Shown here piece by piece: positions 1 to 39,291 of a DNA stretch of 39,291 nt. Under the pieces are notes generated by a model. That model searched no databases. It saw only the letters and a list, made by a program, of their open reading frames with translations, and had not been told where the DNA came from. Numbering within the stretch: the first letter of the stretch is position 1; each line of letters starts with the position of its first letter. A program made the position numbers and the translations under genes. This stretch comes from Deltaproteobacteria bacterium (GTDB lineage Bacteria; Myxococcota_A; UBA9160; UBA4427): contig JAJDAN010000040.1 of the NCBI GenBank assembly GCA_029261855.1, forward strand, positions 1 to 39,291, in the 5' to 3' direction.

Positions 1-132
1 GCGCGCGCGGTGGGTCGACCGGCGCCCGCGCCTGCGCCGGACCCCCTTATGGGGGCGTCCTCGGCGCGGGCGCGCCTGCGCCCCCCCACCCCTCGCATGC
101 CCGAACCATTCCGGTCGCTAGAGGGGTCCTTC
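1..132. other. Intergenic edge of window with GC-rich hairpin
   Basis: No gene is seen here. The segment lies downstream of the minus-strand zinc-ribbon gene. It holds a five-base C/G hairpin (CCCCC, loop TTAT, GGGGG at about 42-55) that could help end that transcript, though no T tract follows it on the minus strand. The 11-mer GCGCCTGCGCC occurs twice, near 29-39 and 73-83. Confidence 0.4.
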
Positions 133-1623
133 CTAGAATGACGGGACCGGGTCCATATCCGCGTCCGGGTCGTCGCCCTGGTACAGCTCTTCCACCGGTT
201 CGTCCGGCTCGACGGACAGCGGCGGAAGCGGAGGCGACCTGGCCTCCATCTCGAGCACGAAACCCGTTGCCTCGTCGGGCACGCCTTCGAAGAGGGCCTG
301 GAAGCGAACCGCCTGACCGGGCTCGAGGCGCATCACCGCCAGATCGGATACCGCGCGCTGGTACGCCCACGCCAGGTCCTCGGCGGGAAGCTCGCGTAGA
401 TCGGCTTCGGCGATCAACAGACCGGCCCGCGCAGCGGGATGATCGATCTCGCTGCCATCGGGCGAGACGAGGGAGACCCGCAAGCTCGTCCCGGGCATCC
501 GCGCCTCGGTGCTGTCGTTCACGAGGTCCCCGCTCACCGCGTAGACGTCGGTCGAACGCGCGGTTTCGAGCCAGGCGCCGCGAACCTGTTGCGCCTCGAA
601 GTCTCCGAAGTCGACGCCGGTCATGGGCTGCGGGGTCGTCGTGGACGCGTCGATGACCCCGCGCGCGATGCCGAGTCCGAGCAATCCACAAGTCGCGAGC
701 CAACCCAGGCCGCGCCCGATGCTGCGAAGTCCGGCAAGCCGCGCTCCGTGCTCCTGCCCGACACTGCCGAGGTCCGGGTCGCGGGCGGGGGCACGCATGC
801 GGGACGGATCCTCGACCGCCTCCATGACCCGGCCCATGGCGTTGTCCATGGACCCGAGAGAGCTGTCTTCCTGGGAGTCGTCGCTGAAGAAGTCCCAGTC
901 CTCGGGCTCCCCGATCTCCTGGGCAGGCGCTGTCCGGGGTGCCGTCTGGGCTGTCTTCTGGGCGGCCTGCGTCGCCGCGGGAGCCGCAGCCGGGGCGGTC
1001 GGAGCTGGCGCGGGCCCGTCCCCGTGCGACGAGAAGTCGCTCATGTCGCCAAAGTCGCTCTCGCTCTCGACGTCCGCATCCGCACCGAGATCCACGGACT
1101 CCGCTGCGGCCTGTGCCTCCGGGCTGGCGGCACCCCCTTCGGCCAGGTCGAGCCCGCTGACGAAGTCATCGTCATCGTCGTCGACCGACATGTCGTCGAC
1201 TCCGAGCCCGGGCACCTGGATCTCGTCTTCGTCCACACCGAGGTCGTCGTCGATCTCGGAGCCCGCCGCCTCTTGCGGAGGTGCGGGCGCGGGGACGGGC
1301 GCCGCCACGCGCCCGCTGCGACTCTCCCCGTTCGAGTCTCCCCCGGGCAACGAGCCGTTGAACTCCCAGTCGTCCTCGTCGGATTCGGAGTGGGACGCAG
1401 GGGTACCGGGCGCCCGCGACTGCAGGTCCTGGGTCGCGTCCGGTGTCGAGACTCGGGTCGCCTGCTCGGCGACATCGTTCACCGCGTCCTCGCGGCTGGC
1501 GTCCGGATGCTCGAGGAAGAACGCCTCCTTGCAACGCGAGCAACGCACCCGAATTCCGCGCAACGGAATCCGCGCGTCGTCGAGCTGGAATCGCGTATCG
1601 CAGTTACTGCACTCAACGATCAC
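133..1623 (-). CDS. Zinc-ribbon, single-pass membrane protein with DUF3426-like C-terminus
   Basis: Predicted 496-residue protein of unknown exact role. The chosen GTG start at 1623 puts the zinc ribbon at the very N-terminus, as is usual for the MJ0042-type finger: Cys5 and Cys8, then Cys28 and Cys31 (CxxC-19-CxxC). The open frame runs further upstream, but that part is arginine-rich and does not resemble the family. Residues about 45-290 are an acidic Asp/Glu/Ala/Pro low-complexity linker. One hydrophobic segment sits near 305-325, followed by a globular region of about 130 residues resembling DUF3426. The likely topology is a cytoplasmic zinc finger and an extracytoplasmic C-terminal domain. 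It diverges from the ArsA-like genes, sharing a 169-base upstream region. In delta-type bacteria such proteins are often annotated only as zinc-ribbon domain proteins. The assignment to family is firm; function is not known. Confidence 0.8.
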   Translation of the reverse strand: MIVECSNCDTRFQLDDARIPLRGIRVRCSRCKEAFFLEHPDASREDAVNDVAEQATRVSTPDATQDLQSRAPGTPASHSESDEDDWEFNGSLPGGDSNGESRSGRVAAPVPAPAPPQEAAGSEIDDDLGVDEDEIQVPGLGVDDMSVDDDDDDFVSGLDLAEGGAASPEAQAAAESVDLGADADVESESDFGDMSDFSSHGDGPAPAPTAPAAAPAATQAAQKTAQTAPRTAPAQEIGEPEDWDFFSDDSQEDSSLGSMDNAMGRVMEAVEDPSRMRAPARDPDLGSVGQEHGARLAGLRSIGRGLGWLATCGLLGLGIARGVIDASTTTPQPMTGVDFGDFEAQQVRGAWLETARSTDVYAVSGDLVNDSTEARMPGTSLRVSLVSPDGSEIDHPAARAGLLIAEADLRELPAEDLAWAYQRAVSDLAVMRLEPGQAVRFQALFEGVPDEATGFVLEMEARSPPLPPLSVEPDEPVEELYQGDDPDADMDPVPSF

Positions 1624-1792
1624 GGCGTCCCCGGTCCTCCCCGACCCTGGTCGAAATTGGACCCAACGCTGTGTGCTAGCTTCGAAATCGGCAAGCGCGC
1701 GGACCCGCTTGGCGTTTCGGACCAGCTGCGAAATCGCTTGAGCGCTCCATCCCCTGGGCTCCGAATTCCTCCCCTGCCTCTGGAAGCTTCCC
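1624..1792. promoter_or_regulatory. Divergent promoter region with extended -10 (TGCTAGCTT) toward arsA-like genes
   Basis: This 169-base gap separates two divergent genes and must hold both promoters. On the plus strand an extended -10 element, TG-C-TAGCTT, lies at 1674-1682, with TTGGAC at 1657-1662 upstream at a short spacing of 14. The spacing makes the -35 doubtful, but TG-extended -10 elements often work without a good -35. No clear minus-strand promoter was picked out. Confidence 0.4.
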
Positions 1793-2770
1793 ATGGCGCC
1801 GGAACTGACTCCCATCCTCGACCGACGCCTGGTCATCGTCACGGGCAAGGGAGGCACGGGCAAGACGACCGTGGCTGCCGCGCTGGCCGTCGCCGCGGCC
1901 CGCCAGGGAAGGTCCGTACTGATCGCCGAGGTCGGAGGTCAGGAGCAGGTGCCCCAGTTCATCTCGCCGGGGCATCCGCCGGTGGGCTACGCGGGCAGCG
2001 AGCTGATCCCCGGGCTGACGTCGATCCACATCGACCCGCACGAGGCTCTGGCGGAATACCTGGGCCTGCAGCTTCGCGTGCGCGGGCTCGTCGACCTCGT
2101 CATGCGCAACAAGGGCTTCGCGCAGCTCCTGAACGCGGCGCCGGGTTGGCGCGAGCTGATCACGCTGGGCAAGGTGTGGCACCTCGCCCAGATGCAGGAC
2201 GCGGGTCGCCCGCGCTACGAGCTGATCGTCGTCGACGCGCCGGCGACGGGTCACGGACTCACCTTCCTCGACGTACCGCGCGTAGTGGGAAACGCCGTAC
2301 GCGCGGGACCGCTGCGGGGCCATGCACACCTGGTCGAGGAACTGATCCTCGACCCCGAGCAGACACTGCTGCTGCCCGTGGCGTTGGCCGAGGAACTGCC
2401 CGCGAGAGAGACCGCCGAGCTGGTCCAGCGCGCGCAGTCCGACATCGGCATCGCGATCGATCGCGTCGTCGTGAACGCGGTTGCACCGCCGCCGTTTCCG
2501 CCGGGCGTACCCGACGACCTCGATACCCGTCTGCACGCGATCGACGACGCCGTGGCGTTAGGCGGTCTCCCTCGGCCTTCCGTGCTCGCGACCTGCGCCA
2601 GCTACCTGCGCGCTCGCCATCAGCTGAACGCCGGCTATGTCGAGCAGATCCGCCGGGACTGCGATCGCCCGCTGGTGATCCTGCCCTACTGCCCGGGCGG
2701 CATCACCGGCGCCGGCCCACTGGCGGACTTCGCCGAGCCGATCCTCGCGGCCGGAGGCCTCCCAGCGTGA
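1793..2770 (+). CDS. ArsA/Get3-like P-loop ATPase, first of a pair
   Basis: A 325-residue soluble ATPase of the ArsA/Get3 branch of the SIMIBI class. A full deviant Walker A motif, GKGGTGKTT, lies at about residues 18-26; its first lysine is the signature lysine that reaches the nucleotide of the partner subunit in ArsA/Get3 dimers. A switch II-like VVDAPATGH follows near 147-155. Family members use ATP-driven dimer closure to move anions or hand over membrane-protein clients, but no arsenite-binding cysteine cluster or arsenic operon is seen, so arsenic transport is unlikely. The ATG start follows a weak GGAAG. The stop overlaps the next gene's GTG start by four bases (GTGA), so the two are very likely co-translated. 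The layout recalls the tandem ArsA-like pair Rv3679-Rv3680 of mycobacteria; that comparison is inference. Confidence 0.85.
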   Translation: MAPELTPILDRRLVIVTGKGGTGKTTVAAALAVAAARQGRSVLIAEVGGQEQVPQFISPGHPPVGYAGSELIPGLTSIHIDPHEALAEYLGLQLRVRGLVDLVMRNKGFAQLLNAAPGWRELITLGKVWHLAQMQDAGRPRYELIVVDAPATGHGLTFLDVPRVVGNAVRAGPLRGHAHLVEELILDPEQTLLLPVALAEELPARETAELVQRAQSDIGIAIDRVVVNAVAPPPFPPGVPDDLDTRLHAIDDAVALGGLPRPSVLATCASYLRARHQLNAGYVEQIRRDCDRPLVILPYCPGGITGAGPLADFAEPILAAGGLPA

Positions 2771-4074
2771 GCGTCGAGACCTTCACCGATTCGGCACCGA
2801 AGCCCGCCAGCCTGCCCAGCGACCGGCTCGGAGACCTGCTCCACGAACGGAAGATCCTCGTCGTCGTCGGAACCGGCGGCGTCGGCAAGACGACGGTCGC
2901 CGCCGCGCTCGCCGTCGAAGCGGCGCGACGAGGCCAGCGCGTCGTGGCGTTGACTATCGACCCCGCGCGCCGCCTCTGCGACGCCCTCGGCATCGACCCC
3001 CCTTCGAGCGACGCGCGCGGCGCCGTCCAGTCGCTGAGCGAGGCCGCTCGGACGACGCTCGAGATCCAGGGAAGCGGTCGACTCGACACGATCATGCTCG
3101 ACATGAAGAGCACCTTCGACGGACTCGTCCAGCGCTTTGCGGACGACGAGAAGACCCGGGCGCGCATCCTCGACAACCCGATCTACCAGCACGTGTCCGA
3201 CGCCCTTGCGGGCAGCGCCGAGTACGCGGCCATGGAAAAGGTCCACGAGCTCTCGGAGGGAGGACAGTACGACCTGATCGTGGTGGACACGCCGCCTTCG
3301 CAACATGCGCTCGATTTCCTCGAAGCACCCCAGCGTCTGGTGGAGTTCCTCGACAGCCGCCTCGTCCAGTTGCTCGTCCATCCAGCCATGGCAGCCGGAC
3401 GCTTCGGGTTCAAGCTCTTCCACCGTACCAGCCAGCGCGTACTTCAGATCGTGGAGCGGGTCTCGGGCGTCGGATTCCTCGAAGACATCTCGGAGTTCCT
3501 GCTCGCACTCGAAGGAATGTCCGAAGGCTTCAAGGATCGCGCCACCCACGTGCGTCGGCTGTTGCTCGGCCCGACTTCCGCATTCCTGGTCGTCGCCGGA
3601 CCGAGTCCGCAGACCGCGCGCTCGGCTTTCGAGTTCCTGGCGCGGATGCGGGGCACGGGCGTCCCCGTCGAGGGCGTCCTCATGAACCGAATGCGATTGT
3701 GGCCCGACGGCGAGTCGGTCCCGGACGGGCTTTCGCAGGGTCCGGTCGAGACCGCGGATCTCGACGCCCTCGCGGCGGCCCTGTCTGCCGCAGACGCCGC
3801 GAATCCAGGGGATACGGAGCTCGGCGACCCGCGTGCCGCGGCGCGTTCGGCGGTGGAGCTGGCGAAGCGATACGCTTCGCTCGTGCAGCAGGACGAACGC
3901 AGCGCATCCGCCCTACGCGACCAGACCGAACGCGATCGCAAGCTGTTCGCGCGGATCCCCGAGCTTCCCCGGGACATCCACGACCTCGACGGACTGGTCC
4001 GCATCGGCGACGTGCTCTTCCGAAACCTGCGACTTCCTTCGAGCCAGGCGGGAGCCTCCGATGCCGGTTCGTGA
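2767..4074 (+). CDS. ArsA/Get3-like P-loop ATPase, second of a pair, lacking the signature lysine
   Basis: A 435-residue ArsA-like ATPase starting at a GTG that overlaps the previous stop. Its Walker A is GTGGVGKTT at about residues 36-44: the catalytic P-loop lysine is present, but the signature lysine (second position of the motif) is threonine. The switch II-like stretch is VVDTPPSQHALDFL near 175-188. The protein is longer than its partner, with an extra Ala/Asp-rich region around 320-360 and a charged C-terminal helix region. Because the signature lysine normally works in trans across the dimer, a heterodimer with the upstream protein, in which only one site is fully built, is plausible. 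The 3' end overlaps the next gene by 14 bases. Family assignment is strong; client and role are unknown. Confidence 0.85.
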   Translation: MSVETFTDSAPKPASLPSDRLGDLLHERKILVVVGTGGVGKTTVAAALAVEAARRGQRVVALTIDPARRLCDALGIDPPSSDARGAVQSLSEAARTTLEIQGSGRLDTIMLDMKSTFDGLVQRFADDEKTRARILDNPIYQHVSDALAGSAEYAAMEKVHELSEGGQYDLIVVDTPPSQHALDFLEAPQRLVEFLDSRLVQLLVHPAMAAGRFGFKLFHRTSQRVLQIVERVSGVGFLEDISEFLLALEGMSEGFKDRATHVRRLLLGPTSAFLVVAGPSPQTARSAFEFLARMRGTGVPVEGVLMNRMRLWPDGESVPDGLSQGPVETADLDALAAALSAADAANPGDTELGDPRAAARSAVELAKRYASLVQQDERSASALRDQTERDRKLFARIPELPRDIHDLDGLVRIGDVLFRNLRLPSSQAGASDAGS

Positions 4075-4717
4075 ATCGAGTCGTGAGTCCACTCGCACGG
4101 ACTCGCCCGCCCCGGAAAGCGCCTCCCAGGCGCTCGAGCGTGCGCGACGCCACGGCCGCCGCGCGGTCGCCGAAGCGCTGGCAGCCTTACAGGCTCTCGT
4201 CGACGCCGCCACGCTTGGCTGGAGCGGCATGCCGCGCGAGGCGCAGTTCGCGCTGCGCAGCCTGTCGAGCCTGCTCGACGAGCAGTCGCAGGCGTTTCGA
4301 GACGGCGGTGGCGATGTTCCGATGCCCGTCATGACGGCGATCCTCGACGCACTCGACCAGGAGATCGGACGCTGGGAGAAGCGCGCGAGTCGCGACCCCG
4401 ACGCGCGCGCGGTACTGCGCACCTTCCTCGGGCTGCGCGAGATCCTGTGGGAATTCGGCTTCCGCCGGCACGGGACGGCCGCGCCGGGGAGCCAGGAACC
4501 CGAAGCGCCGAAGTCCCCGCGAAAGAAGTCCCCGCGAAGGCGGCGCGCCACCTCTCCAGCCGGGACGGAGAAGGCCGGGGCAGCGAAGGCCGGGGCAGCG
4601 AAGGCCGGCACCGAGAAGGCCGGTACGAAGACTGCGGGAACCGAGGACGACGCGAAGAGCGAAGATCCGGTCCCCCTGCGGCGCAGCCGCGTACAACGAG
4701 TCGACGTGCAGGGCTGA
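4061..4717 (+). CDS. Hypothetical protein with basic Lys/Ala repeat tail (phasin-like layout)
   Basis: A 218-residue protein I do not recognise. The ATG at 4061 lies inside the end of the preceding ATPase gene, and the same frame carries no better start. Residues about 20-135 are predicted mostly helical, rich in Ala, Leu and Arg, without membrane segments. From about 145 the protein is low-complexity and strongly basic, with KSPRK/KSPRR-type steps, then five copies of a five-residue unit (xKAGx) encoded by a 15-base tandem repeat, then a short acidic and basic end. A helical body with a Lys/Ala/Pro tail resembles phasins and PHA-granule histone-like proteins, and the next gene is phaR, but no phasin motif can be shown. 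It is probably co-transcribed with the ATPase pair. Confidence 0.65.
   Translation: MPVRESSRESTRTDSPAPESASQALERARRHGRRAVAEALAALQALVDAATLGWSGMPREAQFALRSLSSLLDEQSQAFRDGGGDVPMPVMTAILDALDQEIGRWEKRASRDPDARAVLRTFLGLREILWEFGFRRHGTAAPGSQEPEAPKSPRKKSPRRRRATSPAGTEKAGAAKAGAAKAGTEKAGTKTAGTEDDAKSEDPVPLRRSRVQRVDVQG
4568..4642 (+). repeat. Five-copy 15-base tandem repeat inside the basic-tailed protein gene
   Basis: Five in-frame 15-base units encode EKAGA, AKAGA, AKAGT, EKAGT and KTAGT. The first three are near-identical in DNA (core AAGGCCGG), while the last has diverged. In-frame units make copy-number change between strains possible without a frameshift. Confidence 0.85.
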
Positions 4718-4726
4718 TGCTCCTCC

Positions 4727-4735
4727 TGCTAGCGT
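4727..4735 (+). promoter_or_regulatory. Possible extended -10 element upstream of phaR
   Basis: TG-C-TAGCGT ends 55 bases before the phaR start, just after the stop of the basic-tailed gene. It nearly matches the TGCTAGCTT element in front of the ArsA-like pair. No clear -35 is seen, so it is a weak candidate for a separate phaR promoter. Confidence 0.3.
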
Positions 4736-4790
4736 GTGCCTCATTCGCGGGTACCCCGCTCGGCTTCGCCAAAGGAGAACTGAGAGCTTC

Positions 4791-5405
4791 ATGGCGATCC
4801 TGATCAAGCGCTACGCGAACCGAAAGCTCTACAACACCGACACGAGCCGATACATCACGCTCAAGGGCATCGCCGAGCTGATCGACGAAGGCCAGGAAGT
4901 CCGCGTCATCGACAACGAGACGGGCGAGGACATCACCAACGTCGCGCTTTCGCAGATCCTCGTCGACAGCGAACGCTCGAACTCGAACGTCTCGGGCAGT
5001 CTCCTCACGCAGATCCTCGGGCGCGGGGGCGATGCGCTCTACGACGCCCTTCGCAAGAGCGTCGACGACGCCAGCGAGAACATCGGCGACTTCCAGGACC
5101 GCTTCCGACGCTTCGTCGGCGCGGACGGACACGAGGGACCGGATGGGCAGGGAGCAGGACACGACGGGTCCCGTCGACGGGACGCCACCCGCAGCCTCAG
5201 CGACTGGATCGCCTACGCATCGCCCGACTTCGAGCAGATGGTTCAGAAGTCGATGGAGCGGGTCTTCAAGCTACTCGACCTACCCCGCCGTTCGGACATC
5301 CAGGCCCTGAACCGCAACCTCGAGCGCGTCGCCGAAGCGGTCGAGACCCTGGAAAAAGTCTACGAGCGAAGAGAAGCCGCCCAGCAACCGGACGACGTGC
5401 ACTAG
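4791..5405 (+). CDS. phaR: Polyhydroxyalkanoate synthesis regulator PhaR
   Basis: A 204-residue DNA-binding protein of the PHB/PHA accumulation regulator family. The N-terminal about 60 residues carry the hallmark IKRYANRKLYNTDTSRYIT and an IDEGQEVRVIDNETGEDIT stretch, which form the PHB_acc_N DNA-binding domain. The middle and C-terminus are charged and helical (DAL..SVDDASENIGDFQDRFRRFV and a coiled-coil-like end). PhaR proteins repress phasin and related genes and also bind PHA granules, so free PhaR falls as polymer accumulates. The ATG at 4791 is preceded by AAAGGAG at 4771-4777, a somewhat long spacing; upstream in-frame starts would add residues not seen in the family. No PHA synthase is in this window. 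Confidence 0.9.
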   Translation: MAILIKRYANRKLYNTDTSRYITLKGIAELIDEGQEVRVIDNETGEDITNVALSQILVDSERSNSNVSGSLLTQILGRGGDALYDALRKSVDDASENIGDFQDRFRRFVGADGHEGPDGQGAGHDGSRRRDATRSLSDWIAYASPDFEQMVQKSMERVFKLLDLPRRSDIQALNRNLERVAEAVETLEKVYERREAAQQPDDVH

Positions 5406-5412
5406 GAACGTT

Positions 5413-5460
5413 CGCGGCAGAAAGCCGCGCACCCGCAGCAAGCTGGAACCCCGGTTCAGC
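5413..5460. terminator. Hairpins between convergent phaR and acyltransferase genes
   Basis: Two small dyads fill the 65-base gap between convergent genes: CGCGGC/GCCGCG (5413-5418 and 5424-5429, loop AGAAA) and GCTG-AACC/GGTTCAGC with one bulged G (5442-5460). Neither has a T tract, so a two-way terminator is plausible but not proven. Confidence 0.4.
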
Positions 5461-5470
5461 CCAGGCCGCT

Positions 5471-6502
5471 TCAGCCCCAGACCGATTCGCGCCGCTCGAG
5501 GGCGTCGTTCACCAGGTCCTGGATGCAGCCGCGCAGCTCTTCGGTGAGCCTCGACACGAGCAGCTCGTCATCGAGCGCGCCGACTTCGAGGTCGTCGAGC
5601 GGGATCGGCTCACCCACCTTGACGATCCACTTGGTCGGAAATGGCAACAGACCCGCCGGCCCCAACCAGGGAAAGGTCGGGGTCACCGGCAAGAAGGGCA
5701 GGCCCACGGCCCGCGCCGGTGTATACGCCTTGAACAGGATGGGATGCGCCTCTTCGGCGCCCACGATGCCAACCGGCACGAGCGGAACACGATTCTCGAC
5801 GGCGGCGCGGATCACGCCGCCGCGGCCGAAGCGCTTCAGCGCGTAGCGCTCGGCGAAGACCTTGGCCGCTCCCTTCTCGCCCTCGGGAAACGCGATGACC
5901 GAGTGCCCCTTGCGCAACAGGCGGTCCGCGTTCTCGCGACACGCGCGCACCCCACCCAGGCGCGCGAGATAGGGCTGGGCGAAGGGAAGCGTGATCAGCC
6001 AGTCCGCCACCAGGAAGCGCGGTCGCTCGCGCCGCGGGTGCCAACGCTCGACGGCGTGGGAAAGCATCAGTCCGTCGTAGGGAAGTAGCCCGGACCGGTT
6101 CGCCACCAGCAGGTTCGGCACTTCGGGATCGAGGGCGTCGAGTCCCAGCACCTCGACGCGGAAGTAGCGATCCATCAGGAAGTCCAGCAAGACCCGCGAG
6201 CGGTCCAGGGTGATGTCGTCCATGCCGAATTCGTCGACCTCGCCCGAACGCTCGACCATGCCGAGAGTCCCGAGACGGTGGCGAAGCTCCTGCAGCAGAC
6301 CGAGCCAGTCGAACTCCTCCGGCAGGTCGGTCGTCGTCGCGGGTGCACCCACCGCGTCCGGCGCCGCGACCGACGCGTCCCCGGTCCGCAGGCGAATCTC
6401 GCGGCGCAGATCCCGCAGTGCGAGATGCAAGACTTCGAGCTCTTCGTCCTCACCGGGCGGTGTGGCCGATCCGGTGCCCGACCCTGCCAACGGTCCCTCC
6501 AA
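5471..6502 (-). CDS. PlsC-like acyltransferase family protein with altered active-site motif
   Basis: A 343-residue protein related to glycerolipid acyltransferases of the LPLAT superfamily. After a charged N-terminal region of about 110 residues comes the domain with VANRSGLLPYDG (about 134-145), LGGVRACRENADRLLRKG, the block III-like FPEGEKG (about 205) and a VPLVPVGIVGAEE stretch. The usual HxxxxD histidine is arginine here (codon 6095-6097), so the classic charge-relay base seems to be missing while the aspartate and FPEG remain. The family normally moves an acyl chain from acyl-CoA or acyl-ACP to a lysophospholipid or similar acceptor at the inner membrane. It lies 26 bases behind an SDR-fold gene, so the two form an operon. 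The substrate is unknown and activity is open to doubt. Confidence 0.8.
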   Translation of the reverse strand: MEGPLAGSGTGSATPPGEDEELEVLHLALRDLRREIRLRTGDASVAAPDAVGAPATTTDLPEEFDWLGLLQELRHRLGTLGMVERSGEVDEFGMDDITLDRSRVLLDFLMDRYFRVEVLGLDALDPEVPNLLVANRSGLLPYDGLMLSHAVERWHPRRERPRFLVADWLITLPFAQPYLARLGGVRACRENADRLLRKGHSVIAFPEGEKGAAKVFAERYALKRFGRGGVIRAAVENRVPLVPVGIVGAEEAHPILFKAYTPARAVGLPFLPVTPTFPWLGPAGLLPFPTKWIVKVGEPIPLDDLEVGALDDELLVSRLTEELRGCIQDLVNDALERRESVWG

Positions 6503-6528
6503 TTTGAAACTCCGATCCGCTTCTTCCG

Positions 6529-7497
6529 CTAGCGGAAGCGCTGCAGGCGTCGAGACGAGACGAAGGAGATCCAGGCCTCCTTCGTCGTGTACACGGGCTC
6601 ACCGAAGGCGTGCCAGCCGCGCTCGCCGTCGGCCACCCAGAGATAGCGAAGATAGTCGAAGAAGCCTTCGGGGAGGTCCCCGGTCTGCCCCTGGGACGGA
6701 ACGTTCGCAAGGCGGTGAAGCAGGGGAGCGGGCAGCGGAAGCGCGCGCTTCCCGGCCAGGGCCAACAGGGTCGACAAGGGCAGGACGCCGCGACCCACGA
6801 CATTGAAGACTCCGACGTGATGCTCGAGCGCGGCGCGCTCGAAGCTGCGCAGCAGATCGTCTTCATGGATGAACTGCAGCAGCGGGTCGTAGCCCAACAC
6901 CACCGGGATGACCGGGCGCTCGAAGTAGCGAACCACGTGATCGACGTAGCTCGGTCCCATGACCCAGCAGTGCCGAAGCACGCACACTTCCACGTCCGGA
7001 TGCCGCGGCGCCCATTCACCGAGCAGCTTCTCGGCCTCCACGCGATTCTGGATGCAGTGGGCGTGCGGATGGCCCACCAGCGCGTGCTCTTCGGACAAGA
7101 AGTTCGGATTGGTGGCGCGCGGCCCGTACAGCATCGTCGAAGAGGCGATGACCAGTCGCGGCACCTTCGCTGCCGAGCAGGCGTGCATGACATGCAGGCT
7201 GCCGATGGTTTCGAGCTCGTGATCGTACTCCCGGTCCGCCGTCGGTGAGCTGCGGAACGCGCAGTGGACGAGTACGTCCACCCGCTCGTCCGACAGCACC
7301 GAAGCCACCTCGCCATCTGCGGTGGGATGGGTGAGATCCACTCGCCGGAACGAGACCTGACCTTCGAGGCGCAACGGTCGCCGCAAGTCGATGCCGACCA
7401 CGCGCGGCGCGTCCGGCTGCGCGAGCAGTCGTTCGGCGAGGCGCTGGCCCAGAAATGTATTCAGGCCCGTGATGGCGATGCAGCGAGGTCGTGTCAC
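6529..7497 (-). CDS. NAD-dependent epimerase/dehydratase-like SDR protein with degenerate catalytic dyad
   Basis: A 322-residue Rossmann-fold protein of the extended SDR type. The chosen GTG start at 7497 begins RPRCIAITGLNTFLG, placing the dinucleotide-binding glycine motif (TGxxxFxG) near residue 10; a longer frame upstream overlaps the divergent gene's start and is less likely. VVGIDLRRP near residue 35 fits the acidic NAD(H)-binding strand end, and VIASSTMLYGP marks the usual strand after the active site. Where extended SDRs have YxxxK followed by xxAE, this protein reads C-I-Q-N-R-V-E-A-E, so both tyrosine and lysine appear replaced. That suggests a binding or regulatory role rather than redox chemistry. 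It is the first gene of a two-gene operon with the acyltransferase. Confidence 0.8.
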   Translation of the reverse strand: MTRPRCIAITGLNTFLGQRLAERLLAQPDAPRVVGIDLRRPLRLEGQVSFRRVDLTHPTADGEVASVLSDERVDVLVHCAFRSSPTADREYDHELETIGSLHVMHACSAAKVPRLVIASSTMLYGPRATNPNFLSEEHALVGHPHAHCIQNRVEAEKLLGEWAPRHPDVEVCVLRHCWVMGPSYVDHVVRYFERPVIPVVLGYDPLLQFIHEDDLLRSFERAALEHHVGVFNVVGRGVLPLSTLLALAGKRALPLPAPLLHRLANVPSQGQTGDLPEGFFDYLRYLWVADGERGWHAFGEPVYTTKEAWISFVSSRRLQRFR

Positions 7498-7561
7498 GAG
7501 CGCATTGTAACTCGCGGCCCGGCGGGCTCGGGGGTCGCCCCCCGGACTTCGACTAGAATCC

Positions 7562-8626
7562 ATGGTCATGGACGATCCCGGCCTGATTCGCGTCGTCAGC
7601 GACCCCCGCTACCGGGACCACCAGGGGCCCGACGGACACCCGGAGCGGCCGGAGAGGCTGATCGCCGTCGAGCAGGCCCTGGCCGAGTTCGAAGACCGGA
7701 TCGAGCGCAGCGTGCCGCGCGAAGCCGAGCCGGACGAGATCCTGCGCGTACACGAGCGCGACCACTGGGACGAGGTGCGCCAGACCGCAGAGCGCGCGCG
7801 CACACAGCTCGACCCGGACACCTACGCCTGCCGGGACAGCTTCTCCGTCGCGCGACTCGCCGCGGGCGGCACCATCGATCTGTTCCGCAGCGTCGCCGAG
7901 GGCCAGGCTCGCTCGGGGATCGCCGCCGTTCGTCCACCCGGCCACCACGCCGAGAACGACCGCGCCATGGGCTTCTGTCTGTTCAACAACGTCGCCGTGG
8001 CAGCGCGAGCACTCCAGGCCGAGTGTGGTGTCGGCAAGATCCTGATCTGCGACTGGGATGTCCATCACGGGAACGGTACCCAGCACAGCTTCGAAGACGA
8101 CCCGTCGGTGCTCTACTTCTCGACCCACCAGTTCCCCTATTACCCGGGCACGGGCGACTTCGGGGAAGCCGGTCGCGGACGCGGCGAGGGAACGACGGTC
8201 AACGTCCCGATGCCCGCGGGCTGCGGCGACCTCGAATACGGCGGGGTGTTGCGCCGCATCCTGGCGCCGGTGGCCCGGGGCTTTGCGCCCGAGATGATCC
8301 TGATCTCCTGTGGCTTCGACGCGCATCGGGACGATCCCCTGGCGTCGATGGAGCTGAGCGAGTCCGGCTACGGGGCCATGACGGCGATCGTCCGCTCCCT
8401 GGCCGACGAGCTGTGCGGCGGGCGCATCGCCTTCGTGCTGGAGGGGGGCTATTCGGCCGCCAGCCTGATGCAGGGCACGCGTGCCGTCGTGTCCGAGATG
8501 ACGAGCCAACAGCGCGGAAACACTGGCGAAGACGGCGAGCTGGCGCCCGGCTCGAGCTTGCGGTGGATCGTCGACCGGGTCGCCGCGGTGCATGGCGGCC
8601 GCTACCCCGGACTCGGCGCGAGCTAG
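7562..8626 (+). CDS. Class II histone deacetylase-like zinc hydrolase
   Basis: A 354-residue member of the arginase/deacetylase fold. All key motifs are present in order: PDGHPERPERL near 21-31, RPPGHHAE (124-131), DWDVHHGNGTQ (163-173, zinc Asp and His), GFDAHRDDPL (about 250-259, zinc Asp) and EGGY near 296. Bacterial members are acetylpolyamine amidohydrolases or lysine/acetoin-type deacetylases; they remove acetyl groups from small amines or proteins in the cytoplasm. The substrate cannot be told from sequence. ATG at 7562 is used; a second ATG lies two codons later. A TAGAAT-like -10 (7554-7559) sits almost on the start codon, so the promoter may lie further upstream. It is transcribed divergently from the SDR gene and ends at two hairpins, so it is probably a single-gene unit. 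Confidence 0.92.
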   Translation: MVMDDPGLIRVVSDPRYRDHQGPDGHPERPERLIAVEQALAEFEDRIERSVPREAEPDEILRVHERDHWDEVRQTAERARTQLDPDTYACRDSFSVARLAAGGTIDLFRSVAEGQARSGIAAVRPPGHHAENDRAMGFCLFNNVAVAARALQAECGVGKILICDWDVHHGNGTQHSFEDDPSVLYFSTHQFPYYPGTGDFGEAGRGRGEGTTVNVPMPAGCGDLEYGGVLRRILAPVARGFAPEMILISCGFDAHRDDPLASMELSESGYGAMTAIVRSLADELCGGRIAFVLEGGYSAASLMQGTRAVVSEMTSQQRGNTGEDGELAPGSSLRWIVDRVAAVHGGRYPGLGAS

Positions 8627-8633
8627 GAGCCGA

Positions 8634-8690
8634 CCCAAGACCCGGTCTTGGGATTTCGGCTTCCGTCGCAAGCGAAGCCTCCGGCTTCGC
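8634..8690 (+). terminator. Two perfect 8-bp hairpins after the deacetylase gene
   Basis: CCCAAGAC/GTCTTGGG (8634-8652, loop CCG) is followed by ATTT, and GCGAAGCC/GGCTTCGC (8672-8690, loop TCC) comes 19 bases later. A further GGCTTC at 8658-8663 can pair with the first arm of the second hairpin. The first is a reasonable terminator with a poor T tract. Confidence 0.5.
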
Positions 8691-8960
8691 CAGCTAGCAG
8701 CGCGGGGGGCAGACGCGCCGCCCACCCGCAGCAATCCGGAGCCAGCGGTCCCCGCCGCTGGCGCCCCACTCCATCCCATTCGGTCCTACCCGCTCATCCC
8801 ACTCGAGCCCACTCGGTCCTGGTCGGAAGGCGCGCCAGAGCCGGTTTCGGCCGCGCTCGGCGTTCGATGGGACCGGCGGCTGCGCAACCACCGGACGAAG
8901 GACACAAGACCTCGAGAAAGTTGTCGCGGTCGCGAATCAATTGCGAAATTCGGCCCAGAA

Positions 8961-9020
8961 AAAGTGGGATCGGGAGGCACAAAAGACTAGTCGGGTGGGA
9001 TTCATTGGTATAGAGTGGCC
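8961..9020 (+). promoter_or_regulatory. Putative MraZ operator and mraZ promoter
   Basis: Three TGG-containing pentamers with exact 10-base period, TGGGA (8996-9000), TGGTA (9006-9010) and TGGCC (9016-9020), match the TGGGN-N5 pattern bound by MraZ in enterobacteria, with weakening of the third and fourth positions. A further AAAGTGGGAT at 8961-8970 also fits the AAAGTG[GT] form of mollicute MraZ boxes. A -10-like TATAGA (9009-9014) lies inside the repeats, so bound MraZ would cover the promoter. The -35 is unclear. Autorepression of the cluster by MraZ is the family rule; its use here is inference. Confidence 0.6.
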
Positions 9021-9048
9021 CCGGATTGAAGGCGGCACATACCAAATC

Positions 9049-9501
9049 ATGTCTTTCCGAGGCCGCTTCGATCATACACTCGATAACAAGGGACGGGTAA
9101 GCGTCCCTGCGGGGTTCCGGATGGAGATCCAAAAGTTGGGTGGCGAGAAAGCGCCGATCCTGACTCGAGGCAAGGATCACCTCCTGCTCTATCCCGCCGA
9201 CACCTGGGACGAGATCGAGAAGAGTCTGGCCGCCAAGTCGAGCCTCCTTCCTCACGTCCAGAACTACCAGCGCTTCCTGATCGGCGGCTGCACCGAGTGC
9301 CCCGTCGATGGCCAGGGACGGATCACGATCCCGGCAGTACTTCGAGACCACGCAGGCTTGGAAGGCAAGATCACCCTGGCCGGCGTGTTGGACAAGATCG
9401 AGATCTGGAACAACGAACGGTTCGAGGCGGCACAGGCGCTCACCCTGGGCAACCTCGGGCAGATCCAGAAAGAGGTCGACGACAGTTCTTCCAGCTCGTA
9501 A
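9049..9501 (+). CDS. mraZ: Transcriptional regulator MraZ
   Basis: A 150-residue protein with two SpoVT/AbrB-like MraZ domains: FRGRFDHTLDNKGRVSVPAGFR at the N-terminus and CPVDGQGRITIPAVLRDHAGL at about 84-104, each with the DxKGR/DxQGR turn. MraZ forms a ring-shaped oligomer that binds direct repeats in front of its own gene and usually represses the dcw cluster. The ATG at 9049 is chosen because MSFRGRFDHTLD is the family's usual beginning; a weak purine stretch (GAAGGCGG) lies upstream. It is the first gene of the division and cell-wall cluster, but a terminator-like hairpin overlaps its stop codon and 234 bases separate it from rsmH, so most transcripts may end here. Confidence 0.95.
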   Translation: MSFRGRFDHTLDNKGRVSVPAGFRMEIQKLGGEKAPILTRGKDHLLLYPADTWDEIEKSLAAKSSLLPHVQNYQRFLIGGCTECPVDGQGRITIPAVLRDHAGLEGKITLAGVLDKIEIWNNERFEAAQALTLGNLGQIQKEVDDSSSSS

Positions 9502-9514
9502 GAGCTTGGTTTTT
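9491..9514 (+). terminator. Terminator-like hairpin with T5 tract overlapping the mraZ stop codon
   Basis: CC-AGCTC (9491-9497) pairs with GAGCT-t-GG (9502-9509, one bulged T) around a GTAA loop, and TTTTT follows at 9510-9514. The TAA stop of mraZ (9499-9501) forms most of the loop. The stem is short, so partial termination or attenuation is more likely than a complete block. Confidence 0.5.
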
Positions 9515-9520
9515 GGGGGG

Positions 9521-9720
9521 ATTGGAGAGGGCGACCTCTCCAATGGAAGAGGTAGGGGTCCCCGGGAGTCCACAGTACGGCTGTGGTGCGGTTACTGGGG
9601 GGTACGCACCACGGTTCGGATTCTCGGGGCACCCCACTCTTCTTTCTCTCTCTCTGAACGACTGGACGAGTCGAAGTCCTCTCACCTCCATCCCGTCTCC
9701 CAGGAGGCATCAAGACGGGA
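9521..9720 (+). promoter_or_regulatory. Structured leader between mraZ and rsmH (candidate regulatory RNA)
   Basis: No open frame is supported here, but the plus strand can form a series of strong folds. ATTGGAGAGG/CCTCTCCAAT (9521-9544) is a perfect 10-bp hairpin with a GCGA loop of the GNRA type. GGGGT-CCCCGGGAGTCC (9555-9571) pairs with GGATTCTCGGGG-c-ACCCC (9618-9635) as a 17-bp stem with one bulge and two G-U pairs. Inside it lie ACAG/CTGT (9572-9584) and GGTGCG/CGCACC (9585-9610), giving a three-way junction. A pyrimidine tract follows (9636-9655), then CGACT/AGTCG (9659-9673) and TCCCGTCT/AGACGGGA (9691-9720) with AGGAGG in its loop. The last arm overlaps the GGGAGG (9717-9722) in front of rsmH. 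An mraW RNA motif is known upstream of this gene in actinobacteria; whether this is related is unknown. Confidence 0.6.
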
Positions 9721-9735
9721 GGCGCCCCGCTCCTC

Positions 9736-10710
9736 GTGGCCAGCGAATTCGCTCATCGCCCCGTCCTTCTCCAAGAGAGCATTGGCTACTTGAACCTGAA
9801 GCCCGGTGGGGTCGTGGTGGACGGAACCCTGGGCGGCGGCGGACACGCCGAGGCCATCCTCGAGGGCATCGCGCCGAATGGGCTGCTCGTCGGCTTCGAC
9901 CTCGACCCGGACGCCCTGGCCGCAGCAACGGAGAGGCTCGTCGGATTCGGCGATCGCGTTCGCACGGTGAACGCCTCCTTCCGCGACCTCGTCCCCTGTC
10001 TCGCGGAGCTGGGTATCGAGGGCGTCGACGGCGTGCTGCTCGACCTCGGAGTCTCGTCGTTCCAACTCGACACAGCCGGGCGCGGCTTCCGCTTCGGCGG
10101 CACGGCCGAAGAGACCGCCGCCACGCCCCTCGACATGCGAATGGACCCGACCCGCGGTGAGACCGCGGCGGATCTGCTGCGCCGCGCGTCCGAGGCGCGA
10201 CTGCAGGAGACCTTCCAGAACTACGGGGAGCTTCCCGGCTCGAAGCGCCTGGCGCGCGCAATCGTCGAGGCACGGCGCGAAGCCCCGCTCGAGACCGCCG
10301 CGGACCTCCTCCGCGTCATCCAGGAAGCGCGAGTAGGGGGTGGTCGCCGTCATCACCCCGCGACGCGCGTCTTCCAGGCCCTGCGAATCGCCGTCAACGA
10401 CGAGCTGGGCGCACTGCGCGAGGGCCTCGATGCTGCCGTGACGGTGCTGCGCCCGGGCGGACGCGTGGTCGTGATCTCGTATCACTCGATGGAAGATCGC
10501 GTGGTCAAGAACCACTTCCGGGACGCGGCGAAGGGCTGCACCTGCCCTCCCCGTACCCCCGTTTGCGTCTGTGGTGGCAGCGTGACCCTGAAGGTCGTGA
10601 CCCGACGACCGGTGGTTCCCGCCGACGAAGAGAGCGCCGCCAACCCGCGCGCGCGCTCGGCTCATCTGCGCGCCGCGGAGCGCGTAGCGGCGGGAGGAGC
10701 GACGGCATGA
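9736..10710 (+). CDS. rsmH: 16S rRNA (cytosine(1402)-N(4))-methyltransferase RsmH
   Basis: A 324-residue SAM-dependent methyltransferase that modifies C1402 in the decoding centre of 16S rRNA. It starts HRPVLLQESIGYL, then VVDGTLGGGGHAEAIL (about 28-43, SAM-binding loop), LLDLGVSSFQLD, PLDMRMDP and SYHSMEDRVVKNHF near 247-260, with a Cys-rich CTCPPRTPVCVCG turn, all typical. Length matches the family. The GTG at 9736 is the only reasonable start in frame; GGGAGG at 9717-9722 is 13 bases upstream and may be partly hidden in a hairpin. An AGGAGG at 9702-9707 is too far away unless folding brings it closer. Its stop overlaps the ftsL start (ATGA). Confidence 0.97.
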   Translation: MASEFAHRPVLLQESIGYLNLKPGGVVVDGTLGGGGHAEAILEGIAPNGLLVGFDLDPDALAAATERLVGFGDRVRTVNASFRDLVPCLAELGIEGVDGVLLDLGVSSFQLDTAGRGFRFGGTAEETAATPLDMRMDPTRGETAADLLRRASEARLQETFQNYGELPGSKRLARAIVEARREAPLETAADLLRVIQEARVGGGRRHHPATRVFQALRIAVNDELGALREGLDAAVTVLRPGGRVVVISYHSMEDRVVKNHFRDAAKGCTCPPRTPVCVCGGSVTLKVVTRRPVVPADEESAANPRARSAHLRAAERVAAGGATA

Positions 10711-11321
10711 CGCGTCGCAACTCGAGAAGCGTGAGGCGGAAGACGGGCCTGCTCGCGCGAATCGGCATGCGCGTGATGCGACCCCTGCGCGCACGTCTCG
10801 ACGGGCGGCGCACGCGCGCCGCCACCACGCGAGCGCGGCAGGAGCTTCGCCGCTCGGTCGATCGCTGGGCCGCGCGCACGTCGGCCCGCGCGGCCGCGAA
10901 CCCGGCCATCAACCTGATCGGACTCGACGTCGCGCGCGCACCGGGTCGACTGCGTGGAACCTCGTGGCTGCCGGTGCTGGCGGCCGCGTTGATCGGCGCA
11001 CTCTTCCTCGCCGGACTGCGCGTGGACGTCATCCGAATGCGACTGGCTCGCGCGAAGTCGTTCGAAACCGAGCTCCGTCTCGAACAGGAGGAGCGCGAGC
11101 TCACTGTCCTGATGCGGAGACTGCGTGACCCCGCCGAGTTGGCGCGACGTGCCAACGAACTGGGCTTCCGGCGTGCCGAACGACTGATCGACCTTGCACC
11201 GGGTACCTCGGGCGCGCCGCTCCCGGCCGTCGCGGCCCCGCCCGCAACGGAGCTCGCGCGATCCCCGCAGCCGCCTGCACTCGAGCTGGCCGCCGCCAAC
11301 CGTCGGGAGGCGCGCCCGTGA
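10707..11321 (+). CDS. ftsL: FtsL-like cell division protein with long basic N-terminus
   Basis: A 204-residue bitopic membrane protein placed exactly where ftsL lies between rsmH and ftsI. One transmembrane helix (WLPVLAAALIGALFLAGL, about 87-104) is followed by a heptad-rich periplasmic helix (about 108-148, KSFETELRLEQEERELTVLMRRLRD) and a LARRANELGFRR step typical of FtsL/DivIC-like proteins. FtsL joins FtsB and FtsQ and helps activate FtsWI septal synthesis. The cytoplasmic part is about 85 residues, much longer than usual, and very Arg-rich; the C-terminus ends in an Ala/Pro tail. The ATG overlaps the rsmH stop, and its own stop overlaps the ftsI GTG. The identity rests on position and topology, as FtsL sequences are poorly conserved. 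Confidence 0.8.
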   Translation: MTRRNSRSVRRKTGLLARIGMRVMRPLRARLDGRRTRAATTRARQELRRSVDRWAARTSARAAANPAINLIGLDVARAPGRLRGTSWLPVLAAALIGALFLAGLRVDVIRMRLARAKSFETELRLEQEERELTVLMRRLRDPAELARRANELGFRRAERLIDLAPGTSGAPLPAVAAPPATELARSPQPPALELAAANRREARP

Positions 11322-13525
11322 GGGCCGCGACTCTTTCGGGTCCGTCGCGAAGGCTCCGGCTCCTGTGCCTGCTGTTCCTGGCTGCGTTCCTCGTATTGGC
11401 GGCGCGGGCCACCCACCTGACGGTCTTCGATTCGCGCGGCAAGGGCTGGGGCGAGCGCCAGATCCACACGGTGCTTCGCCTTTCCGCACCGCGCGGGTTG
11501 ATCGTCGACCGGCGGGGTGTCGAGCTGGCCGTGACCGTGCAGTCCCCCTCGATCTACGTGGTGCCCGACGACCTCGACGACCGCGCGCAGACGGCCGGCG
11601 CGCTGGCGCGGATCCTCGATCTGGACGCCCGGGATCTGGCGGGGCAGCTCGAGCGACGCCAGCGCTTCAGCTTCGTCAAGCGCTGGGTCACCCGGGACGA
11701 GGCGGAGCGAGTACGCGAGCTCGAGCTGCCCGGCGTCGGCATCCTCAAGGAGCCGCGGCGCGCGTATCCGGCGGGTGCCCTGGCGGGGCAGCTGGTCGGC
11801 TTTGCCAACATCGACGGCGAGGGTGTTCGCGGCATCGAGCAGCAGCACGACCGCACCTTGCGCGGTCGCGAACGCGCCGTGATCGTCGAACGCACCGCCG
11901 ACCGGCGGCTGCTGGTAGTCGACCCGTCTCTGCCCCGCGACATGGCGGGAAACGACGTGCGGCTCACCCTGGACGCCACACTGCAGGCCGCCGCGGAAGG
12001 CGCACTGGCCGCTGCCGTCGAGCGCAGCGGCGCCCGGGGTGGCGTGGCCGTGACCCTCGACCCCAAGACCGGCGACATCCTGTCCCTGGCCGAATGGCCG
12101 CCCACGGACCCCAACGTGTTCCGCCAGCTCGATTTCCCGAGCACCCGGTCACGTGCCTTCCTCGACGCCTTCGAGCCCGGCTCGACGATGAAGGCCTTCC
12201 TGGTAGCGGGTGCACTCGACGCCGGGGTCGTCCGGCCCGACGAGAGTTTCGACACCGGTCCGGGCTGGCTCCGGGTCCCCGGCAAGACCGTGCGAGACCA
12301 CCGGCCCTACGGCGTCATCGACCTGTCCGAGGTGCTGCAGGTCTCGAGCAACGTCGGCGCGGTGCTGATCGGCCAGCGTCTCGAGGCACGCCGCCACTAC
12401 GAGGTGCTGCGCCGCTTCGGCTTCGGCCGCAGCACCGAAAGCGGCTTTCCCCAGGAGTCCTCCGGGATCCTGCGCAGCTATCGCGACTGGAAGACCGTCG
12501 ACCACGCGACGATCTCCTTCGGCCAGGGCATCAGCGTGACGCCGGTACAGCTCGCCGCTGCCACCGCCGCTCTGGCCAACAACGGCGTCTGGCAGAAGCC
12601 CCGCCTGGTGGACGCTCTGCGCAAGAAGGACGGCGAGTGGGAAGTGCTGCCCCGGGAGGTCGGTCACCGGGTCGTGTCCCGCGACGCCGCGAGGACCACC
12701 CTGCAGATGATGGAATCGGTGGTCAGTGCTTCTGGCACGGGCCGCCGCGCCGCGCTCACCGGGCTGCGCGTCGCCGGCAAGACGGGAACCGCGCAGAAGT
12801 TCGACGCGTCTGCCGGTCGCTATTCGCACAGCCGCTACCTCGCCTGGTTCATCGGCGTGACCCCCGCGGACGATCCGGCGCTCGCGATTGCGGTCGTGAT
12901 CGACGAGCCCCAGGGACCGGCGCACGGGGGCGGCGACCACGCCGCCCCGCTCTTCGCGCAGGTGGCGTCCGCGCAGCTGGCCCAGCTCGGCATCGTGACC
13001 GAGCCGGCGCGCCTGCGGCCCGTTCCCTTCCGCACCCTGGTGGCAGAGCGCAGCGAGTTCGAGGAGAAGCCGGCGGCCGGGACGACCCCGCCGACCCGGA
13101 ACACTGCGAAGAAGGCGGCAAGGCGCGCCCCGCCGGAACTCGCCGGCCGGACCCAGGTGCTCGAGACAGCCGCGGAACCCGCACCGAAACCTGCCGTCGC
13201 CACGCGGATCGCAGCCGCACCGGCCCATTCCGCAGCGGTCCCGGCGTCGCTACCCCCGGTCTCCGCCGCGGCGAGCGTCGCAGCTCGCCCGGTTCCACAT
13301 CGAACGCACCTGGTCCCGGACTTCCGAGGCGAGACCCTCGACAGCGCGAGACGCATGGCGGCCGAGGACGCGCTCGTCCTGGAACTCGAGGGCGACCGAC
13401 GGGGTCTGGCCGTCGAGCAACACCCGGCGCCGGGAACGATCCTCGTGGGAGAGGAGCTGCGCATCAAGCTGCGCTTCTCGGCGGGTCCCGAACAAAGGGG
13501 CACAGTCTCGAAGGAGGAGGGGTGA
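11318..13525 (+). CDS. ftsI: Septal peptidoglycan transpeptidase FtsI (PBP3) with C-terminal PASTA domain
   Basis: A 735-residue class B penicillin-binding protein. An N-terminal signal anchor (LLCLLFLAAFLVLAARA, about 15-31) is followed by the dimerisation domain (APRGLIVDRRGVELA, AGALAGQLVGFANIDGEGVRGIEQQHD) and the transpeptidase domain with the catalytic serine in EPGSTMKAF (about 289), the SSN triad near 342 and KTGTAQK near 487. After an Ala/Pro linker (about 580-665), one PASTA domain (VPDFRGETLDSARRMAAEDAL through LRIKLRF) ends the protein. FtsI crosslinks septal peptidoglycan with FtsW. PASTA on FtsI is common in Gram-positives and in several delta-type lineages but absent in enterobacteria. 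GTG start overlaps the ftsL stop. Confidence 0.96.
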   Translation: MRAATLSGPSRRLRLLCLLFLAAFLVLAARATHLTVFDSRGKGWGERQIHTVLRLSAPRGLIVDRRGVELAVTVQSPSIYVVPDDLDDRAQTAGALARILDLDARDLAGQLERRQRFSFVKRWVTRDEAERVRELELPGVGILKEPRRAYPAGALAGQLVGFANIDGEGVRGIEQQHDRTLRGRERAVIVERTADRRLLVVDPSLPRDMAGNDVRLTLDATLQAAAEGALAAAVERSGARGGVAVTLDPKTGDILSLAEWPPTDPNVFRQLDFPSTRSRAFLDAFEPGSTMKAFLVAGALDAGVVRPDESFDTGPGWLRVPGKTVRDHRPYGVIDLSEVLQVSSNVGAVLIGQRLEARRHYEVLRRFGFGRSTESGFPQESSGILRSYRDWKTVDHATISFGQGISVTPVQLAAATAALANNGVWQKPRLVDALRKKDGEWEVLPREVGHRVVSRDAARTTLQMMESVVSASGTGRRAALTGLRVAGKTGTAQKFDASAGRYSHSRYLAWFIGVTPADDPALAIAVVIDEPQGPAHGGGDHAAPLFAQVASAQLAQLGIVTEPARLRPVPFRTLVAERSEFEEKPAAGTTPPTRNTAKKAARRAPPELAGRTQVLETAAEPAPKPAVATRIAAAPAHSAAVPASLPPVSAAASVAARPVPHRTHLVPDFRGETLDSARRMAAEDALVLELEGDRRGLAVEQHPAPGTILVGEELRIKLRFSAGPEQRGTVSKEEG

Positions 13526-15099
13526 TGCGGCTCTCCCTCTTGCTTTCGTCCCTGCCCGTCGAGCTGGCGCCCACGCAGGCGCAGTCCGGGCTCGACCCCG
13601 TCATCCGGGGCATCACCTACGACTCGCGCAAGGTGTCACCGGGCGATCTCTTCGTCGCCATGGTCGGCGCGGTCAGCGACGGTCATGACTATCTCGACGC
13701 CGCTCTCTCCCTGGGTGCGGCGGCATTGCTCGTCGAGGACGCAGAACGCGCGGAAGCCGCAGTTCGCGCCAGCGGCCGCGATGTGCCCGTCGTGGCTACG
13801 CCCGACAGCCGACGCGCGATGGCACCGATCTCCGCCCGTTTCTATGGCGACCCTGCTGACGAGCTGGCCCTCGTCGGGATCACGGGAACCAACGGCAAGA
13901 CCAGCACCAGTTATCTCGTGGAATCGATCCTCGCGCGCGCGGGCCGGGCCACGGGGCTGATCGGCACCGTCGCCATCCGCTACGCGAGCGAAAGCCTGCG
14001 TGCGGTGAACACCACGCCCGAAAGCCTCGACCTGCAACAGGTCCTGCGGGCGATGCGGACCCACGGCGTCGACGCGGTGGTGATGGAAGTCTCGTCCCAT
14101 GGCCTCGAGCTGGGACGGGTACGCGGATGCCGCTTCCGCGTGGGTGCCATCACCAACGTCACACAGGACCACCTCGACTTCCACGGAAACATGGACTCCT
14201 ACCTGCAGTCGAAGCTGCGGCTCTTCCGCGATCACCTCGCCCCCGGCGGCGTGGCGGTCATCAACATCGACGACGCCACGGCGGAGCGCTCGCTCGCAGC
14301 GGCACGGGAAGCGGGCGCGCGAGTCATCCGCGCGACGCGACGTCTCGGCGTCGAGGCGGAGGTGGTGCTGCTCGAGGCCGACGTGCAGCTCGCGGGAACG
14401 CGCGCGCGGCTGCGACTACCCTCAGGTGAGCTCGAGGTCTCGCTTCCTCTGCTCGGCGACTTCAACCTCGAGAACCTCGTGGTCGCATGCGGGATCGCAG
14501 TCGGCCTCGAGCTTCCCCACGAAGCGATCGCCGAAGGCGTGCGCCACTGCCCGCAGGTCCCCGGACGCATGGAGGTCGTCGACCCCCAACCCGATTCGCC
14601 CACGGTGATCGTCGACTACGCCCACACGCCGGACGCCGTCGAGAAGCTGATCGATGCGGTGCGACCTCTCACCCGCGGACGGCTCATCACGGTCTTCGGC
14701 TGCGGTGGAGACCGCGACCGCGCCAAGCGACCGCTGATGGCCCAGGCCGTCGCCAAGTCGAGCGACCGCATCGTGGCCACGAGCGACAATCCGCGCACCG
14801 AGGACCCGGAACAGATCCTGCGGGACGTCGAGGCGGGTCTCGCCGGACGCGAACGGGTCCCTGCGGACGAGCTCGACACGAGCGACGGCGCCTACGCGCT
14901 CACCATCGATCGCCGGGAAGCCATCGATCTCGCCATCGCCATCGCCGGACCCGACGACACCGTGGTGCTCGCCGGCAAGGGTCACGAGGATTATCAGATC
15001 ATCGGGCGCCACAAGTTCCCGTTCGACGACCGGGAGGAAGCGGGTCGAGCCCTGGCCAGCTGGCGCCGGGCGCGCGCCGACGCAGGGGCCCCGCGATGA
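13525..15099 (+). CDS. murE: UDP-MurNAc-L-Ala-D-Glu:meso-diaminopimelate ligase MurE
   Basis: A 524-residue Mur ligase that adds the third peptide residue to the cytoplasmic wall precursor. It has the N-terminal uridine-binding domain with ITYDSRKVSPGDLFVAMVG, the ATP loop GITGTNGKTS (about 118-127), NTTPESLDLQ, EVSSHGLELGRV, and the C-terminal domain with VDYAHTPDAVE, FGCGGDRDRAKRPLM and SDNPRTEDP (about 420-428). DNPR is the sequence associated with meso-diaminopimelate rather than lysine as substrate, fitting a Gram-negative wall. Its ATG shares one base with the ftsI stop (TGATG); AAGGAGGAGG just upstream is a strong ribosome site. The end overlaps murF by four bases. Confidence 0.97.
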   Translation: MRLSLLLSSLPVELAPTQAQSGLDPVIRGITYDSRKVSPGDLFVAMVGAVSDGHDYLDAALSLGAAALLVEDAERAEAAVRASGRDVPVVATPDSRRAMAPISARFYGDPADELALVGITGTNGKTSTSYLVESILARAGRATGLIGTVAIRYASESLRAVNTTPESLDLQQVLRAMRTHGVDAVVMEVSSHGLELGRVRGCRFRVGAITNVTQDHLDFHGNMDSYLQSKLRLFRDHLAPGGVAVINIDDATAERSLAAAREAGARVIRATRRLGVEAEVVLLEADVQLAGTRARLRLPSGELEVSLPLLGDFNLENLVVACGIAVGLELPHEAIAEGVRHCPQVPGRMEVVDPQPDSPTVIVDYAHTPDAVEKLIDAVRPLTRGRLITVFGCGGDRDRAKRPLMAQAVAKSSDRIVATSDNPRTEDPEQILRDVEAGLAGRERVPADELDTSDGAYALTIDRREAIDLAIAIAGPDDTVVLAGKGHEDYQIIGRHKFPFDDREEAGRALASWRRARADAGAPR

Positions 15100-16502
15100 G
15101 CGAACCCTTCACCGTCGCAGACGTCGTGCGCTGGTCCGGCGGTCGGCTCGCGGGGGGCTCGGACGACGCCGAGATTCGCGGCACGGTCATCAACAGCCGC
15201 CAGGCGGGTGCCGGAGACCTCTTCGTGGCCATCGTCGGGCCCAATCACGACGCCCATCGCTTCGTGCAGCAGGTGGCGGACGCCGGCGCCGCTGCGGTCG
15301 TCGTGCTCAAGGACCGCTTCGACGCCGCGGCCGCCGACGGCGTCGCCGTGATCGAAGTCGACGACACGACCACGGCGCTGGGCGCCGTCGCCGCGGGTCA
15401 CCGCGCGCGCTTCGCAGGCCCCGTCGTCGCGATCACCGGCTCGTCGGGCAAGACCACCACCAAGGAGATGTGCGCCGCCATCCTGCGCGCAGCCGGCCCC
15501 TGCCTCAAGACCGAGGGCAACCTCAACAACGACTTCGGGCTGCCCCTCACCCTGCTGCGACGCGAAACCACCCACGAGCGAGCCGTCGTCGAGCTGGGCA
15601 TGAACCACCGGGGCGAGATCGCGCGACTCGCCGCCATCGCGAAGCCCGATGTCGCACTCGTAACGAACGTGGGCGTTGCGCACATCGAGTTCCTCGGGAG
15701 CCGCGAGGAGATCGCGAACGAGAAGGGTGATCTCTACCGAGCGCTGTCCGCGGACGGCGTCGCCGTCGTCAACCTCGACGACCCGCTGGCGTCCGCCCAG
15801 GGCGAGCCCTTCCCCGGCCGGAAGATCGGGTACAGCTGCGAGCGCGAGGCGGAGATCTGCGCCCGGGACGCGCGCTTCGTCTCGACCGGCGCCTTCTCCT
15901 TCGAACTCGTCACGCCGGCCGGATCGGCTCGGGTGCAGGTCACCGGACTCGGGGCGACCACCGTGACCAACGCCCTCGCCGCCACCGCGGCCTCCATCGC
16001 GGCCGGGGTGGGTCTCGACGACGTGATCGCTGGGCTCACCACCTACCGCCCGCCCGCCGGGCGCATGGCGCCCTATCCCATCGGCGCCATCTCCGGGGAG
16101 GCGACGGTCATCGACGACAGCTACAACGCCAATCCCATCTCCATGCGTTCCTCGCTCGAAGCCCTGGCTTCGCTCGCGGGCCCGGGCCGGGGCGTCGCGG
16201 TGGTCGGCGACATGGGCGAGCTCGGGGACACCGGTGACGACGCCCACCGCGACACGGGACGCTGGGTGGCCGAGCTGGGAATCGCGCAGCTCGTCGCCAT
16301 CGGACAGCGCGCGACCCTCGTCGTCGCCGGAGCGCACGATGCTGGGATGAACGAGGAGCATGCGCGAATAGCCGCCGATGCCGACGACGCGAACCGGATG
16401 GTTCGCGAAAGACTCGGTGAACGGGACTGGGTCCTGGTCAAGGGATCGCGGGCCATGAAGCTCGAACGCGTCGTCGAGGCGCTTCGCAGGGAGACGACCT
16501 AG
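15096..16502 (+). CDS. murF: UDP-MurNAc-tripeptide:D-Ala-D-Ala ligase MurF
   Basis: A 468-residue Mur ligase that completes the cytoplasmic pentapeptide precursor by adding D-Ala-D-Ala. Seen are the N-terminal GTVINSRQAGAGDLFVAIVG, the ATP loop ITGSSGKTTTKEM (about 112-124), KTEGNLNNDFGLPLTLL, ELGMNHRGEIARLA, TNVGVAHIEFLGS and DDSYNANPISMRSSLEAL, all standard MurF signatures. Length is normal. The ATG overlaps the murE stop; the TAG stop is followed with no gap by the mraY start, so translation is likely coupled on both sides. The gene making D-Ala-D-Ala (ddl) is not in this cluster. Confidence 0.96.
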   Translation: MSEPFTVADVVRWSGGRLAGGSDDAEIRGTVINSRQAGAGDLFVAIVGPNHDAHRFVQQVADAGAAAVVVLKDRFDAAAADGVAVIEVDDTTTALGAVAAGHRARFAGPVVAITGSSGKTTTKEMCAAILRAAGPCLKTEGNLNNDFGLPLTLLRRETTHERAVVELGMNHRGEIARLAAIAKPDVALVTNVGVAHIEFLGSREEIANEKGDLYRALSADGVAVVNLDDPLASAQGEPFPGRKIGYSCEREAEICARDARFVSTGAFSFELVTPAGSARVQVTGLGATTVTNALAATAASIAAGVGLDDVIAGLTTYRPPAGRMAPYPIGAISGEATVIDDSYNANPISMRSSLEALASLAGPGRGVAVVGDMGELGDTGDDAHRDTGRWVAELGIAQLVAIGQRATLVVAGAHDAGMNEEHARIAADADDANRMVRERLGERDWVLVKGSRAMKLERVVEALRRETT

Positions 16503-17576
16503 ATGCTGTATCACCTGCTCTATCCGCTCGCAGAGCAGTTCGGCGCGTTCAACGTCGTCCGCTACATCACCTTCCGCACGGCCGCCGCGACCCTGACGGC
16601 GCTCTTCATCAGCTTCATGGTGGGGCCCTGGCTGATTCGCCGCCTGAACGCGTTGCGCGTGGGACAGCCGATCCGCGAGATCGGCCCCGCCCACCAGGCC
16701 AAAGCCGGCACGCCGACCATGGGTGGGCTGCTGATCCTGCTCGCGCTGGTGGTCTCCGTGTTGCTGTGGTCCGAGCTCGACAACCGCTTCGTCTGGATCC
16801 TGCTGGGGCTCACTACCGGCTACGGCGTGCTGGGCTTCATCGACGACTACAAGAAGGTCAAGGAAGGCAGCAGCGCCGGCGTTTCCGCGCGCATGAAGCT
16901 CTTCTGGCAGACCGTCCTGGCGTTGGGCGTGGGCTTCGCGATCTACACCGACCCCAATTTCGACAGCGAGATCGCGGTCCCCTTCTTCAAGGACTTCACA
17001 CCGAACCTGGGCATCTTCTACGTGCCGCTCGCGGCCTTCATCATCGTGGCCGCGAGCAACGGGGTGAACCTGACCGACGGCCTCGACGGGCTTGCCATCG
17101 GCCCGGTCATGATCGCGGGCGCGACCTTCCTGCTGCTCGCGTACGCGGCCGGACACGCGGTGATCGCCGACTACCTCTCCATCAAGTACGTGCCCGGAGC
17201 GGGCCAGCTGGCGATCTTCTGCGGCGCACTCGTGGGTGGCGGGCTGGGCTTCCTGTGGTTCAACGCCTCCCCCGCCGAGCTCTTCATGGGAGACGTCGGC
17301 GCCCTGGCGCTCGGCGGCGCACTGGGAACCATCGCCGTCCTGATCCGTCAGGAAGTCCTGCTGGCCGTCGTCGGCGGCATCTTCGTGATGGAAACCGTCT
17401 CGGTGATGATCCAGGTGACGTCGTTCAAGCTGACCGGGAAACGTGTATTCCTGATGACACCCATCCATCACCACTACGAAGAGCTGGGCTGGCCCGAACA
17501 GAAGATCGTGGTCCGTTTCTGGATCGTCTCGATCATCCTCGGGCTCGTCGCGCTGTCGTCACTGAAGCTGCGTTGA
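16503..17576 (+). CDS. mraY: Phospho-MurNAc-pentapeptide transferase MraY
   Basis: A 357-residue polytopic membrane enzyme, with about ten hydrophobic segments, that transfers phospho-MurNAc-pentapeptide onto undecaprenyl phosphate to make lipid I. Diagnostic motifs are HQAKAGTPTMGGLLIL (about 63-78), FIDDYKKVKEGSSAG (about 113-125, catalytic Asp pair), NGVNLTDGLDGLA (about 187-199), FMGDVGALALGG (about 260-271) and HHHYEELGW near 325. The N-terminal YHLLYPL...FNVVRYITFRT is also typical. It starts immediately after the murF stop. The next gene, murD, starts at a TTG overlapping the mraY stop. Confidence 0.97.
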   Translation: MLYHLLYPLAEQFGAFNVVRYITFRTAAATLTALFISFMVGPWLIRRLNALRVGQPIREIGPAHQAKAGTPTMGGLLILLALVVSVLLWSELDNRFVWILLGLTTGYGVLGFIDDYKKVKEGSSAGVSARMKLFWQTVLALGVGFAIYTDPNFDSEIAVPFFKDFTPNLGIFYVPLAAFIIVAASNGVNLTDGLDGLAIGPVMIAGATFLLLAYAAGHAVIADYLSIKYVPGAGQLAIFCGALVGGGLGFLWFNASPAELFMGDVGALALGGALGTIAVLIRQEVLLAVVGGIFVMETVSVMIQVTSFKLTGKRVFLMTPIHHHYEELGWPEQKIVVRFWIVSIILGLVALSSLKLR

Positions 17577-19003
17577 ACGAGGAGGCCCGCGTCGACGATG
17601 GGCTCGCCTCGATCGGCGAATGGAAGGTGCTCGTGATCGGCCTCGGCATGACCGGCCGAAGCGCCGCAGCTTTCTGTGCGGCGCGCGGCGCGCGGGTCGT
17701 GGCCGTCGACGAACGCCCGGCGACGAGCTTCGGCGATCCCGCCACGATCGAAGCCCTGACAGCCCTCGGACGAAACGTCGACATTCGCACCGGCTCCGGG
17801 ATCCCGAACCCCGCCGACTTCGATCTGGTGGTCCCGAGCCCCGGCGTCCCGCGCGAGCGCTACGCCGGGGCACCGCGCGCCTGGGGCGACATCGAGCTGG
17901 CCGCCCGAGCGCTGCGGATCCCGCTCATCGCTGTCACCGGGACCAACGGCAAGAGCACGACGGTGCGGCTCATCGAGGCGATGCTGCGCGCGGCGGGGCT
18001 CCGCGCCCGCGCGGCCGGCAACATCGGCGCGCCGGCGCTCGACCTCGTCGGAGAAGCTCTCGACGTCGCCGTGCTCGAGGTGTCCTCGTTCCAGCTCGAA
18101 GCGGTCGCGAGCCTGCGACCCCGCGTGGCAGTCATCCTGAACGTGACACCCGACCACCTGGACCGACACGGCAGCTTCGAAGCCTACGTCGACGCGAAGG
18201 CCGAGCTGCTGGCCCGCCAGGAAGCGGACGATGTGGCGGTGCTGAACATGGACGATCCGGTCGTGCGAGCCCTCGCGGCGCGCACCCGGGCCCGTGTGGT
18301 CGGCTTCAGTCGCCGGGGCCCCCTGCGCGACGGGGCCAGCGTCGACACGGGGCGCATCCTGCTCAGCACGGGAGGAGCGCGAACCGAGATCCCGTGCGAC
18401 GGAGCATTCCTCGGGGCCGCGGGAGCGACGGGCGGACACAACCTCGACAACGTCCTCGCGGCGTTCGCCGCCGTCCAGGCGCTCGGCGTCGATCCGCGCC
18501 GCGCCGCAGGCGCCCTCCTCGACTTCGAGGGTCTGCCACATCGTTGTCAGACGGTCGCCGCCGCCGCGGGGATCACATTCGTCGACGATTCCAAGGCCAC
18601 CAACGCCGGCGCGGCGGAGCGGTCCCTCGAAAGCTTCGCCCACGAGCCGCTGCGCACCCTCTGGATCGCGGGCGGACGCACCAAGGGCGCAACCCTCGGC
18701 AGCCTGGCCGAGACCGCAGCGGCCCGCGTACGGGAGGCGTTCCTGATCGGGGAAGCGGCGGACGAAATCGAGACCGGACTCGACGGTCGGGTCCCGGTGA
18801 CGCGCTGCGATTCGATCGAAGCCGCCGTCGAGGCCGCGGGCCGCGCCGCCCGGCCCGGCGACGTCGTCCTGTTGGCGCCGGGCTGCGCCAGCTTCGACCA
18901 GTTCAAGAACGCCGAGGAACGCGGAGATCGATTCGCGGCAGCCGCGCGGGAATGGGTCGCGTCTCGCACGCACCGTGACTCGCATGGAGAGGAGAGCCGT
19001 TGA
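17573..19003 (+). CDS. murD: UDP-MurNAc-L-Ala:D-Glu ligase MurD
   Basis: A 476-residue Mur ligase that adds D-glutamate. It has VLVIGLGMTGRSAA near 21-34, the ATP loop VTGTNGKSTTV (about 122-132), NIGAPALD, EVSSFQLE, NVTPDHLDRHGSFEAY, DDSKATNAGA and AGGRTKGA, and a C-terminal LLAPGCASFDQFKNAEERGDRF, all MurD signatures. I chose the TTG at 17573 because it overlaps the mraY stop as the neighbouring genes do, and it gives an N-terminus of normal length; no ATG or GTG lies nearby in frame. The stop overlaps the ftsW TTG. Two TTG starts in a row may keep output of these genes modest. Confidence 0.94.
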   Translation: MNEEARVDDGLASIGEWKVLVIGLGMTGRSAAAFCAARGARVVAVDERPATSFGDPATIEALTALGRNVDIRTGSGIPNPADFDLVVPSPGVPRERYAGAPRAWGDIELAARALRIPLIAVTGTNGKSTTVRLIEAMLRAAGLRARAAGNIGAPALDLVGEALDVAVLEVSSFQLEAVASLRPRVAVILNVTPDHLDRHGSFEAYVDAKAELLARQEADDVAVLNMDDPVVRALAARTRARVVGFSRRGPLRDGASVDTGRILLSTGGARTEIPCDGAFLGAAGATGGHNLDNVLAAFAAVQALGVDPRRAAGALLDFEGLPHRCQTVAAAAGITFVDDSKATNAGAAERSLESFAHEPLRTLWIAGGRTKGATLGSLAETAAARVREAFLIGEAADEIETGLDGRVPVTRCDSIEAAVEAAGRAARPGDVVLLAPGCASFDQFKNAEERGDRFAAAAREWVASRTHRDSHGEESR

Positions 19004-20184
19004 GCGCCGCCGCCACCCGCGCCACCGGAAGACGGGGCCCCCGCCGCGACGATGCGAGCGAGAAGCTGGCCTGGCATCTCGATGCCGGTGTCGGGGCGGC
19101 CGCGATCTTGCTGATCTCGATCGGTGTCGTCATGAGCTACAGCACGACGGCGCCACTCGACATGGAGGTGACCATCCCTCCCCTGTTCCGGCAGCACCTG
19201 CTGGCGCTCGGTGTCGGGTTGGCGGCCATGACGCTCGCGATGTGGGTGCCGATGCGCGCGTGGCAGCGGCTCGCGCTGCCGATCTGGGCGGTCTCGGTCG
19301 TGATGCTCGCAATGACCCATGCATTCGGGATCGAGGCCAACGGTGCCCAGCGCTGGCTCGACCTCGGCGTCCGCTTCCAGCCCGTCGAGATCGCCAAGTT
19401 CGCCACCCTGCTCGTCGTCGCCGCCGCAGTCGCGCCGCGAGACGGTCGCAACGATCTCAGCAACCGCCGTGCCGGCGTCGCGCTCGGCTTGTTCACCATG
19501 CCCCCGGTGCTGCTGCTGCTGTTCCAGCCGGACCTCGGCAATGCCGTGCTGCTCTTCGGGCTCACGGCCCTGCTGCTCGTGGTCGCGGGCCGGCCGCTGC
19601 GACAGCTCTTCGTCCCGGCCGCAGTCGCGGGCGCGTTCGTCGCCATCTACGTCTCGACCAACGACTACGCGCGCCGCCGGGTCGACGGCTTCCTCGACCC
19701 GTGGGCCGAGTGGCAGGACGCGGGCTTCCAGCTGGTGCAGTCCTTCGTGGCCTTCGGCCAGGGCGGCGCGACGGGCGTCGGGTTGGGGAACGGCCGGCAG
19801 AAGCTCGACTACTTGTTCGGCGCGCACACGGACTTCGTGCTGTCCCTCGTCGCGGAAGAGCTCGGGCTGGTCGGGGTCCTCCTCGTTCTCCTCACATTCG
19901 CCGCGCTGTTGATCGCGGGCTGCCGGGTCGCGCTGCGCGCGACGGACCGCTTCGGCCTGCTGCTCGCCTTTGCGATGACGACCCTGCTGACCGTCCCGGC
20001 GATCCTCAACGGCGCGGTGGTGATGGGCCTCGTCCCCACGAAGGGGCTGACCCTTCCCTTCCTGTCCTACGGCGGCACGTCTCTCGTGATGTGCTGCGTG
20101 ACCCTCGGCGTCCTGCTCGGCGTGGGACGGCAAACACCGGCCGACCGTCGCACCACCCGCGACGCCCGGACGGATTGGATCTAA
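19000..20184 (+). CDS. ftsW: Septal peptidoglycan polymerase FtsW
   Basis: A 394-residue SEDS-family glycosyltransferase with about ten membrane helices. It polymerises lipid II at the septum together with FtsI. Recognisable parts are IGVVMSYSTT, GAQRWLDLGVRFQPVEIAKFA (about 112-132), LFQPDLGNAVLLF, the long periplasmic loop with AGFQLVQSFVAFGQGGATGVGLGNGRQKLDYLFGAHTDF split over about 243-281, EELGLVG, and GLVPTKGLTLPFLSYGGTS near 343-361. The TTG start overlaps the murD stop; a GGAGAGGAGAG purine run upstream serves as ribosome site. It is followed after four bases by murC. murG normally sits here but is absent. Confidence 0.95.
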   Translation: MSAAATRATGRRGPRRDDASEKLAWHLDAGVGAAAILLISIGVVMSYSTTAPLDMEVTIPPLFRQHLLALGVGLAAMTLAMWVPMRAWQRLALPIWAVSVVMLAMTHAFGIEANGAQRWLDLGVRFQPVEIAKFATLLVVAAAVAPRDGRNDLSNRRAGVALGLFTMPPVLLLLFQPDLGNAVLLFGLTALLLVVAGRPLRQLFVPAAVAGAFVAIYVSTNDYARRRVDGFLDPWAEWQDAGFQLVQSFVAFGQGGATGVGLGNGRQKLDYLFGAHTDFVLSLVAEELGLVGVLLVLLTFAALLIAGCRVALRATDRFGLLLAFAMTTLLTVPAILNGAVVMGLVPTKGLTLPFLSYGGTSLVMCCVTLGVLLGVGRQTPADRRTTRDARTDWI

Positions 20185-20188
20185 CGGC

Positions 20189-21595
20189 ATGCGACGACGC
20201 GTTCGGCACATCCACTTCGTAGGCATCGGCGGAATCGGGATGTGCGGGATCGCCGAGCTGCTACACGCCCAGGGCTACCAGGTCTCGGGGTCCGACGTCG
20301 CCGAAGGCGCCACCGTCGACCGGCTCAGACGCCTGGGGGTCGTGGTCCAGATCGGGCACGACGAAAGCAATGTCGGCGACGCAGACGTCCTGGTCTACAG
20401 CAGCGCGATCCGCCCCACCAACCCCGAACTCCAGGCGGCCGAAGGCCGAAAGATCACGGTCATCCCGCGCGCCGAGATGCTGGCGGAGATGATGCGGTTG
20501 CAAGAAGGCATCGCCGTCGCGGGCACGCACGGAAAGACCACGACGACGTCGATGATCGCCCACATCCTGGATGCCGCCGGCCTCGATCCCACCGCCGTGA
20601 TCGGCGGCCGCGTGATCACGCCGGTGAGCGCACCCGAGGACCGGCGCGGTGTGCGGCTGGGAAGCGGCGGCCTGCTCGTCGCCGAGGCGGATGAGAGCGA
20701 CGGATCCTTCCTGCGCCTGGTCCCGGCGTTCGCAGTGGTGACGAACATCGACCCCGAGCACCTCGATCACTACGGCAGCTTCGATGCGCTGCAGGACGCC
20801 TTCGTCGACTTCGCCAACTCGATTCCGTTCTGGGGGCTCGCCGTCCTGTGCCATGACCATCCCGGCGTGCAGGCGATTCTCCCTCGCCTGACCCGCCGGC
20901 ACTCGACCTACGGCTTCAGCCCCCAGGCCGATCTGGTCGCGACCCAGGTCGAGCCGGACGGACTCGGCATGAGCTTCGTCGTGAGTCGCCACAACGACCT
21001 GCTCGGCACCGCCTACTGCCCGCTGCCCGGACTTCACAACGTGGCGAACGCGCTGGCAGCCTTCGCCATCGCGCTCGAGCTCTCGGTCCCCTTCGAAACC
21101 GCATCGGACGCGCTCGCCTCCTTCGCCGGCGTGGAAAGACGCTTCGAACGCAAAGGGGAAGCCGGTGGCGTGCTCGTCGTCGACGACTACGGACACCACC
21201 CGGCGGAGATCCGCGCCACCCTCAGTGCGGCTCGCGGCGTCCACCCGGGCCGCATCGTGGTCGTGTTCCAGCCCCACCGCTACACGCGCACCCGCGACTG
21301 CTTCGACGACTTCGCGACGGCGTTCAACGACGCGGACGTGGTCGTGCTGACCGACATCTACGCCGCCGGCGAGGACAAGCTGCCCGGCGTGTCCAGCGCA
21401 GCGCTCGCGGACGCGATCCGCGCGCACGGTCATCGCGACGTTCGCTTCGTGCCCGAGCTCGAGGAGATCATCGCCAGCCTGCCGGCGTCCCTGCGTCGGA
21501 ACGACCTGCTGATCACCCTGGGCGCGGGAAACGTCTCATCCCTGGGTCCACGCATCCTCGCGGCACTCGCGAACCGGGGAGACGCGACGGCATGA
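20189..21595 (+). CDS. murC: UDP-MurNAc:L-alanine ligase MurC
   Basis: A 468-residue Mur ligase that adds the first peptide residue, L-alanine. The N-terminal VGIGGIGMCGIAELL (about 11-25) and GSDVAEGATVDRL are typical of the MurC Rossmann domain, GTHGKTTTTSM (about 111-121) is the ATP loop with the MurC-specific histidine, and EADESDGSFL, TNIDPEHLDHYGSFD, DDYGHHPAEIRATL and FQPHRYTRTRD follow in order. The ATG is four bases after the ftsW stop. The stop overlaps the murB ATG (ATGA). Confidence 0.97.
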   Translation: MRRRVRHIHFVGIGGIGMCGIAELLHAQGYQVSGSDVAEGATVDRLRRLGVVVQIGHDESNVGDADVLVYSSAIRPTNPELQAAEGRKITVIPRAEMLAEMMRLQEGIAVAGTHGKTTTTSMIAHILDAAGLDPTAVIGGRVITPVSAPEDRRGVRLGSGGLLVAEADESDGSFLRLVPAFAVVTNIDPEHLDHYGSFDALQDAFVDFANSIPFWGLAVLCHDHPGVQAILPRLTRRHSTYGFSPQADLVATQVEPDGLGMSFVVSRHNDLLGTAYCPLPGLHNVANALAAFAIALELSVPFETASDALASFAGVERRFERKGEAGGVLVVDDYGHHPAEIRATLSAARGVHPGRIVVVFQPHRYTRTRDCFDDFATAFNDADVVVLTDIYAAGEDKLPGVSSAALADAIRAHGHRDVRFVPELEEIIASLPASLRRNDLLITLGAGNVSSLGPRILAALANRGDATA

Positions 21596-22524
21596 TCGCG
21601 AATTCCGTCAAGCAGCAGCTCCGGGACGCCCTTGGCGACGCCGTCGCGTTCGACGTCCCGCTGTCCCGGCACAGCTCGCTGCGGATCGGCGGCCCGGCAG
21701 ACGCGCTGGCGACGCCCCGGGATCGCAGGGAGCTGGCCCGGCTCCTCGCACTCTGCGCCGAGCATGGCGTCCCGAGCTTCGTGCTGGGGCGCGGATTCAA
21801 CTGCCTCATCGCCGACGCAGGCGTCGACGGGGTCGTCATCAAGCTCGACGCCTTTCGCGCCCTCGAACGAACGCCCGAAGGCGCCGTGCGGGCCGAGGCC
21901 GGTGTCACGCATGCCAGTCTCACCCGTTTCTGTGTCGAGCGAGGGCTCGCAGGGCTCGAGTTCGGCGCTGGGATCCCGGGAGTCGTGGGCGGCTGGATCG
22001 CGATGAACGCCGGAATCGGAACGCGCGAGGTCCGGGACGTCGTGCTCGAGATCGAGCGGATCGTTCCCGGCCAGCAAGAAAGCGAGCGCGTCCCCCGCAG
22101 CGCGCTTCACTTCGAGTACCGCGCGTTGCTAGGGCTGCCCGCTGGCGCGGTCATTCTCGCCGCGAACTTCGAAGTCGAAGAATCCACGTCGGAGGCCGTC
22201 CGCGCCGAGGTCGATCGGCTGCTCGCGCTCCGGGCCGGCAGCCAGCCTTTGAACGTTCCGTCCTGCGGATCGGTCTTCAAGAATCCCGAAGGCGACTACG
22301 CGGGACGCCTGATCGAGGCTGCCGGGCTCAAGGGCGAACGTGTCGGTGGCGCCCAGATCTCGCCGGTCCACGCGAACTTCATCGCGAACACGGGAAACGC
22401 GACCGCCACGGACGTGCTGCAGCTGATGGCACGCGCCCAGGAAGTGGTGGAGAAGGAGGCGGGCGTCCGCCTCGAACCGGAAGTCCGCGTCGTGGGACGA
22501 CTCGACGACAGGGAGCGCGTCTGA
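21592..22524 (+). CDS. murB: UDP-N-acetylenolpyruvoylglucosamine reductase MurB
   Basis: A 310-residue FAD enzyme that reduces enolpyruvyl-UDP-GlcNAc to UDP-MurNAc using NADPH. The FAD-binding domain has SLRIGGPADALATP (about 26-39), VLGRGFNCLIADAG (about 63-76; the common GSN serine is Phe) and AGIPGVVGGWIAMNAG (about 125-140). The catalytic serine lies in SCGSVFKNP near 225, followed by AGRLIEAAGLKGERVGGAQISPVHANFI, and the C-terminal EPEVRVVG supplies the last active-site glutamate. The layout is the type II form without the extra loop. The stop and the ftsQ start share one base (TGATG). Confidence 0.95.
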   Translation: MIANSVKQQLRDALGDAVAFDVPLSRHSSLRIGGPADALATPRDRRELARLLALCAEHGVPSFVLGRGFNCLIADAGVDGVVIKLDAFRALERTPEGAVRAEAGVTHASLTRFCVERGLAGLEFGAGIPGVVGGWIAMNAGIGTREVRDVVLEIERIVPGQQESERVPRSALHFEYRALLGLPAGAVILAANFEVEESTSEAVRAEVDRLLALRAGSQPLNVPSCGSVFKNPEGDYAGRLIEAAGLKGERVGGAQISPVHANFIANTGNATATDVLQLMARAQEVVEKEAGVRLEPEVRVVGRLDDRERV

Positions 22525-23519
22525 TGGTCATCGGGTCCCGCAGCAAGAGCCGCTTCGAGCGCCGCAGTCTCGCTCGCCAGCGTCGCGTCGAGCGACGCCT
22601 GGACCAGGTCCAGAGTGCAAAGAAGGGAAGGCACGCCGGAGGCGCTCGCGGGGTGGCGCGGGCCGCCCGCAGTCTCTCGGGCAAGGCCCGTCTGGCCCTC
22701 TTCATCGGATCCCTGCTGCTCGGGATCGGCGTGGCCCGTGCCGTTACCGCCATGGTCGTCTCGTGGTGGAACGACACGCCCGCCGTCGTGACCGCCGTCG
22801 CGGTCCAGGGAACGACGCGACTCACCCCTGCCGAGGTCGCACTCAGCATCGGGCTGTCCCGGGGTCACGCAATCGACGATTTCGTGCCCGCGCAGCTTGC
22901 CGAAGACCTGGCTGCCCATCCCTGGATCCGTTCGGCGCGAGTCGCCGTGCTGCCGACGGGCACGGTGATCCTGGACGTCGAAGAGCGTCGGCCACGGGCC
23001 GTCCTCGAGCGCCCGGACGCGGCGGGGATCTTCATCGACGCCGACGGCGTGGCCTTCGCCGAGGTGCGCGAGCAGGACTACGCCGAAGCCCTGCGCCTGC
23101 CCGCTCTCTCCGCTCCGGGCCGGGACCCGAGGCTGGGCGTGGAGTCGGACGCGCAGGACCTCGAGCGCGCCCCTGCAGCCGTCGAAGCCGTCGACCTGAC
23201 GGAAGCCCTGACCCTGCTCGACCACCTCGACCGCCTGGCACTGCCCGGTCTGGCCCAGGCGGAGCTGCCGCACCGCGGCCTGGTGCTGGCACTGCCTGGA
23301 CGGGAAGCGTCGCGCGGCTGGGTGCTCCGCTGTGCGGGCAACACCAGAACCGGCACTGCGGTCATCCTCGGCGACGGCCCGGCGGCGGCGGTTGGCGAGC
23401 GGCTGGACCGTCTCGAACGCCTGCTATCCGCGGGACTCCGCGAGCTCGACCGAACGAAGGAGATCGATCTGCGTTTCGCAGGACAGGCCGTCCTGCGCAC
23501 GGAAGGCACCTCGGGGTGA
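22524..23519 (+). CDS. ftsQ: Cell division protein FtsQ
   Basis: A 331-residue bitopic protein. A basic cytoplasmic part of about 55 residues (SKSRFERRSLARQRRVERR) leads into one helix (LALFIGSLLLGIGVARAV, about 57-74), then a POTRA domain (VTAVAVQGTTRLTPAEVALSIGL, about 91-113, to LDVEERRPRAVLE near 160) and a beta-rich FtsQ domain (FIDADGVAFAEV and after). It links the early and late divisome by holding FtsL-FtsB. Its position between murB and ftsA supports the call. It is longer at the C-terminal side than many homologues, with an acidic insert near 205-225. Translation is coupled to murB; a 97-base gap with a hairpin precedes ftsA. Confidence 0.93.
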   Translation: MVIGSRSKSRFERRSLARQRRVERRLDQVQSAKKGRHAGGARGVARAARSLSGKARLALFIGSLLLGIGVARAVTAMVVSWWNDTPAVVTAVAVQGTTRLTPAEVALSIGLSRGHAIDDFVPAQLAEDLAAHPWIRSARVAVLPTGTVILDVEERRPRAVLERPDAAGIFIDADGVAFAEVREQDYAEALRLPALSAPGRDPRLGVESDAQDLERAPAAVEAVDLTEALTLLDHLDRLALPGLAQAELPHRGLVLALPGREASRGWVLRCAGNTRTGTAVILGDGPAAAVGERLDRLERLLSAGLRELDRTKEIDLRFAGQAVLRTEGTSG

Positions 23520-23568
23520 GGTGCTGACAAGCGGCGGCTGAGCGCGGATGCGCGAGGCCGTCCACGAT

Positions 23569-23598
23569 GGGTTGCCGGGGATCCGGTAACCCGATTTT
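23569..23598 (+). terminator. Hairpin with T4 tract in the ftsQ-ftsA gap
   Basis: GGGTTGCCGG (23569-23578) pairs with CCGGTAACCC (23583-23592), loop GGAT, with one G-U pair, followed by GA and TTTT (23595-23598). It could end or attenuate transcription before ftsA, which then would need its own promoter, or simply slow RNA polymerase. The ftsA ribosome site begins right after it. Confidence 0.45.
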
Positions 23599-23616
23599 CG
23601 GGGGGTGAGACCAGCA

Positions 23617-24855
23617 ATGACCAGAAGAGACGATCTGCTGATCGGGCTCGACATCGGGACGACGAAGATCTGCGCCGTCGTCGCCGAGCGGACGGAGAAT
23701 GGTGTCGAGATCGTCGGCATCGGGACCCATCCGTCTCACGGCCTGCGCAAGGGCGTGGTGGTGGACATCGATTCCACCGTCCGCTCCATCAAGCACGCCG
23801 TGGAAGAAGCGGAGATGATGGCCGACTGCGAGATCACGTCCGTGTATGCGGGCATCGCGGGCGGCCACATTCGTGGCTTCAACTCACACGGTGTGGTTGC
23901 GGTCAAGGACGGCGAGGTGAGCAACCACGATGTCAAACGCGTCATCGACGCCGCGAAGGCCGTGGCGATCCCGATGGACCGGGAGGTGATCCACGTGATC
24001 CCTCAGGAGTTCATCATCGATGACCAGGACGGGATCCGCGAACCCCTGGGAATGCACGGCGTCCGGCTCGAAGCGCACGTGCACATCGTGACGGCCGCGG
24101 TGACGAGCGCCCAGAACATCGTCAAGTGCGCGAACCAGGCGGGGCTCAACGTCCAGGACATTGTCCTCGAGCCGCTCGCGTCGGCCCAGGCGGTGCTGGG
24201 CGACGACGAACGGCACCTGGGCGTCTGCATGATCGACATCGGAGGCGGCACCACGGACATCGCCGTCTTCTCCGAGGGGTCGATCAAGACCACCGCGGTG
24301 CTGGCGCTCGGCGGGTACCACCTGTCGAACGACATCGCCGTCGGGCTGCGGACGCCCTTCGACGAGGCCGAGCGCATCAAGAAGAAGTTCGGCGTCGCCT
24401 CGGCCCGTTACCTGTCGAGCGACGACGTGCTGACCGTCCCGAGCGTCGGCGGCCGCAAGCCCCGGGAGATCTCGCGCAAGATCCTGTGCGAGATCATCGA
24501 GCCCCGGGTCGAGGAGATCCTCAGCCTGGCGCGGCAGGAGATCAGCAAGGCCGGACTCGAGGGAGAGATCCCCTCCGGTGTGGTGCTGACCGGGGGCGCT
24601 TCCGCCCTGGACGGTATCTGCGAGCTGGCGGAGGAGATCTTCGAGTCCCCCGTCCGGCTGGGGATGCCGACCCGGGTGGGCGGCCTCCAGGACGTCGTAC
24701 GCAGTCCCATGTATGCCACGGGCGTGGGCCTGGTGCAGTTCGGCTTCGGCCAGCGGCCCGAGCCAGCCAGCCGTTTCCGGATCCGCGACGACTCGATCTT
24801 CGGGCGCGTCAAGCAGCGGATGCGGGACTGGTTCTACACGGATTTCGTGGACTGA
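23617..24855 (+). CDS. ftsA: Cell division protein FtsA
   Basis: A 412-residue actin-fold ATPase that ties FtsZ filaments to the inner membrane. [15 protein letters not shown] (about 9-23) is phosphate loop 1, followed by the SHS2 1C domain ([24 protein letters not shown] through the [21 protein letters not shown] stretch), [14 protein letters not shown] (about 205-218, phosphate loop 2) and [14 protein letters not shown] near 326-339. The C-terminal [17 protein letters not shown] is the amphipathic membrane-targeting helix. I chose ATG 23617, preceded by GGGGGTGAG at suitable spacing; a GTG at 23605 would add four residues and consume that site. A 79-base gap to the upstream possible ftsZ start carries an ftsZ promoter. 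Confidence 0.96.
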
Positions 24856-24901
24856 GGGCCGTTCCAGGCGGGTCCAGAATGGAACAATTCTTGATCAATT
24901 C

Positions 24902-24929
24902 TGTTACGATGGGCGCAATCTCGCGAGAT
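24902..24929 (+). promoter_or_regulatory. Putative ftsZ promoter (extended -10) with 12-bp palindrome at the start site
   Basis: An AT-rich island (24880-24910) in otherwise GC-rich DNA ends with the extended -10 TG-T-TACGAT (24902-24910). No good -35 is seen. The expected start of transcription (about 24917) abuts the perfect palindrome ATCTCGCGAGAT (24918-24929), a good place for a repressor to bind. The palindrome lies just upstream of the first in-frame ATG. Confidence 0.5.
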
Positions 24930-24934
24930 GGCCA

Positions 24935-26434
24935 ATGAGCAAGCACCGCAACAAGACGGGCGCCCGTGCTGGCAAAAGCAAGACTGCCAGAACGGGAGCC
25001 TCCGGCAAGAGCGGCAAGCGGCGAACCAAACGAGCGAGAGCCCGGGGGGGTGAGAGTAAGATGTCGAAGCGCAACCAGAACACCGGTGATGAGTCCGTAG
25101 ATCTGCTGGAGATCGGTCCCGACGACGGTCAGGATCTGCTCGAATTCGAAGGGTCGTCCCACCAGAAGGCAACGATCAAGGTGATCGGCGTCGGCGGCGG
25201 CGGCGGCAACGCCCTGAACACCATGATCAACTCGGCCCTGACGGGCGTCGAGTTCATCGCGGCGAACACGGATGCACAGGCGCTCAAGCACAACCGTGCG
25301 CCGGTGAAGATCCAGCTGGGCGCCGAGGTGACTCGGGGCCTGGGCTGCGGCGCCAATCCCGACCGCGGTCGCGCGTCCGCCCTGGAAGCCAGGGATCGCC
25401 TGCGCGAGCAGCTCGAGGGATCGGACATGGTCTTCGTGACCGCCGGCATGGGCGGCGGAACCGGGACCGGAGCAGCGCCGATCGTCGCCGAAGTCGCCCG
25501 TGAGATCGGCGCCCTGACGGTCGGGGTGGTCACCAAGCCGTTCATGTTCGAAGGCAAGGTGCGGACCAAGCACAGCGAGCGCGGCATCGACGAGCTGCAC
25601 GAGGTCGTCGACACCCTGATCACCATTCCGAACCAGCGCCTCCTGACGCTGGCCGGAAAGGGAACGGGGATGAAGGACGCCTTCAAGCTGGCGGACGACG
25701 TGCTGCTCAACGCGGTGCGAGGCATCTCGGACCTGATCACCGTGCACGGCCTGATCAATCTCGACTTCGCGGACGTACGAACCGTGATGAACGAGTCGGG
25801 CGTGGCGCTGATGGGGACGGGGGTCGCTTCGGGTGACACTTGCTCGGTGGACGCCGCAACCGCGGCGATCTCGAGCCCGCTGCTCGAAGACCTGTCGATC
25901 GACGGTGCGCGCGGCGTGCTGATCAACGTCACGGGCGGCAACGACATGACCCTGTTCGAGGTGAACGAGGCGTCGGTGCTGATCCAGGAGGCGGCCCACG
26001 AAGATGCCAACATCATCTTCGGGGCGGTCATCGACGAGGACATGCCCGAAGGCGAGATGCGGGTGACCGTGATCGCAACGGGCCTCGACGAGGAGCGACG
26101 GCGACGGGCTCCCGCGCCGAGCTCGGCGGGTTCCGGGCAGGGGCGCACCCACGTCGAAGTGGACCGGGCGGCGCATCGCGAGTCAATCTCGGTCCAGACG
26201 GGGGTTCCCGCGGCCGCCGAGGCGAGGGGCCATGTCTCTGCCCACGAGGCTCGACACGACGCCCAGGCTGCACTCCATGCTCCGGTAGAAGGGGGACCCT
26301 TGAACGAGGTCGCCCTGAGCGCAGCCGAGATGGCGAACACGGGGGCGGAACCGAGTGCCCTGGACTTCGCCTCTCCGTTCGAGGACGAGCTGGACACCCC
26401 GGCCTTCCTGCGACGCCGGGCAACCGAGAATTAG
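24935..26434 (+). CDS. ftsZ: Cell division protein FtsZ
   Basis: Tubulin-like GTPase that forms the division ring. The GTPase core has [30 protein letters not shown], the tubulin signature [26 protein letters not shown] and [12 protein letters not shown], followed by an acidic and basic linker and the C-terminal peptide DTPAFLRRR that binds FtsA. Two starts are possible. ATG 24935 (499 residues) adds a 42-residue, strongly Lys/Arg-rich leader; ATG 25061 (457 residues) is preceded by GGGGGGTGAG (25046-25055) at good spacing and gives a normal FtsZ N-terminus. The annotation spans the longer form to cover both, but the shorter is the safer protein. A strong terminator follows. Confidence 0.95.
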
Positions 26435-26464
26435 AACAAGGGCCCCGCATCATCCGCCCGACCA

Positions 26465-26498
26465 GAAGGGCCGCCTGGCGAAAGCCAGGCGGCCCTTC
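26465..26498 (+). terminator. Strong terminator closing the division cluster
   Basis: GAAGGGCCGCCTGGC (26465-26479) and its exact complement (26484-26498) form a 15-bp stem with a GAAA loop. The stem runs into TTCGCATTT. Position 31 bases after the ftsZ stop and stem strength make this the clearest terminator in the window. Confidence 0.85.
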
Positions 26499-26603
26499 GC
26501 ATTTGGATGGGGCCGTGGGCGCCGCGGCCCAAGAGAGGTCCGCGGCTGCCAAAAGAGCCGAGCCGGTTGACATTCGCCTGCGTCACGTCAGTCTCCGGCG
26601 CCC

Positions 26604-27416
26604 ATGCCGCAAGAAGATCTCATCCTGAGCGCACGCGACGGCGACGTCGTCACGCTGACCTTCAACCAGCCGGACCGTCTGAACGCCATGACCCAGGCCA
26701 TGGGCGAGGCCTTCGCCGACCACATCGCCGGCCTGCGCGACGACGACAGCATCCGGGCCGTGATCCTGACCGGCGCCGGCCGGGCCTTCTCCGCCGGCGG
26801 CGATCTGGACATGATCAACGACCGTGCGGTCGAAGGACGCGCCGCACCGGGCACCGCCCGCCGCCCGATCCGGGACTTCATGCGGTCGTTCTACAAGCTC
26901 TTCCTGTCCGTCCGGGATCTACCCTGCCCGACCATCGCCGCCATCAACGGCGCGGCCATCGGCGCCGGCTTCTGTGTGGCGCTCGGATGCGACATCCGCC
27001 TCGTCTCGGACCGCGCCCGGGTCGGCCTGAACTTCACGAAGCTGGGGCTCCATCCGGGCATGGCGGCTACCTGGACGGTCCCGCGCCTGGTGGGACCCGC
27101 CGTCGCCGCCGAGCTGCTCTTTTCGAGCCGGCTGGTGGACGGCGTCGAGGCGGCGCGCCTGGGTCTGGCCAACCGCGCCCTGCCCGTCGAGGAGGTGGTC
27201 CCTGCGGCTCAGGAACTGGCGCGGGAGATCGCCGGCTGTGCGCCCCTCGCCAACCGCGCGCTCAAGCGTGCCCTCACCCGGAGTCTGTCGGCCAGCCTCG
27301 AGGACCAGCTCAGCTTCGAGGCCAGCGAGCAGGCCATCAATTTCGAGGCCGAGGACGTGCATGAGGGCATCGCGGCGGTTCGGGAGAAGCGGGACCCGAG
27401 CTTCGAGGGTCGCTGA
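26604..27416 (+). CDS. Crotonase (enoyl-CoA hydratase/isomerase) family protein lacking both hydratase glutamates
   Basis: A 270-residue crotonase-fold protein. The family core is clear: VVTLTFNQPDRLNAM, ILTGAGRAFSAGGDLDMI (oxyanion-hole half, about 52-69), INGAAIGAGFCVALGCDIRLVSD (about 113-135) and LGLHPGMAATWTVPRLVG. In enoyl-CoA hydratases the two catalytic glutamates lie in GGGCELA and in PEI/PEVxLG; here the matching residues read as Cys and Phe, so water addition to enoyl-CoA by the usual route is unlikely. Members without these residues catalyse isomerisation, hydrolysis, decarboxylation or ring reactions through the oxyanion hole. A perfect TTGACA (26567-26572) lies upstream but without a convincing -10. 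The gene stands alone between the dcw terminator and a small downstream frame. Confidence 0.85.
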   Translation: MPQEDLILSARDGDVVTLTFNQPDRLNAMTQAMGEAFADHIAGLRDDDSIRAVILTGAGRAFSAGGDLDMINDRAVEGRAAPGTARRPIRDFMRSFYKLFLSVRDLPCPTIAAINGAAIGAGFCVALGCDIRLVSDRARVGLNFTKLGLHPGMAATWTVPRLVGPAVAAELLFSSRLVDGVEAARLGLANRALPVEEVVPAAQELAREIAGCAPLANRALKRALTRSLSASLEDQLSFEASEQAINFEAEDVHEGIAAVREKRDPSFEGR

Positions 27417-27589
27417 TCCGTCCCCACGTCCGGATTGCCGGCCCGACTGTGAGTTTCCGCACGGATCTCGGCGAATTTCCGGCCGAAGCTAAAGAAGCAG
27501 CGAAAACGTTCGAAGAAGTAGGTGAGGGGTGTCGGCAGCCCGCCCGCAGGCAGGGGCGCCGAACCCGTTCTCAGAGAGGGGTGATCACG

Positions 27590-27688
27590 GTGGCGGAATC
27601 CATGGCAAAGGCACTTCGGAGCAACAACCTCTGGCTGGTCGTCACCTACGTCGGCTTGATCGCCCTGATGGCCCGGGCGTACGCCTGA
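27590..27688 (+). CDS. Possible 32-residue single-pass membrane peptide
   Basis: A short frame starting at GTG 27590 is preceded by AGAGAGGGG (27572-27580) at good spacing. It would encode a basic N-terminus (AESMAKALRSNN) followed by one hydrophobic helix (LWLVVTYVGLIALMA) ending RAYA. Alternative starts in frame are GTG 27581 and ATG 27602. The topology and ribosome site are suggestive, but there is no family recognition, and the rest of the longer frame upstream looks non-coding. It lies between the crotonase and the convergent ndk gene. Confidence 0.4.
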   Translation: MAESMAKALRSNNLWLVVTYVGLIALMARAYA

Positions 27689-27722
27689 ACTCAGCCCCGC
27701 CGAACCCACCCGATGAAGCGCC

Positions 27723-28163
27723 TCAGAGCGCCTCGGTCGGGACCCCGATCTCCGTGGCATTGAAGAAGTAGCTGATCTCGACCTTCGCGGTTTCCGGGGC
27801 ATCGGACCCGTGGCTGGCGTTCTGCTCGATGTCCGTCCCGAAGTCACCGCGAATGGTGCCCGCCGGTGCGTCGTTGCTGTTCGTGGGTCCCATCAGGTCG
27901 CGCCAACGCTGGATCGCGTTCTCGCCCTGCAGGCACAGCACCACCACGGGGCCGGAGGTCATGAACGCCACGAGGTCGCCGAAGAAAGGGCGCTCCTTGT
28001 GGACCGCATAGAAGCCCTGGGCCACCTGCTCGGTCATCTGCATGCGCTTCATCGCGACGACCTCGAGGCCGCTGTCTTCGATGCGCTGGATGATGGCGCC
28101 GGCCGCCTTCTTGGCGACTGCGTCGGGCTTGACGATGGCGAACGTGCGCTGGACTTCTGCCAT
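27723..28163 (-). CDS. ndk: Nucleoside diphosphate kinase
   Basis: A 146-residue enzyme that balances nucleoside triphosphates by passing phosphate from ATP through a phosphohistidine. The start [19 protein letters not shown], the [16 protein letters not shown] stretch, the [18 protein letters not shown] loop and the active-site histidine in NASHGSD (about 115-121) are all present. Length is normal for bacterial Ndk. It starts with ATG at 28163, about 100 bases behind the quinone oxidoreductase gene, so it could be the last gene of that operon or have its own promoter. Confidence 0.97.
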
Positions 28164-28267
28164 GGTGCTTCGCTTGCTCCTGGCCCCGGGATCGAGGCGG
28201 AATGAGGGGATGAAGGAAGAGGTTCCGGGGCGACCGCTGTCGCGAGGGCCGGTACGGTAGCGACGCT

Positions 28268-29248
28268 TCAGTCGATCTGCAGGATGATCTTGCCGAAGTG
28301 AGTGCTCGCCTTCATGACCCGGTGGGCTTCGCCAGCTTCAGCGAGCGGCAAGACCCGATCGACGATGGGCTTCACCGTCCCGTCCTCGATGGCCTGACCG
28401 AAGTCCCGCAGGAAGCCCGCGACGATCTCGGCCTTCGTGTCCTCGGGCAGTGCCCGTAGCGTCGAGCCGATGACCTGCAGCCGCTTCATCAGCATCACCC
28501 CGAGCGGGATCTCCGCCCTCGCGCCGCCCATCAGCCCGATCAGGACGAGCCGGCCGCCGGGCGCCAGGCTGGCCAGGTTCTTCTCCAGGTACGGTGCCCC
28601 GATGGAATCGAGTACGACGTCGACGCCCCGGCCCTCCGTGGCTTCCTTGACCGTCTCGACGAAGTCGTCCTCGCGATAGTTCGCGGCGGCATCGGCGCCC
28701 AACTCGAGACAGCGCCGGCACTTGTCGGCCGAGCCGGCCGTTACCACGCAGGTCGCACCCCAGGTCTTCACCAACTGGATCGTGGCGGTCCCGATCCCGC
28801 TACCACCGCCGTGCACGAGCACGGCGCCGCCCTTCGGAAGAGCGCCGAGCTGGAAGACGTTCCGGTACACGGTCAGCATCACTTCGGGCAATGCGGCGGC
28901 TTCCACGAACGACAGGTGTTCGGGGATGCGCATCAGGCTGCCCGCGTGCACGACGGCTTCCGCCGCATAGCCTCCGCCGGCGACGAGAGCCATCGCACGA
29001 TCACCGGGCTTCCAGGCCGTGACGTCGCTCGCCACCTCGACGACTTCGCCCGCGACCTCGAGGCCCAGCAGATCCGACGCCCCGGGCGGGGGCGGATACA
29101 GGCCCTGCCGCTGCATCAGATCGGCACGGTTGACGCCGGCCGCCCGGGTTGCGATGCGGACACAACCCGGACGCAGCACCGGCGCGCTGGCCTCTCCCAG
29201 CCCGAGGACGGATTCGTCCCCGGGCGCTTCGAAGACGATCGCCTTCAC
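28268..29248 (-). CDS. NAD(P)H:quinone oxidoreductase (zinc-free MDR family)
   Basis: A 326-residue medium-chain dehydrogenase/reductase of the quinone oxidoreductase/PIG3 type. Seen are [34 protein letters not shown] split over about 36-69, the nucleotide-binding [17 protein letters not shown] (about 143-159), [34 protein letters not shown] and a C-terminal [10 protein letters not shown]. Zinc ligands of alcohol dehydrogenases are absent, as expected. The enzyme uses NADPH to reduce quinones or related activated double bonds. Its start is six bases behind the acyl-CoA dehydrogenase stop, so it belongs to that operon and may take part in the same lipid or ring-compound pathway. Confidence 0.9.
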
Positions 29249-29254
29249 CGAGGC

Positions 29255-30430
29255 CTACTTGAGGTCTTCGCGGGTGTAGTCGAACAGCCCGCGCGCGATG
29301 ATCAGTCGCTGGATCTCGCCTGTGCCTTCGTAGATGTCGGTGATCCGACAGTCGCGCATCCACTTCTCGAGCAGGTGGTCGCGCGAGATGGCCATCGGAC
29401 CCAGCAGCTCGATGCAGCCCTGGGTGATGGCGCGTACCGCCGAACCCGCGTGCGCCTTGCAGACGGACGACTCCATGTTGTTGGGAAGCCCCTGCCCTGC
29501 CATCCAGGTGCAATAGAGGGTCGCGAGCTCCGACGCCTCGTAGAGCCCTTCGAGCCGCATGAACTTCTCGGCGACGGCGGTCTGGGAACCGAGGCCGGAG
29601 CCGTATTCGAGCGCCACGCCGGCAGCCGTCAGCTCATCGCGCGTGAAGTCCAGGGCGGCCTTCGCGAGGCCCAGACCCATGGCCGCCGTCATCGGCCGCG
29701 TCATGTTGAAGGTCTTCATCACGCCGCGGAAACCGCCCGAGGTCTTCTTCGAGATGCTCTCGTCGAGGCCCAACAGGTTCTCGCGCGGGATGCGGCAGTC
29801 CTTGAAGACGTAGACGGCCGTGTCGTCGGCGCGAATACCGAGCTTCTTCTCCTTGTACGGCACCTCGAAGCCGGGCGTGCCCTTCTCGACGAGGAAGGAC
29901 TTGATCCCCGCGCGGCCTGCCGACTTGTCGATGGTCGCCCACAGCACCACGCCCTGGGCGCGGATGCCGGTGGTCACGAAGATCTTCTCGCCGTTGAGCA
30001 CCCACTCGTCGCCGTCGAGCACCGCGCTGGTCGAAACCATCGACGGGTCCGATCCACAGCCGGGCTCGGTGATGGCCATCGAGAGCGTGAGGCCGCTCCA
30101 CTTCTTCTGCTGCTCGGGGGTACCCGCGGCGGACAGGGCTGCGTTGCCGAGCCCGCCCGTTCCCGTACGCCGAACGCGTACCGAGTAGTCTCCCCAGAAC
30201 TGGCCGATCGACTGCAGGGCCATCATCACGGGCGGTGCCGTGTCGTCCGCGCTCGCCTCCGGGAGGGGCTTCTGGTTGGCGTAGAACTCGGCCGCCTCGG
30301 GTAGCTCGTCCGGGGGGAAGTCGCCTTCGTTCTCGTCGTGGTAGCGCGCGTACTTCCGGCAGATGAGTGCGGCCTCGCGGGTGCGGTCGAGCTGCGCCTG
30401 GTCGCGTTCGCTGAGCGTGAATTCGATCAT
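29255..30430 (-). CDS. Acyl-CoA dehydrogenase, complete active site
   Basis: A 391-residue flavoprotein of the acyl-CoA dehydrogenase family. The FAD-binding LSMAITEPGCGSDPS (about 115-129), LNGEKIFVTTG, a substrate-loop region, and the catalytic base in DCRITDIYEGTGEIQRLIIARGL near the C-terminus are all present. These enzymes remove two hydrogens alpha-beta to a CoA thioester and pass the electrons to ETF. It sits 72 bases behind a second, more diverged acyl-CoA dehydrogenase and immediately ahead of the quinone oxidoreductase. Adjacent unequal pairs can form alpha2beta2 enzymes, as known for actinobacterial sterol side-chain breakdown, so a mixed complex is possible. The exact substrate is unknown. 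Confidence 0.93.
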   Translation of the reverse strand: MIEFTLSERDQAQLDRTREAALICRKYARYHDENEGDFPPDELPEAAEFYANQKPLPEASADDTAPPVMMALQSIGQFWGDYSVRVRRTGTGGLGNAALSAAGTPEQQKKWSGLTLSMAITEPGCGSDPSMVSTSAVLDGDEWVLNGEKIFVTTGIRAQGVVLWATIDKSAGRAGIKSFLVEKGTPGFEVPYKEKKLGIRADDTAVYVFKDCRIPRENLLGLDESISKKTSGGFRGVMKTFNMTRPMTAAMGLGLAKAALDFTRDELTAAGVALEYGSGLGSQTAVAEKFMRLEGLYEASELATLYCTWMAGQGLPNNMESSVCKAHAGSAVRAITQGCIELLGPMAISRDHLLEKWMRDCRITDIYEGTGEIQRLIIARGLFDYTREDLK

Positions 30431-30502
30431 GCTGGTTCTCCGAATGTTCGTTCTTTGAAGTGGGGCTCGTGCTGGCGGGGACGTGGGATTCGTCGCGGGC
30501 GG

Positions 30503-31597
30503 TCAGACCGCGATCAACCCCTCCAACACGCCGAGGGTGCGGGCGTTGCGGAACCACATCTCCACGGGGTGCTCGCGGATGAAGCCGTGGCCGCCGAGGG
30601 TCTGGATGCCGTTGTCGGTCACCCAGAGCGACTTCTCGGCGCAGTAGCCGCGGGTCAGGTGCGCGACGCGCGAGACGTCGAGACCCTTCTCGAGGTGGCT
30701 CGCCGCCTTCCAGACCATCAGCCGCATGGCCTCCTGCTCGATGTGCATGTCCGACAGGCGGAAGGCGATGGCCTGCTTCTTCGAGATGGGTTCGTCGAAG
30801 GCCACGCGATCCTTGGCGTAGGGCACGCAGTAGTCGAGGACCGCGCGCGACACGCCGAGCATCAACGCCGAAAGGGCGACGCGCGAGCCGTCCAGAATGC
30901 GGCGCACGTCCGCGCCGGCGTCTCCGCCGAGGCGAGCCGTTTTGGGGATCTCGACCCGCTCGAGCTCGAGCCCGACCGTGATCAGCCCCTTGAGGCCCAG
31001 GTTGAGCTCGGGCTCCGAAATCGTGAGCCCTTCGGCGTCACGGGCGACCACGAACGCATCGAGAGCGTCTCCGTTGCGGGCGGTCACGAGGAAGTGACTC
31101 GCGCGATCGCCGAGCGGCACCAGGGTCTTGGCGCCCGAGAGGACGAAGCTGTCGTCCTTCGGCTCCGCCACCGTGCGCGGCCGAGATGCGTCGAAGATCG
31201 CGCCGGGCTCGACAATGGCCAGGGAGGCGGCGTGGAACTTCTCGGTGCAGAAGAGCGGCAGCAGGGTCTTCTTCTGGTCCTCGCTGCCCTGGTCCACGAT
31301 CGCATTCGCGAAGCCCGACGGCGAGGTAGCGGCGGCCGCCAGGGTCGCGTCGCCGAAGGCCAGCTCCTCGAGAATCATCGCGTTGGTCACGGATGAGCGC
31401 TCTTCACCGCCGCCGCCGTAGCTTTCCGGGATCTGGGTCGACGTGAGACCGAGGTCCCAAACGCTCTGAAGGAAATCCGCCGGGATCTCCGACGCTTCGT
31501 CGCATTCGCGTGCGATCGGGCGGACGGCCTGCTCCGCGAAGTCGCGCATCGCGTCGCGAACCATCTCCTGCTCTTCGGTGGGTCCAAACGAGATCAC
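30503..31597 (-). CDS. Acyl-CoA dehydrogenase-like protein, diverged active site
   Basis: A 364-residue acyl-CoA dehydrogenase homologue. The fold is clear from FGPTEEQEMVRDAMRDFAEQAVRPIA at the start, IPESYGGGGEERS, and TLGGHGFIREHPVEMWFRNAR near the end. Two motifs are worn: the usual TEPxxGSD FAD stretch reads VEPGAIFDAS, and the C-terminal YEGTxEIQ reads LEGL and stops almost at once. It may be the non-catalytic partner of the next gene's protein. The GTG start at 31597 is chosen because AGGAG lies seven bases upstream on the minus strand; the frame continues further but into the regulator gene. It follows the HxlR-SCP2 gene by 50 bases. Confidence 0.88.
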   Translation of the reverse strand: MISFGPTEEQEMVRDAMRDFAEQAVRPIARECDEASEIPADFLQSVWDLGLTSTQIPESYGGGGEERSSVTNAMILEELAFGDATLAAAATSPSGFANAIVDQGSEDQKKTLLPLFCTEKFHAASLAIVEPGAIFDASRPRTVAEPKDDSFVLSGAKTLVPLGDRASHFLVTARNGDALDAFVVARDAEGLTISEPELNLGLKGLITVGLELERVEIPKTARLGGDAGADVRRILDGSRVALSALMLGVSRAVLDYCVPYAKDRVAFDEPISKKQAIAFRLSDMHIEQEAMRLMVWKAASHLEKGLDVSRVAHLTRGYCAEKSLWVTDNGIQTLGGHGFIREHPVEMWFRNARTLGVLEGLIAV

Positions 31598-31647
31598 TGG
31601 CTTTCTCCTGGGTGGGACGATCGTTCGGTCGATCGTTGAGGTTCGGG

Positions 31648-32376
31648 TCAGGCCCCGGCTTCGGGCTCGGCCGGGCGGTAGATCTGGTGGAAGTAGTGGT
31701 CCATGGCCTCGGCACTGCCTTCCTTGGTCATGTCCCCGTTGCGGACCACTTCGCGCGCATCGGCGACACCGAGCGCAACCGCGCACCAGGTGCGTGCGTC
31801 GGCGGTGTACCGGACGTCCGCCCGCTCCGCGAAGTCGGGCTCGACACTGCAGTGACCGTCTCGGATCCGGACGGTCCAGACGCCACCCCCGTGTCCGGTC
31901 AGCCGGATCTCGAAGGTCACGTCCGCATCGCGCGCGTCGTCGCGCAGCAGGAAGGGAAGCGACTCGATGATCGACTGCGGAGACGTCTCGGTGAACTGCT
32001 CGGTGTCAGTCTGCAGGGCCTCGCTGCCGTGGCGCGTGTACCAGCGCGCAATGGCTGCCACGATCGGCTCGAGGGAACGCCCCAGCTCGCTGATCGCGTA
32101 ACCGGCGCGGCCTTCGAGCTGCTCGACGAAGCCCTGCTCGACCAGATCTTTCAGCCGACCCGACAAGACCCTCGGCGCGATCCCGGTTCGCATGCGCAGG
32201 TCCTGGAACCCCTGGTTGCCGAGCAGCAGGTGCCGCACGAGCACCAGGCTCCAGCGATCCCCGATGGCATCGAGAGCCCGGCCGACCGGGTCGTAGATCC
32301 CACCGGGCCGCGGCACCTCGCGACGGGTCGTCGGGCGGCTGGGAGTCTCGCTGGGACTGGGGGATCCGGTGGCCAT
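31648..32376 (-). CDS. HxlR-family regulator fused to an SCP2-like lipid-binding domain
   Basis: A 242-residue fusion. Residues about 26-112 form an HxlR winged helix (ALDAIGDRWSLVLVRHLLLGNQGFQDLRM, APRVLSGRLKDLVEQGFVE). Residues about 130-235 resemble an SCP2 sterol-carrier domain (VTFEIRLTGHGGGVWTVRIRDGHCSVEPD, DVRYTADARTWCAVALG). The likely job is to sense a sterol, fatty acid or acyl-CoA and control the acyl-CoA dehydrogenase operon it leads. Its ATG at 32376 has no ribosome site, and a well-formed promoter places the transcript start only a few bases upstream, so the message is probably leaderless. A 10-bp inverted repeat around that promoter suggests self-regulation. Divergent from a TetR gene. 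Confidence 0.9.
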   Translation of the reverse strand: MATGSPSPSETPSRPTTRREVPRPGGIYDPVGRALDAIGDRWSLVLVRHLLLGNQGFQDLRMRTGIAPRVLSGRLKDLVEQGFVEQLEGRAGYAISELGRSLEPIVAAIARWYTRHGSEALQTDTEQFTETSPQSIIESLPFLLRDDARDADVTFEIRLTGHGGGVWTVRIRDGHCSVEPDFAERADVRYTADARTWCAVALGVADAREVVRNGDMTKEGSAEAMDHYFHQIYRPAEPEAGA

Positions 32377-32380
32377 TGGT

Positions 32381-32425
32381 TCAAGTATCTAACAAATAGA
32401 AATCGGGTATTCAATAGATACTTGA
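32381..32425 (-). promoter_or_regulatory. Promoter of the HxlR-SCP2 operon framed by a perfect 10-bp inverted repeat
   Basis: On the minus strand, -35 TTGAAT (32414-32409) and -10 TAGATA (32391-32386) are 17 bases apart, and TG-T before the -10 makes it extended. TCAAGTATCT (32381-32390) and AGATACTTGA (32416-32425) are exact complements; one arm covers the -10 and start site, the other lies just upstream of the -35. Centre-to-centre distance is 35 bases. Binding of the HxlR product or the divergent TetR product is the obvious guess. Confidence 0.65.
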
Positions 32426-32477
32426 CTCCCTACCCCGGATCGCTCTGGGGAGCCCTGCCCGGGGATCTGGGGTTGCG

Positions 32478-32500
32478 ACTGTCTTCGAGATCTATACAGT
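32478..32500 (+). promoter_or_regulatory. Possible TetR operator and -10 upstream of tetR
   Basis: ACTGT (32478-32482) and ACAGT (32496-32500) form a short inverted repeat with 13 bases between. A -10-like TATACA (32493-32498) lies in the second arm, about 35 bases before the tetR start. No -35 at good spacing is evident. Confidence 0.3.
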
Positions 32501-32532
32501 TTGTCACTTCACTGGATTCGAAGAGGAATCGC

Positions 32533-33159
32533 TTGCCCCCCCGCCGCGATCTCAGCCTCGTGGAGCCTCCGGCGCCCGGCCGCTTGTGGGCGCCTGATCG
32601 CCGCGACCAGCTGCTCGGTGTTGCCGCGGAGCTGCTCACAGAGGGCGGCGTCGAAGGCGTGCGCATCCCCGACGTGGCGGACCGAGCGGGGGTCTCGCGG
32701 GCGGTCGTCTACAAGTTCTTCCCGAATCGTCAGGCGATCCTGCTCGATCTGCTCGAGGAGTTCGGTCGCATGCTCGAAGAGCGTGTCGAGACGTCGCTTC
32801 GGGCCGCGGGACTCGCCGACGTCGACGTTCTTCTCGAGCGACTTTTCAACGACGTCTGCGATTCGGTTTCCGATCTCGGCGCAGGCGTCTGGCGCCTGCT
32901 GAACTCGACGGGTCCGGATCCGGACATCGAGAGCGTCGCCCGAAAGGTGCGGGCCGACGTGGCGGGCCCCTGGTTCGCGCGGGTGCAGCAAGTGACGGGA
33001 GCGCCCGAGCGTGACGCGTTCGCGCTCACGTCCATGATCGCCGCCACGATCCCGGCAGTCGTCGAGCTGTGGCTCTCCGGTCAGGTCGAGCGGGAAGAGG
33101 CGGTCACGACCCTCAAACGAGGCGTCGCCGGCCTCATCCGCGAATTCACGAAGGACTGA
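32533..33159 (+). CDS. TetR/AcrR-family transcriptional regulator
   Basis: A 208-residue regulator. The DNA-binding domain runs from about 22 to 72: RRDQLLGVAAELLTEGGVEGVRIPDVADRAGVSRAVVYKFFPNRQAIL is the standard TetR helix-turn-helix (given here over several helices). The C-terminal ligand domain is helical with no recognisable signature. TTG 32533 is chosen because AGAGGAA lies seven bases upstream and no ATG or GTG gives a reasonable N-terminus; the open frame extends far upstream through non-coding DNA. It diverges from the HxlR-SCP2 operon, so it may share control of it, and is followed after 11 bases by a secreted protein gene. Confidence 0.88.
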   Translation: MPPRRDLSLVEPPAPGRLWAPDRRDQLLGVAAELLTEGGVEGVRIPDVADRAGVSRAVVYKFFPNRQAILLDLLEEFGRMLEERVETSLRAAGLADVDVLLERLFNDVCDSVSDLGAGVWRLLNSTGPDPDIESVARKVRADVAGPWFARVQQVTGAPERDAFALTSMIAATIPAVVELWLSGQVEREEAVTTLKRGVAGLIREFTKD

Positions 33160-33170
33160 CGTCCAGGCAC

Positions 33171-33716
33171 ATGCTCCAGCGGTCGATGCTCCTACTCCTT
33201 TTCATCTCGCTGCTCGTCGTGTCGACTGCCGGCCCCGCACGAGCAGGCGACGCAGTGGACGGCGACCGCTTCCTCGGGACCTACGGCTTCTCGGGTGGCG
33301 AGAGCGAAGCCCGGTCGCTGCGGGCCACCGTGGATGCACTCGTCGACGACTTCAACCCGCTGCTGCGCGGGTTGGCGCGACGGCGACTGAAGCGGACCGT
33401 CCGCGTGCCCGAGCGCATCGAGATCGCGATGCGGGACGGCGCCTACCGTCTCACCGTCGTAGGGGCCCCCGACTTTCCGAGCGACGCACGCTACGAGAAC
33501 GGAGCGATGGTTCTGCGCCAGTCGAGCTTCGAAGGCACGCGCGAGACCCGGTTCCACCTGAGCGACGACGGGCGCCGACTTCTGATGCGCGTCGCGACCC
33601 GGTCCGCCCTGCTCCCGGACAGGCTCGACTACCAGCTGACCTTCGAGCGCCGCCAGGTCCCCATCGAACGCGACGCGTTCGCCGGTCCGCCGACGCCGGT
33701 CGATTCCGGGTCCTGA
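33171..33716 (+). CDS. Secreted hypothetical protein
   Basis: A 181-residue protein with a clear signal peptide: a short basic start, a hydrophobic core (MLLLLFISLLVVSTAG) and an ARA-type cleavage site before GDAVDGDRF at about residue 25. The mature part is about 155 residues, mixed charged and beta-prone (RIEIAMRDGAYRLTVVG, RETRFHLSDDGRRLLMRVAT), with no cysteines and no family I recognise; it has the look of a small periplasmic beta protein. It lies 11 bases behind tetR and is probably co-transcribed. An ATG at 33186 is an alternative start that would shorten the n-region. Confidence 0.7.
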   Translation: MLQRSMLLLLFISLLVVSTAGPARAGDAVDGDRFLGTYGFSGGESEARSLRATVDALVDDFNPLLRGLARRRLKRTVRVPERIEIAMRDGAYRLTVVGAPDFPSDARYENGAMVLRQSSFEGTRETRFHLSDDGRRLLMRVATRSALLPDRLDYQLTFERRQVPIERDAFAGPPTPVDSGS

Positions 33717-33729
33717 ATCGCGCCCGACG

Positions 33730-33750
33730 CGGCGGGCGAGCCCCCCGCCG
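33730..33750 (+). terminator. Hairpin between the secreted-protein gene and rnpB
   Basis: CGGCGGG (33730-33736) and CCCGCCG (33744-33750) form a perfect 7-bp GC stem, loop CGAGCCC, 13 bases after the stop. There is no T tract. A -10-like TACCCT (33756-33761) for rnpB follows directly. Confidence 0.35.
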
Positions 33751-33770
33751 TCGGCTACCCTGCCGGCGCT

Positions 33771-34190
33771 GGAGGTGGTCGGAGGATCGCCGGCGAACAC
33801 GAACCGTTCGCGGGAGGAAAGTCCGGGCTCCACAGGGTACGGAAGTCGGTAACGCCGACCCGGGGCGACCCGAGGGAAAGCGCAACAGAAATGACACCGC
33901 CGATGGCTTGCCGGGCGTCAGCCCGGTTCGCACAGGTAAGGGTGAAATCGTGGGGTAAGAGCCCACGCGCGACAGCCGGGAGACCGGCGGCGAGGCAAGC
34001 CCTTCCGGGAGCAAGCTCGAATAGGGGTGCTGTTGAGGGTGACCCGCCCAACGCCCTCGTCTTCGGACGAGACGCCAGCATCCGGGTGAGAGTGCTCGAG
34101 CGGCGCGGCAACGCGTCGCCTAGATGAATGATCCTCGCCGACGAGAGGGCAACCGACCGTCGGAACAGGACCCGGCTTACAGACCACTTC
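33771..34190 (+). ncRNA. rnpB: RNase P RNA, bacterial type A
   Basis: The catalytic RNA that trims the 5' ends of tRNA precursors, about 420 bases. The conserved core GAGGAAAGTCCGGGC (33814-33828) is unmistakable, and ACAGAAA (about 33888), GGTAAGGGTGAAA (about 33937), GGTAAGAGCCCAC (about 33955) and GATGAATGATC (about 34123) follow in the right order. The ends were set by helix P1: GAGGTGGTC at 33772-33780 pairs with GACCACTTC at 34182-34190, one G-U pair. CCGGCTTACAGACC before the end matches the conserved 3' core. Length and order fit the common A type. Ends could be off by a few bases. Confidence 0.95.
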
Positions 34191-34340
34191 GCGGCGCGCG
34201 CCAGCGCGCAGCGAACCCTCGAGAAGAAGCGAAAGCCACGCTCGGGGCGCTCCAGCGCTCGGCCGAAACGGTCGGAAGTCCGCCACCGCGGGCTTCCGAC
34301 CGACCAGCCCCAACACCGAGACCGGGCCAGGAGCCAGAAG
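34191..34340. other. Intergenic gap between convergent rnpB and N-acetyltransferase gene
   Basis: No gene is seen in these 150 bases. The gap contains a strong hairpin, listed separately, and a GCGCGCG/CGCGC-rich stretch right after rnpB. Confidence 0.6.
34269..34302. terminator. 13-bp hairpin between convergent genes
   Basis: CGGTCGGAAGTCC (34269-34281) pairs with GGGCTTCCGACCG (34290-34302), one G-U pair, loop GCCACCGC. It lies between convergent rnpB and the N-acetyltransferase gene and could stop both. A T tract is missing on either strand. Confidence 0.55.
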
Positions 34341-35429
34341 TCAGGAGCCTGCGACGCTCAGGTCGTGTCGCAGACAACGGACCCGGGCGCGGCGGTCTTC
34401 GGGATAGCCGTCCCACTTCGCCGCCGGGATCTCGCCCTGCCCGACCGTCCGGAAGCCGTGACGCTCGAAGAAGGCCTGCACCCGCTCGGACGTCGTACAG
34501 GCGAAGACGTAGTCGAGACCCTGGTCCGCGGCCGACTCGAGGGCGAAGCGCACGAGATGTCCGCCGATGCCTTCTCCGAGGAAACGGGTGAGCGTGTACA
34601 ACGAGACGATCTCGGCGCAAGTGTCGTCGCTGGACGGCAGCAGCGCACCCAGGCCCGCCAGGTAGCGGCCCTCCACGAGCACACCAAAGGCGTTCGCGAG
34701 GACTTCCTCGAGCTGATCGGGCCCGCGTGGCGCCAGATAGCCCTCGCTAACGCCACGCTGAATCAGACGCTCGGCGGCGTCGAACTCGTCGAGCGCCAGG
34801 CGGCGGACGTCGAGGTACCGCTCTCGCGCGAAGAAGGTCCCCGAACCTTCGAAGGTAAACAGGTCGTCATCGAGCCCGGCCAGGCTGCACAGGTTCACCG
34901 CCGGGACTCCTCCGGCGACCATCGCTCGAATCTCTGCGAGCAACGCGCGGCGGTGGTCGTCGCCCGCGAGGGGCCCACTCAGCAGGGACTCGATCCCGCG
35001 GCTGTCCACGAGCGAGATCCGTTCGCCCGACTCGTTCACCAGGGGTCCCGCCGCATCGATCCAGATGAGCTTTGCGAGCCTCAGGCGCAGCGCCACCCGG
35101 CGGCAGGCCGCCGCCGCGGACTCGTCGGGTGACAGCGCGACCGCCACCCGGACGTTGCTCTGGATCGTCCGCCACAGGCGCCCGACCCAGCGCGGATCGT
35201 GCGCGTCCAGGACGCGGTCGCCCGCGATCTTCTCGAGCAGAGCGCGATCCGCGGACAGGACGAGGACCCGGGTGCGGTTCGCCTCGAGAACGTCGATCAC
35301 CGACTGGAGCAGCGGCAGCTCGTCGGGCGACGCTCCCGGCACCGCGAAGGCGAGGGTTCGTCCGCGGAACTCCGCGAGATAGAAGTCGCGCTCCGAGAAG
35401 CCGTTCGAGAGAGGGGTGTCAGCGGCCAT
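34341..35429 (-). CDS. argA: N-acetylglutamate synthase-like protein (kinase-like domain plus GNAT)
   Basis: A 362-residue protein with an N-terminal amino-acid-kinase-like domain (about 20-205; LQSVIDVLEANRTRVLVLSAD, LRLRLAKLIWIDAAGPLVNESGERISLVD, GGVPAVNLCSLAGLDDDLFTFEGSGT) and a C-terminal GNAT domain (about 220-355) with the acetyl-CoA loop LGEGIGGHLVRFAL. This is the layout of ArgA-type N-acetylglutamate synthases, which make N-acetylglutamate from glutamate and acetyl-CoA at the start of arginine synthesis and sense arginine through the kinase-like domain. That domain is well diverged, so the call is by layout and a few motifs. No other arginine genes are near. The ATG start lies 89 bases from the divergent permease start. 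Confidence 0.75.
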   Translation of the reverse strand: MAADTPLSNGFSERDFYLAEFRGRTLAFAVPGASPDELPLLQSVIDVLEANRTRVLVLSADRALLEKIAGDRVLDAHDPRWVGRLWRTIQSNVRVAVALSPDESAAAACRRVALRLRLAKLIWIDAAGPLVNESGERISLVDSRGIESLLSGPLAGDDHRRALLAEIRAMVAGGVPAVNLCSLAGLDDDLFTFEGSGTFFARERYLDVRRLALDEFDAAERLIQRGVSEGYLAPRGPDQLEEVLANAFGVLVEGRYLAGLGALLPSSDDTCAEIVSLYTLTRFLGEGIGGHLVRFALESAADQGLDYVFACTTSERVQAFFERHGFRTVGQGEIPAAKWDGYPEDRRARVRCLRHDLSVAGS

Positions 35430-35517
35430 GACTGCCGCAGTTTCGCCGATTCCCGCGCCGCTGCACGTGCTCGTTTCCCTGTCCCGGCGCGGATATCCCC
35501 TGTATCGTGCTCGCCCA

Positions 35518-37287
35518 ATGGACTGGCAGATCGCCTACACCCTCGCGGTCGTGCTGGTGGCCCTGACCGCCATGGTCCGACAGGTCGCAGCGCCGGACAT
35601 GATCCTGATGGCGGCGCTGCTGTCCCTGGCGCTCGCAGGGATCCTCACCCCCCTCGAAACCTTCGCCGGCTTCGCGAACCCAGCGGTCGCGACGATCGGC
35701 GCCCTCTTCATGGTTTCCGCGGCCCTGCGCGGCACCGGTGCCCTCGACCTCACCGTCGGGCGTTTCCTGGGCGGCGCCCGCGGACTGACCGCCGGAGCCA
35801 TCCGCATCACGGCGCCGGTGGCGACCCTCTCGGCCTTCCTGAACAACGCGCCGATCGTGGCCATGATGACGCCCTCGGTGACCGAGTGGGCGCGACGCAA
35901 CAACCTCTCCCCGAGCCGCTTCCTGATCCCCCTGAGCTACGCGGCCATCCTGGGCAGCAGCACCACCATCATCGGCACGAGCGTCAACCTCACGGTGGCC
36001 GGCCTGATCGACGATGCGGGCATGCGGCCGATGAGCTTCTTCGAGCTGCTGCCCGTCGGGCTGCCGATCTGCGCCGTCGGCTTGCTCTACCTCGTGTTCG
36101 TCGTCCCGCGCCAGCTGCCCGACCGGGTTGATCCCCATGAAGGTCTGGGCGAGCGACGCCGGGAGTACGTCACGGCCATGGCCGTCCAGGACGACTGCCC
36201 CCTGGTCGACCGCAGCGTCGAGCAGGCGGGGCTGCGACGGCTGCCCGGGCTCTTCCTCGTCGAGATCGATCGCGGCGGCCGGGTGATCACGCCCGTCGCA
36301 CCCGACGAGTCGATCCGTTCCGGCGACCATCTCGTCTTCGCAGGCGTGGTGTCCACCATCATCGACCTGCAGCGGATCCGGGGCCTGCTGCCGATTTCCG
36401 AGGATGCCGGAAGCGCGAACGACCCCACCCACCGGCTTGCGGAAGCCGTCGTCTCACGCTCGTCTCCCCTGGTCGGCCTCAGCATCCGGGAAGCGAGCTT
36501 CCGTACGGTCTACGACGCGGCGGTCATCGCCGTGCACCGCAACGGCGAGCGGCTGCCCGGCAAGATCGGCGAGATCGTCCTGCGTGCGGGCGATACCCTG
36601 CTGCTGCAGTGCGCACCGGGGTTCCTGCGCGCACATGGCAACAGCCCGGACTTCTTCCTGGTCAGCGAGCTCGAGGACGAGACGAAGCCGCGCTACGAAC
36701 GAGCCGGCCTGTCCCTCGCGATCCTGCTCGGCATGGTCACGCTGGTGACGGCAGGCGTGCTCCCCATCGCCGTGGCGGCATTCGCCGCGGTGGGGCTCAT
36801 GCTGGTCACGCGCTGCCTTACCGGGGCCCAGGCCCGACGCAGCGTGGACTGGTCGATCCTGATCGTGATCGGTGCGGTGCTGGGTATCGCCTCGGCGATG
36901 GAGAAGACCGGCGCCGCCGACCTCATTGCGCGCACGCTGATCGGGGACGGGTCCGGTATCGGCCCGCTGGCTGCGCTCGCCATCATCTACGCGACCTGCC
37001 TGCTGATGGCAGAGACGCTCCACCACAACGCCGCGGTCGCGATCATGTTCCCGATCGCCGTCGCCACCGCCAACCAGATGGGGGTCGAGCCGCGGGGCTT
37101 CGTGATGGCCGTGGCGGTCGCGTCCTGCTGTGCCTTCGCATCGCCGGTGTCCTACCAGACGCATCTGATCGTGTACGGGCCCGGGGGCTACCGCTTCACG
37201 GACTTCGTCCGAGTCGGCCTGCCCCTCGACATCCTGTGCGGCGGGGTCGCCATCACGGTCATCCCCTGGATCTGGCCCTTCGCCTGA
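35518..37287 (+). CDS. SLC13-type permease with two TrkA-C domains
   Basis: A 589-residue membrane transporter. The first half has several helices (MILMAALLSLALAGILTP, VATIGALFMVSAALRGTGAL) and the substrate-hairpin motif SAFLNNAPIVAMMTP; GSSTTIIGTSVNL follows. Residues about 205-385 hold two cytoplasmic TrkA-C/RCK-C-like domains (LVEIDRGGRVITPVAPDESIRSGDHLVFAG; VIAVHRNGERLPGKIGEIVLRAGDTLLLQC). The second half repeats the fold (SILIVIGAVLGIASAMEKTGAA, ETLHHNAAVAIMFPIAVATA, SPVSYQTHLIVYGPGGYRFTDF). Members move dicarboxylates, sulfate or similar anions with sodium; the substrate cannot be told. ATG 35518 is chosen; the frame runs 102 bases upstream, overlapping the divergent gene. Confidence 0.9.
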   Translation: MDWQIAYTLAVVLVALTAMVRQVAAPDMILMAALLSLALAGILTPLETFAGFANPAVATIGALFMVSAALRGTGALDLTVGRFLGGARGLTAGAIRITAPVATLSAFLNNAPIVAMMTPSVTEWARRNNLSPSRFLIPLSYAAILGSSTTIIGTSVNLTVAGLIDDAGMRPMSFFELLPVGLPICAVGLLYLVFVVPRQLPDRVDPHEGLGERRREYVTAMAVQDDCPLVDRSVEQAGLRRLPGLFLVEIDRGGRVITPVAPDESIRSGDHLVFAGVVSTIIDLQRIRGLLPISEDAGSANDPTHRLAEAVVSRSSPLVGLSIREASFRTVYDAAVIAVHRNGERLPGKIGEIVLRAGDTLLLQCAPGFLRAHGNSPDFFLVSELEDETKPRYERAGLSLAILLGMVTLVTAGVLPIAVAAFAAVGLMLVTRCLTGAQARRSVDWSILIVIGAVLGIASAMEKTGAADLIARTLIGDGSGIGPLAALAIIYATCLLMAETLHHNAAVAIMFPIAVATANQMGVEPRGFVMAVAVASCCAFASPVSYQTHLIVYGPGGYRFTDFVRVGLPLDILCGGVAITVIPWIWPFA

Positions 37288-37828
37288 CGCCTCCAAACCG
37301 GCTCCCGCGTTGCAGCGGGAAGATCCGCCCGAGACTGCGCGTCGCTTGCCGGCCGACCTCCCCGAAGGGGCGTCACCTATTCCGTCTTCGGGGTCACTCC
37401 CTGATGGAACCGGCAGGCGGTTCACTTTGTCAACTTGACAGACGCGATTTCATGATAGAGTGGCCACGAATTGCTTGGGTCCTCGCACTTCGCGGCCGAT
37501 GTCTCGAAAGTGGGATGTGGCAAATTCACCTCATCCCCTTCCTTCAGAGAAGCAGCAGAGGTGGCCCCGCGATTCGAATCCGACCGAAGATCGACACCGA
37601 ACGGCGTCGACCAAACCCAAAAAACGCTGGCGCGACGCACGTTCCGAACCCATACTTGCGGGTCGCTCGCAGGCGCGTCGCCCCCGGTGAAGCAGTACAC
37701 AAGCCCCAATCATCCGTCGCCCCCGGGTCGTACCGGGGCCTTGAAACCGGCGCAGATCGGGCGGTATCCGAACTCGGTAACCCGAACGGAATCGCACCGG
37801 CACGCGGCGGTCGAATAGAGGTGAATCG
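37288..37828. other. 541-base non-coding region upstream of the sigma factor gene
   Basis: No convincing gene is seen. It starts with a hairpin after the permease stop (TCCCGC/GCGGGA, 37303-37320). A promoter with TTGACA lies at 37435, giving a 5' leader of about 360 bases. In that leader CCCCGG/CCGGGG (37721-37738) is the clearest hairpin. A 66-codon frame from ATG 37489 has no ribosome site and a shadow-like composition, and was not called. Confidence 0.55.
37428..37461 (+). promoter_or_regulatory. Putative promoter of the sigma factor gene with palindrome over the -35
   Basis: A perfect TTGACA (37435-37440) lies 15 bases before an extended -10, TG-A-TAGAGT (37453-37461). The spacing is short, but both elements are good. 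TGTCAA-C-TTGACA (37428-37440) is a perfect 6+1+6 palindrome that includes the whole -35, a likely operator. The sequence just downstream shares 17 of 19 bases with the mraZ start region. Confidence 0.6.
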
Positions 37829-39211
37829 TTGAGCGCCGAGAAGCAGAAGAAGTCGACCAAGCAGGAGACCGGCCAGGCCGTCATGGGCGCGACTCCCGTG
37901 GTCGCCGCCGAAGAGCTCGACCCCGGTCGCGAACGTCGCCCGCTCGAGTCCTATTTCCAGGAGATCGGCGGTACCCGGACCCTGAAGCGCGAGGAGGAGG
38001 TCTTCCTCGCGAAGGACCTCGAGTCCGCCACCGCTGAGTTGCGAGCGGCGCTCTACGAGATCCCCGTGGCCGCCATCCACGTGGTGGCGCGCTGGGACGC
38101 GTTGCGCGCGCTGTCGCACACGGGCGCCAAGCTCTCTGAGTCCGTCGGCGACGAAGAGACCGGCGAAATCGCCGCCCGCGTCGAACGCGCGGTCAAGAAG
38201 CTGCGCACCTTGCTCGAAGACCGGCAGAAGAAGCTGGCGCGGGCGAACGGCTCCTACACGAAGCCGCTGCAGGCCATCGACGTGAAGATCAGCAAGGACA
38301 TGCACAGCGCCCAGCTGTCGCTGGCGGTCCTCGTCGAGCTTCGCGAGCTGGCGCTCACCAAGGCCGCCGAGCTGCGGAAGGTGCGCGCGCGCAGCCGCAA
38401 GCTCGCCGAGCTGGAGGACGCCGCGGGCGTCACGAAGAAGCGCATGATGGAGCTCGTCGAGAACGTGGAGAAGGCGCACGAGCGCATGACCACGGTCAAG
38501 AACCGCTTCATCGAGCACAACCTCAAGCTGGTGGTGGCCATCGCGAAGGACTACCGGAACCTGGGCCTGTCGTTCCCGGACTTGATCCAGGAAGGCAACC
38601 TGGGCCTGATCCGTGCGGTGGAGAAGTTCGACCACCGGCGCGGCTTCAAGTTCTCGACCTACGCCGTCTGGTGGATTCGGCAGGCGCTGGTTCGCGCGAT
38701 CCAGAATCACTCGCGAACCATCCGGCTTCCCTCGCACGTGCATGACCGGTTGCAGCGGAGTCAGCGCATCCGGGCCGAGCTCACCGGCAAGCTGGGCCGC
38801 GAGCCCACGCCCGCAGAGCTGGCCCCGGCGCTGGGCACGGATACCGAGTCCCTCGAGGCGCTCGATCGACTGTCGCGTGAGGCCATCTCTCTCGAGTCGA
38901 ACGTGGCGGGTACGGAGAAGCGGCTCGAGGACTTCGTCCCCGATCCCTTCAGCAGCGCGCCCGATGGCGGTATCGACGACGATCGCATGCGATCCGGCGT
39001 CGGAACGCTGATCGGCACCTTGACGCCCCGCGAGCAGCTCATCCTTCGCCTTCGCTATGGCCTGGGCGGAGAGGAAGAACACACCCTCGAGCAGATCGGC
39101 CAGTCTCTCGGCCTGTCGCGAGAACGGGTGCGTCAGCTCGAGGCGCGGGCACTCAAGAAGCTGCGCGAGACCCAGCCCGCTCAGCGGCTCCACCCGATCC
39201 TCGAGCCCTAG
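37829..39211 (+). CDS. rpoD: RNA polymerase sigma-70 factor, primary (RpoD/SigA) type
   Basis: A 460-residue sigma factor. Region 1.2 ([29 protein letters not shown], about 36-64) is followed by a charged non-conserved segment, then region 2 from [17 protein letters not shown] (about 226) through [37 protein letters not shown], region 3 ([19 protein letters not shown]) and region 4 with [28 protein letters not shown] at the end. Region 2.4 and 4.2 look fully competent for TTGACA/TATAAT-type promoters. It lacks a large region 1.1, so a group 2 (RpoS-like) factor cannot be excluded. The TTG start at 37829 is preceded by AGAGGTG at 37817-37823. Regulation may act through the long leader. Confidence 0.85.
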
Positions 39212-39222
39212 GAGCGGAGCGT

Positions 39223-39243
39223 GGGCGGGGGGAAGCCCCGCCC
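39223..39243 (+). terminator. GC hairpin after the sigma factor gene
   Basis: GGGCGGGG (39223-39230) and CCCCGCCC (39236-39243) form a perfect 8-bp stem, loop GGAAG, 11 bases after the stop. It runs into an 11-base C tract rather than T, so it is a terminator candidate only. Confidence 0.4.
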
Positions 39244-39291
39244 CCCCCCCCACCCCGGAGAAACGCAGGTAGAACCCCCCCCGAAAGCCGC

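Follow-up and report, generated by a model that had tools for sequence, protein, structure and literature searches.

The window, meaning the whole stretch of 39,291 nucleotides that was analysed, carries mraZ and rsmH (mraW) at the start of a division gene cluster in which genes for an FtsI-type transpeptidase, Mur ligases, MraY, MurB, an FtsQ-type protein and FtsZ are also present (Table 1). MraZ is known to control the division operon at its promoter, and probable MraZ boxes precede mraZ here. In 53 of 73 relatives, compared to 1.2% of shuffled sequences, the 140 nt preceding mraZ contain a TGGG-N6-TGG pattern, so such promoter control is probably already in place. No sigma-70 promoter-like site was found in positions 8850-9800.

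The hairpin noted near the rsmH ribosome binding site in the initial annotation is present as a local hairpin around the Shine-Dalgarno sequence, and the predicted folds do not pair it with the structure upstream described below. In the window (9717-9738) and in relatives, the Shine-Dalgarno sequence occupies this small hairpin of its own, the GTG start is unusually distant (13 nt), and CCCC stands between the two in many relatives. A class A RNase P RNA gene (33771-34195, plus strand, 251 bits) was also observed some 23 kb past rsmH; the RNase P RNA of Pelagibacter adjoins mraZ (PMC2704228).

Table 1 Features at the mraZ-rsmH junction, in order along the window
Feature	Position	Strand	Basis or remark
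Probable MraZ boxes, TGGGA-N5-TGGTA-N5-TGGCC, period 10	8996-9020	+	Upstream of mraZ; read in sequence
mraZ	9049-9501	+	Pfam MraZ, 1.2e-25
mraZ-rsmH gap	9502-9735	+	234 nt
Leader G-tract GGGGGG, just 3' of the mraZ stop	9515-9520	+	G-run of at least 5 before the rod in 62/72 distinct gaps
P0, peripheral hairpin, 10 bp, GCGA loop	9521-9544	+	Fold; stem varies in relatives with pairing kept, lost in a few
Core rod, region matched by covariance models	9545-9646	+	R1 72.5 bits; R2 70.8 bits
P1, 5' strand (pairs with 9618-9635)	9555-9571	+	Covariation
P2, 5' strand (pairs with 9605-9612)	9583-9590	+	Fold and covariation; equivalent helix in other families
Apical loop, GGGGGG at 9597-9602	9591-9604	+	GGGGGG in 61/61 aligned relatives and four diverged copies
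P2, 3' strand	9605-9612	+	Fold and covariation
P1, 3' strand, bulged C at 9630	9618-9635	+	Covariation
rsmH Shine-Dalgarno GGGAGG (9717-9722) in small local hairpin with CTCC (9730-9733)	9717-9733	+	Fold
rsmH (mraW)	9736-10710	+	Pfam Methyltransf_5, 2.5e-104

Fold and covariation of the gap

The strong plus-strand folding that had been described for the gap was borne out by comparison with shuffled sequences, as the MFE of positions 9490-9740 is -122.7 kcal/mol compared to -104.4 +/- 5.1 kcal/mol for shuffles (z = -3.57), and none of 200 shuffles was as good. The perfect 10-bp hairpin with a GCGA loop recorded in the initial annotation corresponds to P0 (ATTGGAGAGG-GCGA-CCTCTCCAAT), and the long stem recorded there corresponds to P1, which in the window sequence has 17 bp, one bulged C and two G-U pairs. 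The leader G-tract and P0 are frequent among relatives, but not universal. A three-way junction closed by P1 had also been proposed, whereas MFE and relatives favour a single stacked helix (P2) under a GGGGGG apical loop. Based on this MFE and comparative evidence, the element is one rod made up of P1, the stacked helix P2 and the apical GGGGGG loop. A CCACAG/CTGTGG hairpin is an alternative fold peculiar to the window sequence, and in most other families of the order 2-3 bp (P3) form beside the loop. One family (gaps L064, L067, L073, L077 and L101) has a second hairpin directly 3' of P1, CCCGGCGG...CCGTCGGG, without a U-tract.

Gap conservation and stem covariation among relatives, whose absence had been named as grounds for refutation, were both examined and gave the same gap, the same strand and strong covariation. 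In the set from the window's own family, double changes occur in 18 of 35 pairs and the signal collapses on sliding partners; across the order they occur in 17 of 22 pairs, and among 18 sequences drawn from other families in 15 of 26 pairs, with 97% of cells paired. The covariation score was reached by 0 of 500 shuffles in each of these three sets. The register of P2 is not recoverable in the 61-sequence alignment, and support for this helix therefore comes from two smaller sets. P3 shows covariation in families other than that of the window (25 of 43 compared to 10 expected; 0 of 2000 shuffles) and is unsupported in the window's own (2 of 29). Compensatory changes thus exceed those of column shuffles, as expected of a conserved structured RNA, and on these comparative grounds we conclude that such an RNA lies between mraZ and rsmH, inside the polycistronic message of the division operon.

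The cells of P1 contain 110 G-U and 16 A-C combinations, compared to 148 G-U and 75 A-C in shuffles. This excess of G-U over A-C indicates selection on the plus-strand RNA and, together with the compensatory changes, agrees with the earlier suggestion of selection at the RNA level rather than on a DNA palindrome; a DNA cruciform was rejected on the same asymmetry. The GGGGGG loop is constant in all 61 aligned copies while the surrounding helices change, and the order-wide alignment also shows invariant GGGG and GUG words in P1.

Distribution within and beyond the order

Searching the DNA of relatives located the gap element in many genomes of the window's family. A covariance model built from 14 family relatives (R1) matches 68 of 80 genomes of the order, which we take from record names and background knowledge to be GTDB order UBA9160, and a broader model from 61 sequences (R2) matches 73. 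The match falls in the mraZ-rsmH gap, on the coding strand, at each of the 69 loci that show both genes. Both models were built from copies bearing GGGGGG and would be less apt to detect rods with a different loop. Among the seven genomes without an R2 match, two (G016 and G031) contain only an rsmH fragment, with the gap off the contig, and one (G073) has no rsmH match. The other four (G037, G040, G055 and G076) have diverged rods (L143-L146), located via rsmH rather than via R1 or R2 and judged by eye, that keep GGGGGG in the tip. The window genome has a single copy, at the operon. Two MAGs have two or three rods, each beside rsmH (G063 with L093, L096 and L104; G067 with L074 and L092), which would reflect either duplication or mixed bins; at L104, mraZ runs off the contig.

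Outside the order, R2 found no match in 299 other Myxococcota genomes. In the sister family of the class there is almost no spacer between mraZ and rsmH (-7 to 8 nt), and most mraZ-rsmH gaps sampled in other Myxococcota are shorter than 60 nt. Three long gaps in other Myxococcota (L172, 275 nt; L173, 229 nt; L175, 173 nt) have strong hairpins without an R2 match, and these could possibly be further independent rods. When 84,980 genomes were scanned for an exact pattern, 24 matches were returned. Of these, 23 score with R2 and come mostly from MAGs named Myxococcota, Myxococcales or Deltaproteobacteria, including a MAG named 'UBA9160'; the remaining one (L124), inside an acyltransferase-like reading frame and without a model score, was set aside as chance. 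Viral contigs gave no exact pattern match.

Comparison with known RNAs

Rfam contains no match to the element, and the miRNA lines returned were attributed to chance. A literature search, with subscription papers and preprints outside its coverage, found no published description. The closest parallel is the mraW RNA (RF01746) of Actinobacteria, with which a comparison had been recommended in the initial annotation. Like the element, it lies in the mraZ-rsmH gap on the coding strand and forms one long rod, about 100 nt in length, whose apical word is invariant, and MraZ boxes precede mraZ at 6 of 8 mraW RNA loci examined, as in the order studied here. Among the differences, a transcription start falls inside the motif region in C. 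glutamicum (PMC3890552), and in C. diphtheriae the motif is upstream of the start (PMC5784534). Others are the apical word, which in genuine actinobacterial mraW RNAs is the invariant loop ACUUCCCC of a single rod rather than GGGGGG, the stem sequences and the phylum. With at least 50 bits set as the mark of membership, RF01746 gave no match at the gathering threshold, nor up to E 5 in the window gap or E 10 in six relatives, and the best score of R2 on eight mraW RNAs (L159-L166) was 14.4 bits, off the motif. Since the two models are mutually blind, the mraW RNA is a parallel in place and shape, and membership of the element in that family was rejected on this and on the different apical word. 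The initial annotation had also remarked that the organism does not look actinobacterial.

Other structured RNAs occur in division-operon messages. UpsM in the dcw 5' leader of Rhodobacteraceae is similarly lineage-restricted, but it precedes mraZ, has a Rho-independent terminator at its end and is released as an Hfq-bound sRNA (PMC5089854), whereas the rod lies 3' of the mraZ stop. The decRNAs of the enterobacterial mraZ-rsmH-ftsL-ftsI operon are also structured and stable RNA pieces, but they are embedded in coding sequence (mraZ, ftsL, ftsI and murE) and not in the mraZ-rsmH gap (PMC6156199).

Possible roles of the rod

A regulatory role of the rod is likely. With a probability of roughly 0.6, we favour a cis-acting element by which the message from rsmH onward would be controlled or processed, through a factor binding the GGGGGG loop. 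The long single rod would present the unpaired GGGGGG at its tip and serve as a binding platform, with the tip read by a trans-acting factor, perhaps a protein or a C-rich RNA. Binding in cis could then alter translation, processing or stability of the genes from rsmH onward, and these would be set separately from mraZ, whose promoter probably already carries MraZ boxes. The linkage of the rod to the mraZ-rsmH junction, on the same strand, is strict in every match examined for context. The initial annotation had suggested a leader for the whole operon; because the rod lies after mraZ, it would at most lead rsmH and the genes behind it.

Several intramolecular pairings were considered and rejected. 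In predicted folds the rod pairs with the rsmH Shine-Dalgarno sequence at a mean probability of only 0.04, which speaks against sequestration, while that sequence is paired locally at 0.68; a direct translational switch is therefore not visible. A kissing interaction of the GGGGGG loop with CCCC near the rsmH start was dismissed, as CCCC is common, yet absent in several groups that keep the G-run. Pairing of the leader G-tract with the 3' pyrimidine tract is not general (mean z of -0.39). A riboswitch is less likely because the element is rod-shaped without a conserved multi-branch core.

Alternatively, the rod could be a processing or stability hairpin for RNase III or RNase E that cuts mraZ off from the remainder of the message, with the loop serving only folding or nuclease recognition. 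P1 and P2 do form a long duplex exactly at a cistron boundary, and decay-resistant fragments are carved from the enterobacterial mraZ-rsmH-ftsL-ftsI operon (PMC6156199). This would account for the stem, but less well for the loop, as a passive duplex needs neither six invariant loop G nor invariant GGGG and GUG words in P1, and we regard such a role as rather unlikely. Excision of the rod, followed by action in trans through its G-rich tip as an sRNA or sponge, would fit the exposed invariant loop and has a precedent in Rhodobacter UpsM, a dcw leader that yields an sRNA (PMC5089854). It is nonetheless improbable given that the rod itself lacks promoter-like signals and conserved terminator-like ones, and that its strict linkage to mraZ and rsmH favours action in cis.

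Transcription attenuation between mraZ and rsmH, intrinsic or Rho dependent, has even less in its favour. The pyrimidine tract noted in the initial annotation is real in the window, and a pyrimidine-rich stretch follows P1 in some genomes, but enrichment among relatives is mild (58% compared to 49% pyrimidine) and the U-tract is inconsistent. A Rho-independent terminator was rejected, as at least 5 T in 8 were seen in only 17 of the 60 tails that follow P1. The genes downstream of rsmH in the division operon are also mostly essential, which likewise argues against attenuation. Common descent with the mraW RNA, as a divergent member of that family, would explain the shared gap, strand, rod of about 100 nt and invariant apical word, but it is very unlikely in view of the model scores, the loop word and the lack of R2 matches in other Myxococcota. 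Hardly tenable is an element acting at the DNA level, as a cruciform or internal MraZ operator: TGGGG words recur in the leader, P1 and the loop, and MraZ boxes are GTGGGA repeats, but period-10 tandem boxes were not found in the window's gap, and the G-U over A-C asymmetry and compensatory changes point to RNA.

A more speculative extension of the favoured loop-binding element would be that the GGGGGG-tipped rod of UBA9160 and the ACUUCCCC-tipped mraW rod arose independently as versions of one control scheme at this junction, with the loop read by a product of the operon such as MraZ or RsmH and feedback exerted on the message as well as the promoter. The DNA box of MraZ is TGGG-like, and the loops would resemble it, one in the sense and the other in a near-antisense orientation. 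We consider this a long shot.

We know of no account of the means by which rsmH and the essential genes that follow are set separately from mraZ. As the loop is invariant, a search for its partner by pull-down is directly feasible. The occurrence of an order-wide rod with an invariant tip, and of an actinobacterial rod unrelated to it at the corresponding junction, suggests that the boundary between mraZ and rsmH is a recurrent site of control at the RNA level.
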